From positions 124,001 through 188,000 of IMG/VR virus record IMGVR_UViG_3300046171_000162: DNA of 64,000 bases; one strand, given 5' to 3'. This stretch comes from a virus. Shown piece after piece: positions 1 through 64,000 of the stretch (its first letter is position 1; each line of letters opens with the position of its first letter). A program made the position numbers and the translations under genes. A model generated the notes under the pieces. It saw only the letters and a list, made by a program, of their open reading frames with translations. It had not been told where the DNA came from and searched no databases.

Positions 1-2
1 TG

Positions 3-128
3 GGCTACCGCAAGTGGGCAAAGCGATTCATCGATGAATTCGGTGAGTACATCACGGGCGACGGTGTGGCATGGTTGCACGACGACATCGACACCGACGA
101 GATGGATCAGATGCTGGCAGAACTCTAG
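3..128 (+). CDS. C-terminal end of an unidentified protein (5' truncated by window)
   Basis: The frame is open from the first bases of the window to a TAG at 126-128. It gives a 41-residue acidic C-terminus rich in Asp, Glu and Trp that ends in QMLAEL. The base composition and amino acids look coding, and the frame stops just before the promoter of the next gene. Too little is present to assign a function. The competing frame that runs through it into the next gene encodes a Trp/Thr/Ser-rich peptide that looks like a shadow. Confidence 0.5.
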   Translation, partial: GYRKWAKRFIDEFGEYITGDGVAWLHDDIDTDEMDQMLAEL

Positions 129-142
129 GGGTCTGCCCCCCA

Positions 143-151
143 TGCTACAAT
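143..151 (+). promoter_or_regulatory. Extended -10 promoter element (TGCTACAAT)
   Basis: A sigma70-type extended -10 (TG, one base, TACAAT) lies 24 bases upstream of the ATG at 175, between two genes. The same TGnTANAAT layout recurs at 2415 and 49526. It would let host RNA polymerase transcribe the nuclease-like gene independently of the phage late programme. No convincing -35 element is visible. Confidence 0.45.
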
Positions 152-174
152 ATACACCAACGACACACCACACC

Positions 175-750
175 ATGACCCCCACCGTGACCCGCTTCCA
201 ATCAGTCATCGACCACTATACCAGATCGGTCGCCCCCCTCAATGAGCAGTACACAAATACTCTTAACGCAGGCGGCAAGATGAGGGGCACCGTAGGTAAA
301 CTCTACGAGGACATTGCACAGGGTATTGTCTACACTGTAGACCCCACACTTGTGGTTAAGCACAATGACTATATTCTCATTGAATCGCGTGGGGGACAGT
401 ATTACAAAAAGGTGCAAGTTGACCTGCACGTATACAAGGACGATGAATTAGTTTGCATCATTGAGTGCAAGACTTATCTCGATTCATCTATGCTGGACCG
501 TGCATGTAGTGAGTTCGATAAGATCAGGCGTGTGTACCCTGGTATACCTGCAGCGGTATTTACAGGTCAGTTCGATGTTAAGCATGAGACCTATGATTGG
601 TTCAAAGATGAATGTGAGTTTGACACGTTCGTTGTTAACCAAACCAAGCAACGTGATAGTAATAATCCCATCTACAAGACTTGCGACCCATTAGATACAC
701 AATCTCTCGAATCTTTCGCAGACTGGGTGAGATCAGCAGTCAACCAGTAA
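175..750 (+). CDS. PD-(D/E)XK superfamily nuclease-like protein
   Basis: This 191-residue protein carries the signature of restriction-endonuclease-fold enzymes. Asp83 lies on a predicted strand (VQVDLHVY), followed 14 residues later by Glu97-Cys98-Lys99 on the next strand (CIIECKTY), the usual D-x(n)-ExK metal-binding core. An N-terminal helix around GKLYEDIAQ fits the conserved Glu helix that precedes the core. The frame is open upstream and an ATG at 142 is possible, but that ATG lies inside the promoter -10, so 175 is preferred. The gene has its own extended -10 and a strong terminator, so it is a separate unit from the tail operon. Family knowledge supports a DNA endonuclease; whether it degrades host DNA, resolves phage DNA or restricts rivals cannot be told from the sequence. 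Confidence 0.6.
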   Translation: MTPTVTRFQSVIDHYTRSVAPLNEQYTNTLNAGGKMRGTVGKLYEDIAQGIVYTVDPTLVVKHNDYILIESRGGQYYKKVQVDLHVYKDDELVCIIECKTYLDSSMLDRACSEFDKIRRVYPGIPAAVFTGQFDVKHETYDWFKDECEFDTFVVNQTKQRDSNNPIYKTCDPLDTQSLESFADWVRSAVNQ

Positions 751-760
751 GTAACACACA

Positions 761-784
761 GGGGCAGTGATTTGCCCCTTTTTT
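761..784 (+). terminator. Rho-independent terminator after the nuclease-like gene
   Basis: A perfect 6-bp GC-rich stem (GGGGCA / TGCCCC) with a 6-base loop is followed directly by six T residues. It begins 10 bases after the stop codon at 750. Confidence 0.85.
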
Positions 785-851
785 GTGATACCCCCGATCG
801 CCGTACCAAAAAAGTACCTTCTTCCTAACCTACAAAGTGTTACCCAAGCGA

Positions 852-859
852 GATAAATA
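852..859 (+). promoter_or_regulatory. T4-type late promoter (GATAAATA)
   Basis: This octamer matches the T4-like late consensus NATAAATA. It sits in the 170-base gap between the terminator at 784 and the next gene at 920. It is the only late motif before the overlapping genes that lead to the PAAR protein. The rest of the gap is AT- and C-rich and holds no other clear feature. Confidence 0.6.
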
Positions 860-919
860 TTACGGGTCCCCCCTATACAAAAAAATCCCCCAGAAAATTT
901 TTACCCCCATAGTTGAATC

Positions 920-1126
920 ATGAAAGACTACGATGGATATCTGAATAAGCAAGCAGAAGTCCTTAACGAGTTTGACGACTTTTGCGAACAATTTGAGAAA
1001 CGTGCCTCCGAGAACTTTAAGAATGCAGACAAATCCGATGAACGATTCAAACTCCTCCAAGAAATCTCTGAACCTGGAACAAGTGCTGGAGAGAGCATTT
1101 CAGGAGATACGGGAACTGAAGAGTGA
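920..1126 (+). CDS. Small acidic protein of unknown function
   Basis: This is a 68-codon frame starting with ATG (MKDYDGYLNKQ). Its first 50 residues are charged and predicted helical (EFDDFCEQFEKRASENFK). The last 18 residues are Gly/Ser/Thr-rich and look unlike the first part. That tail is read from DNA that encodes a clear coiled coil in another frame (the gene at 1038). The gene is therefore either genuinely overlapping, or the N-terminal half of one protein whose reading frame changes near 1070. I do not recognise a family. Confidence 0.5.
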   Translation: MKDYDGYLNKQAEVLNEFDDFCEQFEKRASENFKNADKSDERFKLLQEISEPGTSAGESISGDTGTEE

Positions 1127-1244
1127 AGTCGAGCGTCTAAAGTCTCCACAACTCATGTATAGACGCCCTGGTGCTGACGCACATGAGAAGGTAACAGATT
1201 ACTTGGATGATGTAGATAAAAGACTACGAGTATTAGAAAGGTAA
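1038..1244 (+). CDS. Small coiled-coil protein of unknown function
   Basis: This frame encodes 68 residues from ATG 1038. The centre is a strong heptad-type coiled coil (LEQVLERAFQEIRELKSEVERL), followed by YRRPGADAHEKV and a charged helix. An in-frame ATG at 972 would add 22 residues, but they look like a shadow of the upstream gene. The TAA shares its last A with the ATG of the next gene, so the two are translationally coupled. The setting before a PAAR protein and baseplate genes suggests a small virion or assembly protein, which is inference only. Confidence 0.55.
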   Translation: MNDSNSSKKSLNLEQVLERAFQEIRELKSEVERLKSPQLMYRRPGADAHEKVTDYLDDVDKRLRVLER

Positions 1245-2113
1245 TGGCAATACTGATACCTGCTGGTCAATCCTTTACGAATGTGGGTGGCATGTGGAAG
1301 ATGCTGCCTGCCCCTGGAATCTTTGTGTTACCCGACATGAGGAGAGAGGGGCAGGAGATTAATATCTACGAGACTGCTGGGGTAGTGAATGTCACTGCTC
1401 AAGCGAACTTGGTATGTCCTGGAGGCACACCAGGTCCCTCGCAGCCGAGTCCCGAGTTAATCACAGGTATCAGTGTCAGTATCAATCCACCTGGTGTGGT
1501 AGTCCTGAAAGGAGGAGTACCCACCATTGCAGAGATGAGGGATGGTTCTGATGCTGTGAGTCTTGGGAGCATCAGTGTAGCACCTGGAGTCACCACATTA
1601 GTGCTGCCGTTGCCTATCATTGGCAATTACACGGAGAAGTGGTTATATGATGGTGAGGCAGGTTTCATTGAGAGTTATAAGGGATTAGAGGTGCCAACAG
1701 CACAGGACAATGTGAGAAGTTCATCGTATATCAGTGGTCAGGGTAGGGTGAAGCCTATCTCACAAAAAATGAGGACCGAGCCTCTGATAGCACGAAAGAT
1801 ACCTGGAGGAGGTGTAAGGAACTATGCATATCAGAATAGTGTAGGTAGAGAGTTATATGGACCTATAGGACATGACCTTGCTCAACAGAATAGTAACTAT
1901 ATGTGGTCCTACCGACCCTCTCTGATACAAACACTACGTTATCATTATCTCATTACTGTTACGAGTACATGTCCACCATATACTTGGACATTCCCAGCAT
2001 ATGTGGATGTAGACAATAATTGGCGTCATCATAAGAGTAGGACGTTAAATAGACTGAAGAGGCAACGTACTGCCACTGAAGGTAATGTAGGAACAACTGG
2101 AGGCAATCCCTAA
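1244..2113 (+). CDS. Putative virion structural protein upstream of PAAR
   Basis: The product has 289 residues. The N-terminal part is beta-rich, with Gly/Pro/Val strands (GISVSINPPGVVVL, GSISVAPGVTTLVLPLP). The C-terminal part is Tyr/Arg/Trp-rich and basic (SRTLNRLKRQRTATEG). It has no signal peptide and no clear enzyme motif. It overlaps both neighbours by one base (TAATG at each end), so it is co-translated with the PAAR spike protein that follows. A baseplate or spike-associated role is inferred from that coupling. I do not recognise the family. Confidence 0.6.
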   Translation: MAILIPAGQSFTNVGGMWKMLPAPGIFVLPDMRREGQEINIYETAGVVNVTAQANLVCPGGTPGPSQPSPELITGISVSINPPGVVVLKGGVPTIAEMRDGSDAVSLGSISVAPGVTTLVLPLPIIGNYTEKWLYDGEAGFIESYKGLEVPTAQDNVRSSSYISGQGRVKPISQKMRTEPLIARKIPGGGVRNYAYQNSVGRELYGPIGHDLAQQNSNYMWSYRPSLIQTLRYHYLITVTSTCPPYTWTFPAYVDVDNNWRHHKSRTLNRLKRQRTATEGNVGTTGGNP

Positions 2114-2406
2114 TGGCAGGAAGTGGTGTGAGTCGAATCAAAGATCTAGAGAGTGGTCATCAGTGTTGGCCACCTGTTCCTGTGATTACAGGGTCTCTGA
2201 ACGTCTTTGTGAATAAGAAAGCAGCATTGCGTGTCGGTGATGTGACATCAGTGCATGTATGTGGTAACAACCCACCTCATACTGATAAGTGTGTAAAGGG
2301 ATCGTTAACGATTTTCTGTAACAAGAAAGCAATCATGCGTATTGGTGATGTATTATCATTTGGAGCAGTGATGACACAAGGAAGTCATACGGTATTGGCA
2401 GGTTGA
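2113..2406 (+). CDS. PAAR-domain tail spike tip protein
   Basis: At 97 residues it has the size and pattern of PAAR proteins, which cap the membrane-piercing needle of contractile tails (T4 gp5.4 position). The sequence shows two similar halves, each with a (V/K)GSLxxFxNKKAxxRxGDV core, separated by a metal-ligand-rich loop (HVCGNNPPHTDKC). His and Cys residues in this segment and in GHQCWPP fit the Zn/Fe-binding tip of the PAAR cone. The ATG overlaps the stop of the preceding gene, so the two are coupled. It is short and carries no effector extension. Confidence 0.85.
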   Translation: MAGSGVSRIKDLESGHQCWPPVPVITGSLNVFVNKKAALRVGDVTSVHVCGNNPPHTDKCVKGSLTIFCNKKAIMRIGDVLSFGAVMTQGSHTVLAG

Positions 2407-2414
2407 TGAATTTG

Positions 2415-2423
2415 TGGTATAAT
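2415..2423 (+). promoter_or_regulatory. Extended -10 promoter element (TGGTATAAT)
   Basis: A consensus extended -10 (TG, one base, TATAAT) lies 22 bases upstream of the small gene at 2446 and just downstream of the PAAR gene. The same nine bases occur again at 49526. No clear -35 is visible. It could give the small basic protein early or middle expression. Confidence 0.45.
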
Positions 2424-2445
2424 TAGATCAGTTCATCATTGATTA

Positions 2446-2592
2446 ATGGCAAAGGTTAAAAAGTCTCTTCTTGGTCAACAGTTTATTGAGGCAACACCCA
2501 AGAAATCACGACAGGGTTGTGGACAGCATACCAAGTATGCAGCAACATCTCGTAACAAGGCAAAGAAGCGTTATCGTGGTCAGGGTAAGTGA
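2446..2592 (+). CDS. Small highly basic conserved phage protein
   Basis: This 48-residue protein (MAKVKKSLLGQQFIEATPKKSRQGCG...) is very rich in Lys, Arg, Gln and Gly, with no hydrophobic segment. It lies two genes upstream of gene 25. In T4, small genes of the uvsY.-1/uvsY.-2 group occupy that place, and similar short basic proteins are common there in cyanomyoviruses, so a UvsY.-2-like identity is possible but is memory-based. Its composition suggests nucleic-acid or ribosome contact. The stop codon overlaps the GTG start of the next gene by four bases (GTGA). Confidence 0.7.
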   Translation: MAKVKKSLLGQQFIEATPKKSRQGCGQHTKYAATSRNKAKKRYRGQGK

Positions 2593-3242
2593 ATTTAATT
2601 TGCAATCTTCCTGCCGAAAAGGTATGGGTTCGTAAAGAATACTTACGAGACCACCAGGATGGACATGGGGAGTTTGTAGAGGGCGTCTGGGTATGTGCTA
2701 AAAGCATACCTGGACGTGCTTTTTACTTTGAGACGTACTTGCCTACCTATGGGGCAATGTATGATAAACTTCCGATCAGTGCATTCGTAAGATCACCCAA
2801 GACACCAGATGTTGATATGAGTCTGGAGAATCTACAATTTTGGAATTGTATGGATTATGGTGTTGCATGTATGAGCAAAGGATTTGTGGCATCTATGGAC
2901 TGTGAAGTCTTTACAAGAGACCATGGATTGATGAAAGGTCAATACTTGTTTACACTTGATAACTATCATGCAAACATCGATGTTATAGATAATAATGTAA
3001 GTGAGGTGCCACAAGAGCACAAGTCGCATAATTGTATCGCTTTAACTAACGGTCAGTATGCACTATATCCTAATAACAGAATGCGACTGTATGACCTCTC
3101 TATAACGCCCCAGGACCCTCAATTCCCTGACTTTAAGGTATCCACCATAGAATACCAAGTAGAGGCAGGAATTGACTGGGGACGCCTTGGAGACACCGAC
3201 GACTATTTCTGGCAAACACCAAAGGAGAAACAAAATGGGTAA
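2589..3242 (+). CDS. Conserved hypothetical protein upstream of gene 25
   Basis: The protein has 217 residues. The GTG start at 2589 overlaps the TGA of the preceding gene (GTGA), the coupling used throughout this operon; the next in-frame Met is far inside the protein. It is a mixed alpha/beta protein with many aromatic residues (EGVWVCAKSIPGRAFYFETYLPTYGAMYDKL, quoted here only as a region around residues 28-58) and no transmembrane segment or catalytic motif I recognise. Late genes on both sides suggest a virion-related role. No function is assigned. Confidence 0.65.
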   Translation: MNLICNLPAEKVWVRKEYLRDHQDGHGEFVEGVWVCAKSIPGRAFYFETYLPTYGAMYDKLPISAFVRSPKTPDVDMSLENLQFWNCMDYGVACMSKGFVASMDCEVFTRDHGLMKGQYLFTLDNYHANIDVIDNNVSEVPQEHKSHNCIALTNGQYALYPNNRMRLYDLSITPQDPQFPDFKVSTIEYQVEAGIDWGRLGDTDDYFWQTPKEKQNG

Positions 3243-3363
3243 TTCACCAACCGACAAGAGCAAAGATTTTATCAAGTCTGGAATGACCCTGATCACCCAG
3301 ATTGACTCTGATAGGTATCTAAAGAAGAAAGAGAAAGAAGATCAGAAAAAGGACCATAAATAA
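3235..3363 (+). CDS. Small lysine-rich protein of unknown function
   Basis: This 42-residue protein (MGNSPTDKSKDFIK...) ends in a dense run of Lys, Glu and Asp. An AGGAG ribosome site lies 8 bases before the ATG, and the gene overlaps the previous stop by 8 bases. Its TAA stop lies within the late-promoter motif for gene 25. Size, position and good ribosome site favour a real gene. The function is unknown. Confidence 0.55.
   Translation: MGNSPTDKSKDFIKSGMTLITQIDSDRYLKKKEKEDQKKDHK
3355..3362 (+). promoter_or_regulatory. T4-type late promoter (CATAAATA) before gene 25
   Basis: This late-promoter octamer sits 20 bases upstream of the gene 25 start and overlaps the stop codon of the small upstream gene. 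Confidence 0.65.
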
Positions 3364-3381
3364 ACAATAAATTGTGTTATT

Positions 3382-3777
3382 GTGCCTAATCAACAGTCTT
3401 TTAAAGATTTAAAGGTCACCTTCAATCCACATCCTATTACAGGGGATTTGCAGGTGACTAAAGATGAGGCGTCTATTAAGCAGTCAATTACTAATTTGTT
3501 ATTGACATCACCTGGAGAACGATTGTTTGATAGTGAAATCGGTTCGGGTATTCGCGACTTGTTGTTTGAACAACTTGATTTTGCTATTGCAGGTCTCATT
3601 GCTGATGAGATCAAACGTACTTTATCAAAATACGAACCTAGAATAAGGTTGCAAGAAGTTGAGGTCTTACCAGACTTTGACAATAATGCATTTGAAGCAA
3701 ACCTAGAGTTTACTATTATTGGTCGTCAGGACACTCCCGATCAATCAATCAACTTCCTCCTCCAGAGAACCCGATGA
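3382..3777 (+). CDS. 25: Baseplate wedge protein gp25
   Basis: This 131-residue protein is a member of the gpW/gp25 family, the wedge component related to type VI secretion TssE. In T4, gp25 joins gp6 and gp53 in the wedge, near the first sheath ring. The family core is visible: NLLLTSPGERLFDSEIGSGI at residues 36-55, the E-R/GxG lysozyme-like fold signature, followed by a helix and two strands. The start is GTG at 3382, 20 bases after a late promoter. The end overlaps gene 6 by four bases (ATGA), so gp25 and gp6 are translated together as in T4. Confidence 0.92.
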   Translation: MPNQQSFKDLKVTFNPHPITGDLQVTKDEASIKQSITNLLLTSPGERLFDSEIGSGIRDLLFEQLDFAIAGLIADEIKRTLSKYEPRIRLQEVEVLPDFDNNAFEANLEFTIIGRQDTPDQSINFLLQRTR

Positions 3778-5576
3778 AGCATATTCAAGTAAATAATTTA
3801 GACTTTGAAAATATTAAGACCACTCTCAAAGAATACTTGAGAGCACAGTCTGATTTTACTGATTATGATTTCGAGGGTTCTGTCTGGAGCACATTTCTCG
3901 ATGTATTAGCGTATAACACGTATTACACCGCGTTCAACACGAACATGGTGGTAAACGAGTTGTTCTTGGAGTCTGCCACTCTTCGTGACAACGTAATTTC
4001 TCTGGCAAAGCAACTAGGATATAAACCAAAGTCCGTAGTTGCTGCAAAGGCAATGGTTAATTTCCAAGTAAATTTTCCAGGATCCGCACCTGCAATCATT
4101 GTATTGAAGAAGGGTACGGGATTTGTCACCACTTATAATGATAAACTATACCGCTTTGTAGTATTAGATGACTACAAGGCGGGTGTTGTTAATGGTCAAG
4201 CGTTTTTCACTAACGTAGAGTTGTACGAAGGTTCTGTTGTTGAGGACAACTTTACCACAAGTAACTTCGTTAAATCACAGAAGTACGTACTGTCTAACGG
4301 AAAAGCGGATACTAGCACCATTAGAGTCAAAGTATATCCCACAGAACAGTCTAGTGAGTTCGCTTACTTCACTATGATTGATAATATCATTGACATCAAA
4401 GACACTGACGGCATTTTCTACGTAGATGAATCTGCTGACGAGAGATATGAGTTGTTCTTTGGTGACGGTGTTATTGGTCAAAAACTAGAGCACAACAACT
4501 ATGTTGAGGCATCATATCTTATTTCTAATGGCGCTGAAGCAAATGGTGCGTCATTATTTGTATTTGCTGGTGTTTTAGAGGATGTCAACGGAACTGCGTT
4601 TGGAACTGAAGTAAGAAACATCACAGTTGTTGATAATGCAAACGGCGGTGCTGACATCGAGAGCATTGACAAGATTAAGTTCAATGCACCGAAATTATAT
4701 GCTACACAGAATAGAGCGGTAACTGCGAGTGATTACGCTGCTATTGTAAGAAAGATCTACCCAGCGATCTCTGACATCATTACATACGGTGGTGAAGAGG
4801 AGAGATACCCTGAATTTGGTAAAGTCAAGATTGTCATCAAACCAGAGAGTGGTGCGAACTTATCCACAACCACCAAGCAACAAATTATCGCTGGTTTGAA
4901 AGATTATGCTGTTGCTTCGGTAACTCCTGAAATCAAGGACCCATCTATTCTATATTTGGAGTTAGACAGTAGAGTTCAGTTCAATACAAGGATTACTAAT
5001 CAATATCCAGAAGACATCAGAACTAAAGTCTATTCTGGTGTTGAACAGTACACCAAAGCATCAAGCACCGAGAAATTCAACGGTAAGTTTAGATATAGTA
5101 AGTACATTGGAGTCATCGATTCTTCTGATAGATCGATCACATCTAACACTACAACCGTAATGATGAGAAAGGATTTCTATCCTCTTATCAACAGCACTTC
5201 TTTCTATGAACTTTGCTTCCAGAACGCATTTAAGAGCAATTGCCCTGAAGATGGTCCTGTAATTCAGAGTACAGCATTTAGAGTCAGTGAATATCCTGTT
5301 ACTGATGTCTATATGGAAGATCGCTTCGGCAAAATGATCCTATATAGACTAGATCCTGGAACTGGCGAAAAGATAGTATTGAAGGACTATATTGGCGATG
5401 TTGATTACGACGAGGGTGAAATCAAGTTGTATGACGTGACTATTATAGAAGGTACTTTCTTCGACAACAGAATTTCAGTTCGTGTCGTTCCTCGTAATAA
5501 CGATATCGATGCATCTAGACATATGTACTTGGATGTAGATGTTGCTAATAGTAAGTTCGCGGTATACCCAGAGTAA
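3774..5576 (+). CDS. 6: Baseplate wedge protein gp6
   Basis: This 600-residue protein has the length and sequence character of T4 gp6 (660 aa), which forms the inner ring of the baseplate by dimerising between wedges. The N-terminus has the expected Phe/Tyr-rich helix (QSDFTDYDFEGSVW) and the ASxLRDN-type segment (LESATLRDNVISLAKQLGYK). The middle contains the gp6/gpJ-like ANGGADIESIDKIKFNAPK segment. It overlaps gp25 and is followed, 4 bases after its stop, by gene 7. No anomalies were seen. Confidence 0.9.
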   Translation: MKHIQVNNLDFENIKTTLKEYLRAQSDFTDYDFEGSVWSTFLDVLAYNTYYTAFNTNMVVNELFLESATLRDNVISLAKQLGYKPKSVVAAKAMVNFQVNFPGSAPAIIVLKKGTGFVTTYNDKLYRFVVLDDYKAGVVNGQAFFTNVELYEGSVVEDNFTTSNFVKSQKYVLSNGKADTSTIRVKVYPTEQSSEFAYFTMIDNIIDIKDTDGIFYVDESADERYELFFGDGVIGQKLEHNNYVEASYLISNGAEANGASLFVFAGVLEDVNGTAFGTEVRNITVVDNANGGADIESIDKIKFNAPKLYATQNRAVTASDYAAIVRKIYPAISDIITYGGEEERYPEFGKVKIVIKPESGANLSTTTKQQIIAGLKDYAVASVTPEIKDPSILYLELDSRVQFNTRITNQYPEDIRTKVYSGVEQYTKASSTEKFNGKFRYSKYIGVIDSSDRSITSNTTTVMMRKDFYPLINSTSFYELCFQNAFKSNCPEDGPVIQSTAFRVSEYPVTDVYMEDRFGKMILYRLDPGTGEKIVLKDYIGDVDYDEGEIKLYDVTIIEGTFFDNRISVRVVPRNNDIDASRHMYLDVDVANSKFAVYPE

Positions 5577-5580
5577 GTAG

Positions 5581-8500
5581 ATGAGTAATAAAATTTCATC
5601 GCTAATTGAGACACAGCTTCCTGCGTTTATCGTTTCTGAATATGGAAATGTCGCGGCAGTCATCGAAGCATACTATGAGCAACTAGAATCTACTGGTCAG
5701 TCTTTAGATATTATATCGAACATCACATCATACCGTGATATCGATTTTTACGAAAAAAATCTACTAACAGAACAAACTACCACAACTGCTGGTATTTCTG
5801 TTACAGATACCACCATTGCGGTTGCTGATGCATCTTCATTCCCCAGAAAGAATGGATATGTCAAAATTGGTGATGAAATTTGTTTTTATGCTTCCAGAAC
5901 AGATACAGAGTTTTTGGGAGTCTCCAGAGGAGTCAGTGGAACCACCCAACTAGGGGATCTCTACGAAAAGTCCCAATACACGTCCTCTGACGCAAAGTTT
6001 CACGCTACCAGTTCGGTAGTACATAATTTAAGTCACCTCTTCCTGTACGCTCTTGTGAAGGCGTTTGAGAGAGAATATCTGGTTGATGTGCCAGAAGTAT
6101 ATCTCAAAGGAGATATCGACAAACGTCAGTTAATCAAGAACATCGCTGACTTTTACAAAGTCAAAGGAACTGACAAGTCAATTAGGTTTATCTTCAACTC
6201 TATCGTCTCGAAGAGTGCTGATGATATCCCCACAACATACTATCCAAAAGACTTTACTGTAAAAGTATCAGAATCCAACTGGGATGCTTCATTTGCACTA
6301 CAAGTCATTGTTCTACAAGGTGATGCCGACTGGTTGATTGGACAAACTATTGTTCAGCAGTCTGACAAGAACTCTCCAAATGCTTCATATGCATCTGTAG
6401 GTATTGAGAATGTCATTGGCATTGGTAAAGTTGGTGATTATGGGTTGTTCAACCTGATCATTAACCCAAGTACCGTAAATGGTGAATTTACAATCCCTGA
6501 AAAGACAGTGCTGGACAGGGTTCTCACGCCTAGTCAAGGTGCTGGTAGTAGAGTCACTGTAGACTCCACATTAGGTTGGAATACACAGAATGGATACGTT
6601 CAAATTAATAATGAAGTCATCCGATACGAAGGAAAGGGTTCTAGACAGTTTATTATTAGAGAGCGTGGTAATGTCACAAGAACTCACGATGTGGGTGACC
6701 TTGTAGTAGGTTATTCTAATGTCACTGCATCTACTGATCAAGGTGATGTCAAGTTACTTGTCTATGGAACACTAACAAATTTAAATGTTGATGTTGCTGA
6801 ACCATATTCTAAAGTTGGAGATAAGGTACAAATCTCCAAACCAGGATTTGAAACCAAGAATCCTGTAATCTATGATCAAACTGCTAACAGAATTCGTTGG
6901 CAGATGAACCCTGGTTCATTAACACCTTCAGTTCCACTGAATCCTGGTGTTGGTCAAGGGTTGTCAAATTATGTTGCTGATGTAGGTGCAATATACGAAG
7001 ATAGTCAGTATTTCTACATCTCAACATCTTCATATCCTTCTACAAGGATTTTGACAGGTGCTACTCAACCTACACCTTTGGTTGATCCTCAACTGCTTAA
7101 ATTAATTCCAAAGCAGTCTAGTACAACACCAGAAGTATATAAAACCCCAACAAGAGATATTGGCATCTTTGTTGATGGTTCTATTGCTTTTAGTTTCAAG
7201 AGTGAGAATAATATTGCTTATGGTGATATTCAGACTTACAACCTTACGAATCGTGGTTCTGGATACACCAAACCTCCTTATGTTCTGGTGAACGGTGATT
7301 CAACGATTGCTCTGTCTTCTTTGGCAGGTGATACTGTTAATGCAATCACAACGATCAAAAATAAAAATTATACAGCAGATCCACTGATCGAGATCACTGC
7401 TGGTAGATATGGTGCAGCAGAAGCGGTTGTGACTTCTGGAGAAATTACTAGCATCAGAGTTATTAACAGTGGCGAGTATTATTCTGCCCCTCCTCTCATC
7501 TTAATCAGTGACCTAGCAGGTAAAGGTAGGTTTGCAGAATATCGTGCAAAGATCAACACGTTAGGAAAAATCACCGAATTTGAAAAAGTCTCTGGTGGTA
7601 AATTCTATACACAAGAAAATGTAAGAGTCGAACTGTTCTCCGAAGGTCAGAACAACCCAGCTGCAGCGACTGCAAAAATTTATCGTTGGGTGCGAAATAG
7701 GTACTTTGAAAATGAGCTCGTTTTAGATGATAACAACGGACTAGCAGTAAAGGATGCAATTGAAAATGAATATTATTATGGTGTTGCTGCAAACCCCAAA
7801 AGACTGCGTGTAAAGTTACAGGATAACATCAATCCAGTCACTCTTCAGGAGACAGCAACTCTCACTCACTCACCAATTCTCGGGTATGCTTATGATGGAA
7901 ATCCAATTTATGGTCCATATGCATTCTCTGACCCTCTAGACAGTTCATCTTCCATTGCGAGAATGAACAGTGGGTACGAACTCAAGAATACAAGAACTGA
8001 TGGTCCCGTCGATGCTCCATACGAGATGGGCACATTTGTTGATGACTACGAGTGGGTTGCTACAGTTGATACTGGTAAGACTCGTCTTGATATCAATAAT
8101 GGTAGATTCTGTGTAACACCAGAATTCCCACAGGGAACGTATGCATACTTCATTTCGATGGATGCTACGAACAAACCTGTATATCCATATATCCTTGGAG
8201 ACAATTTCTATTCTCTGCCTGTTAGATCTAACTACGAAAGTAAGATCACACAGAAATCCATTCCTTCTAACTCTAGAAGGTTGTTTGTCCCTGGCACATT
8301 GAAGAATGGTGCTGATGAAATTGCATTTGTAGATTCTGTCAGTTCTGGATTTGTATCTTCAGTGAAGATTGAAGATTCGCAACCCAATTTCCAAGTTGGA
8401 TGTAGAATTTATGTTGATGACTCTGGAACTGGTGGTAGTGGTGCTTCTGGTATCGTTGCATCCACATTTGGTAAAGATGTCACTGGTATCGAATCAAAAG

Positions 8501-11500
8501 AACTAAAAGCAGCGCAAATCTCCACACTACAAACCTTCTTTGGTTTTACTGGCGATACAATCACTCAACAGGGAACTAATGCTACTGGCGAACTCATCCG
8601 AGATGTGAGTGAAGAGAACACCATGGTGTTGAGAAACATCAGTGGTACTTTTGAACCAGGATATGACATCAATTCTTCTACTAGAGTAATTAACATACTC
8701 TTGTCTAAAAATAGTACATACACTCAAGGTGAAACACTTGCTCTTGTACTTTTTGACGATCCCACCACAGAAATTGCTACTGGTCAGATTTTAGCAGGAA
8801 CAGTCGAACAGAATGCTGTTAGACTAAAAGTATTGACTGGTAGTTTTGATGACTATCTAAATTATGAAGAAGGCGAAGTAATCTTGAAGAGTAGTGACCT
8901 AGGTAACACTGCTGGAACAGAAATTGTCATTATTAATGAGTTAAGTAGAAATATCAGAGTCACTGATATTGAAGAGAATATTGCTATTCTAGAAACTACT
9001 GAAGCACATGACTTTGGTGGTGGAGATATCATCGATATTATTGTAGATCCTGATGAAGCAACTACAGAGACTACTTACTATGTCACGAAGAAGAAATTCC
9101 AAGAACTAGATCTAATTGATCTACAATATAGTGCCAAAGTAGACGATAGTGGTATCGGAGCATCTACTGTCATCGGTTTGGGTAAAGACTACTATTCAAA
9201 CACATATAATGATGTACCCCTGGTATTTGCAAATTCTGCAAAGAACAGAGATGATATTGTTCAGGCAAAAGCGACTGTAGTTGTTGGTACTGGTAATTTT
9301 GATGGTAGTGGCAATATCGAAAGCATTACTGTTACCGATCCAGGTTCTAACTATCGTAGAGATGATATCTTAACTTTAGAACCAACTGCTATCCCTAGAG
9401 TAGATCCTGCTGATTTGGATCAGAGTCCTAATCTTGGTATGGTGTATACCAACCAATCGCAAGTAGAAGCAAATCTATCGAAGAGATTCTTCGTTGCAGA
9501 AGCTGACTACGATAATTTCATTGCCAATGAATATGTGGCAGCTGCTTTTGGTGTAAATGACGGTGGTAACGTAAACTTCATTTATCAGGGCACAGATCCA
9601 AATAATTTTAGTATTCAGTATTTTATTGTTGATGAAGAGGGAGATGAAATCACAACTTCCGATACAATTGGTGGATATGTAATTACTGCTGTAGATACCT
9701 TCTATCCTCCTGGTTCACTGTTACCACAGTACATATTCAAAGATCTAACTACCAACGAAGAAAACCCCACCTACAACCTTCGTGTTGGCAGCACACTCAC
9801 TATTCCCAACATGGGTGGTCATACCATCTATGTGGTGTCTGATTACAGCACAACGCTGGCACTTGATGGATATGCATTGAAGATTGAGGATTATGATATT
9901 GCTACTGGATCTTCTACCGATCAATCTGTCCCAATTACATTCACACCACAATTTGCTGGTACATACTACTATATCTGTATTGCCCACCCAGAAATGGTTG
10001 GAACCATTACTGTGTATCCTTCCCCAGGATCATCCACTCCTCTAATCAATGTAGATTCTGCTGGATTTGGTGTTGACAGAACAGATCTCAATGTAACTAA
10101 CACTTTCGGTATTGCAGTAAATGATTTACTGTCTATCGGATCTGAAGTTATCAAGGTTGTCACAGTTGACAACGCTAATAAGAAGATGACTGTGTTGAGA
10201 GCACAGGAAGGCACCAGTAAGTCAGATCATGGTGATGGAAAGGATATAACGTCTTTCAATCCATCTTACAACTTTACACCTGGATCTAGACTTGGCGGCA
10301 ATACTGCTAATGATCCTGTTGTTGTGTCTTACAATAAGACTACCAAGAGACTAATTGTCAACTGGGATTACAACGCAACATCTACAGTTCCTCTAACAAC
10401 TGTGTCTTCTATTGAAGACCAGAGCACACCATCTAAAGTGGTGTCTATTTCTAATACTTATCCTATCAAAGAGAAACTTCTCTTCTCTCTAGATAACAAC
10501 AACTTTATAACTAATCCTGTTGTAGACATTCAGAAGTATTACTTCTATAAGTTCGATGTCAGTCATCCTTCGATGCTGAATTCATACCTGGATATTTCTA
10601 CAAGTCCAAACTTCAATGTCTTTACAGAAGAGAAAGAAGTCGGTCTGACTGAACCTGGTAATCCTGGTGCATATGTCAGAATCAGACTTGGTTATGGTGC
10701 AGACATCGGTGAAAAGACACGTAAAGATGTAAACTTCACTAGTTACTATTACTTCCTCACTAATTCTTCCACAGACACAGAAGGATCTTTCTTGAGAGTC
10801 ATCGATGATCCTCTTTCTGGTAGAAAGAGAGTTACATACACATCAGACACCAAAGTTGTGTATGAAATCGGAAACATCCCACAATATGATGGATCTGGAG
10901 ATATTAACTATACAGGAAGATCTGTTGGAAAAATTGCATCTGTCAAACTAGATAACCTGGGTTCTGGATATACCCAAATGCCAGTTATCAAAGGCGTTGT
11001 GCCTGCTGATTCATGTAAGGCACAAGTAACGGCAGTTAGAAATGCCTCTACTAATGCAATTGAAGCAATTACTATTGATAATCCTGGTCAGAAGTATTCT
11101 AAACCAGAATTAGTGGTTGCGAGTGGTAATGGATCTGGATTACAGACAGAAATTGATATTGAGCTCGGTGTTGTCAAACAGATCAGAATTATCAATGGAG
11201 GTACATATACAGAAACTCCATTAGTAGAAGTCATTGAAACTGATAACAAATTGTTCTTTGAATCAGAAAATATTGGTGTTCCACAAAATGTCAATTTTGT
11301 TAAGTATGGATCTGGATTCCATACAGACAACACAATTATTTCTGAATACTCGACACCATCCATCTTTATCTTGAAAGATTTTGAATTGGATGCGTTTAAA
11401 GCGGGTGAGATCATTGAACAGCGTTCTGGACAAACTGTTACTGCTCAAGGTAGAGTAGCACCTGACGGATGGAAGAAAGGTTCAAATATAATGAGACTAC

Positions 11501-14500
11501 AAGAAATTGTAGGTGTATTTGAAGCTGGCAAACAGATTGTTGGGAAGAGTAAGAATAAAGGTACTGCTATCATTGATAGCATCAGGAAGTCTATATTCTC
11601 TCCTGTTATCGTAACTAGAGACAAGACTCTTGGCGTATTCAAGTCTGATAGAGGAAAGATCAGTTCTGGAAATCAGAGAATCCATGATTCAGATTTCTAT
11701 CAAGATTACTCGTATGTAATTAGATCTAGAACTCCAATCAAGCAGTGGCGTAATATCATCAAAGATACTACACACCCTGCAGGATTCAAGGCATTTGGTG
11801 AGGTGTACCTGGAAACACAGGCACCTGCGATCATGCCTGTTAATCAACCTGTCAAAAAGACTACGGTGATTATTACAGGTCCCCCTGTAAGTCTATCTAC
11901 TGTTTCTACCAAGAGATCTATTACTACTAGTATATTCAAGGTAAAAGACTCTAGAGTTTCGAGAGGTGCTGGTTCTGTATCTGTTGATGAGTTTGACGAG
12001 ACTCTATTCAGAACTAGAGAGTTAGAACTCACTCCTGCCTTTGATGGTAGATACGATCCTCAAACAGGTCTGAAGATTGGTAATACCCAGTTCACTATCA
12101 TTGATAAAGCAACAGGCACTGCATACACTCCATATAATGAGCAAGAACTGCTCATGACTATTGATGGTGTTGCACAGCGACCTGGTTATTCTTTCAAGGT
12201 GACTGGCAACCAACTCAATTTCTACGAACCACCTCTAGGTATCAGAATCAACGAAGATCAGGAAGTCCCAGCACAGAAAGAGTACATCAGATCCTTTAGG
12301 TTTAGAGAAGACACCGACAATTCTCGTTATCTCAAGAGACTGCAAAACATTGCAGATTCTTTTGATGGTAGAACTAGAATCTTCGATCTTAAATGGGAAG
12401 ATGGTAGTCTTGTAAAGACATCTGATAAAGAAGATTTGTTTATCTATCTTGATGGAGTATTACAGCAAGGTTCGTATGAAATCAGACGATTTTCAAGCGC
12501 AAACAAAGCAGATCGTATCGCTTTTGCTAAAGCACCCAAAAACTACAAAGACTTATACGATGCTGATGCTTTTCCACAAGAACTACAGAATGAAACATAT
12601 TTCTATGGATTTGGTGTGGGTCTATACGAAAGACTTGGAATTGACGAAAGAGTAGTACCATACAACCAATATAATCAATACCTCATTTACGATAGCAATA
12701 ATAATGTAATCAATTCTGTTGACGACAAAAACTTATATGTTTATGTCGATGGTGTATTGCAGAATAGGGAACTATCTTATAAAATTGCTGGATCTTTGAT
12801 TAGATTCAATCAAGCAGTTCCTTATGCAGAACAAGCAGATGGTACTTATGCATCTGCAAGAGTTGACATCATTCGTTTATATGGAAAGGATGCAATCCCA
12901 ACAGTTACTCTGTTTAATCATGAACCTGATGTTTACTACAACCGAGCAAAGGTTGAAATAGACCTTGCTAGTGGTTATGATTCCCTAACAACCTGGCGTA
13001 CACAAAACACCACTGATACTACTATTGTCAAGCAGGGCAATAATGTATGGGGAGATCTTATCTCGGTTTCTCTAGGTTCTGGTAACAAGTTTGTTATTGA
13101 GCTCCGTTCGCAGAATATCTCATCCTCTGCATCAGAACCAATCATCTTCGATAGAAATGATGGAACTCCTCTTACACTGAATCCAGATAGTTTCACCATT
13201 ACATATGTAACTAATGAAGATGGCGATAGAATCCTCAATAGACTAGAGGCAAACTATATTCCTTACTTACCTACAGGTGATGCCTTTGATAGTTATGACT
13301 ACAGAGGTGAGATTCTGAAGCAACATCCAAACCTTCGTGTTGGTGATAAGATCCAAATTGATGGTGAAAAATCATACAGAAGTATTATCAGTTCACCACT
13401 ATTTGCTAGACCAACTGATTATCGTGATGGAGAACAAATCTCCAATAACTTCTTCACAAAAATTGCTGCAAGTGGTTATGACAAAGAAAAATTTGGAGAA
13501 GGTCTGTCTGTAATTGCTAATGTTGATGCTGGTAAAGTAACTTCCCTTGATTGGAATCGTAGAGATCTCTCATACTATTTCAATAATGGTATTCTTGTTA
13601 ATCCCACTGCATATAATTACAACACCCCACCAGTCCTAAACTTTGTTCCTGTCAATGGTGAAGGTGGTGGTGCTAAAGCAAGAGTGATTGTATATGGTGG
13701 ACAAATCATTGATATTGAGATCGTAGATCCTGGATCTGGTTATACCAAGGCACCTAAAGTCGTAATCTCCAGAGGTTATTCAATCCTTCGTGAGAATAAC
13801 CATCCAGAGTTCTTCATGACCAGATATACCACTGGTGGTGGAGGTCAGAATCTAGTTGCCACTATCACTGCAGTATCGACTGTCATTCCTCTCTACTACA
13901 AGAACATCATTGAATCTGTTGGCGTTGTCAAGGTATTGGATCCAGTTTCTTTTGGCGCTGAAGTTACTAGAATTATTCAATTTATTGGTCCAGCAATTGG
14001 AATGGGTGAAGTATCTGAACAGAATATCCTCACTCAAATTCAGTATGTTGTTGCTACAGAATCTCCTGCTGCGGTATCACAACCTGCATTTACGAGAATC
14101 TTCCCAGAGAATATGGATGTTGCTTTTGAGTCATTCAGAGCAATTAAAACCAGATACTTTAGTTCTGGTGTTGTTGCATTGGATGAGAACCCTGTTGCTA
14201 ACCCCGAATACTACTCTCAAGGTAAGTTGGGAACTACAGTAGCATCTTTCCTCGATTATCTATATCTAGATGTTGGATACGCAAATGTATCTGGTATCAC
14301 CCTTGAGCAACTTGAGTTGACTTATACACAATTCAATGGTATCAGCGAAGGAGTTGATACCTGGATGGAAAATATGGCAATCAATGCCTCTTCATTGACG
14401 ACAAATGGAACGCTATTCAACCCAGGTGTTCCATCTCTACAAGAGCATGTCAGTTTCTTGGATGCTCCTGCAACTGATGTGTCAATTGTTCTTTATGTTC

Positions 14501-14679
14501 CCGACACATCTAGATTCCCTGACTCTGGAAAACTCTTATTGGGTAAAGAACTTGTAACATATACTAGCAAGTCAGCTGATCGTTTTGCTGGTGTTACAAG
14601 GGGTGTCGATGGCACCACTGCAGAAGCACATACTGCAGGTACATTCATCAGGACTATCGGTCTAGAGACAACTCTCTAA
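5581..14679 (+). CDS. 7: Giant gp7-type baseplate wedge protein with YHYH and cupredoxin domains
   Basis: The 3,032-residue product occupies the gene 7 position between gp6 and gp8 and is about three times the length of T4 gp7 (about 1,030 aa). Residues 1-220 look like a conserved wedge anchor (SLIETQLPAFIVSEYGNVAA; DIDKRQLIKNIADFYKVKGT). The rest is a chain of beta modules: a YHYH-type motif at about 766-782 (GYAYDGNPIYGPYAF); GxGYT-type strands near 557, 632, 1253, 1793, 1836, 1874 and 2717; a cupredoxin-like domain near 1395-1480 with His1414, Cys1466, His1469 and Met1472; and DGVLQ-type modules near 2193, 2290 and 2389. Residues 80-115 and the C-terminus (2980-3025) hold an RGVxGT module. 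By analogy gp7 clamps the wedge; the extra modules probably project from the baseplate. Orthology to T4 gp7 rests mainly on position. Confidence 0.75.
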   Translation: MSNKISSLIETQLPAFIVSEYGNVAAVIEAYYEQLESTGQSLDIISNITSYRDIDFYEKNLLTEQTTTTAGISVTDTTIAVADASSFPRKNGYVKIGDEICFYASRTDTEFLGVSRGVSGTTQLGDLYEKSQYTSSDAKFHATSSVVHNLSHLFLYALVKAFEREYLVDVPEVYLKGDIDKRQLIKNIADFYKVKGTDKSIRFIFNSIVSKSADDIPTTYYPKDFTVKVSESNWDASFALQVIVLQGDADWLIGQTIVQQSDKNSPNASYASVGIENVIGIGKVGDYGLFNLIINPSTVNGEFTIPEKTVLDRVLTPSQGAGSRVTVDSTLGWNTQNGYVQINNEVIRYEGKGSRQFIIRERGNVTRTHDVGDLVVGYSNVTASTDQGDVKLLVYGTLTNLNVDVAEPYSKVGDKVQISKPGFETKNPVIYDQTANRIRWQMNPGSLTPSVPLNPGVGQGLSNYVADVGAIYEDSQYFYISTSSYPSTRILTGATQPTPLVDPQLLKLIPKQSSTTPEVYKTPTRDIGIFVDGSIAFSFKSENNIAYGDIQTYNLTNRGSGYTKPPYVLVNGDSTIALSSLAGDTVNAITTIKNKNYTADPLIEITAGRYGAAEAVVTSGEITSIRVINSGEYYSAPPLILISDLAGKGRFAEYRAKINTLGKITEFEKVSGGKFYTQENVRVELFSEGQNNPAAATAKIYRWVRNRYFENELVLDDNNGLAVKDAIENEYYYGVAANPKRLRVKLQDNINPVTLQETATLTHSPILGYAYDGNPIYGPYAFSDPLDSSSSIARMNSGYELKNTRTDGPVDAPYEMGTFVDDYEWVATVDTGKTRLDINNGRFCVTPEFPQGTYAYFISMDATNKPVYPYILGDNFYSLPVRSNYESKITQKSIPSNSRRLFVPGTLKNGADEIAFVDSVSSGFVSSVKIEDSQPNFQVGCRIYVDDSGTGGSGASGIVASTFGKDVTGIESKELKAAQISTLQTFFGFTGDTITQQGTNATGELIRDVSEENTMVLRNISGTFEPGYDINSSTRVINILLSKNSTYTQGETLALVLFDDPTTEIATGQILAGTVEQNAVRLKVLTGSFDDYLNYEEGEVILKSSDLGNTAGTEIVIINELSRNIRVTDIEENIAILETTEAHDFGGGDIIDIIVDPDEATTETTYYVTKKKFQELDLIDLQYSAKVDDSGIGASTVIGLGKDYYSNTYNDVPLVFANSAKNRDDIVQAKATVVVGTGNFDGSGNIESITVTDPGSNYRRDDILTLEPTAIPRVDPADLDQSPNLGMVYTNQSQVEANLSKRFFVAEADYDNFIANEYVAAAFGVNDGGNVNFIYQGTDPNNFSIQYFIVDEEGDEITTSDTIGGYVITAVDTFYPPGSLLPQYIFKDLTTNEENPTYNLRVGSTLTIPNMGGHTIYVVSDYSTTLALDGYALKIEDYDIATGSSTDQSVPITFTPQFAGTYYYICIAHPEMVGTITVYPSPGSSTPLINVDSAGFGVDRTDLNVTNTFGIAVNDLLSIGSEVIKVVTVDNANKKMTVLRAQEGTSKSDHGDGKDITSFNPSYNFTPGSRLGGNTANDPVVVSYNKTTKRLIVNWDYNATSTVPLTTVSSIEDQSTPSKVVSISNTYPIKEKLLFSLDNNNFITNPVVDIQKYYFYKFDVSHPSMLNSYLDISTSPNFNVFTEEKEVGLTEPGNPGAYVRIRLGYGADIGEKTRKDVNFTSYYYFLTNSSTDTEGSFLRVIDDPLSGRKRVTYTSDTKVVYEIGNIPQYDGSGDINYTGRSVGKIASVKLDNLGSGYTQMPVIKGVVPADSCKAQVTAVRNASTNAIEAITIDNPGQKYSKPELVVASGNGSGLQTEIDIELGVVKQIRIINGGTYTETPLVEVIETDNKLFFESENIGVPQNVNFVKYGSGFHTDNTIISEYSTPSIFILKDFELDAFKAGEIIEQRSGQTVTAQGRVAPDGWKKGSNIMRLQEIVGVFEAGKQIVGKSKNKGTAIIDSIRKSIFSPVIVTRDKTLGVFKSDRGKISSGNQRIHDSDFYQDYSYVIRSRTPIKQWRNIIKDTTHPAGFKAFGEVYLETQAPAIMPVNQPVKKTTVIITGPPVSLSTVSTKRSITTSIFKVKDSRVSRGAGSVSVDEFDETLFRTRELELTPAFDGRYDPQTGLKIGNTQFTIIDKATGTAYTPYNEQELLMTIDGVAQRPGYSFKVTGNQLNFYEPPLGIRINEDQEVPAQKEYIRSFRFREDTDNSRYLKRLQNIADSFDGRTRIFDLKWEDGSLVKTSDKEDLFIYLDGVLQQGSYEIRRFSSANKADRIAFAKAPKNYKDLYDADAFPQELQNETYFYGFGVGLYERLGIDERVVPYNQYNQYLIYDSNNNVINSVDDKNLYVYVDGVLQNRELSYKIAGSLIRFNQAVPYAEQADGTYASARVDIIRLYGKDAIPTVTLFNHEPDVYYNRAKVEIDLASGYDSLTTWRTQNTTDTTIVKQGNNVWGDLISVSLGSGNKFVIELRSQNISSSASEPIIFDRNDGTPLTLNPDSFTITYVTNEDGDRILNRLEANYIPYLPTGDAFDSYDYRGEILKQHPNLRVGDKIQIDGEKSYRSIISSPLFARPTDYRDGEQISNNFFTKIAASGYDKEKFGEGLSVIANVDAGKVTSLDWNRRDLSYYFNNGILVNPTAYNYNTPPVLNFVPVNGEGGGAKARVIVYGGQIIDIEIVDPGSGYTKAPKVVISRGYSILRENNHPEFFMTRYTTGGGGQNLVATITAVSTVIPLYYKNIIESVGVVKVLDPVSFGAEVTRIIQFIGPAIGMGEVSEQNILTQIQYVVATESPAAVSQPAFTRIFPENMDVAFESFRAIKTRYFSSGVVALDENPVANPEYYSQGKLGTTVASFLDYLYLDVGYANVSGITLEQLELTYTQFNGISEGVDTWMENMAINASSLTTNGTLFNPGVPSLQEHVSFLDAPATDVSIVLYVPDTSRFPDSGKLLLGKELVTYTSKSADRFAGVTRGVDGTTAEAHTAGTFIRTIGLETTL
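9766..10020 (+). other. Cupredoxin-like (amicyanin-type) domain within the gp7-type protein
   Basis: Residues about 1396-1480 begin with LRVGSTLTIPNMGGHTIYVV and end with GTYYYICIAHPEMVGTITV. His1414 matches the first copper ligand of cupredoxins. Cys1466-x2-His1469-x2-Met1472 matches the amicyanin ligand loop, including its length. All four type I copper ligands are therefore present in the expected order. Copper binding itself is inference. Confidence 0.6.
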
Positions 14680-14694
14680 AAACACCGTATAAAA

Positions 14695-14702
14695 TATAAA
14701 TA
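14695..14702 (+). promoter_or_regulatory. T4-type late promoter (TATAAATA) before gene 8
   Basis: A perfect T4 late consensus octamer lies 31 bases upstream of the gene 8 ATG, in the 54-base gap after gene 7. Confidence 0.75.
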
Positions 14703-14733
14703 ACACAGAATCCAACCCGTATCTCTTATTTCA

Positions 14734-16599
14734 ATGGCTGCTATTATCTCGGAAAAGTTCAGAATTTTTAATGCGAAGCAGTTCCTAGAGTCTCTTACTG
14801 AAGGTTCTAGCGATACTGGTGTCGATCGAAGTCGTATGTACTTCTTTGTCGGCAGACCCCAAGCATGGGATTCATTTTTAGAAGTATACTCTACAGACGG
14901 TGGTTCGTTCGCCGTAGGTAATGAAGTATATGTTGGTGCCAATTACGCAGGCGCTACGTTCAAGGCAACAATCGCAAAGGTTCTTCCTGAAAGTCTTCTA
15001 CTTAACTTGGTAGGACCACTTCCAACTAGTGCTCCTGCTCTAGGGATCTCTGTTAAAAGAATACGACGGTTCGGCGGATACGGGTGTCCAAGCAACCACG
15101 GGTGTCTACAGATATTCTACAGAGAACGTTCCTCCTGTACCTCTTGATAACCTAACCGAGAAATTCAGCGTTTATAGTGACATCATTGCAGCGAAGAGAA
15201 TCACTTCTTCCTATGCAAGATCTGTTGTAAGAAGATACAACTGGGACACAGCGAACAATCCAAAGTTCGACATGTGGAAACCCAACTACTCTGCTACCCC
15301 TGCTGGTGGTGGTCAGGTCGGTGTTGGAACTGCTCTTGGTGGATCTTCCATCTCTGGAGCAAAGTTCTATGTAATGAACCAGGGTTATGAGGTATTCAAG
15401 TGCCTTTACAACGGTGAGACTGTTGCTAACCCATCTGGCGTTAACGTAGTTCACGAACCCAAAACCAACCCTTCTTCGGGTCTTGGTACATATGCTAATG
15501 GCATCTTTACTGCTCCTGACGGTTCTTATGTCTGGAAGTACATGTACACCATGCCTACTGATGATGTACTAGCATTCCTCTCCTCCGACTTTATGCCTCT
15601 TGCGGCAGTAGGAGAAACAAGCAGAGTTGCAACCGAAACCGCTGCTGTTGCAGGCAGTCTCAACATTGCTCTAATTAAAGATGCTGGCACTGGTCTTACC
15701 AACGGCACTTTCTATGCTCCTGTACTAGGAGACGGCACTGGCGCTGTTGCTAAACTAGTAGTTGCTGGTGGTGCTATCGACCAAATCGAAATGGAAACGG
15801 TAGGTTCTGGTTACACCTATGCATCTATTCCTGTTACAACTGGTATTCCTTCTGGAACTGCTGGAAGCACTGAAGCAATTGGTCTATTCTCCGATAATGC
15901 TCTCACAGTATCCCAAGCAGTTGCAGCAACATCTGCTCCTTCACTAGAAGTAATCATTCCTCCCCAAGGTGGTCACGGTTCTGACTTCGAGACAGAATTC
16001 AACGCAAAGCGCGTTATGGCAAACATTCGTCTCACTTTCGTTGAAAGTGCTGGCGACTTCCCCGTCGATAACGACTTCCGTCGTATCGGCATCATCAAGG
16101 ACCCATATGATTACGGTACTACTACCTTCTCTACTTCGGACACTCTTTCTGGATTGAAGGCAGTCAAGATCACTGGAGCAACTGGAGACTTCACCCCTGA
16201 TGAGATGATCACCAGACTGTTGCAGGAGGCACTGCAAAGGGCACCGTAGTCTCTTGGACCCTAGATGCTGGATCTCCTACTCCAACGCCAGGAACCCCTG
16301 GTAGCGGCGTTCTGAAGTACATGCAAAGTTCCGAGTATCATATGGATGCTAACTACATTGTGAGAGCATTTGCATCTGATGCTGCTAACGCAATTGTAGG
16401 TGTAGATTCTGCTTCTCAAGGTACTGTTGATGTTGCATTGGCAGATGGTACAGAACTAATTGGTTCCGTATTCACCGATGGTCTATCAGACCCCGAGATC
16501 GAAGCGAACACGGGCGATCTCATATACATAGAGAACAGAAGACTAATCACTAGAGCAGCTGACCAGATTGAGGATATCAAGTTAGTCATCGAATTCTGA
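14734..16599 (+). CDS. 8: Baseplate wedge protein gp8, interrupted by two compensating indels
   Basis: The span is exactly 622 codons, but the reading frame changes twice. Frame 1 runs from ATG 14734 to about 15055, frame 2 from there to about 16212, then frame 1 again to the TGA at 16597. Read across the breaks, the protein is continuous and matches T4 gp8: RSRMYFFVGRPQAWDSF at the start, GSYVWKYMYTMP in the middle, and GDLIYIENRRLITRAADQIE at the end, which aligns with the T4 gp8 C-terminus. gp8 binds gp10 and gp7 in the wedge periphery. Both breaks are at short homopolymers (one extra A, one missing C), so sequencing or assembly error is the simplest explanation; a functional wedge gene in a live phage should be intact. 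A GSGYT module occurs in frame 2 near 15803. Confidence 0.85.
15055..15058 (+). other. Frame break 1 in gene 8 (AAAA, one A too many)
   Basis: With three A residues instead of four the frame reads SVKEYDGSADTGVQATTG and continues into the downstream frame. As written it runs into an unrelated frame that stops at 15145-15147. Confidence 0.75.
16212..16213 (+). other. Frame break 2 in gene 8 (CC, one C too few)
   Basis: With CCC the frame reads DEMITQTVAGGTAKGTVVSW and continues to the natural gp8 end. As written it stops at a TAG at 16247-16249. Confidence 0.75.
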
Positions 16600-16632
16600 T
16601 TATAAACGAAAACAAGACGGTAGTTTAATACA

Positions 16633-19600
16633 ATGCCACAGAAGACTAATCTTAAAGCCGCCCCATATTTTGACGACTACGATTCTAGGAAAGATTTCTA
16701 TAAAGTATTATACCGCCCTGGTTACCCTGTACAGGGCAGGGAACTTAATACTACGCAATCTATCCTACAGAATCAAATCGAAAGCTATGGCAAATATGCT
16801 TTCAAACAGGGCGACCTAGTTGTCCCTGGAGAGGTCGGTCTCAACAAAAAACTTGACTTTGTAAAACTATCGTCTGTTTCTGAAGTTGCTGTCAACGTAG
16901 ACGGCGAATTGGTATATCAAAAGTATGACATCGATGGTCTGATTGGTCAAAAGATCAACGGACTATCTTCTGGTGTCATTGCGATTGTTCAGACTGTTGT
17001 AAAAGCAACAGAGAATAACTCTGATACACTATATGTAAAATATTTGACGGCAGGTGACAGTGGAGATGAAGAAAGGTTCCGCCAAGGAGAAACGCTCGAA
17101 GTTATCGATGGCATTAATAGCCCTCTACTCGTTGTTGGCACTGACGGCAGCGTTCTACCTACTAGCGTTGCAGTCTTAAATCCTGATACCAGTGAGACTA
17201 CATTTGTAGACAGTGGTGCAATGGGATTTGGTTCTGCTGTTCAAGTAGAAGAAGGTGTATATTTTGTCAATGGTTTCTTTGTAAGAAATGATTCTGGTCT
17301 AATCGTTGTTGATGGTTACAGTGACAATCCTTCTGTAAAAGTTGGATTCAAAATTGATGAAACTCTAGTCACACCAGAGGATGAACCCTCTTTGTATGAC
17401 AATGCGTTTGGATCTTCTAACTATGCTGCACCTGGAGCACATAGATTACAGATTTCACTATCTCTAGTCAAGTATCAATTTGAAGAGACTCCTGATAAGA
17501 ATTTTATTCAACTCCTGTCTATCAAGAATGGAGTTATCCAGAAGCAAGTCAAGCAAGCAGCATATAATACGCTTGAGAATACTCTTGCACGAAGAACCTA
17601 CGATGAGTCTGGAGACTACGTAGTAGATAGTTTTGACGTTGACATTAGAGAGTTCTATCAGAGAGATGGAAACTTTGGTCTATACACCGCTGGTCGTGAT
17701 GGCACTGTAGGACCCAATGGCATTTCTGCAGCTGATGCTGCGGATAAACTAGTTGCTACCGTTGGTGCTGGTAGAGCATATGTCCGTGGTTTCGAGATTG
17801 TAAACAAAGAAACCAAGTATCTAGAAGTTGATAAGGCAAGAGAAACCCTATCTAGAGACAATGTATCGATCAAGTCTAATGGACTTTCGACATTTACACT
17901 AACCAATGTATACAACACACTCCCACTGAATGCAGAGGGAGCAGATCTTACTGCATACCCAACTATTTTCCTGAATGCAGTACATAATGATGGAACTGTT
18001 GGTCTCAACAATCTAGAGGAAGTTGCTGAATACAGACAGACTATTTCTAGAAGAGGACAAGGATTTGACAAAGATGATGCCATTAAGACTATCTGGATTC
18101 AGGCAGCTGCTGATCTAGGTCTTATTGACGACACTAGTATTTCCGATTCTCCTGGTGCTGGAAAACTAGATTTGAGAACTTTGTACTTTGTTCAGACTAG
18201 ATCTTCTACTGGTGGTGTTGCAACAACAAATACAGTTAAGTGCTTGTCATTTGCAAAGGTCACCAGACCAGAAATTGGTGATTTGAATGCACAATTCCTT
18301 CAATTGACTGTTCAAGGTAGAAAGGATCTACTGGACAACATGTTCCTTGAATATGACGATGATGTATCAATCAGAAGAAGACTTCTTTACACCAGTCTTG
18401 CTAACGTCCAACAGGAAGTTAATAACATTGGATACATTGTAGACTATACAGAGAGCATTGTTCCTGTTGTTGGTATTGCAAAACCTAAAGACTTTTCTTT
18501 AACAAAGAGACCAGACGGATTTAATCAAGACACTGACATTGTTATCTCTCGTGGAAAACTTGCTGATGGTAGAGATACTTACAGCGGCAACTTCAACCTT
18601 TCATACTTCAACCCTGTCTTCTTCACAAGACTCCTAGTAGACTCTCCAGTCACTCCTGACTTCTCTCCTGGCAAATACATCATAGGTGCCCAAAGCGGCG
18701 CTTATGGGGTCATAGAGGGTGCTTCCAATGGATATATGTCTCTGGGAAGGAGTTTGTATGTAAAAACTCTGTATGGCAACTTCATTCCTGGTGAAACAAT
18801 CACCAGCGAAGAAGGATCTACATTACGTATTCCAAAGAACAATACTATTTCTCACTTCGTTGTACAACGTCAAGGAACTGGTTACACTGCAGGATCAAAA
18901 ATCAATATCAATGGAACTATCTTTGAAAGTGCTGACGTAGAAGTTGGCATTGATGGTGGTACTGTTTACAAAGTTACAATTAAGAACAGAGATGCATTGC
19001 AAACAGAATTTGCTGCACCTCCTGTCTGTGAGGTTCTTGGTTCAAGCACTATCGCTGTAAATATTGCTCCTGTTCTGTTCAGAGATAGTGTTCTTACTTA
19101 CAACTCACAGAACGTCAAGTCTTTGTACTCGACTTTTGGTTCTAACAACAAATTCTCCGCTGATATCGAAACTGGAGATGACTCTCTTGGTGATACGAGA
19201 GATGTAACCGAGAATACTTTCTCTGGTACAAAAGGTTACAGATTTATCGAATGTAATGGATTCAATTCCGATGCATCTTTAGTTCTCCAACAGGGAGACA
19301 TTGTTCAATTTAATGATGACACTGGAAGATTAAACAAGTTCTCCGTTTCACAGGTTACCCAACCTAGAGGAACTGATAAGTCTAGAGTTTATTTGAATGG
19401 TGCTCTACCAGATTCGATGACTGCTAAAACTGTCATCAGACAGAGAGGAAAGGTATTAAATGGATCTACTTCTACGTTGATTTTCCCAACGGGAAGTAAA
19501 GAAGTCGGCAGTCTTGTTTCTTCCACAGAAAACACGAAGATCACATACTATATCAGAAGAGACTTTGTAACTACTGGTAGTGATAACGGTGGTAACGTTA

Positions 19601-22600
19601 CTTTCGCTGCACAATTAGACTTTGGTACACAGAGATTTACTCAATTTACAGAAAGAGACTTCCTCATCACTGTCCTAGACAAAGGTGGTTCTGACCTAGT
19701 AGAAACTGGCGATGTTATTTACGTTTCTCCCGAGTTTGTCAGCATTCTGAATACTACAGATGCTACCTCTGGTTTGTCTTCTGGTAGTATCACTCTGACT
19801 TTCCCTGGCAATTACTTTGGTAACAATGTAACCAACTTCCCCAAACTGAAGTTGACTGCTACCATTGAAGTTTCCAAGGGTAGACCAAAACTCAAGACAG
19901 CAATTAAGAATAAGAGAGTTATCGTCCAGTCTCCTGGTGATCAGGTTCTACCTCTTCGCGGTTTGGACTACGATAGCGACAGCAGTGAAGTATTCTCCTA
20001 TTCAGATGCATTCCGTATTAGATACATCTATGAAGGATCATCTTCTGCCCCACCAACGGTTGATGTCAATGGTAATCTAGTTGTTGGTACAGATCTTACT
20101 AACAGATTTACTTTTGATGATGGACAAAGGGATACATTCTATGACGTGTCTAGAATCGTTCTGAAACCTGGATTTGATCCACCCACAGGTCAACTAGTTG
20201 TTGCTTTCGATTACTTTGAGCATTCTCAAGGTGATTTCTGCACGGTTGATTCCTACATTCATGAAGCAGGTGTAGTCCTAGATGAGATTCCTGATTTCAA
20301 CTCCAACGTTCATGGTAATGTAAGTCTTAAGAACGTTATTGACTTCAGACCAAAAGTAGATTCTACTGCAATTATTCCTGGTTATCAGGACACATCACTA
20401 CTGTCACAGTCGGAGTACATCAACTTCATTGGACCTGGTGGTTCTGTTTCCAGTACACCATCTTCTGCTAGAAATATTCCTTATACCATCTCTTTCAGTG
20501 AGTCACAGTATCTTGACAGAATTGATGGCGTCTTCCTCAATAAGAAAGGTGAGTTCATTGTCAAGAAAGGAAATGCATCTCTGAACCCAAGCAAACCAGA
20601 GATCATTGAGGATGGCATTCCTCTTTACTATATGTTCATCCCTGCTTTCACGAAGTCTAGCAAGGATGTAAGAATTACTCCTGTTGACAACCGTCGTTAC
20701 ACGATGCGTGACATCGGTAAACTAGAGAAGCGTATTGAACGTCTTGAGTATTACACTACATTGAGTGTTCTTGAGCAGCAAGCACTTAACATGCAAGTCA
20801 AGGATTCTCTTGGTATTGATAGATCCAAGAGTGGATTCCTTGTAGACAACTACGAAACTCATAATGTTGGTAATGTCAAGTCTATTGATCATCTATGTTC
20901 CATTGATGCACAGCAGTCTGTATTGAGACCACAATCCAAAGAAGACAGTTTTGCACTCAAAGAAGTCAATACAAGAGACGATCAAAGAGTTATTTCTGGT
21001 TACACAAATTCTAATGGTGTGATCACACTGCCATTTACGAGTGTTGAATACGCAAGTAATGTATTTGCAACAAAGACAGTAAATCCAAACCCATTCGTTG
21101 TTCTACAATATGTTGGTGATGCTGCATTAGATCCAAATATTGATCAATGGTATAACAGTTTTGTAGCACCTCTGGTTACTGAAAACAATACTAATTTGTT
21201 CTCGGTCTTCTTGGCAAAGCAAGATGCAAGAGTAGCATTCTCCAGTATCTACAACTCTTTTGTAATCAACTGGGTTGGTGTGAACAAGACCTTCTACAAC
21301 CTGAAGAGTTTTGCAGAAAACAATGGAAGATCTGCAGAGTCTACTGTAAGCAGTGCATCCATTTCATCTTCATCTAACGTCAGTCCACAGAACAACGAGA
21401 TTGCGAAGGGTGTTGGATACAAGACTATCAATGGTACTAACGTATCAAATGCACTGAAGTTCTATGCTAGATCTGTTCCTGTTAAGTATGTCGTAAGGCG
21501 TATGAAACCCAAGACAAAACTGCATGTCTTCATGGAAGGTAGAAACATCGCTAGATGGATCAACCCAGACTCAAGATTTACTGGTATTGCTGCAAACTCT
21601 CCTACTACATTTGGTACTAGTATTACTACAGATGAATATGGTAATGCTAGTGGCATTATCTTAATTCCATCGGGTTATGCACCAGCAGAAAATTCTTTCT
21701 GGACTGGAAATATCGACACCATGCAGTATGATGATACTGCTGAAGAGATTTACTTTACTACTGGTATCAAGACGATTAGATTTACTTCTAGTATGTCTGA
21801 TGCTCCCATCACTGATGTTGATGGAGTAAGTTCTTTCGCAGAAGTTAAGTTCTATGCAACTGGTATTCTTCCAGAGAATCCTTCTTCTATTATCTCTACA
21901 ACCCCTGCGATCTTCAAAGCAAATGAAGGTGTTCAGGAGATTGATAGCAACACAGAGAATAAAGAAAGACCCAACCCAATGGCACAGACTTTCAAAGTCG
22001 AAAGCTTTGAGGGTGGTATGTTTGCAACAGGCGTTGACCTGTTCTTCTCCGAGAAGAGTTCTACTGTTCCATTGAGAGTGTATCTCTCTAACGTAGAATC
22101 AGACAAACCTGGTAAGTACATCCTTCCTGGTTCTATCAAGACCCTTTATCCAGATACTTTCCTCAAGGTATATTCTTCTGGAAACATCACTATTCAGAAG
22201 GATGAAGACATCACTGGCAACAGAAGTCTTGCTAAAGGACCTATCACCAAAGTTTTGGATAGAAACAACTTTGAAGTTACCCCTTCCAGCAATGGTGAGA
22301 TTTCTCTAACAAATGAGCAGACTTATACGTTCATCTTGAGTAATCACAATGGAAGAGACTTCTTACCAAATGAAGATCTAACCATCGGCACAGTTACTGC
22401 ATACAATAATGCTAACAATGCTACAGTAGGTCTGAAGATTGCTAAAGATTCTGGTCGCGTATCCAAACTGAATATTACTAATCTGGGATCTGGATATGAG
22501 AGTGCAACCATCACTATCGAGAGTCCACAGCTACCTGGTGGAAGCAATGCTACTGGATCTGTCAAAGTATCTGGTGGTCAACTATTCTTCAGTGAAGTAA

Positions 22601-24753
22601 GTCTTGCTGGTAGAGGATACACCGAAGCACCATCTGTTGTTATCAGAGGAACTGGTGCTGGTAATAACGGTGCTGTTATCGAGTCTGAAATCGAGGTCGA
22701 TGAACCTGCTGTAAGAATGGGTGTTGCAATCGATCCTGAAGGTGGAATCAGATCCACCACACCCACACGTTTCAACTTCGAGTATCCTGTTTATCTACAG
22801 AATGATACCGAGTATGCACTCAATATTGAGTGTGATGCTGTTGAATACAAACTATGGTCTTCCAAGTTGGGAGAGGAAGATATTTCTTCTGGTCTGGTTG
22901 TCAATGCACAACCTCTCCTTGGATCTCTATTCAAGTCTCAAAATACTGCTAACTGGGAAGAAGATCTGTTTGAAGATATTAAATTCACTCTATACAGAGC
23001 AGAATTCGACACTTCTAGAAATGGCGAACTGGTTATCAAGAACGAGGATCTGGGATACGAAAAACTACTATCAGATCCACTTGAGACATATGCTCTTGCT
23101 AACAGCACAGCAACTTCTCCTCTGTTCAAAAACAACAGCAGTATCATTAAGGTATATCATAGAGACAATGGATTTGAACAAGGTGGAGATTCTAAAGTAT
23201 TCTTCAGAGGACTGCCTGATTTCGCTGGATATGATGCCATCGAACTAGAGTCCACCCTATTCCAAGTTTCTAATGCAGGCATTGACTCTTACAATATCGT
23301 TGGACCATCTAGAGCATCAGATACTGGATTCTTTGGTGGTGATGCAGTTCTTGCATCCTACAACAGAAAGTACGAAAAACTTTATGCACAGATTCCATAT
23401 CTACAGGTAAGTGGAACTTCCATCGACAGCATGGTCAAGACTACCAATGTTATTCCTGTTGACTCTGACACTAATAACTACACTTCATATTCCATGACGG
23501 ATTATGAAACAACTTTCCTGAATGAAGAGCAATACTTCTTGAACCAGAAGATGATTGCATCACCAATCAACGAAAGTCTCAATAACATGGATGCATCTTT
23601 AATGTACAAGATGACATTAAAGTCTGATCAATCCTATCTCTCCCCAGTAGTTGATTTAAGATCTGCTTCTGCAAAAACTGTTACCAACAGAGTTGAAAAC
23701 TCTTATGGAAAGGAAGATAGATATGGCAAGAGATATCAGAAAATTCAAATATTCCCTGTATACAAATTTACTATTCAAGGAAATGAAGTTGGGGGGAACC
23801 TTGTTCCTATCGTCATCAACCAGAATGTCACTGGCGTAACTTCTGGTGCAGAATCTGAAGTCTTACGAGTTCGTGACAATGACATCTTTGTCAAAATTAA
23901 AAACTCTGTAAACTTTACTTTGGGCGAAACTTTATACTTCAGTACACAGTCTGCCAGTGGTGGTGAACTAGACGGTATCACAGTTACAATCACAAATGAT
24001 GGTATCTTCAATCAACTTCCAAACTTCGTAGTTGGTTCAACCGTTACTGCATTCAACCCTTCGGCAAGAACCGAGAAGTATGACAACAAAGTCAGTGGAA
24101 AAGTAATCTTCTGGGATTCCAATACCAAGACACTGACTCTTGAGAATGATAAGAGACCTATTAATGGTGACTATACTAGTGAAATCACATTAGGCAGTGA
24201 CTTTGCTAGAACTGCAACCACAAGTCTACAAACATCTGATGTATTCAGAGTTGGAGATCTAATTGATTTTGACGGTGCTTCTTTCGAGACATCCAAGTTC
24301 TCTGAAATCAAGGCGATGGAATTTGGAAATGGCATTGACTTTGTTGCAGAAAATGGATCTGTCAACACGTCTGCTGTTGCGAAGTATGTAACTAAAGAGA
24401 TCTCTCTAGCAAGTTCTGCTGCTTCTCTGTCCACCAAACTTACAGTCAACGCAACGGATGTTAACAATATCCAAGTTCTGTATAAGACAAAACCAGAAGC
24501 ATCGCAACAAAAATTTGATGATATTAGTTGGACCTACTTCAATGAAGATGGTTCTTCTGACAATGATGTAATCGCTACGGCACAGAATAGCATTTCTGGT
24601 CAATATGAATCTCAAAGCGCATATCAAGAATTGTCATTCACAGTATCTGATATCCCAGACTTCTCATCCTTCGCTATTAAGATTGTTATGAAGTCTGATA
24701 ATCCTTCTTATGTTCCCAAGATTCAGGACATGAGAACTGTTGCTTCTTTCTAA
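16633..24753 (+). CDS. Giant DUF4815-type baseplate/tail structural protein
   Basis: This 2,706-residue protein follows gp8. Its N-terminus (residues 9-60: FDDYDSRKDFYKVLYRPGYP, then VQGRELNTTQSILQNQIESY and YAFKQGDLVVPG) matches the pattern I know for DUF4815 proteins, a phage virion family whose N-terminal segment probably docks on the baseplate. In T4 this place is held by gp9/gp10. The remainder is a long series of beta-rich modules, with GxGYT-type units near residues 749, 1953 and 1994, and a helical region near 1355-1385 (RRYTMRDIGKLEKRIERLEY). It has no signal peptide and no recognised catalytic motif. It ends two bases before the next gene. A peripheral baseplate or short-fibre role is inferred from position and architecture. 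Confidence 0.7.
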   Translation: MPQKTNLKAAPYFDDYDSRKDFYKVLYRPGYPVQGRELNTTQSILQNQIESYGKYAFKQGDLVVPGEVGLNKKLDFVKLSSVSEVAVNVDGELVYQKYDIDGLIGQKINGLSSGVIAIVQTVVKATENNSDTLYVKYLTAGDSGDEERFRQGETLEVIDGINSPLLVVGTDGSVLPTSVAVLNPDTSETTFVDSGAMGFGSAVQVEEGVYFVNGFFVRNDSGLIVVDGYSDNPSVKVGFKIDETLVTPEDEPSLYDNAFGSSNYAAPGAHRLQISLSLVKYQFEETPDKNFIQLLSIKNGVIQKQVKQAAYNTLENTLARRTYDESGDYVVDSFDVDIREFYQRDGNFGLYTAGRDGTVGPNGISAADAADKLVATVGAGRAYVRGFEIVNKETKYLEVDKARETLSRDNVSIKSNGLSTFTLTNVYNTLPLNAEGADLTAYPTIFLNAVHNDGTVGLNNLEEVAEYRQTISRRGQGFDKDDAIKTIWIQAAADLGLIDDTSISDSPGAGKLDLRTLYFVQTRSSTGGVATTNTVKCLSFAKVTRPEIGDLNAQFLQLTVQGRKDLLDNMFLEYDDDVSIRRRLLYTSLANVQQEVNNIGYIVDYTESIVPVVGIAKPKDFSLTKRPDGFNQDTDIVISRGKLADGRDTYSGNFNLSYFNPVFFTRLLVDSPVTPDFSPGKYIIGAQSGAYGVIEGASNGYMSLGRSLYVKTLYGNFIPGETITSEEGSTLRIPKNNTISHFVVQRQGTGYTAGSKININGTIFESADVEVGIDGGTVYKVTIKNRDALQTEFAAPPVCEVLGSSTIAVNIAPVLFRDSVLTYNSQNVKSLYSTFGSNNKFSADIETGDDSLGDTRDVTENTFSGTKGYRFIECNGFNSDASLVLQQGDIVQFNDDTGRLNKFSVSQVTQPRGTDKSRVYLNGALPDSMTAKTVIRQRGKVLNGSTSTLIFPTGSKEVGSLVSSTENTKITYYIRRDFVTTGSDNGGNVTFAAQLDFGTQRFTQFTERDFLITVLDKGGSDLVETGDVIYVSPEFVSILNTTDATSGLSSGSITLTFPGNYFGNNVTNFPKLKLTATIEVSKGRPKLKTAIKNKRVIVQSPGDQVLPLRGLDYDSDSSEVFSYSDAFRIRYIYEGSSSAPPTVDVNGNLVVGTDLTNRFTFDDGQRDTFYDVSRIVLKPGFDPPTGQLVVAFDYFEHSQGDFCTVDSYIHEAGVVLDEIPDFNSNVHGNVSLKNVIDFRPKVDSTAIIPGYQDTSLLSQSEYINFIGPGGSVSSTPSSARNIPYTISFSESQYLDRIDGVFLNKKGEFIVKKGNASLNPSKPEIIEDGIPLYYMFIPAFTKSSKDVRITPVDNRRYTMRDIGKLEKRIERLEYYTTLSVLEQQALNMQVKDSLGIDRSKSGFLVDNYETHNVGNVKSIDHLCSIDAQQSVLRPQSKEDSFALKEVNTRDDQRVISGYTNSNGVITLPFTSVEYASNVFATKTVNPNPFVVLQYVGDAALDPNIDQWYNSFVAPLVTENNTNLFSVFLAKQDARVAFSSIYNSFVINWVGVNKTFYNLKSFAENNGRSAESTVSSASISSSSNVSPQNNEIAKGVGYKTINGTNVSNALKFYARSVPVKYVVRRMKPKTKLHVFMEGRNIARWINPDSRFTGIAANSPTTFGTSITTDEYGNASGIILIPSGYAPAENSFWTGNIDTMQYDDTAEEIYFTTGIKTIRFTSSMSDAPITDVDGVSSFAEVKFYATGILPENPSSIISTTPAIFKANEGVQEIDSNTENKERPNPMAQTFKVESFEGGMFATGVDLFFSEKSSTVPLRVYLSNVESDKPGKYILPGSIKTLYPDTFLKVYSSGNITIQKDEDITGNRSLAKGPITKVLDRNNFEVTPSSNGEISLTNEQTYTFILSNHNGRDFLPNEDLTIGTVTAYNNANNATVGLKIAKDSGRVSKLNITNLGSGYESATITIESPQLPGGSNATGSVKVSGGQLFFSEVSLAGRGYTEAPSVVIRGTGAGNNGAVIESEIEVDEPAVRMGVAIDPEGGIRSTTPTRFNFEYPVYLQNDTEYALNIECDAVEYKLWSSKLGEEDISSGLVVNAQPLLGSLFKSQNTANWEEDLFEDIKFTLYRAEFDTSRNGELVIKNEDLGYEKLLSDPLETYALANSTATSPLFKNNSSIIKVYHRDNGFEQGGDSKVFFRGLPDFAGYDAIELESTLFQVSNAGIDSYNIVGPSRASDTGFFGGDAVLASYNRKYEKLYAQIPYLQVSGTSIDSMVKTTNVIPVDSDTNNYTSYSMTDYETTFLNEEQYFLNQKMIASPINESLNNMDASLMYKMTLKSDQSYLSPVVDLRSASAKTVTNRVENSYGKEDRYGKRYQKIQIFPVYKFTIQGNEVGGNLVPIVINQNVTGVTSGAESEVLRVRDNDIFVKIKNSVNFTLGETLYFSTQSASGGELDGITVTITNDGIFNQLPNFVVGSTVTAFNPSARTEKYDNKVSGKVIFWDSNTKTLTLENDKRPINGDYTSEITLGSDFARTATTSLQTSDVFRVGDLIDFDGASFETSKFSEIKAMEFGNGIDFVAENGSVNTSAVAKYVTKEISLASSAASLSTKLTVNATDVNNIQVLYKTKPEASQQKFDDISWTYFNEDGSSDNDVIATAQNSISGQYESQSAYQELSFTVSDIPDFSSFAIKIVMKSDNPSYVPKIQDMRTVASF

Positions 24754-24754
24754 T

Positions 24755-24952
24755 ATGAAACTATCTGAATATTTGCAAGTCGAAGGTCAAGAAGGACTTG
24801 TCCGAGACATGAATACGGGTGCCATTATCAACACGGCACCCAAACCAAAAAAGAGACTCGCAGAAGAGTTCCGAAATGTGCAGGATGATCTAAATACTTT
24901 GAAGGAAGAAATGTCCGAAATCAAGTCCCTCCTTAAGCAGTTAATCAAATGA
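24755..24952 (+). CDS. Small coiled-coil protein coupled to fibre gene
   Basis: This 65-residue protein begins MKLSEYLQVEGQEGLVRDMN. The N-terminal half contains LVRDMNTGAIINT, a motif I recall from short T4-like cyanophage structural proteins. The C-terminal half is a coiled coil (FRNVQDDLNTLKEEMSEIKSLLKQL). ATG 24755 is preferred over a start at 24740 that would overlap the upstream gene. It ends with a four-base overlap (ATGA) with the fibre gene, so a trimerisation, chaperone or connector role for that fibre is plausible. No function is proven. Confidence 0.65.
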   Translation: MKLSEYLQVEGQEGLVRDMNTGAIINTAPKPKKRLAEEFRNVQDDLNTLKEEMSEIKSLLKQLIK

Positions 24953-27411
24953 CACTACGTAACGTACCAAAGGCGCATACGCTGGAACAGCAGCGTCAAG
25001 AGATTAACTTAATTGCATCTGATCTCGATAATGCGGTCGAGGGCACGAAAACATTTGGTGGGAGTAAAACATTCTCTAGTGATGTAACATTCCAAAGCAC
25101 TGTAGACTTTGACGGCATTGCAACATTCAATAGCAGTCCTACCTTTTCTGATAATGTAGCAGCAAACTTTGGTGATGATGCTGACCTAAAAATTTACTAC
25201 GATGGATCTGTAGGTGTCCTAACATCATTCATTGATTCTGATGCTTTGCAGATCAGATCAAAGACTGATACTAGTGAACTGTATCTCACAGCTCTCAAAG
25301 ATGGTCCTGTCGAACTTTACTATGACGGTGCTAAAAAAATTGGAACTAATCTTACAGGTGCGACAGTTTTAGGAGATCTCGAAGTTAATGACGAGTTACA
25401 TTCTGCATCAGGTAGTTTTATTATTAAAACGGCAGATCAGATAACTCCTGGTCAGATGGTTACTGAAGCTGTCTTTGGTGGATCAATGTATGTACCATAC
25501 GGTTTTAGTACATATCCTATTGCTGAATTTCCTGGTGGTGGTATCAACGAGACATCCACTAATGCTGGATTTAGTGTAAGCAACGGTGGACAGATTTATA
25601 TTGCTAACATTAGCGCACAGGCTCTTTGGAAGGGTAGACAAGTAGGAACTGCTGGAATCACATCAGAAATCGATGCTGCTGGTAATGTCACGTTTGCTGG
25701 CACCCTGGACATTGGTAGCACTGCTACTTTTGGTGGTACTGTTGATTTCAATGATGCTGTTGATGTAAATGCACACGTTGAATTCAAAGCAGCTAGTGGA
25801 AATAGTTCACTATACATGTATGATGAGAATGCAATTAATCTTGGTAGTAACAATGATGCAAGATTAATTTATAACAACACTGGAAATATTGTTAAATTTG
25901 AAAGATTAACTGCTGGTGAAATTGAAATTGATGCTGCACCAGTTACACTTCAACACTCTAATAGTACAAAATTACAGACTACCTCCACTGGTGTAACAGT
26001 CACAGGAACTCTTGATGCTACGGCATTCACAGTTGGTGGTTCTCCATTCACTGCAGGTAGTGCCGCAACCACATCTTCTACTGGTGTTGTACAACCAGAT
26101 GGCACAACCATCGCTGTTGATAGCAATGGTGTTATCAGCGTAGCTGGTGGTGGCGACCCATTCACTGCTAATGGATTCAAGTTTGGCGTCAATGAAGGAT
26201 CTGGTCCAACAGCAACACAAGGTGAGATCAGACAGATTAGTGGTAAACCACATTTCTATGATGGAAGTAACTGGCAAGAGTTTATTCTTGGTAGCACTCA
26301 AACAGCTACTATCCCAGCAGAAACTGATTGGGATAAGGTTCTATTAAGATCCACTTTCGATAGTGATTTTAACGACGTAAAGTTTGGTGACACTGGCACT
26401 GCTCAAATTTATGGCGGTATAGCTGCCTCAACCCTTGTAGGAACCCCCGCCAATTATGGAGCGAAAGTTCTAAAAACAGTTGGTAATGGTGTTAGGTATG
26501 ACGACAGAAGTGACTATGATTTCACTAACACATTTACATTAGAGTTTTGGATTAATATAGATTCCGCACCAAACGCTTCTCTGACTGGGGTAAATGATAA
26601 GTATGTTATTGTATCAAAATCTGCTGGCACTCTTGCTGGAAGTAATAATAAAACTGCAGGAGCGACAGGTGGTGGATGGCAACTATATTATGCGTATGTT
26701 GGTGTTAACATAGGATGGAGACTTGACATACATGATACAGCTACTAATACAACTAATACCATAGGTTTTCAAACCGATAGTAGCACGGTTTTTGCTAGCA
26801 AATTTGTACAAAGTTGGAATCATATTGCTTTAGTAAAAGAATCTGATGGACAACTTCATTTTTATGTAAATGGTCTAGAAGATATCACTTGGACAAAGGG
26901 AACCTCCTATAGTGGCACCAATATGTCCAATACTTCCGAACCAATTTTATTTGGAGGAAGTCAAGTATCTACTAACACTGCTGGTATTGTTGATGCATAT
27001 ATTGACGATATTCGTTTTACAAAAGATGCTAGATATACATCATCTCAAAGTAGTAACACGCAATCTTTCACACCACCAGCAGCAGCACATCCTGTCAGTG
27101 GCACTACGACAACTTATACACCACCTGCAACTAGCAAGGCTGGTGAGATTACGCTAGGTGCAACTCCTACGTGGACTGGAACAGCAGGAGCAACGGTGTC
27201 ACGGCAATCTGCTGGCAACTATGAGCTGAACTTTACAAGTCCATTTACTAATGCCACTGACTACTATGTTATTGCTAATGTCATGGATATTAATGGAACA
27301 ACGAATTTAGAAATAACGAGATCTGCTGACAAGATAGCTTTTAGTGTCCTAGCGGGGGGAAGTGCCACTGATAGTGGATCGATCGCTGTCCAAGTTATTG
27401 CACACTCATAA
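24949..27411 (+). CDS. Tail fibre protein with LamG/concanavalin-like domain
   Basis: The product has 820 residues. The N-terminus (TLRNVPKAHTLEQQRQEINL) is nearly the same as that of the next fibre gene and probably attaches to the baseplate. Residues 30-420 form repetitive beta shaft segments (TFSSDVTFQSTVDFDGIATF, ADLKIYYDG). Residues about 460-700 form a LamG/Laminin_G_3-type lectin fold: a strand pair around NTFTLEFWINID, then the hallmark SWNHIALVKESDGQLHFYVN and DAYIDDIRFTKDARY. The tip (about 720-820) is a separate beta domain. Such domains bind glycans, so this is a likely receptor-binding fibre. It overlaps the small upstream gene by 4 bases. Confidence 0.8.
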   Translation: MTLRNVPKAHTLEQQRQEINLIASDLDNAVEGTKTFGGSKTFSSDVTFQSTVDFDGIATFNSSPTFSDNVAANFGDDADLKIYYDGSVGVLTSFIDSDALQIRSKTDTSELYLTALKDGPVELYYDGAKKIGTNLTGATVLGDLEVNDELHSASGSFIIKTADQITPGQMVTEAVFGGSMYVPYGFSTYPIAEFPGGGINETSTNAGFSVSNGGQIYIANISAQALWKGRQVGTAGITSEIDAAGNVTFAGTLDIGSTATFGGTVDFNDAVDVNAHVEFKAASGNSSLYMYDENAINLGSNNDARLIYNNTGNIVKFERLTAGEIEIDAAPVTLQHSNSTKLQTTSTGVTVTGTLDATAFTVGGSPFTAGSAATTSSTGVVQPDGTTIAVDSNGVISVAGGGDPFTANGFKFGVNEGSGPTATQGEIRQISGKPHFYDGSNWQEFILGSTQTATIPAETDWDKVLLRSTFDSDFNDVKFGDTGTAQIYGGIAASTLVGTPANYGAKVLKTVGNGVRYDDRSDYDFTNTFTLEFWINIDSAPNASLTGVNDKYVIVSKSAGTLAGSNNKTAGATGGGWQLYYAYVGVNIGWRLDIHDTATNTTNTIGFQTDSSTVFASKFVQSWNHIALVKESDGQLHFYVNGLEDITWTKGTSYSGTNMSNTSEPILFGGSQVSTNTAGIVDAYIDDIRFTKDARYTSSQSSNTQSFTPPAAAHPVSGTTTTYTPPATSKAGEITLGATPTWTGTAGATVSRQSAGNYELNFTSPFTNATDYYVIANVMDINGTTNLEITRSADKIAFSVLAGGSATDSGSIAVQVIAHS

Positions 27412-27414
27412 ATA
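27407..27414 (+). promoter_or_regulatory. T4-type late promoter (CATAAATA)
   Basis: This late octamer overlaps the stop of the LamG fibre gene and lies 26 bases before the second fibre gene. Confidence 0.6.
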
Positions 27415-27440
27415 CTAAAATAGAGGAATAGTCTGGTATC

Positions 27441-28877
27441 ATGCCATTAAGAAACGTACCAATTACATATACCCTTGACCAGCAGCGACAGGAGATCAAT
27501 GCTCTTGCTGCTGATGTAAACGGGTTAGACGTTACCTTTGACGAGAAGGTAGATGATAGGGTTGCTGCCCTATTACAAGGTGGCGTGGGAACAGCGGTTA
27601 CTTATGATGATGCTAATGGATCCCTAACAATTGATCTAGCATTCAATGAGTTTTCCACATCTTCAGTTCTTGAAGGAACGAATCTTTATTACACAGACAC
27701 TAGAGCGAATGCCGCTATTGACGCGAGAGTAACACAGACATTTGTCAATAACCTGAACATTACTAATCTTGGTCCCCAAGATTCTATTACTCTATCTCTA
27801 GGTCAAACAACCAAGTATCTGACTCCTCTAAACTACAACAATGTATCTTGGGACACCGCGTATGCATGGGGTGATCACGATGCTGTTGGATATCTAACAA
27901 GTTACACAGAGACTTCCACACTTAATGATGTGGTTGGACGAGGAGATACAACTGCTTCTAGTATTAATGTTGGTGGAGTAAATACAAATTCGATTACTAC
28001 AGCAACAGCATCAGCAAACTTAACGTTAACTGGAAACAATATAGTTATTCCATCTAATACTAGGTTTGGTACGATTGCTACTGCACTGGCAAATGACTAC
28101 GGTGTGCTTGTTGATAAAGATGGTGAAATTGTAATCAACCACGCACCAGGTTCTGGTGGTTTAACACTGAAGTCTAGTGGTAACACCACATTCAATATTG
28201 ACGGTACTGGAAAAATTAATGGTGTCGTCAAGTTCGTAACTTCTGATGGCAGTGCTGGTCAATCTCTGACCACTGATGGAAATGGTCAACTGTATTGGGG
28301 CGAAGGTGGTGGTGCCAATGTCGAAGTAGGTGACAATCCACCATCAAATGCCACTAGTGGAGATATGTGGTGGGAAAGTGATTCTGGTCGCTTAAAAGTT
28401 TATTACGACAATGGAGCAAACCCAGCAGCATGGGTCGATGCATCTCCTCCTCTCGTAGCAGATGCCCCAGCTGCAGCATTCAGAACCGCTGTTGGTGATG
28501 TTGATGCATCATTCACTTTGGGTGGTTCTGGAACTGTGTTCGCTGATGATAATGGAACATTCAATGCAGGTATTACTGTAACAACCTTTTCCAGAGTTAG
28601 AATTAGCATTCTGTTTGGTAAACTGAATGGTACTAACAATACCAGTGGACTTATTGCTCTCGAAAGAAGTGATGGATCCTCACTGACAGAAATCTGTACA
28701 GTCGCTACAACAGATCCAAATGTCACTGGTGTGACTCCATTGTATTTTGAGTTTGTTGATAGTCATGGAGGAACTACTGGCGATATCATGACATATCAAA
28801 TTAGATTGAAGTCTTTGACTGCATCTGGAAGTAGATCTGGCACTGAAACATGTCAGTTATATGTTCAAGAAATTTGA
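27441..28877 (+). CDS. Tail fibre protein, paralogous N-terminus to the LamG fibre
   Basis: The product has 478 residues. Residues 1-28 (LRNVPITYTLDQQRQEINAL) closely match the start of the preceding fibre, while the rest differs. The shaft contains YYTDTRANAAIDARV, a motif common in phage side fibres, then beta repeats with GxGKINGVVKF and SDGSAGQSLTTDGNGQLYWG. Next comes a segment typical of fibre collars (DNPPSNATSGDMWWESDSGR) and a compact C-terminal beta domain (about 350-478). It has its own late promoter. It is probably an alternative receptor-binding fibre using the same baseplate socket. Confidence 0.75.
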   Translation: MPLRNVPITYTLDQQRQEINALAADVNGLDVTFDEKVDDRVAALLQGGVGTAVTYDDANGSLTIDLAFNEFSTSSVLEGTNLYYTDTRANAAIDARVTQTFVNNLNITNLGPQDSITLSLGQTTKYLTPLNYNNVSWDTAYAWGDHDAVGYLTSYTETSTLNDVVGRGDTTASSINVGGVNTNSITTATASANLTLTGNNIVIPSNTRFGTIATALANDYGVLVDKDGEIVINHAPGSGGLTLKSSGNTTFNIDGTGKINGVVKFVTSDGSAGQSLTTDGNGQLYWGEGGGANVEVGDNPPSNATSGDMWWESDSGRLKVYYDNGANPAAWVDASPPLVADAPAAAFRTAVGDVDASFTLGGSGTVFADDNGTFNAGITVTTFSRVRISILFGKLNGTNNTSGLIALERSDGSSLTEICTVATTDPNVTGVTPLYFEFVDSHGGTTGDIMTYQIRLKSLTASGSRSGTETCQLYVQEI

Positions 28878-28885
28878 AATAAATA
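28878..28885 (+). promoter_or_regulatory. T4-type late promoter (AATAAATA)
   Basis: This octamer lies directly after the stop codon of the fibre gene and 23 bases before the next ATG at 28909. Confidence 0.55.
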
Positions 28886-28908
28886 ACTAAACGGAGAGAT
28901 CTTAAGAA

Positions 28909-29550
28909 ATGGCAATTCTATTCCCAGATACCGCTGGACAAGCTACAGACGGTTCATTTACACATACCGAGGGTGGTCTAACTTGGATCTGGAATGGTAG
29001 CAGCTGGAAATCCAGTGGTGGAACCCTTGATTCATACCTACTGCCAACTGCAAGTACAACTGTATTAGGTGGCGTTAAAGTAGATGGTTCTACCGTCACT
29101 ATCACCGATGGCGTAATTAGCTCCGCTGGCGGCGGTGGTGGAGGTGGAGGCGGTGGCACCAGTCTCGGAACAAGATCAGATTTTAATAACTCCACCAGTG
29201 CTACTCATGCAAATGATGTCGATGAAGGTATTGTTATCACGGCATACAAATCATATGCACTACTGAAGTTGAATGTTTCTCACCCTGCATGGGTAAGAAT
29301 TTATCCTACATCTGCAGCAAGAACAGCAGATGGATCTAGAACTATTTCTGAAGATCCCACCCCTGGTTCTGGAGTAATTGCAGAAGCTATCACAACTGGA
29401 AACAACGAAGATGTTCTCTTCACTCCTGCTTTGATCGGATTTAATGATGATGGAACTCCATCAACAAATGTTTATCTATCAGTTATGAATAAGTCTGGAG
29501 GACAACAATCTATCACTGTTGAAATGACTGTACTCCAACTAGAGGCATAA
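28909..29550 (+). CDS. Fibre-associated structural protein with decaglycine linker
   Basis: The product has 213 residues. The N-terminal module (LFPDTAGQATDGSFTHTEGG, then LTWIWNGSSWKSSG) is the wrap-around pattern seen in many phage fibre stems, followed by TTVLGGVKVDGSTVTITDGV. A run of ten Gly, encoded by mixed GGC/GGT/GGA codons, links it to a C-terminal beta domain (about 90-213) rich in Ser, Thr and Val. The stop is followed one base later by the protease gene, so both come from one late transcript. It may be a receptor-binding tip or a partner of the protease. Confidence 0.65.
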   Translation: MAILFPDTAGQATDGSFTHTEGGLTWIWNGSSWKSSGGTLDSYLLPTASTTVLGGVKVDGSTVTITDGVISSAGGGGGGGGGGTSLGTRSDFNNSTSATHANDVDEGIVITAYKSYALLKLNVSHPAWVRIYPTSAARTADGSRTISEDPTPGSGVIAEAITTGNNEDVLFTPALIGFNDDGTPSTNVYLSVMNKSGGQQSITVEMTVLQLEA

Positions 29551-29551
29551 A

Positions 29552-31807
29552 ATGGAACTGGGCGGTTCAGCGGTATTAGTAGATGTCATTCTTGTCGAAG
29601 GAACTGACAAGCAAGCGTTTGTAGATAGTTTTGATGAGAATAAAGCAGAGTGGTGGAATATGCTTCCATCCATGCCCTCTTTGCTCGTCATGCTTGTCGA
29701 AGGAGATTTTATTGAAACTCTAGTAGCAGACCCCAGAGTTGTTTCTGCAGATGAAGTTCCACAGTCATTTCCATGTACTCTCCCAGATAAAGAGAGTATG
29801 TCAAAAAGATTTACTTCTTCCACGAGTTCATCTTATAGAGCAGCATCTGGACTAGGAGAAGATAATTCTGGTCTCCAGTTTTACTTGGACACACAACATA
29901 TTGTTGCGACAGATCCTGGCGGCGCAGTTCAAAAAATTGGTAGAGAAGTTGGTACTACCAATGGCGATGACGCATATTTTGTTGATGGCACTTATACTTC
30001 CAGATGGACTGGAAAGAATGTTGATATCGTCACTCTAGAATCTGGTAGTAGTGGAGATTGGTCTACTCATCAGGGTTTGCATGATCAGCACCCAGACTTT
30101 CAAAAGTTATCAAGTGAAGATGATTCTCATTCAAGGGTAGATCCTTATTGGTATCAGTGTACAGCACACCCCAACATGAAAAACACCATCAGCATTAATC
30201 CTGCTGATGGCACTAGAGAAGAATATAGCATTGCTGTAAGTTTTGGTGGTTCTGGTATCTACACTTTAACTGGAACGGATAGAAATGGATCTGTTAGTGG
30301 AAGCAATCCTCCACTAGTATTTCAAGAAGGAGATACTGTTACATTCACCATAACTGCTTCTACTCACCCATTTGAGATTAGAGTTGGTGATGGTGGAAGT
30401 GCAGTAAATGATGGCAGTGTAGATAATAATGGTAGTGATTCTGGAGATGTTGTCTGGAATTTAAGAACAGCATCTAGATTTACTCCAATGGATTGGCCAG
30501 ATCTAGAAGCAGCTGCTAACAATCAGGTAACATCCCAAGATGGTGGCAACAGTGGACTAACCAATCATGGCATTGGTGTATTGAGTGTTTCTGGTGGTAC
30601 TATTTGTGGATTTGCAAAGAAAGCAAATCTCTATGCAATGTACCTAGTTACTGGCGACAGTCCAACAGAGTGTATTCAGGCATTGATTGATTGGCACAAC
30701 GCCAAACCATCTAATCCAGAAACTGGAGAGAAAAACCCCACTATCATGATTGCAGAATATCAGTATCTGCAAGACAGGAAACGTGCAATTCCAGTAGATT
30801 ATGTTGATAAGATTGTCACTCCAAATGGAACTGTCAATAGACCTGGTGGTGGTTCTTGGGGATCTGATTTGTCGGAATTTGTGAAGGCAAATATTATTCC
30901 ATTCAAAGTCTACGATGCAACTAACGGCACCAGATGGTGTGTCGTGATGCCTAACCAGAGTTCATATAGTTCTCTGCACACTGCATTAGAAACCGCTTGG
31001 AATAGTGGTATCATATGTGTCAATGCTGCTGGTAATAATGGAGGAACATACGCGAAGAGAGATGATGCTCAAGATGTGTATGTCACTGTAGATGCAGCAA
31101 CGCCATATGATATTACATTCATCAGTTATGGGAATGACAATAGTGCTTCTACATCTAGCACAACTACTTGGTATCCTCACATACCATATGGTCCCCATGG
31201 AACTAATAACAATATTGATGTAGCAGCAGGATACAACTCGGAAGCAATGCCTGGTTGGGATGGATATTCAAACCGTGGACCTGGTATTACTGTTACAGGA
31301 CTTGGAGCAAATACTTATAGTTCATATCAAAGTTCAACGTATGGATCTTATAAGTGGGGTATGTTCTCTGGGACAAGTTGTGCAACACCAACTGTTGTAG
31401 GAAAAATTGCCTGCCTGATGGAGAAATATAAGCATTACAACGGATCTTGGCCAAACCCAAGTGTAACCAAGCAATTATTGGTTAGGTCAGCAAAGAATGT
31501 AGTTCGTAGTATTCCTTCAGGTGGAACTAGTTTCTCTTGGACTAATGTTCCTAGTGCTGGTGGTGCATCTTTATCCAACGCAATCTCTTTTGGTAACTGC
31601 TACATTGGTGGTGGCGGTGGAAACGGTGGTTACACATATACAGAGGCAGCAGGAACACCTGGACTCCGAGCATTCTTTGATGAACCAGATTTCTCTGGTC
31701 ATAAATTAAAACTTAAAGGTAGAAGACCAGTTGAGGGAGCAACATATCCTAGAACACCAAATTCAATCGGAAGAAGCACCACAACCTACCCAGAATTGAA
31801 CGTCTAA
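29552..31807 (+). CDS. Subtilisin-like (S8) peptidase with inserted, permuted cupredoxin domain
   Basis: The product has 751 residues. Residues about 5-72 resemble an I9-type pro-domain (SLLVMLVEGDFIETLVADPR, then VVSADEV). The peptidase has a His block (His339 in NHGIGVLSVSGG), an oxyanion Asn495 (NAAGNNG) and a catalytic Ser609 (SGTSCATP). The usual catalytic Asp block reads VDIVTLESG, with Glu163 where Asp is expected, so activity is uncertain. Between the Asp and His blocks lies a cupredoxin-like insert: Cys203-x2-His206-x2-Met209 (YQCTAHPNM) comes first, followed by the strands that normally begin the fold (YTLTGTDRNG; FQEGDTVTFTITASTHPFEI, His272). The order is circularly permuted. Its place among fibre genes suggests a virion-borne protease acting on the host surface or on fibres. 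Confidence 0.75.
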   Translation: MELGGSAVLVDVILVEGTDKQAFVDSFDENKAEWWNMLPSMPSLLVMLVEGDFIETLVADPRVVSADEVPQSFPCTLPDKESMSKRFTSSTSSSYRAASGLGEDNSGLQFYLDTQHIVATDPGGAVQKIGREVGTTNGDDAYFVDGTYTSRWTGKNVDIVTLESGSSGDWSTHQGLHDQHPDFQKLSSEDDSHSRVDPYWYQCTAHPNMKNTISINPADGTREEYSIAVSFGGSGIYTLTGTDRNGSVSGSNPPLVFQEGDTVTFTITASTHPFEIRVGDGGSAVNDGSVDNNGSDSGDVVWNLRTASRFTPMDWPDLEAAANNQVTSQDGGNSGLTNHGIGVLSVSGGTICGFAKKANLYAMYLVTGDSPTECIQALIDWHNAKPSNPETGEKNPTIMIAEYQYLQDRKRAIPVDYVDKIVTPNGTVNRPGGGSWGSDLSEFVKANIIPFKVYDATNGTRWCVVMPNQSSYSSLHTALETAWNSGIICVNAAGNNGGTYAKRDDAQDVYVTVDAATPYDITFISYGNDNSASTSSTTTWYPHIPYGPHGTNNNIDVAAGYNSEAMPGWDGYSNRGPGITVTGLGANTYSSYQSSTYGSYKWGMFSGTSCATPTVVGKIACLMEKYKHYNGSWPNPSVTKQLLVRSAKNVVRSIPSGGTSFSWTNVPSAGGASLSNAISFGNCYIGGGGGNGGYTYTEAAGTPGLRAFFDEPDFSGHKLKLKGRRPVEGATYPRTPNSIGRSTTTYPELNV
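30140..30470 (+). other. Circularly permuted cupredoxin-like insert in the S8 peptidase
   Basis: Residues about 197-306. The C-terminal ligand loop Cys203/His206/Met209 precedes the N-terminal strands carrying His272 (STHPFEIR) and ends near GDVVWNL, where a normal cupredoxin would run into the Cys loop. The four ligand types His, Cys, His and Met are all present. Confidence 0.55.
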
Positions 31808-31810
31808 ATA
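31803..31810 (+). promoter_or_regulatory. Possible late promoter variant (TCTAAATA)
   Basis: This differs from NATAAATA at one position. It overlaps the stop of the protease gene and lies 21 bases before ATG 31832. The same CTAAATA variant occurs at 47799. Confidence 0.35.
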
Positions 31811-31831
31811 TAGATACTTGTTATATTCCAT

Positions 31832-32020
31832 ATGGACAACGCAAAGTTGCGAGCTGAATTTGAAAAGCAGTTTGCAGACTATGATCTGAAGATCAGAAGA
31901 GGTGAAGAAGAACTCGTCAAGTTGCGTGAATATCGCACTAAACTAGAAGGCGGTTTGGAAGCACTTAACCTACTAGAAAAGGATACCGATGGCAGCGATA
32001 CCAGTCAACATACTGATTGA
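31832..32020 (+). CDS. Small coiled-coil protein
   Basis: The product has 62 residues. It is almost entirely a charged coiled coil (LRAEFEKQFADYDLKIRRGE, LVKLREYRTKLEGGLEALN), then an acidic Ser/Thr tail. The last 32 bases overlap the next gene in another frame. Short coiled-coil genes also precede the LamG fibre here, so a trimerisation or fibre-assembly role is possible. I do not recognise a family. Confidence 0.65.
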   Translation: MDNAKLRAEFEKQFADYDLKIRRGEEELVKLREYRTKLEGGLEALNLLEKDTDGSDTSQHTD

Positions 32021-32321
32021 TAAAGGAGCAGACTTTGCCGTCACCTTTTTCATCACAAATAAAGATGGCACTCCACTAAACATGTCGGGGTACACTGGTG
32101 CTGCATCGATGAAGAAGAGTTATTCTGCAACCACTTCAGTCCCATTCACTCTAGATTTTGTAAACAGAACCACAGGGGAAATTGCTCTGGTACTAACAGA
32201 CACCGAAACCCTGGCGTTAGATCGTAGGAGATATGTCTACGATATTGTTCTTACAGATCCTAACGGTTACAAGACTAGAGTCATTATGGGGAACGCAGAA
32301 GTAAGTCCTGGAGTTTCCTGA
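31989..32321 (+). CDS. Small beta-sandwich baseplate/fibre adaptor protein
   Basis: The product has 110 residues. The layout DKGADFAVTFFITNKDGTPL-NMSGYT at the start and a GEIALVLTDTETLAL plus YDIVLTDPNGYKTRVIMGNA end is the Ig-like module found at the N-terminus of BppU-type upper baseplate proteins and in many small phage tail proteins. The gene overlaps the preceding coiled-coil gene by 32 bases and the next gene by one base (TGATGG). It is probably an adaptor between baseplate and fibre. Confidence 0.65.
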   Translation: MAAIPVNILIDKGADFAVTFFITNKDGTPLNMSGYTGAASMKKSYSATTSVPFTLDFVNRTTGEIALVLTDTETLALDRRRYVYDIVLTDPNGYKTRVIMGNAEVSPGVS

Positions 32322-33040
32322 TGGCACAGTATAACGTCAGGGTTGGTAATAATGCATATCGTGTTGGTAAGCAATTGCCAGCACAACATAAACTTGACGT
32401 AAACTACCAGATCCCATCGAAGTCAGTACAGAATTCAAATCTTCTGATTGAATCACTGGCATCACAATTTGATGGAACACAAGACACATTCAATCTGATT
32501 GTTAATGGAGAGTCATACACTCCACTCAACGAAGAACAAATAATGATTTCTGTTGGCGATGTTGTTTTATCGCCAGGAGTTGATTATATTGTATCTAATG
32601 ACCAGATTGTTTTTAGTACACCACCAACCGCTGGTGTAGAATTCTTTGGAATAGCATATGCTACTACAGCAGATCTAACCAGAACCCTTAACTATGTCAT
32701 AGACAGTGGTTCTTTCCCTATGGGGAATGGTCCGAAAGGAACTATGACTGTTGATGTCACTGGAGTTATCGAGTCTTGGACTATCCTTGCCGATAGCGAG
32801 GGCAATATTGAAGTTGATATTGAGAAGTGCAGTTTTGCTGATTTCCCTAACTTCCAGTCTATTTGTGGCACTGAACGTCCTACCTTGGGATCCATAAATA
32901 GATTTACTGCTAGAAAAAACAAAGACGACAGTCTGTCTACCTGGAACACTACGGTGAACGCAGGAGACATTTTTCAGTTTAAGGTGAATTACTCGATCGA
33001 CATTTCGCGATGCATGGTCTCATTAAAACTGAAACTATAA
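32321..33040 (+). CDS. Fibre/structural protein with DGVLQ-type module
   Basis: The product has 239 residues. Residues about 48-110 (FDGTQDTFNLIVNGESYTPL, then a VLSPGVDYIV strand and DQIVFSTPPTAG) share the module that occurs three times near the end of the gp7-type protein. The second half (about 125-239) is a beta domain with several Cys. It overlaps the previous gene by one base, so both are co-translated. Its last codons overlap the first of two tandem late promoters. A fibre or collar component is likely; the exact role is unknown. Confidence 0.6.
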   Translation: MAQYNVRVGNNAYRVGKQLPAQHKLDVNYQIPSKSVQNSNLLIESLASQFDGTQDTFNLIVNGESYTPLNEEQIMISVGDVVLSPGVDYIVSNDQIVFSTPPTAGVEFFGIAYATTADLTRTLNYVIDSGSFPMGNGPKGTMTVDVTGVIESWTILADSEGNIEVDIEKCSFADFPNFQSICGTERPTLGSINRFTARKNKDDSLSTWNTTVNAGDIFQFKVNYSIDISRCMVSLKLKL

Positions 33041-33058
33041 ATAGTAACGATATAAATA
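33036..33058 (+). promoter_or_regulatory. Two tandem perfect late promoters (TATAAATA x2)
   Basis: TATAAATA occurs at 33036-33043 and again at 33051-33058, 15 bases apart, upstream of ATG 33093. This is the only doubled late promoter in the window. Confidence 0.75.
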
Positions 33059-33092
33059 AATTTACACCGAGAGATAAACACGGAGAGTTTAC

Positions 33093-34520
33093 ATGGCACT
33101 GCTAGTAACCGACAACGGTGAAATTGATTCTCTACGTAATCTGCTGAATTACAATCAGGAGATTCCTAGAAATTTAATTCTAAAGTTGTTCACGACAAAT
33201 ACGTATCCTGCTGAAAGTGATACGCCTTCCCAAACCAGATACTATGAGCCCTACACCAACAACAATACGTTGGGTTATGGTTCTGCACCTGTAACTGGAT
33301 ACCACCAAGTTGAAAATAACAGAACTAATCAGAACTATGCTAACCAGTATGGAATTCTGCTAAACGGCAACCGCTGGACAATCGAAACCCTACAAACTGC
33401 TGCAGTTGCTGCAGTCCAAGGTAGCGGTACTCAAGACGAGTATACCATCACTGTTGCTGCTAACACTGGTATTAAAAAGGGCGACTATGTAACTGGCGGC
33501 GACGTTGGTACTGGTGCATATGTCGTTGACATCGACGGTCTAACTCTCCTCTTAAGCGTCAAGAACACTGGTACATTCTCCAACCAAAACCTAGATTTTG
33601 GTGCTGGCAGAACGACCGCTTCTTATCCAGAGCAAACCTTCACCTTCACTGGTGCTGCTGGTGACGTTTATGGTTACATGCTTGTTCGTGCCAACAACAT
33701 GCCTACCACCATTCATGGTGTACTAGATGCAGGTGCTGCATCCGCTGGAACAACTATCAGTAAGACTGGTGTTCGTGGTACTATCGGCAATGACTACATC
33801 GTTCTTGCTGCTGTTGCTAACACCACCACCATCTCTGGTACTTCTGGTGAGTTCTCCGTAACCGTTGGCGCTACTTCGGGTCTTGCAGTTGGTCAGAGAC
33901 TAACTGGTACTGGCGTTGCTGCTGGTGCAAGAATCGCTGGTATCGCAGGAACCACTGTTTATCTAGACAAGGCACTCACTGGTGCTGCTACTGGTAACGG
34001 TGTATTCCAAGCAGAAGTCGGTGAAGATCTAACAGTCGGCATGGCAGTCTCCCAGACTGGTACTGCTGGTGTTGTCGGTGGTGCTCCTAACGGCATCGAC
34101 GCTGCAACTATCATCACTGGTATCGATCACGAGACCTATGACGACGCTGGTTCGGTACTGCAGGGACAAGTTACTGTCTACCTGAACAACGTACTGATCG
34201 ACAACATTCAGCCTTCTAACAACAATGACGAGGTTGAGTTTGACTTCAGTAAGGTAACCGCAACTGGTCACGGTCTTGTTAAGGGCGATGCAATCTACAT
34301 CGACCAGGGCACTGGTAACACCACCACAACTCCTGGCACCTACACCGTATTCGATGTACTCGATGCTAACACCTTCACTACAACCAAGGCACTAGATGGC
34401 ACTGGTGATCTAACTCTTTACAGCGCAATCTTCTTCGCTGAAAGATTCACCAATGGTCCATACGCGATTCAAAACGCTGGTGACCAAATCAAAGTCACCT
34501 TGAACGTCAGCCTCGACTGA
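33093..34520 (+). CDS. Probably abundant virion structural protein
   Basis: The product has 475 residues. The N-terminus (LLVTDNGEIDSLRNLLNYNQ) is helical. The rest is Ala/Gly/Thr/Val-rich beta sequence with repeated motifs of the type GDYVTGGDVGTGAYVVDIDG and GQRLTGTGVAAGARIAGIAG. It has two perfect late promoters, a GGAGAG ribosome site and a strong terminator, forming a single-gene unit. Codon choice is strongly biased to GCT, GGT, ACT, AAC and ATC compared with the fibre genes next to it. These features suggest high expression. I do not recognise the family; a tail, fibre or decoration protein is likely. Confidence 0.65.
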   Translation: MALLVTDNGEIDSLRNLLNYNQEIPRNLILKLFTTNTYPAESDTPSQTRYYEPYTNNNTLGYGSAPVTGYHQVENNRTNQNYANQYGILLNGNRWTIETLQTAAVAAVQGSGTQDEYTITVAANTGIKKGDYVTGGDVGTGAYVVDIDGLTLLLSVKNTGTFSNQNLDFGAGRTTASYPEQTFTFTGAAGDVYGYMLVRANNMPTTIHGVLDAGAASAGTTISKTGVRGTIGNDYIVLAAVANTTTISGTSGEFSVTVGATSGLAVGQRLTGTGVAAGARIAGIAGTTVYLDKALTGAATGNGVFQAEVGEDLTVGMAVSQTGTAGVVGGAPNGIDAATIITGIDHETYDDAGSVLQGQVTVYLNNVLIDNIQPSNNNDEVEFDFSKVTATGHGLVKGDAIYIDQGTGNTTTTPGTYTVFDVLDANTFTTTKALDGTGDLTLYSAIFFAERFTNGPYAIQNAGDQIKVTLNVSLD

Positions 34521-34546
34521 TATTCTGAAATTGAGTTTTACATCAT

Positions 34547-34583
34547 GGGGGGATTGCTTATCTGGCGATCCCCCTATTTTTTT
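34547..34583 (+). terminator. Strong rho-independent terminator
   Basis: A 10-bp stem (GGGGGATTGC / GCGATCCCCC, one G-T pair) with a 7-base loop is followed by a T-rich tail. It ends the unit begun by the tandem late promoters. Confidence 0.88.
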
Positions 34584-34599
34584 AACTTGGCTGTAGTAT

Positions 34600-37500
34600 A
34601 TGGTATTCTCCTACGCTGGTACTGGAAGAATGCCCCAGTTTGTTGCTGTGAAGGCACTGGGGTTAATTTCGTACAGCTATACATCAGCTATCGAGGAGCA
34701 GTTTTTATATCTAGATTTTGGTGCTTTAGGTCGTGCATACTGGGTAATTGCAGACCACGCAACCAAAGTAATACAAGATTACAAAGATGATCAAATAGTT
34801 GATTTGGTGGAGTCAGGCGGTCCCCTGAACCAACTCGACTATGGATCTATTACAGAAGTAGAAGCATACGCCACGGATGACTGGGGCGAAATTACAGTCA
34901 CGTCAAATATTCAGGCAATGGGTCGCACCCATTTCCATTCACTTACCACCTGGTCTGTTATCAAGACTTGGGTTGGTTCTGGTACAGTATTCGAGTTCGG
35001 CGGATCCAGATACAGACTGGATGCTCCATACATCGTTTCTGGAACACTGTGGGTTGCTGGCAATGCCAACACTCATTATGTACCTGCGATTGCTACGGAG
35101 GGACTACTACCCCTTCGTAGTGACACTAAAATTGCGTATGCTCCTAACTGGAATGTATTCGGCACCTTATTCAGCGGTAGCTTTGCTGGTGAGGCTGTTG
35201 TTAAGACATCCCCAGAAGATCGCAAGACACTATTCAACGTCCATGGTGATGCTGATATCAGCTTCAGACCCAACTGGGTTGGTTCTGGTGTCCTGTTCAA
35301 CTTCAGCACCACTACCTTCAAACAGACATACGATTATGTCGGTGAAGGAACTCTATTCGGCATCTCTTCTACAGAAGAAAAAGTTGTCTGGGATTACAAC
35401 AATTCCAGCATCGATTACTTTACCTATGAGAACTTTGGATCGGTTGCTGAATCACCGATCAATTCTATTACGATTCAGTCGATTGCTAACGAGACAATCC
35501 AGAGTCGTGCAAACGAAAGAATTATTGATCTAGTTGTATCTGGATCTACTTCTGGTGCATTCCTAGACTTCGGTACTATTCTCACTGATGGTGAGCAGAC
35601 TCCATCTACAGTCGGACTTGACTGGGGTGAGATTCTTACTAATCAGACAGACTATCCATTCGGTCTGTTCCCAATCAGTGGTACTGCCAAGCAAGTATTT
35701 ACTCCCAACTTTATTGGTTCTGGTGGACTGTTCGCATTCGTCAATGGTCGCGGCAGAACGAAACCAAGATGGATTGCCTTTGTCAACATTGGAATCTTTG
35801 GTGCATCGAAGACAAACTTCAGTCTGCTGCACAAAGGTTCTGGTTCGCTCTTCAGCGTTAATAACGCCGAAGATAAGAGAACATATGCATACAACGGTTC
35901 TGGTGCCCTCTACGCCTTCTCTGGTGCCTCTGAAGCGGTTGGTGCCAACCCACCAGAAAGCACTGCTATCCTGCCACTACAGGGCGAAGCAAGAGTTGCT
36001 TTCTCCCCCAATTGGATTTCACAAGGTACAGTCAAGACAGAAGGCACGGCGGTCGAGAGACAGACAGATCATTACAAAGGATCTGGAACTCTATTCAACT
36101 TCGAGACTGCTGTCGAGAAAATCACATATCATTACAGCAGCACATCTAATGATATCTTCCAGTATCGCAACTACGGATCTGTTGCCGATACTCCAATTGA
36201 ATCTATTACGATTCAATCTATTGCTAATGAGACCATTGAAAGTCGTAAGGACGACAGAATTATTGACCTGGTAGTAGGTGGCACTACTTCTGGATCTTAT
36301 CTGGATTATGGTCAAATTCTTATCAATGGTCAGGACGCTCCAGAGACTGTTCGCGAAGACTATGGTTCCATCATGGAATCCATCTCTCGTTATGCAATGG
36401 GAGATCTGCTGGTTCAGGGTACTGCATCAGTCAGGAGAGAGTTCTCTTACGTTGGTAAGGGTGACCTGTTTGCTTTCGTCGAGGGTCGTGGCAGAACGAA
36501 ACCCAGATGGATTGCCAATGTCAACATCGAGGTCAAAGGCGAGGCTCAAGATGCGGTCGTCAAACGCTTCATTGGAGATGGCAATCTATTCAACTTCGAG
36601 AAAGCAGAAGAAAGAAGAACCTTTGGTTACGAAGGTCAAGGAACCTTCTCCACATCTGGCGAAGCTTCTATCGCATACGAGAAAGCACCATATCGTGGAT
36701 ATGTCCTCTTCGATGTTACTGGCGACACAAAAGTTGCATTCGTACCAAACTTCAATGGTTCTGGTGTTGCCACTATCGATGTCGAGCACGTCGAAAGAAC
36801 TACATTCAGCGAGGTTGGATCTGGTGTCCTCTTCGACATGGGCAACCTTGTCGAGAAAAGAACGTATCACTACAGTCATACTTCCGACACTATATTCACT
36901 CCTCTGGATTATGGTTCGGTTGCTGCCAACCCAATCGACTCCATCACGATCCAGTCTATCGCTAATGATACGATTGAGAGTCGTAAGGACCAGAGAATTA
37001 TTGATCTTGTAACTGGTGGTTCTACCTCTGGTTCTTACTTCGATTATGGATCTGTCAATGACTTCTTCCCATCCATCACGGATGACTATGAAGGCATCAC
37101 CGAGACAGTCACCCGATATGCAATGGGTGGTCCACAGGTTAGTGGTGCTGCTGATGTCAACTTCAGACCTGTCCATGTTGGTTCTGGATCCATCACCATC
37201 GATATCAACACTATTGTCAGAGTGTTGCCAAGATGGATTGCCTTTGTACCCATCGAGTTTACGGGTGTTGCAACAGACACCTTCACCAAAGCATACAAGG
37301 GTTCTGGTATTCTTCCTCTACCTGTCAGCACGACAGATGCAAGAAGCTTTGCATACGAAGGCAAAGGAGAACTATTTGCCATCAACGGTGGAGAAGAAGC
37401 AGTTGCATTCGACTATCCACGTCAAGATCCTGTATTTACAATTACAGGCGAAGCGAAAGTTGCATACGTTCCCAACTGGAATGGATCTGGTACAGCAACC

Positions 37501-40500
37501 CTTTCTGGTACACTTGTCGAGAGAACTGCATTCAATCCTCCTGCGCGTGGAGATCTCTTCAGCTTCAACAATCTCGATGAGCGTAGAACATATCATTACA
37601 ACTCCAGTTCTATTGATCTACTCAACAGAATCAGCTATGGTTCTGTTGCTTCGCCAGTCATTGATTCTTGGGTCATTGCTAACCATGCAACCAAGGTCAT
37701 TCAAGACTACAGAAATGATAGACTTGTCGATCTTGTCGAGACTGGTGGTGGCGACTTCTTCGATTATGGATTCCTAGAACAGGAAAATATTGGTGGTCTC
37801 CCCAACATCAATACTCCAGATGCTACCGAAGATTATCAGTTCATCAGAGATCCAGATCTCGATGCTTCCAGATACCCCTTCGGTCATCTATTCAAGTTCT
37901 CTGGTCTTTCTGGTGGAGTCAAGGTTGTCATCAATCTGCGTCACATCGCAGTTCTGGACAAACCAACACTCAAGCTTTCTGGCGATGTATTCGTCAAACT
38001 TCCCAACAAACACGAGGGAAGTGGTGTTCTATTCAACACTGGTGGCGCAGCAGAATCTGCAACATTCAGTCCAGACGATCTTACTGGTCTATTCGACTTT
38101 GTTGGATTCGCTGCCACAAGAAGAATCCCCAACTTCAATGGTGGCGGCACCATCAGATTGGATGGTCGAGCATCTTCTGCAGTTGCATTCGCAGGATTCC
38201 AAGAGAACACGATTGTTCTTCGCGGTATCTCTGGCGTCAAGTACACACCATCCTATGCTGGAACTGGTGTTATCTCCACATTGTCTGGTGCTGCCGAGGC
38301 AGTTACAGCAAGTCCAGACGATCTCATTGGTCTGTTCGACTTTGTTGGAACGGCAACAGAGAAAGCAACAGCAGCATACACTGGTTCTGGTTCACTGTTT
38401 GCACTGTCTGGCGCAGTCGAGGCAGTTGCTGTTGCAGAAGAGAAGAGAAATCTTATCAAGGTCAGTGGCAACGCTGGCGAAAGATTCATCCCGAACTTCA
38501 ATGGTTCTGGTTCTATCTCTGTTCTTTCTGGTGCAGCAGAATCCAGAACAGGAAGTCCAGATCCATTCTTCACTCTGTTCGACTTTACTGGTCGTGGCAC
38601 AGTCAAGGCAACGGTTGTCGAGTCTGGACTCGCTCGTCTCACTCTGTCTGGAACAACCGAACCAGAGATCCTTACGTTTGCAGAGCAACCATTTGGTACT
38701 GCTACGATCCTCGGTCAGGGTGGAGAAAGATTTGTCCCCCATTACAGGGGAAGTGGTCGTATTGCAGCACTGTCTGGAGCAGCAGAATCCTTCACCGCGA
38801 ATCCTCTGGAGAGACAGCTTCTGTTCTCCATGGGTGGTATTGCTACAGAGGCATTCACCGCAGCACCTGCAGTCGAAGGAACAGAGATCAAACTCTCTGG
38901 ATCCACATCTCCAGAAATTCGTACATTTGCAGAGCAACCATTCGGGGTTATTCCTGTCAGTGGTGTTGGCGATTATATTCACGTCGATGTATACGGTGGA
39001 TTCGGTACTCTATTCTCTGGAGGATTCACTTCAGAATCTGTCACATTCAAGATTCCTCCAGTCAGAGAAGGAGACATTCTCTTCCGTGGTTCTGCAGTCG
39101 AGGCAGTTGGATTCAATCCACCAGAAGAAACTGCACATCTTCTCCTTTCTGGAGAGGTCGTTATTCCTCTTCGCACATTTGCAGAGCAACCAACCGTTCG
39201 TGTTGCTGTCAGCGGTGTTGCAATCGAGAAGAACACCGAAGTATATGTCGGAACTGGTGCTATCTTCTCCAATGGATTCACCTCCGAATCTGTCACCAGA
39301 AAACTTCCAGAGTTTACAGCACATCTCAATGTTACTGGTCTCGCAGAAGAGAAAGCAACATTCAGAGAGATCTTCTTTGGTTCCCTCTTCAAGTTCAGAG
39401 GATCTGCAGGTCGCGCACTCCTCACGTTTGCAGAGCAACCACAGACTCTATCCAAGATTAGTGGCGTTGCTGCTACCACCAGAGCAAGAGACTTTGTTGG
39501 CGAAGGCAACATCGCAACTCTTTCTGGTGCTGCAGAAGCAGTCACCTTCAATCCTCTGGAAAGAGATCTGCTCTTCGATGTTGCTGGCATCGCTGCAGAA
39601 AGAAGAACCAATGCATTTGTTGGTACTGGTCAGATCAGAATCTACCCAGAAGCAGCAGACATCAGATTCACCCCCAACTGGAATGTCGAAGGTGTCATTC
39701 CTGTCAGTGGTACTGCGGTCGAGCGTGTCGCGAGAGACGAGGTTGTTCAGGTCAACATCGGAACATTCTCTGGTGCAGCAGAGTCTGTTACCTTCAATCC
39801 TCTCGAAAAAGACATGCTGTTCTCCATTGGAGGCAGAGCAGCATACAGAACTTCTGTATCGGAAGTCAAACTTGCCGACGCAAGAATCTTCGCAGCAGAA
39901 GACAACAACGGAACAACCACCAAGATACACATCGGTTCTGGAACAGCAACTCTATCTGGTGCTGGTCGTATTGTTATTACTCTCTCCTACGTTGGAGACA
40001 TCAGAATTGGTACATTCTCTGGTGCAGCAGAATCCATTACTGTCAACCCACTGGAGAAGGATCTACTATTCTCCACAGCTGGTATTGCGACTCTACGTTC
40101 TACTCGTGCTTACTATGGATCTGGTTCTCTCTTCGCACTCAACGGTGCAGCAGAATCCAGAACTGTTGCTCCACCAGCAGAAGGTCTATACGACATTACT
40201 GGCGAAGCGAAGATTGTTATCACAGTCTCCCACATTGGCGACGGCAATCTCTTCAGTTTCGTTACGAGCGACGAGAAAGTTGCATACGATTATGTTGGAG
40301 AGCAAGTTCTCTTCAATCTATCTGGCGAAGCAGTCGAGAGAATTACCAATGCAGAATCTGGATTTGGTTCTATCTTCTCGTTCTCTGGTGCAGCAGAAAG
40401 AGTTGCCTTTGTACCAAGTCTGCTCGCAGATGTCAACATTGCTGGTCGTGCAGCAACTCCAAGATCCAGAGTATTCACTGGTTCTGGAGACCTGTATGCA

Positions 40501-40992
40501 TTCGACAGTGCAGCAGAGTCCAGAACAATTACTGTCGAGAACGTCGCAATCTTCGACTTCCTCGGTCAGGTCAAACCTGCTATCACCAAGGTATACACTG
40601 GCGACACAGAGATCAAAACTTCTGGCGAAGCAAGTGTTGCATTCGTCAGAGCACCTTATGCAGGTCAGACAGAAGTTCAACTATCTGGTACTGCAGCAGA
40701 AAGCAGAACCGCCAACCCACCAGAAGAAGGCACAGAGATTGCAACCACTGGCGAGGCGAAGGTTCTTCGCTCCTTTGGTTACGAGGGATCTGGTCAAATT
40801 ACGGTCGATGTCGATTCCATCATCGGCATTTCTCTCCGTATCTTTGGTACTGGATCTATCAAGGTCGATGTTCGCAGCGTCTACTTCCCACTACTCCAGC
40901 ACAGACCAGATGTTCACATCTACATCGCTGGTAGCGCAGCAACTGTCAAGATTGATGTTGCTCCACCACGTACCTATGGATGGATTATTTAA
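34600..40992 (+). CDS. 2,130-aa repetitive tail fibre protein
   Basis: The first half holds five long repeats of about 240 residues, anchored by a (I/L)(I/V)DLVxxGG motif at about nt 34795, 35520, 36260, 37000 and 37724, most preceded by GSVAxxPIxSITIQSIANxT. The second half is many short units of the type GSGxLFxxSGAAESxTxxPxE and TFAEQPFG. There is no globular catalytic domain; the C-terminus is LLQHRPDVHIYIAGSAATVK plus a short tail. The pattern fits a very long beta-structured fibre shaft. The ATG is 16 bases after a strong terminator with no clear late promoter or Shine-Dalgarno, so expression probably relies on read-through or an unseen promoter. Internal repeats make assembly collapse possible. 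Confidence 0.75.
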   Translation: MVFSYAGTGRMPQFVAVKALGLISYSYTSAIEEQFLYLDFGALGRAYWVIADHATKVIQDYKDDQIVDLVESGGPLNQLDYGSITEVEAYATDDWGEITVTSNIQAMGRTHFHSLTTWSVIKTWVGSGTVFEFGGSRYRLDAPYIVSGTLWVAGNANTHYVPAIATEGLLPLRSDTKIAYAPNWNVFGTLFSGSFAGEAVVKTSPEDRKTLFNVHGDADISFRPNWVGSGVLFNFSTTTFKQTYDYVGEGTLFGISSTEEKVVWDYNNSSIDYFTYENFGSVAESPINSITIQSIANETIQSRANERIIDLVVSGSTSGAFLDFGTILTDGEQTPSTVGLDWGEILTNQTDYPFGLFPISGTAKQVFTPNFIGSGGLFAFVNGRGRTKPRWIAFVNIGIFGASKTNFSLLHKGSGSLFSVNNAEDKRTYAYNGSGALYAFSGASEAVGANPPESTAILPLQGEARVAFSPNWISQGTVKTEGTAVERQTDHYKGSGTLFNFETAVEKITYHYSSTSNDIFQYRNYGSVADTPIESITIQSIANETIESRKDDRIIDLVVGGTTSGSYLDYGQILINGQDAPETVREDYGSIMESISRYAMGDLLVQGTASVRREFSYVGKGDLFAFVEGRGRTKPRWIANVNIEVKGEAQDAVVKRFIGDGNLFNFEKAEERRTFGYEGQGTFSTSGEASIAYEKAPYRGYVLFDVTGDTKVAFVPNFNGSGVATIDVEHVERTTFSEVGSGVLFDMGNLVEKRTYHYSHTSDTIFTPLDYGSVAANPIDSITIQSIANDTIESRKDQRIIDLVTGGSTSGSYFDYGSVNDFFPSITDDYEGITETVTRYAMGGPQVSGAADVNFRPVHVGSGSITIDINTIVRVLPRWIAFVPIEFTGVATDTFTKAYKGSGILPLPVSTTDARSFAYEGKGELFAINGGEEAVAFDYPRQDPVFTITGEAKVAYVPNWNGSGTATLSGTLVERTAFNPPARGDLFSFNNLDERRTYHYNSSSIDLLNRISYGSVASPVIDSWVIANHATKVIQDYRNDRLVDLVETGGGDFFDYGFLEQENIGGLPNINTPDATEDYQFIRDPDLDASRYPFGHLFKFSGLSGGVKVVINLRHIAVLDKPTLKLSGDVFVKLPNKHEGSGVLFNTGGAAESATFSPDDLTGLFDFVGFAATRRIPNFNGGGTIRLDGRASSAVAFAGFQENTIVLRGISGVKYTPSYAGTGVISTLSGAAEAVTASPDDLIGLFDFVGTATEKATAAYTGSGSLFALSGAVEAVAVAEEKRNLIKVSGNAGERFIPNFNGSGSISVLSGAAESRTGSPDPFFTLFDFTGRGTVKATVVESGLARLTLSGTTEPEILTFAEQPFGTATILGQGGERFVPHYRGSGRIAALSGAAESFTANPLERQLLFSMGGIATEAFTAAPAVEGTEIKLSGSTSPEIRTFAEQPFGVIPVSGVGDYIHVDVYGGFGTLFSGGFTSESVTFKIPPVREGDILFRGSAVEAVGFNPPEETAHLLLSGEVVIPLRTFAEQPTVRVAVSGVAIEKNTEVYVGTGAIFSNGFTSESVTRKLPEFTAHLNVTGLAEEKATFREIFFGSLFKFRGSAGRALLTFAEQPQTLSKISGVAATTRARDFVGEGNIATLSGAAEAVTFNPLERDLLFDVAGIAAERRTNAFVGTGQIRIYPEAADIRFTPNWNVEGVIPVSGTAVERVARDEVVQVNIGTFSGAAESVTFNPLEKDMLFSIGGRAAYRTSVSEVKLADARIFAAEDNNGTTTKIHIGSGTATLSGAGRIVITLSYVGDIRIGTFSGAAESITVNPLEKDLLFSTAGIATLRSTRAYYGSGSLFALNGAAESRTVAPPAEGLYDITGEAKIVITVSHIGDGNLFSFVTSDEKVAYDYVGEQVLFNLSGEAVERITNAESGFGSIFSFSGAAERVAFVPSLLADVNIAGRAATPRSRVFTGSGDLYAFDSAAESRTITVENVAIFDFLGQVKPAITKVYTGDTEIKTSGEASVAFVRAPYAGQTEVQLSGTAAESRTANPPEEGTEIATTGEAKVLRSFGYEGSGQITVDVDSIIGISLRIFGTGSIKVDVRSVYFPLLQHRPDVHIYIAGSAATVKIDVAPPRTYGWII
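34690..37770 (+). repeat. Five approximately 735-bp coding repeats in the long fibre gene
   Basis: The anchor motif (I/L)(I/V)DLV recurs at spacings of about 725, 740, 740 and 724 bases. Copies 2-4 share SITIQSIAN and the copies diverge at both ends, so they are old, selected repeats rather than recent duplications. Copies 1 and 5 share WVIA(D/N)HATKVIQDY instead, so the outer and inner copies form two subtypes. Confidence 0.75.
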
Positions 40993-40995
40993 TAG

Positions 40996-41003
40996 TATAA
41001 ATA
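40996..41003 (+). promoter_or_regulatory. T4-type late promoter (TATAAATA)
   Basis: This perfect octamer lies 4 bases after the stop of the long fibre gene and 25 bases before ATG 41029. Confidence 0.75.
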
Positions 41004-41028
41004 ACATTGGTATCCTAAATTAATTTTA

Positions 41029-41487
41029 ATGACTACCCAGGTACAGTTTAGAAGAGGTACTACTGCTGAACATGCTCACTTCGCGGGAGCGCAGGGTGAG
41101 TTGACCATTGATACTGATAAAAATATGGCGGTTGTCCATGATGGGACAACTAACGGTGGATTTGATGTTTTTCGTGCTCGGTGGGAGTATCTAAATCAGA
41201 GTGTCACGCTTGGCACTAGTCTTCGTTATCTCGTAGACTCGTCAGGTGGACCACTCACACTGACTCTGCCTTTGTATAACAATCAATTGGTTCCTAAAGC
41301 AGGGGACACATTGGAGTTCATTGATATTAATTTTACGTGGGATACAAATAATGTAACAATCGTCGATCCAATTGGAAGAGAATTTCAAAACACTTTTGGA
41401 GTTATTTCCAGTCCTTTAGTATTCGACTTGAAAGGAGCGAGAGTGCAACTAATTTGGGACGGTAACTACTGGAGGGTAATTGTATGA
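41029..41487 (+). CDS. Mtd-N-like small fibre protein
   Basis: The product has 152 residues. It begins TTQVQFRRGTTAEHAHFAGA followed by QGELTIDTDKNMAVVHDG. This is the intertwining N-terminal module known from the major tropism determinant and many other phage fibre stems. The C-terminal 80 residues form a beta domain ending in VQLIWDGNYWRVI, a motif also ending the 45575 protein (LELIYSGSSYGWSIL). The stop overlaps the next ATG (ATGA). It is probably a trimeric fibre or tip component. No reverse transcriptase or variable repeat accompanies it, so there is no diversity-generating element. Confidence 0.7.
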   Translation: MTTQVQFRRGTTAEHAHFAGAQGELTIDTDKNMAVVHDGTTNGGFDVFRARWEYLNQSVTLGTSLRYLVDSSGGPLTLTLPLYNNQLVPKAGDTLEFIDINFTWDTNNVTIVDPIGREFQNTFGVISSPLVFDLKGARVQLIWDGNYWRVIV

Positions 41488-41876
41488 CAATGTTTATCAG
41501 CGATAGCTATCAACAAGCTGGGGGGACGGGGCAATCCTTTTCTTCCAATAGCTATACCCTCGGTAACGACTTTACCATTCACGCTCTTCAAAGAGATGAT
41601 GATGGAATGCTGCGTTACACCAGAATTAGATCTATTGATGATGAAATTGGAGATTTCTACCGTTTAGACGGAACCCCATACCTAGATATTGCTACAGGTG
41701 TGTATGACTACGTAGAAGAAACTACTGAATCGAAGTCATATAAGAATCATCCACAAGATAAATACCAACAGTATAGATTTGATAGTCGCAAGATTAGCTA
41801 TTTTATTGATGATGACGGATACTTTGTAATTCGTTTCAATGAAAATTATGATTTTACCACCGAAGGACCCAAATAA
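41484..41876 (+). CDS. Putative virion protein of unknown function
   Basis: The product has 130 residues, coupled by ATGA overlap to the Mtd-like protein. It is acidic and Tyr/Asp-rich (IRSIDDEIGDFYRLDGTPYL; FDSRKISYFIDDDGYFVIRF) and looks like a small beta-barrel or sandwich. No known motif was recognised. The 15-base gap to the tailspike gene suggests it is made in step with those fibre parts. Confidence 0.6.
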   Translation: MTMFISDSYQQAGGTGQSFSSNSYTLGNDFTIHALQRDDDGMLRYTRIRSIDDEIGDFYRLDGTPYLDIATGVYDYVEETTESKSYKNHPQDKYQQYRFDSRKISYFIDDDGYFVIRFNENYDFTTEGPK

Positions 41877-41891
41877 TAAGGCAGCATAAAC

Positions 41892-44800
41892 ATGGCAGAT
41901 TTCAGATTAGGCAGACTTAAGTTTAATTGGAGGGGCGACTGGACAGTTGCCACTGCATACGTCATCGATGACATCGTTAAGTTTGGTGCAAACACTTTTG
42001 TTTGTATTTCAAACCACACGTCAGCATCGAATGAGGCGCAATGGTATGGATCGGATGGTGCCAGATGGCAACTCCATACCGAAGGCATTTACCACAGAGG
42101 TGAATGGGCAGATGCAACCTTCTATAGAACTAATGATATTGTCAAGTATGGCAATGATCAGTATAGGGTTGTCAACCCCCACACTTCCAGCGGATCTTTC
42201 GCTGCTGCAAACTTCGTCTCGTATATTAACGGACTGAAGTTTGAAGATACGTGGGACACCAATACTGAATACCAACCAGGTGACATTGTAACTTTCGGTG
42301 GTTACTCTTATGTTGCTCAAACAATCTCTACTGGTTCACAACCCAATAGCACTATTGGTAGTGACTGGGAGATCCTAACTACTGGTTTCAAGGTAGTTGG
42401 TACATGGAGCAACAGCACCGAATACAAGCCTGGTGACGTTGTACTCCTTGGTGGTAACTCCTACGTTGCTAAAACAACCAACACAAACTCCACACCTGGA
42501 TCTAATCCTTCTGATTGGGACTTCGTTGTTGGTGGTTTCACCTGGAGAGGCACTTGGGATACAAGCACAACTTACCAACCTGGTGATGCTGTCACCAGAG
42601 CAAGTAACTCCTACATCTGTGTTGCCGAAACAACTGGCAACGAACCTGAACTAGATGTTAACGGAGACTACTGGAACTCCCTGACCCAAGGCGCACAGTC
42701 TAACGTACTAACCGATGCTGGTGATGTTCTTTACATCTCTGGTTCAGGTGCTGCAAGACTACCTATTGGAACAACTGGTCAAGTTCTATCCGTTGATTCT
42801 AACGGATTCCCCGCATGGGAAAACAACAATGTTACCGACCCTGTTTACTATGTTACCACAAATGGTAACGACCTAAACGACGGTTCTAACATCAGCAAAG
42901 CATTTGCTTCACTCTCTCATGCAGTAAGTCTTGTTACTGGTCCTGCTACCATTTATGTTAAGGCAGGTATCTATAACGAAACTCTACCAATCATCGTTCC
43001 CGAGAACGTTTCGATCATTGGTGACAACATGAGAACGTCCACCGTTAAACCAAACGTTGGACAACCTTCTAACATCCAAAGACTAACACTTGCAACGATT
43101 CCTCTTGCTGCAGAGAGAGTCATTGGCGAGACATGCACAAATGGTGCTGGCGATAAGACCGCACAGATCATGGATGTCAGAGACGGTGGTGCTAGCATCG
43201 ACGTTATGCCTCTTACTGGCGGCGTCTGGACTACCTCCGATACTTTCGACAATGGTGGTGCTAATATCGCACTTAACACCGTGAACACTCTCAATAACGA
43301 GAACGCAACTCTCTTCTATCTGTCTAACAGATCGATGCTGAAGGATCTCGTTATGGACGGTATGGCAGGATTCGTTCCTTCTGTATCCGATCCAAAGGAT
43401 ATGAACACCTCTACTCCAGATGGTGTATTCGTTAGACTGAACCCCAACTCCCCAATCTCCAAGTCTCCTTACGTTTCGCAGTGTTCTGCATTCTCCCAGA
43501 CTGGTATTGGTGCAATTGTTGACGGTGGTGTTCACGATAAGTATGACGGAACTGGAACTCCTTCTAACAAGTCTATCGTTTTTGACTCCTGGACTAACAT
43601 CCACGAAAGCGGTGGTGTAGGTTTCTGGATTACGAACAACGGCGCTGCTGAAATCGTATCCTGCTTCACCTACTATTGCCACATCTCTTACACCTCTACT
43701 AGAGGCGGTAGAATCAGATCCTTGGCAGGTAACTCCTCCTGGGGTACTTACGCTATTGTTTCCTCTGGTTTCAACGAAAATGAGTCTACTCTCGATGGAT
43801 TCATCGACGGTATCGAACTCAACTACGATCCCCTTACCCTATCTACAGGCGCAACTTTTGAAAGTGCCGAGAATGTTACGGGTGGTACTTCTGGTGCAGT
43901 TGGCGAAATTACTAGTTTCCAACCTTCGGCAGACAAGATTCTTATCCGTCCTCTCAAAGGTAACTTTGCACAGAACGAAGTTGTCACTGGTAGCAATTCT
44001 ACAGCAACTGCAACTCTGGTCAACAACTCTGACGCTCAAAAGGGTATGTCAGGTTTCACCTTTGTTCTCGGTGGTCTAACCGCTGCTCCTGACCCAGGTG
44101 GTTCTATTGAATACATCACTGGTCCTGGTGGACTCGGTTCTGATCTATTCACTTATGTTGTTGCTAACTCTTCTTACGCTGGTCCTACTGGACGTGGAGA
44201 ACTGACTGTAACCAGAGGACTTCTTGGTTCTGCTGCTACAACTCATGATGGTTTGAGCACTGTTGCTAGATACCAAACTGGTACTGCAACATCTCTATCT
44301 GCTCCTGTTAGTGACGCGGTTGGCACTGTCATCCAAGTTGCTTCGATTACTGGCATTAACACTGGTGGTTATGTCATCATCGAAGACGAGATGATGGAAG
44401 TCGTTTCGTTCCCAACTGCAACTTCTGTTGAAGTTATCAGAGGAGTAGAAGGCACCACTGGTGCTGCACATAACTCTGGCGTTACAGTCAGAGCACTTCA
44501 GATCAAGGTTCCTACCGAGACAACTACCGCTAGAGACCTAACAGCATCTGACACAGTTATTCTTGTTGAAACGTCTACGGGTACTCTATCCTCTGACTAC
44601 ATCAAGATTGACAGTGAGTTCATGCAGGTTTCCCAATCCGCAACAATTACAACTGGTACTGTACTGGTTGTTCTTGCAGAAGAGAAGCCTAGTGCAACTT
44701 ACGATCGTCAAGCTACAAGAATCAGATACCTGTATTCACAAGTCAGACTAACTGGTCATGACTTCCTGGATATCGGTACTGGTAACAAGACCCAGACTAA

Positions 44801-45164
44801 CTGGCCAGGTCAGCCTCTATCGGCACCTGCACCAGGTAATGAGGTTACTGAAAACTTCCCTGGTCGTGTGTTCTTCGTATCCACGGACCAAGATGGTAAC
44901 TTCACCGTTGGTCGTTACTTCAAAGTTAACCAGGCAACTGGTAGCACAACCTTGAACGCATCTTCCTTCGACTTGTCTGGTCTATCATCCTTGAGACTTG
45001 GTTCCATCGGTGCTCAAATCGGTGAATCTATTAACGAGTTCTCGGCGGATGTAACCATGTCTGCAAATAGCAACGCTAAAGTTCCTACGCAGAAGGCAGT
45101 CAAGACTTACGTTGACACAAAGACGAAGACGAAAGGCTTCACTTTCTGGGCGGGAGCAATGTGA
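41892..45164 (+). CDS. Tailspike/fibre with five carbohydrate-binding-like repeats and a beta-helix
   Basis: The product has 1,090 residues. Residues 1-280 hold five units of about 50 aa of the type W(R)GxWxxxTxYxxGDxVxxxxxxYxC/V, for example TWDTNTEYQPGDIVTFGGYS and TWDTSTTYQPGDAVTRASNS, similar to CBM5/12 chitin-binding-like modules. A linker with GTTGQVLSVDSNGFPAW follows. From about 315 comes a DUF1565/pectate-lyase-like right-handed beta-helix start (YYVTTNGNDLNDGSNISKAF, then IYVKAGIYNETLPIIVPENV). A central beta-helix runs to about 650. RGVEGT-type modules lie near 830-880. The C-terminus (SADVTMSANSNAKVPTQKAV) is a fibre trimerisation-type tail. It probably binds or degrades host surface polysaccharide; no catalytic residues can be assigned. 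Confidence 0.78.
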   Translation: MADFRLGRLKFNWRGDWTVATAYVIDDIVKFGANTFVCISNHTSASNEAQWYGSDGARWQLHTEGIYHRGEWADATFYRTNDIVKYGNDQYRVVNPHTSSGSFAAANFVSYINGLKFEDTWDTNTEYQPGDIVTFGGYSYVAQTISTGSQPNSTIGSDWEILTTGFKVVGTWSNSTEYKPGDVVLLGGNSYVAKTTNTNSTPGSNPSDWDFVVGGFTWRGTWDTSTTYQPGDAVTRASNSYICVAETTGNEPELDVNGDYWNSLTQGAQSNVLTDAGDVLYISGSGAARLPIGTTGQVLSVDSNGFPAWENNNVTDPVYYVTTNGNDLNDGSNISKAFASLSHAVSLVTGPATIYVKAGIYNETLPIIVPENVSIIGDNMRTSTVKPNVGQPSNIQRLTLATIPLAAERVIGETCTNGAGDKTAQIMDVRDGGASIDVMPLTGGVWTTSDTFDNGGANIALNTVNTLNNENATLFYLSNRSMLKDLVMDGMAGFVPSVSDPKDMNTSTPDGVFVRLNPNSPISKSPYVSQCSAFSQTGIGAIVDGGVHDKYDGTGTPSNKSIVFDSWTNIHESGGVGFWITNNGAAEIVSCFTYYCHISYTSTRGGRIRSLAGNSSWGTYAIVSSGFNENESTLDGFIDGIELNYDPLTLSTGATFESAENVTGGTSGAVGEITSFQPSADKILIRPLKGNFAQNEVVTGSNSTATATLVNNSDAQKGMSGFTFVLGGLTAAPDPGGSIEYITGPGGLGSDLFTYVVANSSYAGPTGRGELTVTRGLLGSAATTHDGLSTVARYQTGTATSLSAPVSDAVGTVIQVASITGINTGGYVIIEDEMMEVVSFPTATSVEVIRGVEGTTGAAHNSGVTVRALQIKVPTETTTARDLTASDTVILVETSTGTLSSDYIKIDSEFMQVSQSATITTGTVLVVLAEEKPSATYDRQATRIRYLYSQVRLTGHDFLDIGTGNKTQTNWPGQPLSAPAPGNEVTENFPGRVFFVSTDQDGNFTVGRYFKVNQATGSTTLNASSFDLSGLSSLRLGSIGAQIGESINEFSADVTMSANSNAKVPTQKAVKTYVDTKTKTKGFTFWAGAM

Positions 45165-45173
45165 TCCCCTCTT

Positions 45174-45181
45174 TATAAATA
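45174..45181 (+). promoter_or_regulatory. T4-type late promoter (TATAAATA)
   Basis: This perfect octamer lies 45 bases upstream of ATG 45226, in the gap after the tailspike gene. Confidence 0.72.
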
Positions 45182-45225
45182 CAAGTAAAATTACGAAATC
45201 TCGGCAAATTTAAGGAGTAATAAAC

Positions 45226-45546
45226 ATGGCTTCTGGCATCCTGGGGACACAAGCTTCCCTATCAGCTAACACCCTAACCACAGTATATACCGTCCCTGCA
45301 GCAACTGTTGCATACGTTAACTTTAACATCGTCAACACGAACTCTACGCCTGTTAGCGTTCGTGTTGCTCTCGCTGCTACCAGCACACCTACTGGCGCAG
45401 AATACATTGAGTACAATGCAGAAATTGCAGGGTACGGTATTCTGGAGAGAACTGGTATTGCGCTTCAGGCAACTAAAAACATTGTAGTGCTTTCCGATAC
45501 GGCAAACGTCAGCGTAGCTGCGTATGGCGTTGAAGAAGAGGCTTGA
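45226..45546 (+). CDS. Small beta-sandwich fibre protein
   Basis: The product has 106 residues, all beta: TTVYTVPAATVAYVNFNIVN, NSTPVSVRVALAA, then EYIEYNAEIAGYG and KNIVVLSDTANVSVAAYGVE. The same order of motifs (VIYTVPTDEEALVSLFVANQ ... QYLEYNRDIV ... QSVVVFTDTDGVSFSVYAKF) forms the second domain of the virion protein at 55010, so the two are related. An AAGGAG ribosome site lies upstream. It is probably a small tail or head decoration or fibre-tip protein. Confidence 0.68.
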   Translation: MASGILGTQASLSANTLTTVYTVPAATVAYVNFNIVNTNSTPVSVRVALAATSTPTGAEYIEYNAEIAGYGILERTGIALQATKNIVVLSDTANVSVAAYGVEEEA

Positions 45547-45552
45547 TAAATA
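45545..45552 (+). promoter_or_regulatory. T4-type late promoter (GATAAATA)
   Basis: This overlaps the stop codon of the preceding gene and lies 23 bases before ATG 45575. It is the nearest late promoter for the small protein at 45575 and for the Cys-rich genes that follow. Confidence 0.62.
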
Positions 45553-45574
45553 GTACAAAGGAGTTTTAAGAACA

Positions 45575-45904
45575 ATGGGACGCAATCTATCAGCACCACC
45601 CCTAGAGCAAAGAACTACTCTAGGTATCACAGCAAACCACAGTGTTCTGTCGGGAGAAATCCTGATGATTGACACTACCGCTGGATCGGAAATTACACTA
45701 ACACTACCCGCAAACCCCGCAGTGGGCGATCGTATCAATCTAATTGATGCAGCAGGTCAGTGTGGTACAACGAAAGCAATTCTTGCTAGAAATGGCAATA
45801 AAATCGCTAACCTTGCAGAAGACCTAGACTTCGATATTAAAAATGCATCACTTGAGTTAATCTATAGTGGATCTTCTTACGGTTGGTCGATCCTTTCTAA
45901 CTAA
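45575..45904 (+). CDS. Small fibre-tip-like protein
   Basis: The product has 109 residues. It has a beta-rich pattern common to phage fibre heads: NHSVLSGEILMIDTTAGSEI, TLTLPANPAVGDRINLIDAA, NGNKIANLAEDLDFDIKNAS, and the end LELIYSGSSYGWSIL. The same order occurs in the C-terminal half of the 41029 protein. An AAGGAG ribosome site lies upstream. It is co-transcribed with the Cys-rich genes and may be part of the same adhesin complex. Confidence 0.65.
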   Translation: MGRNLSAPPLEQRTTLGITANHSVLSGEILMIDTTAGSEITLTLPANPAVGDRINLIDAAGQCGTTKAILARNGNKIANLAEDLDFDIKNASLELIYSGSSYGWSILSN

Positions 45905-45927
45905 TATACCTAGGGAGGATATAAGTC

Positions 45928-46863
45928 ATGTCGAGTTTAAGAGACTTACTGGATGTTGCAGACGACAGTGCAGTACCAGTAACTACATATTACGGTCCCC
46001 AAAACAGTCACCAAATTTGGTTTCGTGGGGGTCACTGTTGGGAATATAATAACAACCACAGTTACAACTGGCAAGAACTTTGCTGGTGCGTCCCTGTTTG
46101 CTGCGTTTGTAAACTAGAGATTGAAATCTGGGGTGGAGGCGGCGGCGGCGCTGGTGCTTGCTGCTGTATGAACGGATGGAATGGACATTCTGGTCAGTAC
46201 AATAAGACCACAGTTTGCGCTGCACAATCTAGCATTGGTGGCACCGAACTAGATGGTTGCAAGTATTGCTTCTGTGCTGCCTCGGTCACCTGTAGATCTC
46301 CATCTAACAGTGGTTACGACGGTTGTAAGTCCTGGGTCAACGGTCCTGGTCTAGACAACTTCTGTGCTTGTGGTGGATGCCACGGTCGCTCCTGTTGCTT
46401 CGGTGCTGCTAACTACTCTGGTGGTTGTAGATCCAGAGAGAACTGGATGGTCAGTCAAGCATGGTGCAGATGGCAGACTAACTGCTGGTCTGCAGATCGC
46501 GAATGTCGCGAATACTGCTGTGAGTTCGGTAAGGAATACTGGGGTGCTCAAAACTCCTATAACCAGAACAGTTGCTCCGATTGCGGCAACTGGTGTATGA
46601 TGAAAAACTATGTGCCTACTGCCCCTTACCAAGATGGTAAGTTCGGCACACTCCACACTACCAGACGTTGCTCTATGGCAACATGTGGTAGAGAAGCAAC
46701 AATGTGGATGGAAGGTAACAACGCTGGTCTTTCCAGTGACTGTTTCCGTAATGGTCCTCCTGGCATGGGTGGATTCTCTGCTGATGTATTTGGTAGAGGT
46801 TGCTGCTGTGGTTCCGAAGGTGCTGCAGGTCTTGTTAAAATCACATGGTACTGTAAGACTTAA
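45928..46863 (+). CDS. Cysteine-rich, glycine-rich putative adhesin A
   Basis: The product has 311 residues with 36 cysteines by hand count, including CCC and CC clusters. The layout is an N-terminal SLRDLLDVADDS helix, a strand, then IEIWGGGGGGAGACCCMNGW, a long Cys/Gly/Trp/Asn-rich body without hydrophobic segments, and a C-terminal strand EGAAGLVKITWYC. The Gly block plus final strand match the polyglycine-rich tip domain of phage fibres, but with Cys at positions usually Gly or Ser. There is no signal peptide. A GGGAGG ribosome site lies upstream. It forms a tandem family with the next two genes. The cysteines could form disulfides after lysis in oxic water or bind metal; neither is shown. 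Confidence 0.65.
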   Translation: MSSLRDLLDVADDSAVPVTTYYGPQNSHQIWFRGGHCWEYNNNHSYNWQELCWCVPVCCVCKLEIEIWGGGGGGAGACCCMNGWNGHSGQYNKTTVCAAQSSIGGTELDGCKYCFCAASVTCRSPSNSGYDGCKSWVNGPGLDNFCACGGCHGRSCCFGAANYSGGCRSRENWMVSQAWCRWQTNCWSADRECREYCCEFGKEYWGAQNSYNQNSCSDCGNWCMMKNYVPTAPYQDGKFGTLHTTRRCSMATCGREATMWMEGNNAGLSSDCFRNGPPGMGGFSADVFGRGCCCGSEGAAGLVKITWYCKT

Positions 46864-46869
46864 TTAAAG

Positions 46870-47802
46870 ATGGCAAATTTACGAGGACTACTAGGGAAGG
46901 AATTTGCTTCCACAATTACTGACACCGCAGCGGTATATGGTAGCTATACCCGTGTCAGAGACGGGATGGTATTCAACTTCCATCCTTACTGTAACAGAGG
47001 AAACTGTGAGCAGTCATACCACGACTATTGCATCAATCATTGGTGTGTTCCTTGTGGTACTACCCAGATCACTTTTGAACTCTGGGGTGGTGGCGGTTCT
47101 GGCGGTGGCGCATGCTGCTGTCAACAGGGTATCCCTGGTGGTGCTGGTGCATATGTCAGAAAGACTCTACAGTATCCACAGATCCAAGGTGGATGGTGTT
47201 ACGCAATGGTCGTAGCATCGCCTACATGTTGCTCACAGTGCTGCTGTGGTATCCAAGGTTGTAAGTCTTACATCACTGGTTGCAACTTAAGTAACCTTTG
47301 TGCAGAAGGTGGTCTTCCTGGTAAGACTTGCTGTTATGCATTCTGGGGCAATGAATTCAGATGTGAAGATAGAGTTTACTTCTCTGGTGCTGGTGGTTGG
47401 ACACCTGGAACAGATAAGTCCAACTCCTATGGTGGAGACGAAATGATTCCTGGTGGTCCTGGATTCTTCAGAACCTATAATAACTCCGATACTTGCTGGG
47501 CAAAAATTGGAATGGCATACCCAGGTAGACTCATTGACCACAAAGGTGGTCACATTATGTCTAATAATAGAGGTAATGCTTGTAACCAGGAACGTACCTA
47601 CTGTAATGGAACTACTCCTTGGGCATATAGCACAAACTGTAATGGCGGTCCTGGTATCCCTGGCGTTGGTGCTCCTTCCGCAACTTCTTGCTCTAATAGC
47701 TGCTGCTATGGATGGCGCGGTCAAGGTGGATTTATTAAGATCACATACTGTTCCTGCTGGTTAGGCGTCAATAATGACTGCGCTTTCCACTTCTGTAACT
47801 AA
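46870..47802 (+). CDS. Cysteine-rich, glycine-rich putative adhesin B
   Basis: The product has 310 residues with 31 cysteines by hand count. It has the same plan as its neighbours: ANLRGLLGKEFAS at the start, FELWGGGGSGGGACCCQQGI in the middle with PGGAGAYVRKTL after it, Cys clusters (CCSQCCCG), and the closing strand GQGGFIKITYCSC plus a short Cys-containing tail. It starts 6 bases after the stop of A. The Gly-rich block and the end are conserved with A and C, while the middle (for example GGWTPGTDKSNSYGGDEMIP) differs, as expected for a receptor-facing part under diversifying selection. Confidence 0.65.
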   Translation: MANLRGLLGKEFASTITDTAAVYGSYTRVRDGMVFNFHPYCNRGNCEQSYHDYCINHWCVPCGTTQITFELWGGGGSGGGACCCQQGIPGGAGAYVRKTLQYPQIQGGWCYAMVVASPTCCSQCCCGIQGCKSYITGCNLSNLCAEGGLPGKTCCYAFWGNEFRCEDRVYFSGAGGWTPGTDKSNSYGGDEMIPGGPGFFRTYNNSDTCWAKIGMAYPGRLIDHKGGHIMSNNRGNACNQERTYCNGTTPWAYSTNCNGGPGIPGVGAPSATSCSNSCCYGWRGQGGFIKITYCSCWLGVNNDCAFHFCN

Positions 47803-47805
47803 ATA
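47798..47805 (+). promoter_or_regulatory. Possible late promoter variant (ACTAAATA)
   Basis: One mismatch to NATAAATA. It overlaps the stop of Cys-rich gene B and lies 23 bases before gene C. Confidence 0.35.
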
Positions 47806-47828
47806 TCAATTAAGAAGAGCCATAGAAG

Positions 47829-48728
47829 ATGCCAAATACCAATTTACGAGACTTATTAGGAGTCGTCACTACCGCACAAATTCAGGCATTAGCTGAAGCG
47901 GACACTACAACAAAAGTACCCCCATATCCTTCAAAGGATTACACGGTGATGTACATCGCAGCACACTGCGGTGCAACGTGTGATAACTGGACTTCTAACT
48001 ATGGATACTTCCAGTATCCTGATTGGAAAGTTCCTGCAAACACCACCGAGGTCATCTTTGAGATCTGGGGTGCTGGTGGATCTGGTGGCGATAGTCGCTG
48101 CTGTGGTAGAGGCATCCCTGGTGGTTCTGGTGCTTATGCATATAAGAAACTATCTGGAAATAATGTTGTTCCTGGTTGTTCTTATTCTATTGATATTGGA
48201 CAGGGTGGTAGAGCAAGGAATAACTTGACTTGTGGTCAAAAAGGTGGAGACACCTACATCACAGGTTTTGGTCTTTCTAACTTCTGTGCTAATGGTGGTG
48301 ATGGAGGATGCTCCTGCTGCTACATGTGCTGCTGCTTCTGGATGACGAAGTGTGGTGTATGCTGTAATGGACCTTGTGCTCCATACTACGGTGCTGATGG
48401 TGGTGCTTATGGCAACGCTGGTGCTGGTAACGTGTTCTGCCAAGGCAACCACTGCCACAACAAGCAATACATCCCCTACCCTGCTGGTCTAGTTAACGGT
48501 AAGGGCGGTTGGTTGCCCATGACCCAGTGTGAGCACAGAGGATGTGGATATTGTAGCACAATGTGGGCTACTGCACAACTACAGTGGGGCGGTTCATATT
48601 CAGAAGGAAACTATGTTCCTGGCATTGGCGGTGCTTCTGCTTGGACTGATGGTGGATGCTGCTATGGTCAGCATGGATATCACGGTCTTATTCGGATTTC
48701 CTACAAGCAATCTGAATGCAGCTACTGA
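47829..48728 (+). CDS. Cysteine-rich, glycine-rich putative adhesin C
   Basis: The product has 299 residues with 25 cysteines by hand count. It starts with TNLRDLLGVVTTAQIQALAE, followed by VIFEIWGAGGSGGDSRCCGR with GIPGGSGAYAYKKL. A dense cluster, SCCYMCCCFWMTKCGVCCNG, lies near residue 165. It ends HGYHGLIRISYKQSE plus CSY. This copy is closest to ordinary polyglycine fibre-tip domains (GQGGRARNN, GGDTYITGFGLSNF), so it may show the ancestral state from which the Cys-richer copies A and B diverged. That direction is inference. Confidence 0.65.
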   Translation: MPNTNLRDLLGVVTTAQIQALAEADTTTKVPPYPSKDYTVMYIAAHCGATCDNWTSNYGYFQYPDWKVPANTTEVIFEIWGAGGSGGDSRCCGRGIPGGSGAYAYKKLSGNNVVPGCSYSIDIGQGGRARNNLTCGQKGGDTYITGFGLSNFCANGGDGGCSCCYMCCCFWMTKCGVCCNGPCAPYYGADGGAYGNAGAGNVFCQGNHCHNKQYIPYPAGLVNGKGGWLPMTQCEHRGCGYCSTMWATAQLQWGGSYSEGNYVPGIGGASAWTDGGCCYGQHGYHGLIRISYKQSECSY

Positions 48729-48737
48729 TCAATTTTA

Positions 48738-48745
48738 TATAAATA
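48738..48745 (+). promoter_or_regulatory. T4-type late promoter (TATAAATA)
   Basis: This perfect octamer lies 41 bases before ATG 48787. Confidence 0.72.
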
Positions 48746-48786
48746 TCTAAAGCAATACTCACGGACTATACACAGAGATTACTACC

Positions 48787-49512
48787 ATGGCGAAAATTTC
48801 AAAGGAATACACTTATAACCTACCTGACGAGTACACGAAGCAGACTAGTGATCTTGGACTAACTGCTACTGCGACCTACAATGGTCCAGAATTCTTATAT
48901 GTATTCGTTGATGCAGCGACTGGTACACTACTACCAGCGCAATCCTGCATGCCTGTCAGAAATGAAACTGAAGATGCAGAGAATGCACAAATCAGAGCAG
49001 GTCTAGACGAGAGAGCAATTCTTCTCCGCCCTAAAACCTCCAACACTGATGCTATCATTGCATCTGTCTTCTTCCACACCGATACTGGCAAAGATGCTGG
49101 TTATCCCCAGAAGGAGTACAAGTTGGCAGGCGAAACCGAAGCATATTACGAGCGTCCCGATCCCCAACTACCCGACCACACCTACAATGTAGATGCAATC
49201 GAGTATGATTTTTCTGCTGGTGAGTGGAAAGAACCCTTCCCCTTCATGGAAGTTTGGATCACCATGGAACAGCACAAAGCTGCTCGCGACGGTATCCTAA
49301 AAGGCGCACAAGATTTCCTTGCAGAACAGAGAGCTAATCTGATCGCAAGTCAAGTCACTGCTATCGAAACATTCATCACTACGATGGAAAATGTATACAC
49401 CAAGTATGATGGCGTTGACGCATTCATGATTCCTTTCCCTGAAGATCCTACACTTGGTCTCCTAGAGAACTATGACTATAACGTAGACGAGGAAGGTCTT
49501 CTATCTGAATGA
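48787..49512 (+). CDS. Late protein of unknown function (possible fibre-associated chaperone)
   Basis: The product has 241 residues. The N-terminal 120 residues are beta/alpha with few known signals. Residues 125-160 include PDHTYNVDAIEYDFSAGEWK; the C-terminal 80 residues are helical (QHKAARDGILKGAQDFLAEQ; NLIASQVTAIETFITTMENV) with an acidic end. A helical acidic C-terminus after a small beta domain is also seen in tail-fibre assembly chaperones, and it sits at the end of the fibre block before a terminator, but no sequence signature confirms this. Confidence 0.55.
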   Translation: MAKISKEYTYNLPDEYTKQTSDLGLTATATYNGPEFLYVFVDAATGTLLPAQSCMPVRNETEDAENAQIRAGLDERAILLRPKTSNTDAIIASVFFHTDTGKDAGYPQKEYKLAGETEAYYERPDPQLPDHTYNVDAIEYDFSAGEWKEPFPFMEVWITMEQHKAARDGILKGAQDFLAEQRANLIASQVTAIETFITTMENVYTKYDGVDAFMIPFPEDPTLGLLENYDYNVDEEGLLSE

Positions 49513-49525
49513 TCATCAATTCCGT

Positions 49526-49533
49526 GGTATAAT
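49526..49533 (+). promoter_or_regulatory. Extended -10-like element abutting a terminator
   Basis: TGGTATAAT (49526-49533 plus the preceding GTG context) is identical to the element at 2415. Transcription from it would start inside the terminator stem only 2-8 bases downstream, so it is either non-functional or would give only a very short RNA. Confidence 0.3.
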
Positions 49534-49534
49534 C

Positions 49535-49558
49535 GGGGCGGGGAACCGCCCCTTTTTT
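49535..49558 (+). terminator. Rho-independent terminator ending the fibre block
   Basis: A perfect 7-bp GC stem (GGGGCGG / CCGCCCC) with a GGAA tetraloop is followed by six T residues. It separates the fibre operon from the sugar cassette. Confidence 0.88.
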
Positions 49559-49562
49559 CATG

Positions 49563-49570
49563 CATAAATA
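49563..49570 (+). promoter_or_regulatory. T4-type late promoter (CATAAATA) of the sugar cassette
   Basis: This octamer begins 5 bases after the terminator T-run and lies 29 bases before ATG 49600. It puts the sugar genes under the late, virion-building programme. Confidence 0.65.
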
Positions 49571-49599
49571 GTAGAAACTAAATCATTTTGTGATTGATT

Positions 49600-50739
49600 A
49601 TGAGACCTAAATCATTCTTTATCAATGGTGGTGCTGGACGTGTGCTTTGTTCAATTCCTGCCCTTGAGAAATATCAAGAGGATCATCCCGACGAGGAGTT
49701 CCTAATCGTATGTGAAGGAGGTACAGACTTCTTCAAAGGACATCCTACACTTTATGGCAAGGTGTATGATAACTGGCATAAGAATCTCTTTAGAGACAAA
49801 CTGATTCATACTGACACAATTTCCCCAGAACCTTACAGGGTGTGGGAGTATTACAATCAGAAATGCAATCTCTCTCAAGCATTCGATATTGCTATCAACA
49901 ATAAAGGTGTTAGAGATCTACCCAAACCAACTTTAAAACTTTCCAGAGAAGAAGCAATTAACGGAAAGTTTATTGTTGCAGAGGTAAGACAAAAGACCAA
50001 GAAACCAAAAACCGTAGTATTCCAACCATATGGTAGAGGAGTACAGCAAGCGGGTAGTATCATCACTGATCCTTCTGGTAGAAGTTTTGAGCACAGAAAC
50101 GTTGTTTCTATCATCAAGCGTCTGCAGAAAAAGTATTCTGTCATTCTAATGTCAGAGTTTGCATTCGACTTCGAGAAAGAAGGACTTCGCGATACTATTT
50201 CATTCCCTGCTGGCAATGGAGTCCCCATGAGAGGTTGGGCAGGTATCATCGAGGAAGCAGACTTGTTCCTAGGATGTGACTCTGTAGGACAGCATATTGC
50301 ACATGCAGTAGGAACTCCAGTTGTTGCTGTCATGGGATCTACTTTTGGAGAGAATGTTTCTTATCCAAATGAAGAGAAGTTTGACATCCTGGATATGGGT
50401 GAAGGACAACGTATCTACGATCCTATTCGCATTACTCCTGATGAAGAAGCAGCGAGAGCTAATGATGGTATCATGGCGATGAATGATAAGATCGAGGATG
50501 TTATCATGAAGTCTGTTGACAAATTCATGAACAAATACTATCGCAAACCCGCTACTGATGTTGTTCTTCCTCCAGAATTTGGTGGTCCTACAGCAGACGG
50601 TTGTAACATGCCTGAAGCAGCACCCAGTAGCAATGGAAACAATTTCCAACTCCCAATGCAACAAGCTGCTCCTGGCGGCACAGACGTAAAGATTCCAGCA
50701 ATCGAGATTCCCAGTAAAGGGTTTTCTGTTAAAAAATAA
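49600..50739 (+). CDS. Glycosyltransferase family 9-like (heptosyltransferase-like) protein
   Basis: The product has 379 residues from ATG 49600 (a TTG six bases upstream is less likely). GT9 enzymes transfer ADP-heptose to lipopolysaccharide or proteins. Visible signs are the N-terminal GGAGRVLCSIPALEKYQ glycine turn with its helix, a Rossmann strand KTVVFQPYG in the middle, and the donor-site block EADLFLGCDSVGQHIAHAVG followed by TPVVAVMGST, which matches the LVIGxDSGxxHxAxAxGxPxVALFGxT motif of GT9. The last 60 residues are Pro/Ala/Asn-rich and probably disordered. It heads the sugar cassette after a late promoter, and the donor is presumably made by the genes that follow. Substrate is inferred. 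Confidence 0.7.
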   Translation: MRPKSFFINGGAGRVLCSIPALEKYQEDHPDEEFLIVCEGGTDFFKGHPTLYGKVYDNWHKNLFRDKLIHTDTISPEPYRVWEYYNQKCNLSQAFDIAINNKGVRDLPKPTLKLSREEAINGKFIVAEVRQKTKKPKTVVFQPYGRGVQQAGSIITDPSGRSFEHRNVVSIIKRLQKKYSVILMSEFAFDFEKEGLRDTISFPAGNGVPMRGWAGIIEEADLFLGCDSVGQHIAHAVGTPVVAVMGSTFGENVSYPNEEKFDILDMGEGQRIYDPIRITPDEEAARANDGIMAMNDKIEDVIMKSVDKFMNKYYRKPATDVVLPPEFGGPTADGCNMPEAAPSSNGNNFQLPMQQAAPGGTDVKIPAIEIPSKGFSVKK

Positions 50740-50750
50740 TTGAGGTAATA

Positions 50751-52433
50751 ATGAACATTCTTGCAATTGCCCGTGGTCATAACGGGAGCACTACTTTGCT
50801 GGTTGATGGTAAAGTAGTATTTTATCTAGAAGAAGAACGCCTCACTAGATTTAAGTATGACGGATCCCCTCTAATGGGAATCGCAAAAGCGTTTGAATAT
50901 GTTGATCACATTGACCACCTGGTTATTTGTCATACTCACCGTCACGGTCCTGTATTGGATTGGTCTGGTGAGGATGCATACCAAGGTTGGGTAAGGAAAC
51001 TTGCCAGGAAGAAGTTTGAGTTTGAAACTCACTTCATCGACGTTAATCACCACGAGATGCATGCTGCATGTGGTTTCTATAACTCTGGTTTTGAAACTGC
51101 TGCTTGTGTCATTGCTGATGGTGCAGGTAGTTTCCTACAGATTGAACAAGTAGGAGATGTCTCCTACGAGTTTGAAACTATCTTTGATGCATCTTATCCT
51201 GGTGAATTTGATACAGTGTTCAAACACATTGGATCAAAAGCAGCTATTGGTTGCAATGAACCAGAGAAAGGTATCTTCATTACAGAATACCCTGGTCACA
51301 CCAAGATGTATGAAGCAGTAACTCAATACTGTGGATTCCCAGCAATTGAAGCTGGCAAACTTATGGGTCTTGCTCCATACGGCAAACCTAACGAAGATTT
51401 GCCAGACTTCTTCAGAGATGGTTGGGGTAACAGGGACGTTATTATTCCTACGTATCCTAATGCCGCTCAAATTAACATTGGTCGTTTTGATATTCTCAAG
51501 AAGGATTATGACAACCATGTAGAGGGTGAGTATACAGATATTCAAAAGGATCTTGCTTACAAGATTCAGGAACAAACTTCCGACCGTATGGTTCAGTTAA
51601 TTCGCAAAGCACACGAAATGACTGGTGAAAAGAACATTGTAGTATGTGGCGGATATGGTCTCAACTGCGTTGCAAACTACAAGTATTGGAAGGAGTTCCC
51701 TGACCTCAATATCTACTGCGAACCTATTTCGCATGACGGTGGTACTTCTATTGGTGGTGCAAAGTACATCTACAATAAAGTAATGGAAACCGAGAAACCC
51801 AGTAAGCAGGAATCTGTTTACTATGGTCCTCAATATGATCCCACTGGTTACGAGGCAGATCTAGAAGGTCTAGAAACTACCGACACTTCATATGATGATG
51901 TTGCTAAACTGATTCGTGAAGGTAATATCGTAACCATTTATCAGGGTCGTTCTGAAGGTGGTCCTCGTGCATTGGGTAACAGATCTATTCTGTTTGATCC
52001 TACTATCAAAGATGGTAAAGATCACGTCAATGCAGTTAAGCATCGTGAATGGTTCCGTCCATTCGCATGTTCTATCAAGAAAGAAAAGGTTAATGACTGG
52101 TTTGATCTAGCAGGTCGTGATGAGACACCTCACATGATGTATGCAGTCAAGTGTCATGACGGAGTGGAAGAGAAGATTCCTTCGGTTATTCATGTGGACA
52201 ATACTTGTCGTATTCAAACTGTAACCCAAGAGCAAAATGAACACTACTACAAACTCATTGATGCATTCGATAAGATTGCTGGTGTCCCTATTTTGTTTAA
52301 CACTTCTTTTAATCTTGGTGGAGACCCGTTGGTCGAGACAATCGAAGATGCAGTCCTCACTTTGAAGAGAAGTGATATTGAATGGATGTATCTACCAGAG
52401 ATCCAGAAACTTGTTCATGTTCCCAACGAATGA
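50751..52433 (+). CDS. Carbamoyltransferase (NodU/CmcH family)
   Basis: The 560-residue enzyme has the family's two domains. The N-terminal Kae1/ASKHA-like domain shows ILAIARGHNGSTTLLVDGKV, the metal-binding NHHEMHAACGFYNSGF and the phosphate loop ADGAG. The central GGYGLNCVANYKYW and EPISHDGGTSIGGA blocks follow. The C-terminal YrdC-like domain has YQGRSEGGPRALGNRSILFD and a closing ILFNTSFNLGGDPLVETIED. These enzymes move a carbamoyl group from carbamoyl phosphate to a sugar hydroxyl in an ATP-dependent reaction. Length and motifs are complete. The stop overlaps the next ATG (ATGA). In the cassette it would carbamoylate the transferred sugar; the actual acceptor is unknown. Confidence 0.9.
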   Translation: MNILAIARGHNGSTTLLVDGKVVFYLEEERLTRFKYDGSPLMGIAKAFEYVDHIDHLVICHTHRHGPVLDWSGEDAYQGWVRKLARKKFEFETHFIDVNHHEMHAACGFYNSGFETAACVIADGAGSFLQIEQVGDVSYEFETIFDASYPGEFDTVFKHIGSKAAIGCNEPEKGIFITEYPGHTKMYEAVTQYCGFPAIEAGKLMGLAPYGKPNEDLPDFFRDGWGNRDVIIPTYPNAAQINIGRFDILKKDYDNHVEGEYTDIQKDLAYKIQEQTSDRMVQLIRKAHEMTGEKNIVVCGGYGLNCVANYKYWKEFPDLNIYCEPISHDGGTSIGGAKYIYNKVMETEKPSKQESVYYGPQYDPTGYEADLEGLETTDTSYDDVAKLIREGNIVTIYQGRSEGGPRALGNRSILFDPTIKDGKDHVNAVKHREWFRPFACSIKKEKVNDWFDLAGRDETPHMMYAVKCHDGVEEKIPSVIHVDNTCRIQTVTQEQNEHYYKLIDAFDKIAGVPILFNTSFNLGGDPLVETIEDAVLTLKRSDIEWMYLPEIQKLVHVPNE

Positions 52434-52828
52434 AAATCTCGTTTGTAAATGGATGTTTTGATGTGCTCCATCCAGGGCACATCGAACTTCTTAATTACGC
52501 TAGGTCTTTTGGAGACTATCTCATTGTTGCTATCGACTCCGACAGGAAGGTAGCAGAAATGAAAGGTCCCGAGAGACCTATTTTTTCGCAATCCGATAGA
52601 AGACTGATGCTGTCAGCAATCAGGTATGTTGATGTAGTCCACACATTCGACACCAAACAAGAGCTAGAGGAGTTGCTGGAATCGATCAAACCTGATACAA
52701 TGGTAGTCGGTTCCGACTGGAAAGGAAAAGAAGTAGTAGGTTCACGCTATGCAAAATCAGTTCGGTTTTTTGATCGACAAGGAGACTACTCCACAACCCA
52801 AACAATTCAAGGTACTCCTTATCGGTGA
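52430..52828 (+). CDS. HldE C-terminal-like nucleotidyltransferase
   Basis: The product has 132 residues from ATG 52430, overlapping the carbamoyltransferase stop. It matches the adenylyltransferase half of HldE/RfaE: FVNGCFDVLHPGHIELLNYA contains the HxGH nucleotide-binding motif, followed by DYLIVAIDSDRKV, KGPERPI, DTMVVGSDWKGKEVVG and a C-terminal STTQTIQ. The reaction would be heptose-1-phosphate plus ATP to ADP-heptose. It is a stand-alone domain here; in bacteria it is often fused behind the kinase. The start of the kinase gene lies 80 bases inside its 3' end. A CTP-using relative (glycerol-3-phosphate type) cannot be fully excluded. Confidence 0.8.
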   Translation: MKISFVNGCFDVLHPGHIELLNYARSFGDYLIVAIDSDRKVAEMKGPERPIFSQSDRRLMLSAIRYVDVVHTFDTKQELEELLESIKPDTMVVGSDWKGKEVVGSRYAKSVRFFDRQGDYSTTQTIQGTPYR

Positions 52829-53534
52829 CACCTGCACTGACAAATATGTGTATGGTACAGTCACCAGGATCAGTCCAGAGGCACCTGTACCAGTCATGGT
52901 ATACGATAGAGTAGAGACTGCCAAAGGTATGGCACATAACGTCAGGGAGAATATCATGTCCTTTGGCGATGAAGTTTACATGATGACTCATGAATCACAA
53001 ATCACAAAGACTCGATACGTAGACTCCAAGTCCAACCAGCAGATCATGCGGTTGGATGAGAACGACGAAGCAGAAGATTTTGGATGGGAACTACCAACAG
53101 AAAAGTTTGATGTTATGGTCATCTCTGACTACAACAAAGGATTTCTATCCGAAGAGAAAATAGAAGAATTAGTAAAGTGGTTCAATGGTCCTGTCTTTAT
53201 TGATAGCAAGAAGACCAGGTTACCAAAACAGTGTTTCATTAAGATCAATGATCGTGAAGCACAAAAGTTAGAAGGAGATTATGCTAATCTAATTGTAACC
53301 AAAGGGTCGCAAGGTTGTACTTGGAACGGAAGATCTTTTCCTGGTATCAATGTCCCTGTGTTTGATGTAGCAGGTGCTGGTGATACGTTCCTAGCAGCTC
53401 TGGTACATTTCTATCTGTTGCTTGGTACGATTGATCGTGCTATTCCTTACGCAAACAAAGCAGCAGCAATTGCCGTTACACACTTCGGCACATATGTTCT
53501 ATCTAAAGATGATATAAATGAAATACGTTGTTGA
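52749..53534 (+). CDS. HldE N-terminal-like PfkB sugar kinase
   Basis: The product has 261 residues. It resembles the kinase half of HldE/RfaE: VLLIGDTCTDKYVYGTVTRI then SPEAPVPVMVYDRV, which is the HldE-specific GDxMLDxYxxGxxxRISPEAPVPV block. Later come FDVMVISDYNKG, FIDSKK, LIVTKGSQGCTW and the PfkB signature DVAGAGDTFLAALVHF with the catalytic Asp. It would phosphorylate D-glycero-D-manno-heptose 7-phosphate at C1. It is shorter than the bacterial domain (about 315 aa), mainly in the middle. It overlaps the nucleotidyltransferase by 80 bases in another frame, an order reversed relative to the HldE fusion. Confidence 0.82.
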   Translation: MQNQFGFLIDKETTPQPKQFKVLLIGDTCTDKYVYGTVTRISPEAPVPVMVYDRVETAKGMAHNVRENIMSFGDEVYMMTHESQITKTRYVDSKSNQQIMRLDENDEAEDFGWELPTEKFDVMVISDYNKGFLSEEKIEELVKWFNGPVFIDSKKTRLPKQCFIKINDREAQKLEGDYANLIVTKGSQGCTWNGRSFPGINVPVFDVAGAGDTFLAALVHFYLLLGTIDRAIPYANKAAAIAVTHFGTYVLSKDDINEIRC

Positions 53535-53841
53535 TATCGACGGCACTATCTGTTTCCCTGGTGAAGGTGATGCTGTGTACACACATGCCAGACCCAGGGA
53601 AGATCGTATCCGTAGAATCAATCAACTATACATTGAAGGAAATGAAGTAATCTACCTCACAGCTAGAGGTATGGGACGCTATAATAATGATCGTCAGAAA
53701 GCACATGACGAATTCTATGAGTTCACCAAGAAACAATTATGTGAATGGGGGTGCATGTTCGACGCTTTATACCTAGGTAAACCTTCTGGAGATATATACA
53801 TTGACGACAAAGGAGTCAGCGACCATGAGTTCTTCAATTAA
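53518..53841 (+). CDS. HAD-family phosphatase, capsule/heptose type
   Basis: The product has 107 residues. The HAD motif I is VDIDGTICF, motif II is IYLTARG, and the acidic motif IV is GDIYIDDKG, all in the usual order; the size fits small capsular-biosynthesis HAD phosphatases. In the ADP-heptose pathway a HAD phosphatase (GmhB) removes the C7 phosphate between the kinase and adenylyltransferase steps, so a GmhB-like job is suggested by context, though the protein is shorter than GmhB. It overlaps the kinase by 17 bases and the cupin gene by 17 bases. Confidence 0.75.
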   Translation: MKYVVDIDGTICFPGEGDAVYTHARPREDRIRRINQLYIEGNEVIYLTARGMGRYNNDRQKAHDEFYEFTKKQLCEWGCMFDALYLGKPSGDIYIDDKGVSDHEFFN

Positions 53842-54178
53842 GTTCGTCCCTAAAGGTTGGGGTCACGAGAAGTGGATCGTCAACAATGAAAAATACTGTG
53901 GAAAACTTTTGTTCTTTGAAAAAGGAAAGAAATGTTCCTGGCATTACCATGAGTTAAAAGAAGAAACATTCTATATTCATTCAGGCAAATTGCAATTGGT
54001 CTATGGATATCATGATGACTTCATAGATGCAGACACAGTAATATTAAAACCTGGAGACAAGTTTGAAGTCCCCAGGTTATTGCGCCATCAAATGAAGGCG
54101 TTAGAAGATACAGAGATGTATGAGTTCTCTACGACACACTTTGACTCTGACTCTTATCGAGTAAAGAAAGGTGACTGA
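53825..54178 (+). CDS. Cupin-domain protein, sugar-isomerase-like
   Basis: The product has 117 residues, starting at ATG 53825 with an AGGAG site 9 bases before it. The cupin motif 1 is CSWHYHELKEETFYIHSG (two His, Glu, then Gly) and motif 2 is PGDKFEVPRLLRHQMKA, with DFIDADTVIL between. Such small cupins resemble the C-terminal domain of mannose-6-phosphate isomerase/guanylyltransferase or sugar epimerases. In the cassette it could isomerise or epimerise the sugar phosphate; GmhA (the usual isomerase) is absent from the window, but that link is speculation. Its end overlaps the convergent epimerase gene by 50 bases. Confidence 0.75.
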   Translation: MSSSIKFVPKGWGHEKWIVNNEKYCGKLLFFEKGKKCSWHYHELKEETFYIHSGKLQLVYGYHDDFIDADTVILKPGDKFEVPRLLRHQMKALEDTEMYEFSTTHFDSDSYRVKKGD

Positions 54179-54953
54179 TGTAGGTCTCAATTGAGATAAA
54201 ATCTTTGTTCTCCCACTTAAAATTAGAAAGAGTATTGTATTGATACTTGTCTTTCAGATGTTCGGGGAAGGGGATCTCTTTGATCTCCGCCCCGAATTTT
54301 TCTGCAATGATTTCTGCTACTTCTCTAAAAGAGTACACACGTCCAGATCCTAGATCGTAGATACCAGACTCTACACCATTGTTATCTACGATGTCTACAA
54401 CATCATCTACCCACACAAAGTCTCTGAACATTCTTTCAGATCCTTCAAAGATTTCAATCACACCATTCGATACTGCTTGCTCTGCAAACTTGCTTATGGG
54501 ACTACGTTGATTACCTTTGTGATCTTCTCCCAGACCATACACATTGAAGAATCTAAATCCTTGAATCAGGTCAAACCTATCAATATTTTCAGACACCCAC
54601 AGGTCTACAGCAACCTTTGACTTTGCATATAGATTGAGAGGATCTAATCCACCATCGTTCCTGTTGCCATACACAGAAGCAGATGATGCATACTTTACAG
54701 GGATACCATACTCAAGTGCTTTCTCAAACAATGCAATGGAATACTCTACGTTGAAACATGTAAGTCTTTCCTCATCTGTACATGTAGTAGAAGAGATTGC
54801 ACCCATGTGAATGATCTCGTCAATATCTTTCCACCCATTAAAGTTCTCAAGCATTGCCCAAGCGTTATAATCTTCTACTCCAATGAATGGTTGGTGTTTT
54901 TCTGCAAACTTCTTTCCAATGAATCCATTGCATCCAGTAATCAGTTTAGGCAT
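54129..54953 (-). CDS. hldD: HldD-like NAD-dependent sugar epimerase (ADP-heptose 6-epimerase type)
   Basis: The product has 274 residues, the only clearly real - strand gene in the window. It starts MPKLITGCNGFIGKKF (GxxGxxG NAD site). The order matches E. coli HldD: HMGAISSTTCTDEE, YASSASVYGNRNDG, NLYAKSK (YxxxK catalytic pair), GFRFFNVYGLGEDHKGNQ, IFEGSERMFRDFVWVDDVVD, YDLGSGRVYSFREVAE and IPFPEHLKDKYQYNTLSNF. It would convert ADP-D-glycero- to ADP-L-glycero-manno-heptose, completing the donor made by the + strand genes. It converges with the cupin gene (50-base overlap), and its start lies next to the late promoter of the + strand gene at 55010. A separate promoter on the - strand (TTATAC element near 54976-54981) is possible but weak. 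Confidence 0.85.
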   Translation of the reverse strand: MPKLITGCNGFIGKKFAEKHQPFIGVEDYNAWAMLENFNGWKDIDEIIHMGAISSTTCTDEERLTCFNVEYSIALFEKALEYGIPVKYASSASVYGNRNDGGLDPLNLYAKSKVAVDLWVSENIDRFDLIQGFRFFNVYGLGEDHKGNQRSPISKFAEQAVSNGVIEIFEGSERMFRDFVWVDDVVDIVDNNGVESGIYDLGSGRVYSFREVAEIIAEKFGAEIKEIPFPEHLKDKYQYNTLSNFKWENKDFISIETYISHLSLLDKSQSQSVS

Positions 54954-54968
54954 CGTATTGTAGACGGG

Positions 54969-54976
54969 TATAAATA
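54969..54976 (+). promoter_or_regulatory. T4-type late promoter (TATAAATA)
   Basis: This perfect octamer lies between the divergent starts of the - strand epimerase and the + strand gene at 55010, 34 bases before the latter. Confidence 0.72.
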
Positions 54977-55009
54977 AGTATAACACAGAAGGACTATAGC
55001 GACAACAAG

Positions 55010-56152
55010 ATGTCTAATCCCACTTTTGGATATTTAGCGTCTCTCGTTTCACCCAAAAAAACTAGAGTCGCACTACACACTGCCCCCACGGGAAGAGTTG
55101 TAGAGGGTAAAATTTCGATTACACATAAAGATCCTTATCCAGTACGGGTTAGAATCGGTGTTTCTAGCGGAGGTCTGTTAGACTTCAACCCAGAAAACTA
55201 TATCTTATTTGATTATGAGATTGGTGAAGGTCAAAGTTATGAAAGTGACACCATCTATTATGGTGGTGACCAATCTCTAATTGTATGGTCAAGTTGTGAG
55301 AGCACATCATTTGTTCTCCACGGTCAGATTCAAGAAGACCCAACTCCCACTGGATTTGTTGCAGCATCTCTACCAACACCAAGAGAAAACACAGTAATCT
55401 ATACAGTTCCTACTGATGAAGAGGCACTGGTTAGTTTGTTTGTCGCAAACCAAGGACCATCACCTGCTAGATTTAGAGTAGCAATCAGTGATGAAGGTGC
55501 TGGCACTGCAATCACTTCTGATCAATATCTGGAATACAATAGAGACATTGTTCCCAGAACTTCTTACCAAAGAACCGACTTAAAAATTCGTGGTGGTCAA
55601 TCAGTAGTCGTATTTACCGACACTGATGGTGTATCCTTCTCTGTCTACGCAAAGTTTAACTACTCGGTAGTTAGTACAGACTTCTCTGTTGGTGGTGAAT
55701 TAGATGTAGGTGGTGCAACTCTCTTGAGAGATACCCTAGATGTACAAGGTGTCACCACACTGAAAGAAGTATTGAATGCCGAGAAGGCAATTACATTAGG
55801 TACTGATGCTGTTCCAGCAAACCTAACTGTAAAGGGTGATATCGTAAACGGTAATTCTACCGTTAGTATTTCAAACTCCACTGGTAACATCTCAACCTCT
55901 GGAGTTTTAACAGCATCATCTATTGGAACTACTGGAAATATTACTGCAGGATCTAACAAAGTCGTCTTAAATGCAACCACTGGAGACGTTACTGTAACAG
56001 GAGTTTTGGATCCTCAAGGTGGATTCCTGGGTGATCTGAATCTTCTAAATAATAAAGTAACGAATCTGGCAGATCCTGCTGCCGCAACGGACGCTGCAAA
56101 CCGCAAGTACGTTGATAGTAAGGTTGTAGCATTCTCTATCGCACTAGGATAA
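55010..56152 (+). CDS. Virion structural/fibre protein with two related beta-sandwich domains
   Basis: The product has 380 residues. Residues 18-108 and about 118-222 are two beta-sandwich domains of similar design (ISITHKDPYPVRVRIGVSSG and VSLFVANQGPSPARFRVAIS); the second is related to the 106-aa protein at 45226. Residues 225-350 are a repetitive shaft (GELDVGGATLLRDTLDVQGV; TTGNITAGSNKVVLNATTGD). The end (LLNNKVTNLADPAAATDAAN, then RKYVDSKV) is the trimerisation/assembly tail common in phage fibres and also ends the 41892 tailspike in a related form. It is probably a whisker- or fibre-type protein; T4 has wac (fibritin) just before gene 13 in this region. Confidence 0.7.
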   Translation: MSNPTFGYLASLVSPKKTRVALHTAPTGRVVEGKISITHKDPYPVRVRIGVSSGGLLDFNPENYILFDYEIGEGQSYESDTIYYGGDQSLIVWSSCESTSFVLHGQIQEDPTPTGFVAASLPTPRENTVIYTVPTDEEALVSLFVANQGPSPARFRVAISDEGAGTAITSDQYLEYNRDIVPRTSYQRTDLKIRGGQSVVVFTDTDGVSFSVYAKFNYSVVSTDFSVGGELDVGGATLLRDTLDVQGVTTLKEVLNAEKAITLGTDAVPANLTVKGDIVNGNSTVSISNSTGNISTSGVLTASSIGTTGNITAGSNKVVLNATTGDVTVTGVLDPQGGFLGDLNLLNNKVTNLADPAAATDAANRKYVDSKVVAFSIALG

Positions 56153-56166
56153 TACGGAGTTTATAA

Positions 56167-59100
56167 ATGGCAAAAAGACAAATTAGAGACTATGTATTCT
56201 CCCCAGGCATTGCTGGTGTCGGTACATTAAAAATCCTGGATAAGGTAGATGTCGATCAGATTCTGCTGATCACTAACACTACTAGCAATCAATTTTTATA
56301 CAACTTCAGTGATCCGTCATTACCGATCTCGGTAGCTTTCACATCAACATCAGACGGATCTGACCCAGACTTCCCATACAGTAATACGTTATCAAATGGT
56401 GTGACCACCATTACGTTCCTGTATGACACTTCTGCACAGTTTGCTACTGACAAGATTCTAATCTTTGTCGAAGCAGAAGAACAGAAGATGCGTCCATACG
56501 ACTTCGGTACTGATGCTATCGAACGTATGAGGATGGCAGAACCTCAATCGATGCTTGACGCTGACTTTGAGTATGGCATTCAACCAACCAAGTGGCAGTC
56601 TCTTGACTTGCTGCGTGGTTATCCTTCTATCTACGAAGTTCCTGGATCCGATATCGGTCTAATCGCTGTAACAACTGATGCATCTTCTGGATCAGGTGCT
56701 ATCGGTCCTTCTAAAATTACTATTGATACTGTCCTAGATCACGGTCTAGATGTTGGAGATCCTATTTCTATCAAGGGTCTAGACGATGCTGTTTCTGGTT
56801 TCGCAAAAGCAGAAGGTTCGTTCATCATCGACTCTGTTCCTAGCAACACACAGTTCACCTACTATGCTAAAGCAAAAGTAGGAACAACCCCTGCTACTGC
56901 GCTACTATCTTCATTCACTGTATTGAAGCAAGCAGGTTTCTATACTGGCGCTGCAATTGGTACTAACCCTGTATTCAGTGTAGTAACCAATGGTGCTTCT
57001 GGAAGCTTCCAAACAAAAGGATCTAACCCACAAGGAACGACAAGAATTGGTGTACAACCTTCGTCTACTTTACCACCTATCGGTGCTCCTCTATCAGGAA
57101 TCGGTGTTCCAACTGGCACACAGGTAACTTCTGTTATCAGTACAAACGCCACACTAAACATTACTGACTCCTTCGTTGCTCCAGTGTCGGAGATCACATT
57201 CAACGATACTGCTTCTATTGAGGTAGGTTCTTCTCTGGATGATGGTAGCGGCAATGCTATCTTCGTTACTAACATTTCTGGAAATATTGTAACCTTATCT
57301 TCCCCATATCAGATCGATAAGACTGGTAACAGTTTTGTTTCACAACCAACATCAGGAAGTCAAGTAAACTTCGGTAATGGTACTGGAGCACAGTTTGATA
57401 TCACCAGAGAGAATGGTGTTTATTCTACAGTTATTATCAACACCCAAAATTATTATAACAACGTTGATGGTGCATACTCTGGTCAACTAGGTAATGGCGC
57501 ATCGTTTGTTGTAGAAAGAACTGGTGGTGCATCACCATCTTATACGAATGTCTTTACACAACAATCTGGTGGCAACTATTCAGTATCAGAAACTATCACT
57601 ATTTCTGGTACAGATCTAGGTGGTGCTGCTAGCACAAATGATCTAACTATCACTATCGATGCAGTTGGCGTCAACGGAGAAATCACTGGTATTAGTTTTG
57701 CTGGTGTTGCATCAGCAAATCTGTCCGCTGGTGGAACAAACTACGCTGCAGGCGAAGACTTGGTTGTATATGGTAATGCACTTGGTGGTACTTCTCCACT
57801 GAATGACATGATCATCTCGATCACATCAGTAGGTTCTGCTGGAGACATCGAAGGATTTAACATCACTGGTGTTGGTGTACCATCAACAGCATTCTACTCT
57901 GGTGTCGAACAGAGCTCCACTAGTGGTTCTGGTATCAACGCTGGTTTCAATATCGAAAGAGTTGGTGCTGGCGCGTCAACTGCACAAGTAGATAACGTTG
58001 TTATCGGTGGTTCTATTGAAACAGATGATACATTCAGAATCACTATCGATGGAACAAATGATTACACCTACACAGCACAAGTAGGAGAAACTATTGTTGC
58101 AGTCAGAAATGGTTTGATTGCTGCTATTAACGATCTCTCTACAGGATCTACAACTGTACAGGCAACTACTGGTGCCACAAGTGATACATTAGAAATCACT
58201 GCATTGAATCCTGGTACATCATTCACAATTGCTGTACTGACAGAAGATCAAGGTGGTAACGCTGCTGACACGCAGACAATGACTACCAACAATGTAGTTC
58301 CAAACAACTCTAGCGTTTCCACACCAGCTTACAATGTTATCGTTGCTAACCCTGGTCAGTCTTATGCTAACGGCGACACCATTACACTCAATGGTGATCA
58401 ACTAGGTGGATCCACTGGTGTCAATGACTTAACTATTACAGTACAAACTGTTAATGCACAGGGTGGTATTACTGGTATCACTACATCTGGTACTCCATGG
58501 GATGGCAACAGAACATTCCTGAATATGAATCCAAACCCAGTTGCATTCAACGCAACCTTCATTCCTAGAATTTCTAGCGGTAATTATTCCCCTGAAATTG
58601 CTAACGCTGGTGAAGGTTACAAACTAGGTTACCAATTCATTATCCCAGGTACTTCTTTGGGTGGTGCTTCGCCAACTAACGACATGACAATTACTGTCGA
58701 TGACGTTGATGCATCTGGCGCAATCCAATTAGCAAGTGCTACTGGTACTCCTGTTAGTGGCGACACTATTGCATTCTTCCCAGCAGTCTCTCTGTCTGCA
58801 GCAACTACCAATATCATTGGTGCAAACGCTACAGTCACATACTCTGCTATTGCAAAGATCAATGTACAGTTCACATCAAACCACGGTCTGGTTCCTGGTG
58901 ACACTATTCTAACATCTATCACATCCAATGGCAGTGGTCATGATCTGGCATCTGGTCCGTTCTTCGTTGACGAAGTACCTGGACTAGATAACTTCACCTT
59001 CACCGCAAGATCGACAGGTAATGTCTCTGGTGGTATTACTGGTGTTGTATATCCAAGAACTGACTCGTTCTATACACACAGACCATTTGACGGTGGTGTT

Positions 59101-61188
59101 CAGTTGGGTACAGGTTCTCCTGCTCACGGCGCACAGGCAGTTCGTCAATCCAAGAAGTACATCAGATATCAGTCTGGTAAAGGTATCATGTATACCACTG
59201 GTGCCCTGTTCGCACCTTCTTATGACTTGAGAAGTGTTGGTGCAGATGGAACTGCAATCGGCAGTATCATCACTTGCGTTACTGACGACCTCAACCACGG
59301 TCTACAGGTTGGTGCAGAAATTCAGTTGGTTGGTTTAACCACAGCAGGATACAATGATCACTACACTGTAGCGTCAATCATTGATGAAATTACGTTCACT
59401 GTTATTGCGAAGAATAGTCTAGCACAGACACAAGCAGAATTTGGCGACCAACCAGTTGTCGCTCTGTATAGATGGCAGGGTGCTACGGTTCGTGCTGGTG
59501 CATTTGATGACCAGAACGGTATCTTCTTCCAGTATGACGGAACAAACATTGCTGTCGGTTTAAGATCTTCTACTTATCAGATTGCTGGTACAGTATCTGC
59601 TACACCAGACTCTAACGAACTGACTGGAACAAACACCAAGTTTACTGAACAGTTATCTGTTGGTGACAGAATTGTCATTCGTGGTATGTCCCACGTCGTT
59701 ACTGATATCCAAGGCGACACACAGTTGTCCGTCAACCCTGACTTTAGAGGTGTTGCTAGTGCAACCAATGTCAAGGCAGCACTGACTAAAGAAATCATTA
59801 TTCCCCAGAGTCAGTGGAATATTGATAGGGCAGACGGTACAGGTAAGTCTGGATATGACATCGAGATCAACCGAATGCAGATGATCGGATTCCAGTATAC
59901 CTGGTATGGTGCTGGATTCATCGACTGGATGTTCAGAGGTCCATCTGGTAACTTCATCTTCGTACACAGACTGAAGAACAACAACAGAAACAACGAAGCA
60001 TTCATGCGTTCTGGTAACCTACCTGTTCGCTATGAGGTTATCAACGAAGGTGCGAAGAACAAACTAGCAAGTAATATGACTTCCACCGAAACAGACAGCA
60101 TGCTGCTTAAGGATGCTTCCCTGTTCCCACCAAGTGGTATTGTACTAATCAACAACGAGATTGTTAGATACACATCTAAACTGAACAACACTCTCTCTGG
60201 TCTAACCAGATCTGCAAACTACACCAACTTCGTTGCTGGTTCTCAAAGAACTTTCCTCGCAGGCAGTGCTGATAGTCATGACTCCAACGCTGGTGTTATC
60301 TTACTATCCAACACAGCAACTCCACAGATTAATCACTGGGGTTCTGCATTCCTGACTGACGGTGGATTTGATGAAGACCGTGGATACCTCTTTAACTACC
60401 AAGAAAAAGAAGTTGAGATTAATACTACCAAATCTACTATCTTCCTGATCAGACTATCGCCTAGTGTTTCCAATGCTATCACTGGTGACCTAGGTGAAAG
60501 AGAACTGATCAACAGAGCACAGTTGCTACTCAAGAACATTGAGATTACCACACAGGGTGGATCAAGTTCGCAGGGTATCATCGTTGAGGGTGTTCTTAAT
60601 CCCAAGAACTACCCAACTAATCCAAACGACGTTACCTGGGCAGGTTTGAATACAGGCGGTGCAGGTGGACAACCATCGTTTGCACAGATTGCATCTGGTG
60701 GTGATATTACCTTCCTTGGTGGTGTTGCTCCAGTTACAGCATCAAACGCTGGAACACAGAACTACACTTCTAACTATGTCTTCTTCAATACCTCCGACAT
60801 CGGTGGTGTACAGATTGGTTTTGAGGTAACTGGTGGTGACTTGAGAGGAGGAGCGACGGTTGTCCGAATCTTCAGAAGAAATAACAGCACAACATGGATC
60901 CAGTTCTCTGACAGAACTAGAGCAGGAAGCGCAGGTAGCACAACCTACACGTTCCAGCCTCTAACGGGTGCAGCAACTCCTGGAGAGCAGGTCTTCGCTT
61001 TCACGGCAGCACCTGGTTCTAGAGATACAATCGATCTTTCCGAACTGAAGGAACTTACCAACACTCCAATCGGTGGTAGAGGTACATTCCCCAACGGTCC
61101 CGACGTTCTAGCAATTAATGCATACCTAACTTCTGGTAGTGCAATTAATGCAACGATTAACGTTCGCTGGTCTGAAGCACAGGCATAA
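56167..61188 (+). CDS. 1,673-aa modular virion protein preceding gene 13
   Basis: The N-terminus (QIRDYVFSPGIAGVGTLKIL) and the segment around residue 120-160 (MRMAEPQSMLDADFEYGIQP, then TKWQSLDLLRGYPS) look like a conserved virion docking domain. The body is built from repeated beta modules of the type GxxYxxGxxIxIxGxxLGGxxxxND(L/M)TITVxxV, near residues 468, 522, 730 and 816. Residues about 1220-1260 hold IDRADGTGKSGYDIEINRMQ and IGFQYTWYGAGFIDWMFRGP, and about 1318-1350 an RGVxGT-like module (NNEIVRYTSKLNNTLSGLTR). It has no catalytic motif. Its place next to neck genes suggests a neck- or collar-attached or baseplate fibre. It starts 14 bases after the previous stop. Confidence 0.68.
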   Translation: MAKRQIRDYVFSPGIAGVGTLKILDKVDVDQILLITNTTSNQFLYNFSDPSLPISVAFTSTSDGSDPDFPYSNTLSNGVTTITFLYDTSAQFATDKILIFVEAEEQKMRPYDFGTDAIERMRMAEPQSMLDADFEYGIQPTKWQSLDLLRGYPSIYEVPGSDIGLIAVTTDASSGSGAIGPSKITIDTVLDHGLDVGDPISIKGLDDAVSGFAKAEGSFIIDSVPSNTQFTYYAKAKVGTTPATALLSSFTVLKQAGFYTGAAIGTNPVFSVVTNGASGSFQTKGSNPQGTTRIGVQPSSTLPPIGAPLSGIGVPTGTQVTSVISTNATLNITDSFVAPVSEITFNDTASIEVGSSLDDGSGNAIFVTNISGNIVTLSSPYQIDKTGNSFVSQPTSGSQVNFGNGTGAQFDITRENGVYSTVIINTQNYYNNVDGAYSGQLGNGASFVVERTGGASPSYTNVFTQQSGGNYSVSETITISGTDLGGAASTNDLTITIDAVGVNGEITGISFAGVASANLSAGGTNYAAGEDLVVYGNALGGTSPLNDMIISITSVGSAGDIEGFNITGVGVPSTAFYSGVEQSSTSGSGINAGFNIERVGAGASTAQVDNVVIGGSIETDDTFRITIDGTNDYTYTAQVGETIVAVRNGLIAAINDLSTGSTTVQATTGATSDTLEITALNPGTSFTIAVLTEDQGGNAADTQTMTTNNVVPNNSSVSTPAYNVIVANPGQSYANGDTITLNGDQLGGSTGVNDLTITVQTVNAQGGITGITTSGTPWDGNRTFLNMNPNPVAFNATFIPRISSGNYSPEIANAGEGYKLGYQFIIPGTSLGGASPTNDMTITVDDVDASGAIQLASATGTPVSGDTIAFFPAVSLSAATTNIIGANATVTYSAIAKINVQFTSNHGLVPGDTILTSITSNGSGHDLASGPFFVDEVPGLDNFTFTARSTGNVSGGITGVVYPRTDSFYTHRPFDGGVQLGTGSPAHGAQAVRQSKKYIRYQSGKGIMYTTGALFAPSYDLRSVGADGTAIGSIITCVTDDLNHGLQVGAEIQLVGLTTAGYNDHYTVASIIDEITFTVIAKNSLAQTQAEFGDQPVVALYRWQGATVRAGAFDDQNGIFFQYDGTNIAVGLRSSTYQIAGTVSATPDSNELTGTNTKFTEQLSVGDRIVIRGMSHVVTDIQGDTQLSVNPDFRGVASATNVKAALTKEIIIPQSQWNIDRADGTGKSGYDIEINRMQMIGFQYTWYGAGFIDWMFRGPSGNFIFVHRLKNNNRNNEAFMRSGNLPVRYEVINEGAKNKLASNMTSTETDSMLLKDASLFPPSGIVLINNEIVRYTSKLNNTLSGLTRSANYTNFVAGSQRTFLAGSADSHDSNAGVILLSNTATPQINHWGSAFLTDGGFDEDRGYLFNYQEKEVEINTTKSTIFLIRLSPSVSNAITGDLGERELINRAQLLLKNIEITTQGGSSSQGIIVEGVLNPKNYPTNPNDVTWAGLNTGGAGGQPSFAQIASGGDITFLGGVAPVTASNAGTQNYTSNYVFFNTSDIGGVQIGFEVTGGDLRGGATVVRIFRRNNSTTWIQFSDRTRAGSAGSTTYTFQPLTGAATPGEQVFAFTAAPGSRDTIDLSELKELTNTPIGGRGTFPNGPDVLAINAYLTSGSAINATINVRWSEAQA

Positions 61189-61196
61189 GGAGAAAC

Positions 61197-62027
61197 ATGG
61201 CAGAACCCTCTAGTAGACAAGAACTCAAGGAGTATTGTTTGAGGCGTCTCGGTCATCCAGTTCTTGAAATCAACGTAGACGATGATCAACTGGATGACCT
61301 GATTGACGACGCTTTTCAATACTACCGTGAGCGACACATGGATGGTGTCGAGAAGATGTATCTCAAGCATGAGATTACAGCAGATGATGTAACAAGATTT
61401 GATGGTGCAGATGAAACATCATCCACACCAGCTCCTGATGCTGCTACCTGGATTAGCAGAAAGAACTTTATTGAAGTACCAGAGCATGTAGTTGGCATCT
61501 CCAAAGTTATGGGTATCTCCTCTAACTTTGCAAGGAACAATCTCTTTGGCATGAACAACCAATACTTCCTGATGGATATCTTTTCCTTCTCATCAGGATT
61601 TGCTTTTGGTAACTTTGACATGTCAAATTACTATATGCTCAAGCAATACTTTGAGACGCTTGACATGATTGTTCAGACTGGATCATTAGTTCAGTTTAGA
61701 TTTAATCAAAGACAAGACAGACTATTCATTGATATCGACAAAGCAAGAATGATTGAAGGTAACTTCCTTCTAATCGAGTGCTATCGTTTCTTGAATCCTG
61801 ACGAGTTCACTCAAGTCTACAATGATAGTTTCGTCAAGCAGTATCTAACTGCACTGATCAAGAGACAGTGGGGTCAGAACCTAATCAAGTTTAACAACGT
61901 ACAACTGCCTGGTGGTGTGTCACTGAACGGCAGACAGTTGTTTGAGGATGCACAGAAAGAGATCGATGCTCTCATGGAGAAAAGTGCAACCTACTATGAG
62001 CTTCCCCCAATGGATATGATCGGATGA
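61197..62027 (+). CDS. 13: Neck protein gp13
   Basis: The 276-residue protein is close to T4 gp13 (309 aa). T4 gp13 forms the neck ring with gp14 that closes the filled head and receives the tail. The start SRQELKEYCLRRLGHPVLEI, then NVDDDQLDDLIDDAFQYYRE and DGVEKMYLKHEIT, is the conserved gp13 N-terminal helix block. A GGAGAAAC ribosome site precedes the ATG. The stop overlaps gene 14 (ATGA). No anomaly was seen. Confidence 0.92.
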   Translation: MAEPSSRQELKEYCLRRLGHPVLEINVDDDQLDDLIDDAFQYYRERHMDGVEKMYLKHEITADDVTRFDGADETSSTPAPDAATWISRKNFIEVPEHVVGISKVMGISSNFARNNLFGMNNQYFLMDIFSFSSGFAFGNFDMSNYYMLKQYFETLDMIVQTGSLVQFRFNQRQDRLFIDIDKARMIEGNFLLIECYRFLNPDEFTQVYNDSFVKQYLTALIKRQWGQNLIKFNNVQLPGGVSLNGRQLFEDAQKEIDALMEKSATYYELPPMDMIG

Positions 62028-62902
62028 AAAGTATCTACTTCCCACAACATGGTGGTGTCAGCACAGAACAGGGTCTTATCCAGAGTTTAGTGGATGAGCA
62101 GATCAGATTGTTCGGTAGTGATGTCTACTATCTTCCAAGGAAGATGATCAAAGATGTAGCACTAGACGACATTCTGTATTCCGAGTTTAATACTCAATAC
62201 ATGATCGAGATGCTACTGATCAATGTTGAGGGATTTGGATCTCCATCTGAATTCATTAGTAAGTTTGGTCTACGCATCACTGATGAGATTACTATGGTAG
62301 TCTCCCAGAACAGATGGAGTCAGGTATTCCAAGAGTTTGCTGACATCACTACTGTGGATGGTAGACCTAATGAGGGAGACCTTATCTATCTACCACTCAC
62401 AAAAGATCTGTATGAGATCAAGTTTGTAGAAAGAGAGGCACCGTTCTACCAGTTAGGTAAGAACTACATCTACACGATGACTGCAGAGATCTACGAACTT
62501 GGTAATGACGAGTTCGAGACAGGCATCGAAGAGATTGATGTTGTTGAGGAGATCCTTGCTCCTTCAATCACTCTCGCTATGGATCCTGATGCTACCACTC
62601 ATTACTCTCTAGGAGAGATTGTGACTGGTGGTACAACAGGAACTACAGCAGAAGTATCTTTCTGGGACAGAGACAATCATGAATTGAAACTGATCAACAG
62701 AACTGGTAACTTCACACCAGGAGAAGAGATCACTGGAGCAGAGAGTGGCACTGTACAAAGCAGCGTTACCGTAGACAATCTATCACTAGAAAACGTCCAG
62801 TACGCCGATAATAAATACATTGAGACTACAGGTAATGATTTACTTGATTTTACTGAAGTGAATCCATTCGGAGAGTATGGCAACGTTACTGGTGAATTCT
62901 GA
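62024..62902 (+). CDS. 14: Neck protein gp14
   Basis: The product has 292 residues (T4 gp14 is 256). The beginning FPQHGGVSTEQGLIQSLVDE, then IRLFGSDVYYLPRKMIKDVA and DDILYSEFNTQY, is typical gp14. The segment around residues 187-250 (YSLGEIVTGGTTGTTAEVSF; TPGEEITGAESGT) is an extra beta module of the kind found in the fibre proteins here, and explains the greater length. It lies between gene 13 and gene 15 with short overlaps on both sides. Confidence 0.92.
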   Translation: MKSIYFPQHGGVSTEQGLIQSLVDEQIRLFGSDVYYLPRKMIKDVALDDILYSEFNTQYMIEMLLINVEGFGSPSEFISKFGLRITDEITMVVSQNRWSQVFQEFADITTVDGRPNEGDLIYLPLTKDLYEIKFVEREAPFYQLGKNYIYTMTAEIYELGNDEFETGIEEIDVVEEILAPSITLAMDPDATTHYSLGEIVTGGTTGTTAEVSFWDRDNHELKLINRTGNFTPGEEITGAESGTVQSSVTVDNLSLENVQYADNKYIETTGNDLLDFTEVNPFGEYGNVTGEF

Positions 62903-63711
62903 TGTTAGGACCACATTTTTATAACGAAGCGATTAGGAAAACAGTAATCGGTTTCGGTACACTATTCAATAACATTGAAATCAGGAAGAAAGATCCTTCT
63001 ACTGGAACTGTGCTAGAAGCAGAGAAAGTTCCCCTTGCCTATGGTCCGAAGAATAAGTTTCTAGTAAGACTAGAACAGAACCCAGACGTTGATAACAAAG
63101 TAGCAATTACTTTGCCTCGTCTGTATTTTGAGATGACTAATATTTCTTATGATACATCCAGAAAAATTACAGCAACCCAAAAACTTAAGAAGACTATTGA
63201 TTCAGACGGAGAATCTCTCTCTGTACAATATGTACCCGTCCCCTACAACATGGAGTTTGAACTCGGGATCATCGCCAAGTCACAAGACGACGGACTACAG
63301 ATTCTTGAGCAAATACTTCCATACTTCCAACCTAACTTTAACATTACGTTGAACATGATCCCAGAAATGGGAGAGAAGAAAGACATTACAATCAATTTAA
63401 ATAATGTCAACTACGAGGATGACTGGGACGGAGACTTCCTAGACAGAAGAAGTATCGTATGGACGTTGAACTTTACTGCTAGATCTTATATCTACGGTCC
63501 TTTCACCAAGTCTGGTGTTATCAAAAAGGCAACTGTATACGAATCAATTGGAGACAAGAACGATTCTCCAGACAACAGGAATACAAAACTTACGTACACA
63601 CCCAAAGCATTGGAAGATAAAAATGCTGATGGTGTTATCGATGCAGCAGATGATGCGTTGGTCATCAGCACAGACGACTTTGGATTTAATGAGGGTATTG
63701 AATTGCTATGA
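62902..63711 (+). CDS. 15: Tail sheath stabiliser and completion protein gp15
   Basis: The product has 269 residues (T4 gp15 is 272). T4 gp15 forms a hexameric ring that caps the tail tube and sheath and binds the neck. The start LGPHFYNEAIRKTVIGFGTL then FNNIEIRKK, the middle VPVPYNMEFELGIIAKSQDD, and the block GEKKDITINLNNVNYEDDWD are gp15 landmarks. The C-terminal DKNADGVIDAADDAL resembles a calcium-binding loop (D-x-N/D-x-D/G pattern), which is not something I recall in T4. It overlaps gene 14 by one base and gene 16 by four. Confidence 0.9.
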   Translation: MLGPHFYNEAIRKTVIGFGTLFNNIEIRKKDPSTGTVLEAEKVPLAYGPKNKFLVRLEQNPDVDNKVAITLPRLYFEMTNISYDTSRKITATQKLKKTIDSDGESLSVQYVPVPYNMEFELGIIAKSQDDGLQILEQILPYFQPNFNITLNMIPEMGEKKDITINLNNVNYEDDWDGDFLDRRSIVWTLNFTARSYIYGPFTKSGVIKKATVYESIGDKNDSPDNRNTKLTYTPKALEDKNADGVIDAADDALVISTDDFGFNEGIELL

Positions 63712-64000
63712 ACGAATTTGAAAAGAACATGGAAGATATCTTTGATATTGAAGTCGAGACTGAAGAGACTGCAATTGAACAATCCAAACCATCAAAACCT
63801 GTTCCCGAAAAGAAAGACCAGGATCATCAGGATAAAGACTACGAATATACTCGCGGTCAACTGTACAACCTCATAGACAAGGGTCAGGAGGCGCTCAACG
63901 GGGCGTTAGAGGTCGCACAGGAGTCAGGGCACCCAAGAGCGTATGAGGTCGCTGTGAACGCTATGAAGCAGGTTGCAGACACCACTGACAAACTGATTGA
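63708..64000 (+). CDS. 16: Small terminase subunit gp16 (3' truncated by window)
   Basis: The first 97 residues are present. The acidic, Lys/Gln-rich N-terminus (NEFEKNMEDIFDIEVETEET, then PVPEKKDQDHQDKDYEYTRG) and the helix QLYNLIDKGQEALNGALEVA followed by GHPRAYEVAVNAMKQVADTT match the T4 gp16 start, the DNA-recognition subunit of the packaging motor. It overlaps gene 15 by four bases (ATGA), and gene 17 would follow beyond the window. Confidence 0.9.
   Translation, partial: MNEFEKNMEDIFDIEVETEETAIEQSKPSKPVPEKKDQDHQDKDYEYTRGQLYNLIDKGQEALNGALEVAQESGHPRAYEVAVNAMKQVADTTDKLI

Follow-up and report, generated by a model that had tools for sequence, protein, structure and literature searches.

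Cysteine-rich proteins with a glycine-rich domain as predicted tail-fibre tips in several cyanophage lineages

Known fibre-tip adhesins and the S-CAM1 locus

The closest described system is the fibre of cyanophage Pam3. Three domains make up its protein gp24: a helical one for docking, one that is TNF-like and one that is rich in glycine. The last of these has GGGGxGG loops, and the receptor is proposed to bind at their variable distal ends. The adjacent chaperone is gp25; neither cysteine nor disulfide is mentioned in that paper (PMC9608196). The T-even gp38-type adhesins, such as gp38 of Salmonella phage S16 (PDB 6F45), are separate adhesins in which glycine-rich motifs carry variable loops (PMC9608196). 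The middle domain of S16 gp38 is a β-helix, unlike the proteins reported here, and S16 gp38 is absent among the Foldseek matches listed for our models. We know of no cysteine framework in S16 gp38.

To our knowledge, most cyanomyovirus receptors and receptor-binding proteins have yet to be assigned. The comparison of 16 cyanomyovirus genomes published in 2010 includes P-SSM2 and S-SSM7, and cysteine is unmentioned in its main text (PMC3037559). The virion proteomes in that comparison are those of S-SM1, S-PM2 and Syn9 (PMC3037559), in which tblastn detected no copy of the genes reported here. Because the published virion proteomes that were found are from phages without a detected copy, they do not contradict the presence of these proteins in virions.

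The stretch of DNA that was analysed, referred to below as the window, is 64,000 nt long and corresponds to positions 124001–188000 of a record of 197,476 bases. It contains three adjacent genes, here called A, B and C (Table 1), which are 100% identical to genes of Synechococcus phage S-CAM1 (Kyanoviridae, Anaposvirus socalone). A preliminary description of this DNA had recognised them as three neighbouring paralogous genes for proteins of about 300 residues, and this is borne out: the open reading frames have the lengths given in Table 1, the aligned proteins are approximately 31–34% identical to each other, and all three match the phrog_4205 profile (E values of 3e-94, 8e-103 and 6e-98), each match spanning at least positions 2–286 of 287. 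By this similarity A, B and C are paralogues. The cysteine counts made by hand in the preliminary description (36, 31 and 25, with CC and CCC clusters) proved exact on recounting, and amount to 11.6, 10.0 and 8.4% of residues. Cysteine makes up 0–4.1% of the other main gene products in the window, and in the whole 197-kb genome A, B and C are the only non-overlapped open reading frames of at least 200 residues to reach at least 6%. The common N-terminal peptide (N/S)LR(D/G)LL and the closing strand (G)(L/F)(V/I)(K/R)I(T/S) that had been claimed are both present, the latter as GLVKIT, GFIKIT and GLIRIS. The claimed WGGGGxGG block is found in A (WGGGGGG) and B (WGGGGSGG) but departs slightly in C, where it reads WGAGGSGG.

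Table 1. Features of the fibre and tip region, in window coordinates
Feature	Position	Strand	Remarks
Long tail-fibre protein, 1090 aa, presumed shaft bearing the tips	41892..45164	+	phrog_9851; upstream of A
Small protein resembling a tail fibre, encoded between the long fibre gene and A	45226..45546	+	phrog_11338 tail fiber, E 2e-10
Small protein with a tail-fibre domain, encoded between the long fibre gene and A	45575..45904	+	phrog_8859; resembles phrog_972 (tail fibre proximal subunit)
Protein A, first paralogue, Cys-rich with a glycine-rich domain; predicted adhesin of the fibre tip	45928..46863	+	ORF, 311 aa
AGACCC cluster after the WGGGGGG block, protein A residues 75–80 (Cys 78–80)	46150..46167	+	Sequence
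Protein B, paralogue 2	46870..47802	+	ORF, 310 aa
CCC cluster, protein B Cys 82–84, presumed tip of first glycine-rich loop	47113..47121	+	Sequence
Protein C, paralogue 3	47829..48728	+	ORF, 299 aa; Pfam Gly_rich_2
Companion, 241 aa, candidate chaperone for assembling the fibre tips	48787..49512	+	phrog_9740

Relatives and conservation of the cysteines

The families phrog_4205 and phrog_35878 have as members A, B and C together with their relatives from P-SSM2 and Sf-FS3. The preliminary description had named membership of a well-described family as a ground for rejecting its reading, and knew of no such cysteine enrichment in a phage adhesin. No paper describing the family, or any Cys-rich cyanophage tip protein, was found in our literature search, which covered papers available without subscription, and the PHROG families are annotated as being of unknown function; within this scope the enrichment does appear to be novel, and it is not peculiar to the present genome. 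The tip function of phrog_4205 and phrog_35878 is a proposal of the present analysis, none having been assigned before.

The three genes recur at the corresponding place in S-CAM3, and a scan of viral contigs gave 79 loci, nearly all with the order A-B-C. There are also three copies in S-SSM7, S-SSM6a and Sf-FS3, while P-SSM2, P-SSM5 and one single-cell virus have two, one on each side of the companion gene. Ordered triplets are therefore found in the S-CAM1/S-CAM3-like and the S-SSM7/Sf-FS3-like phages, and pairs in the P-SSM2-like phages. In one clade (L082 and L085, 7988–9451) the third of the Cys-rich proteins is longer, reaching 488 residues with 46 cysteines. A cellular origin was also considered; in a search of genome contigs just two, both from metagenome-assembled genomes, matched, one labelled archaeal and one Flavobacteriales, and we read both as phage contigs binned with those genomes.

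Altogether, 318 distinct full-length relatives were collected from 222 loci. All have between 6.1 and 13.0% cysteine, with a median of 9.9% and none lower, in a collection for which some of the later search patterns contained cysteine and Cys-rich matches had an advantage at confirmation; the two patterns used in the first scan do not demand cysteine, yet the relatives that they found are all Cys-rich. The other open reading frames of at least 250 residues at the same loci serve as background; their median is 1.3% and their 99th percentile 3.5%.

The positions of the cysteines are also conserved. In the class alignments, where mean identity is approximately 49–58%, the mean column identity for cysteine is 0.69 in A, 0.85 in B and 0.76 in C. 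This makes cysteine the most conserved residue type in B, the second in C (after glycine, 0.78) and the third in A (after glycine, 0.76, and proline, 0.71). Protein B has the most conserved set, with 16 cysteine columns at 90% or above among 39 non-redundant sequences that have a mean identity of 58% to the S-CAM1 protein. Its CCC cluster (82–84) is 100% cysteine in these 39 sequences and is kept across lineages. In the cluster of protein A, Cys79 is conserved in 100% and Cys78 and Cys80 in 87% of 38 sequences. Cys83, 84, 120, 144 and 165 (B numbering) are common to most or all lineages, in an alignment of a kind that can over-align cysteines because it is so rich in them. Judging from these sequences, cysteine richness is an old and conserved trait of a single cyanophage tip family, extending well beyond this genome.

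The remainder of each protein changes rapidly. Identity to the S-CAM3 counterparts is 35% for A, 44% for B, 45% for C and 40% for the companion, compared with 62–79% for the fibre and the other flanking genes, which places A, B, C and the companion among the fastest-diverging genes of the neighbourhood at the sequence level. Fast change around a fixed cysteine framework is the pattern expected from a stapled recognition scaffold.

Predicted fold and gene neighbourhood

Pfam identifies the Gly_rich_2 domain (PF21722, cut-off 24.3 bits) in C at 40.4 bits; B scores 16.5 bits and A gives no match. Among 58 family members, 26 match this domain at E ≤ 0.01. Structures of A and B were predicted using AlphaFold2 on the family alignments, with moderate confidence (pLDDT 73.0 and pTM 0.78 for A; pLDDT 74.7 and pTM 0.76 for B). 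The first 22–31 residues have a pLDDT below 50, and the N terminus shows just the short LRxLL peptide. Using Foldseek, the best solved structure for both models is the Pam3 fibre, 7yfw_a for A (E 8e-5) and 7ypx_A for B (E 1.8e-6), with a probability of 1.00 but TM-scores of only 0.37–0.51; the next matches are the Bxb1 tail tip and the glycine-rich domain of ALK/LTK. Profile searches against the PDB gave no match at E ≤ 1 for the A3 profile, and only antibody chains at E ≥ 0.06 for the A2 profile. The models thus predict that A and B share the TNF-like and glycine-rich fold of the Pam3 fibre.

The resemblance to Pam3 gp24/gp25 (PDB 7YPX, 7YFW) extends to the GGGGxGG motif, to the size of the tip, a single protein of approximately 300 residues, and to the presence of a chaperone-family gene directly downstream. 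There are also clear differences. The proteins reported here are three (or two) tandem paralogues with 8–12% cysteine; the Pam3 glycine-rich domain is 39% glycine, as against 14–18% for the whole A, B and C proteins; and gp24 has an N-terminal helical domain, for which the models of A and B contain no confident equivalent. The ALK/LTK glycine-rich (TG) domain, although a weak match, has the same TNF-like plus glycine-rich architecture; these are animal receptor tyrosine kinases, and no gene relationship is implied. The protein gp38 of the related cyanophage Syn9 (Q0QZJ0) is a further structural match, which carries PF21722 and occupies a similar place after the tail-fibre gene. Unlike A, B and C, it has only 2 cysteines in 266 residues (0.75%). 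Downstream of the Syn9 tail-fibre gene there is also a glycine-rich protein with 8 cysteines in 316 residues. Since a tip-type glycine-rich protein can be Cys-poor, as it is in Syn9, the cysteine framework is a separate innovation rather than a property of the fold.

The genes of the window run in the order long fibre, two small fibre genes, A, B, C and companion. S-CAM3 has an identical order, and P-SSM2, Sf-FS3 and S-SSM7 have variants of it; the position of the first small fibre gene is matched in both S-CAM3 and P-SSM2. A phrog_9740 companion is found alongside the Cys-rich proteins in each of the three lineages, the P-SSM2-type members of this family matching weakly. The domain Phage_tail_APC (PF16778) is above the Pfam cut-off in the companion relatives of S-SSM7 and Sf-FS3. 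The S-CAM1 companion itself has no PF16778 match in Pfam, so that its candidate role as the fibre-assembly chaperone of the tips rests on family membership. It was also considered as a sequence homologue of Pam3 gp25, and the PDB search gave no match.

Three further features of the window were observed. The long tail-fibre protein contains five CBM_5_12 carbohydrate-binding stretches. A short tail protein at 41029–41487 starts with the N-terminal domain of a major tropism determinant (Mtd_N). Further upstream, 34600–40992 encodes a repeat-rich protein of 2130 residues without a single cysteine; the 1077-residue open frame at 37790–41023 and the Cys-rich frames that overlap this repeat protein look like by-products of its codon use.

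Proposed function and the role of the cysteines

The preliminary description had related the polyglycine block and closing strand to phage fibre-tip domains. The Gly_rich_2 domain in C, the Pam3 top matches, the fibre and chaperone-family context and the fast divergence all agree with this, and we consider it very probable that A, B and C are tips of the tail fibre. In each tip, a short peptide for docking at the N terminus, (S/N)LRxLL, would be combined with a TNF-like β-sandwich and a glycine-rich domain with variable distal loop ends. The tips may fold in the cytoplasm with the help of the Phage_tail_APC-type companion encoded downstream, and would then be mounted onto the long fibre encoded upstream. 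After the virion leaves the reducing cell, the conserved cysteine clusters at the turns and flanks of the glycine-rich loops would oxidise to a dense network of disulfides, stapling the loops so that their sequences are free to vary while the tip remains rigid and durable in seawater. Taken as a whole, with receptor binding, chaperone and disulfide network included, this is the best explanation we can offer, and we think it somewhat more probable than otherwise.

The arrangement of the cysteines bears on the last step. Compared with composition-matched shuffles, CC is enriched 1.9-fold and CCC 4.7-fold, while CxxC, the usual knuckle of zinc and Fe-S sites, is at 1.1-fold (3.4 per protein observed, 3.1 shuffled), and histidine makes up 1.8% of residues. 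Enriched CC and CCC, near-chance CxxC and rare histidine lean towards disulfides over zinc or Fe-S sites. In protein B the runs CCC (82–84), CCSQCCC (120–126) and CSNSCC (274–279) lie between outgoing and returning glycine-rich or loop stretches, and by analogy with the Pam3 layout are presumed to occupy the loop tips; in the models generally, cysteines sit in predicted strands and loops alike. On the other hand, even and odd cysteine counts are about equally common among the family sequences, the sum of A, B and C is likewise without parity constraint, and single cysteine changes are the commonest branch event on trees of 68–69 sequences. Analysis of cysteine co-change on the trees gave no excess of pairs in A or B, and a modest excess in C (C178–C242). 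The lack of parity and the mostly single losses do not support fully paired intrachain disulfides. A dense network that tolerates single losses, with some cysteines interchain or free, would fit these observations, as would metal or free thiols. The preliminary suggestion of either disulfides or metal is thus answered in part: the enriched motifs favour disulfides, and the counts and losses speak against strict pairing. If the proteins are tips, we hold disulfides to be the probable state of the cysteines.

Among the alternatives, the cysteine clusters could instead hold zinc, iron or copper, and so lend the tip stability or interact with the metal uptake of the host, along the lines of the Ferrojan-horse idea for marine phage tails. 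The CCC and CC clusters would allow this, odd counts and single losses suit redundant ligands better than pairs, and iron binding in marine phage tails has been proposed. However, CxxC is not enriched over shuffles, histidine is rare, some 30 cysteines exceed any ordinary site, and no metalloprotein profile matched A, B or C, which makes metal binding unlikely. Thiols or strained disulfides at the tip might also exchange with thiols of the host surface and make attachment irreversible, for which the absence of strict pairing and the vicinal cysteines at the presumed loop tips could be cited; but a few exposed cysteines would suffice for such a switch, 25–36 are not required, and the conserved ones are spread through the whole domain. 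We regard this reading as very unlikely.

The remaining two alternatives concern the proteins as a whole. Given that we infer the virion location, and that glycine-rich domain proteins are found in varied viral contexts, A, B and C could be decorations with this fold, at the side or on the capsid, rather than tips at the cell contact, or could act inside the cell as products of the fibre operon. In three lineages, however, their genes lie in order with those for fibre and chaperone; this, the Pam3-like predicted fold, and the fact that they diverge fastest together with the companion make such a reading improbable. It could finally be argued that the cysteine richness is an accident of composition, produced by drift, a wrong frame or low-complexity bias and without function, since wrong-frame open reading frames in the neighbouring repeat gene look Cys-rich in the same way. 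This is refuted by the 318 distinct relatives, in which both the open frames and the cysteine content are kept; cysteine moreover ranks near the top in conservation among the residue types at the mean identities given above, and the Syn9 protein with the same Pfam domain is Cys-poor. We give it practically no chance of being correct.

We therefore return to the stapled fibre tip. A more specific form of it, which we put forward tentatively and think rather doubtful, is that the tip of a single fibre combines three distinct Cys-rich subunits, inherited together, whose disulfide network forms only after lysis. Such a hypervariable, Cys-stapled recognition scaffold, borne by widespread ocean cyanophages, would be comparable in principle to knottin scaffolds. 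The proteins would represent a Cys-rich version of the TNF-like/glycine-rich fibre-tip adhesin which, as far as the searchable literature goes, has been overlooked so far. If the cysteines do form disulfides, these would be phage structural proteins of unusual cysteine density that fold in a reducing cytoplasm and mature outside it, and they would provide a new way of joining loop diversity with stability in seawater. The analysis in any case names a concrete candidate tip module, consisting of the Cys-rich tips and their putative chaperone, in isolates with known hosts (S-CAM1, S-CAM3, P-SSM2, S-SSM7 and Sf-FS3) and in many environmental viral contigs, and so makes its role directly testable.

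Phage functions that might serve the cysteines were also searched for. No tRNA-Cys that could supply the Cys codons was found in the phage, and the search for a dedicated oxidant gave no thioredoxin match; it did find two glutaredoxins, which we take as ordinary for T4-like phages. A link to cysteine metabolism was considered in view of the gene at 53801–54178, annotated in S-CAM1 as a cysteine dioxygenase; it matches Cupin_2, sits among sugar genes and is probably misnamed, so that it lends such a link no support. Outside the window, S-CAM1 has a permuted two-piece cyanobacterial tmRNA gene at G000:C1:48528-48842 (L228:8528-8842), adjoining tRNA-Arg and tRNA-Val. It matches the Rfam family cyano_tmRNA at 128 bits, and ARAGORN gives its tag as ANTSDSAANNIVAFSRSTVAA; the phage thus encodes its own copy of the RNA that rescues ribosomes.
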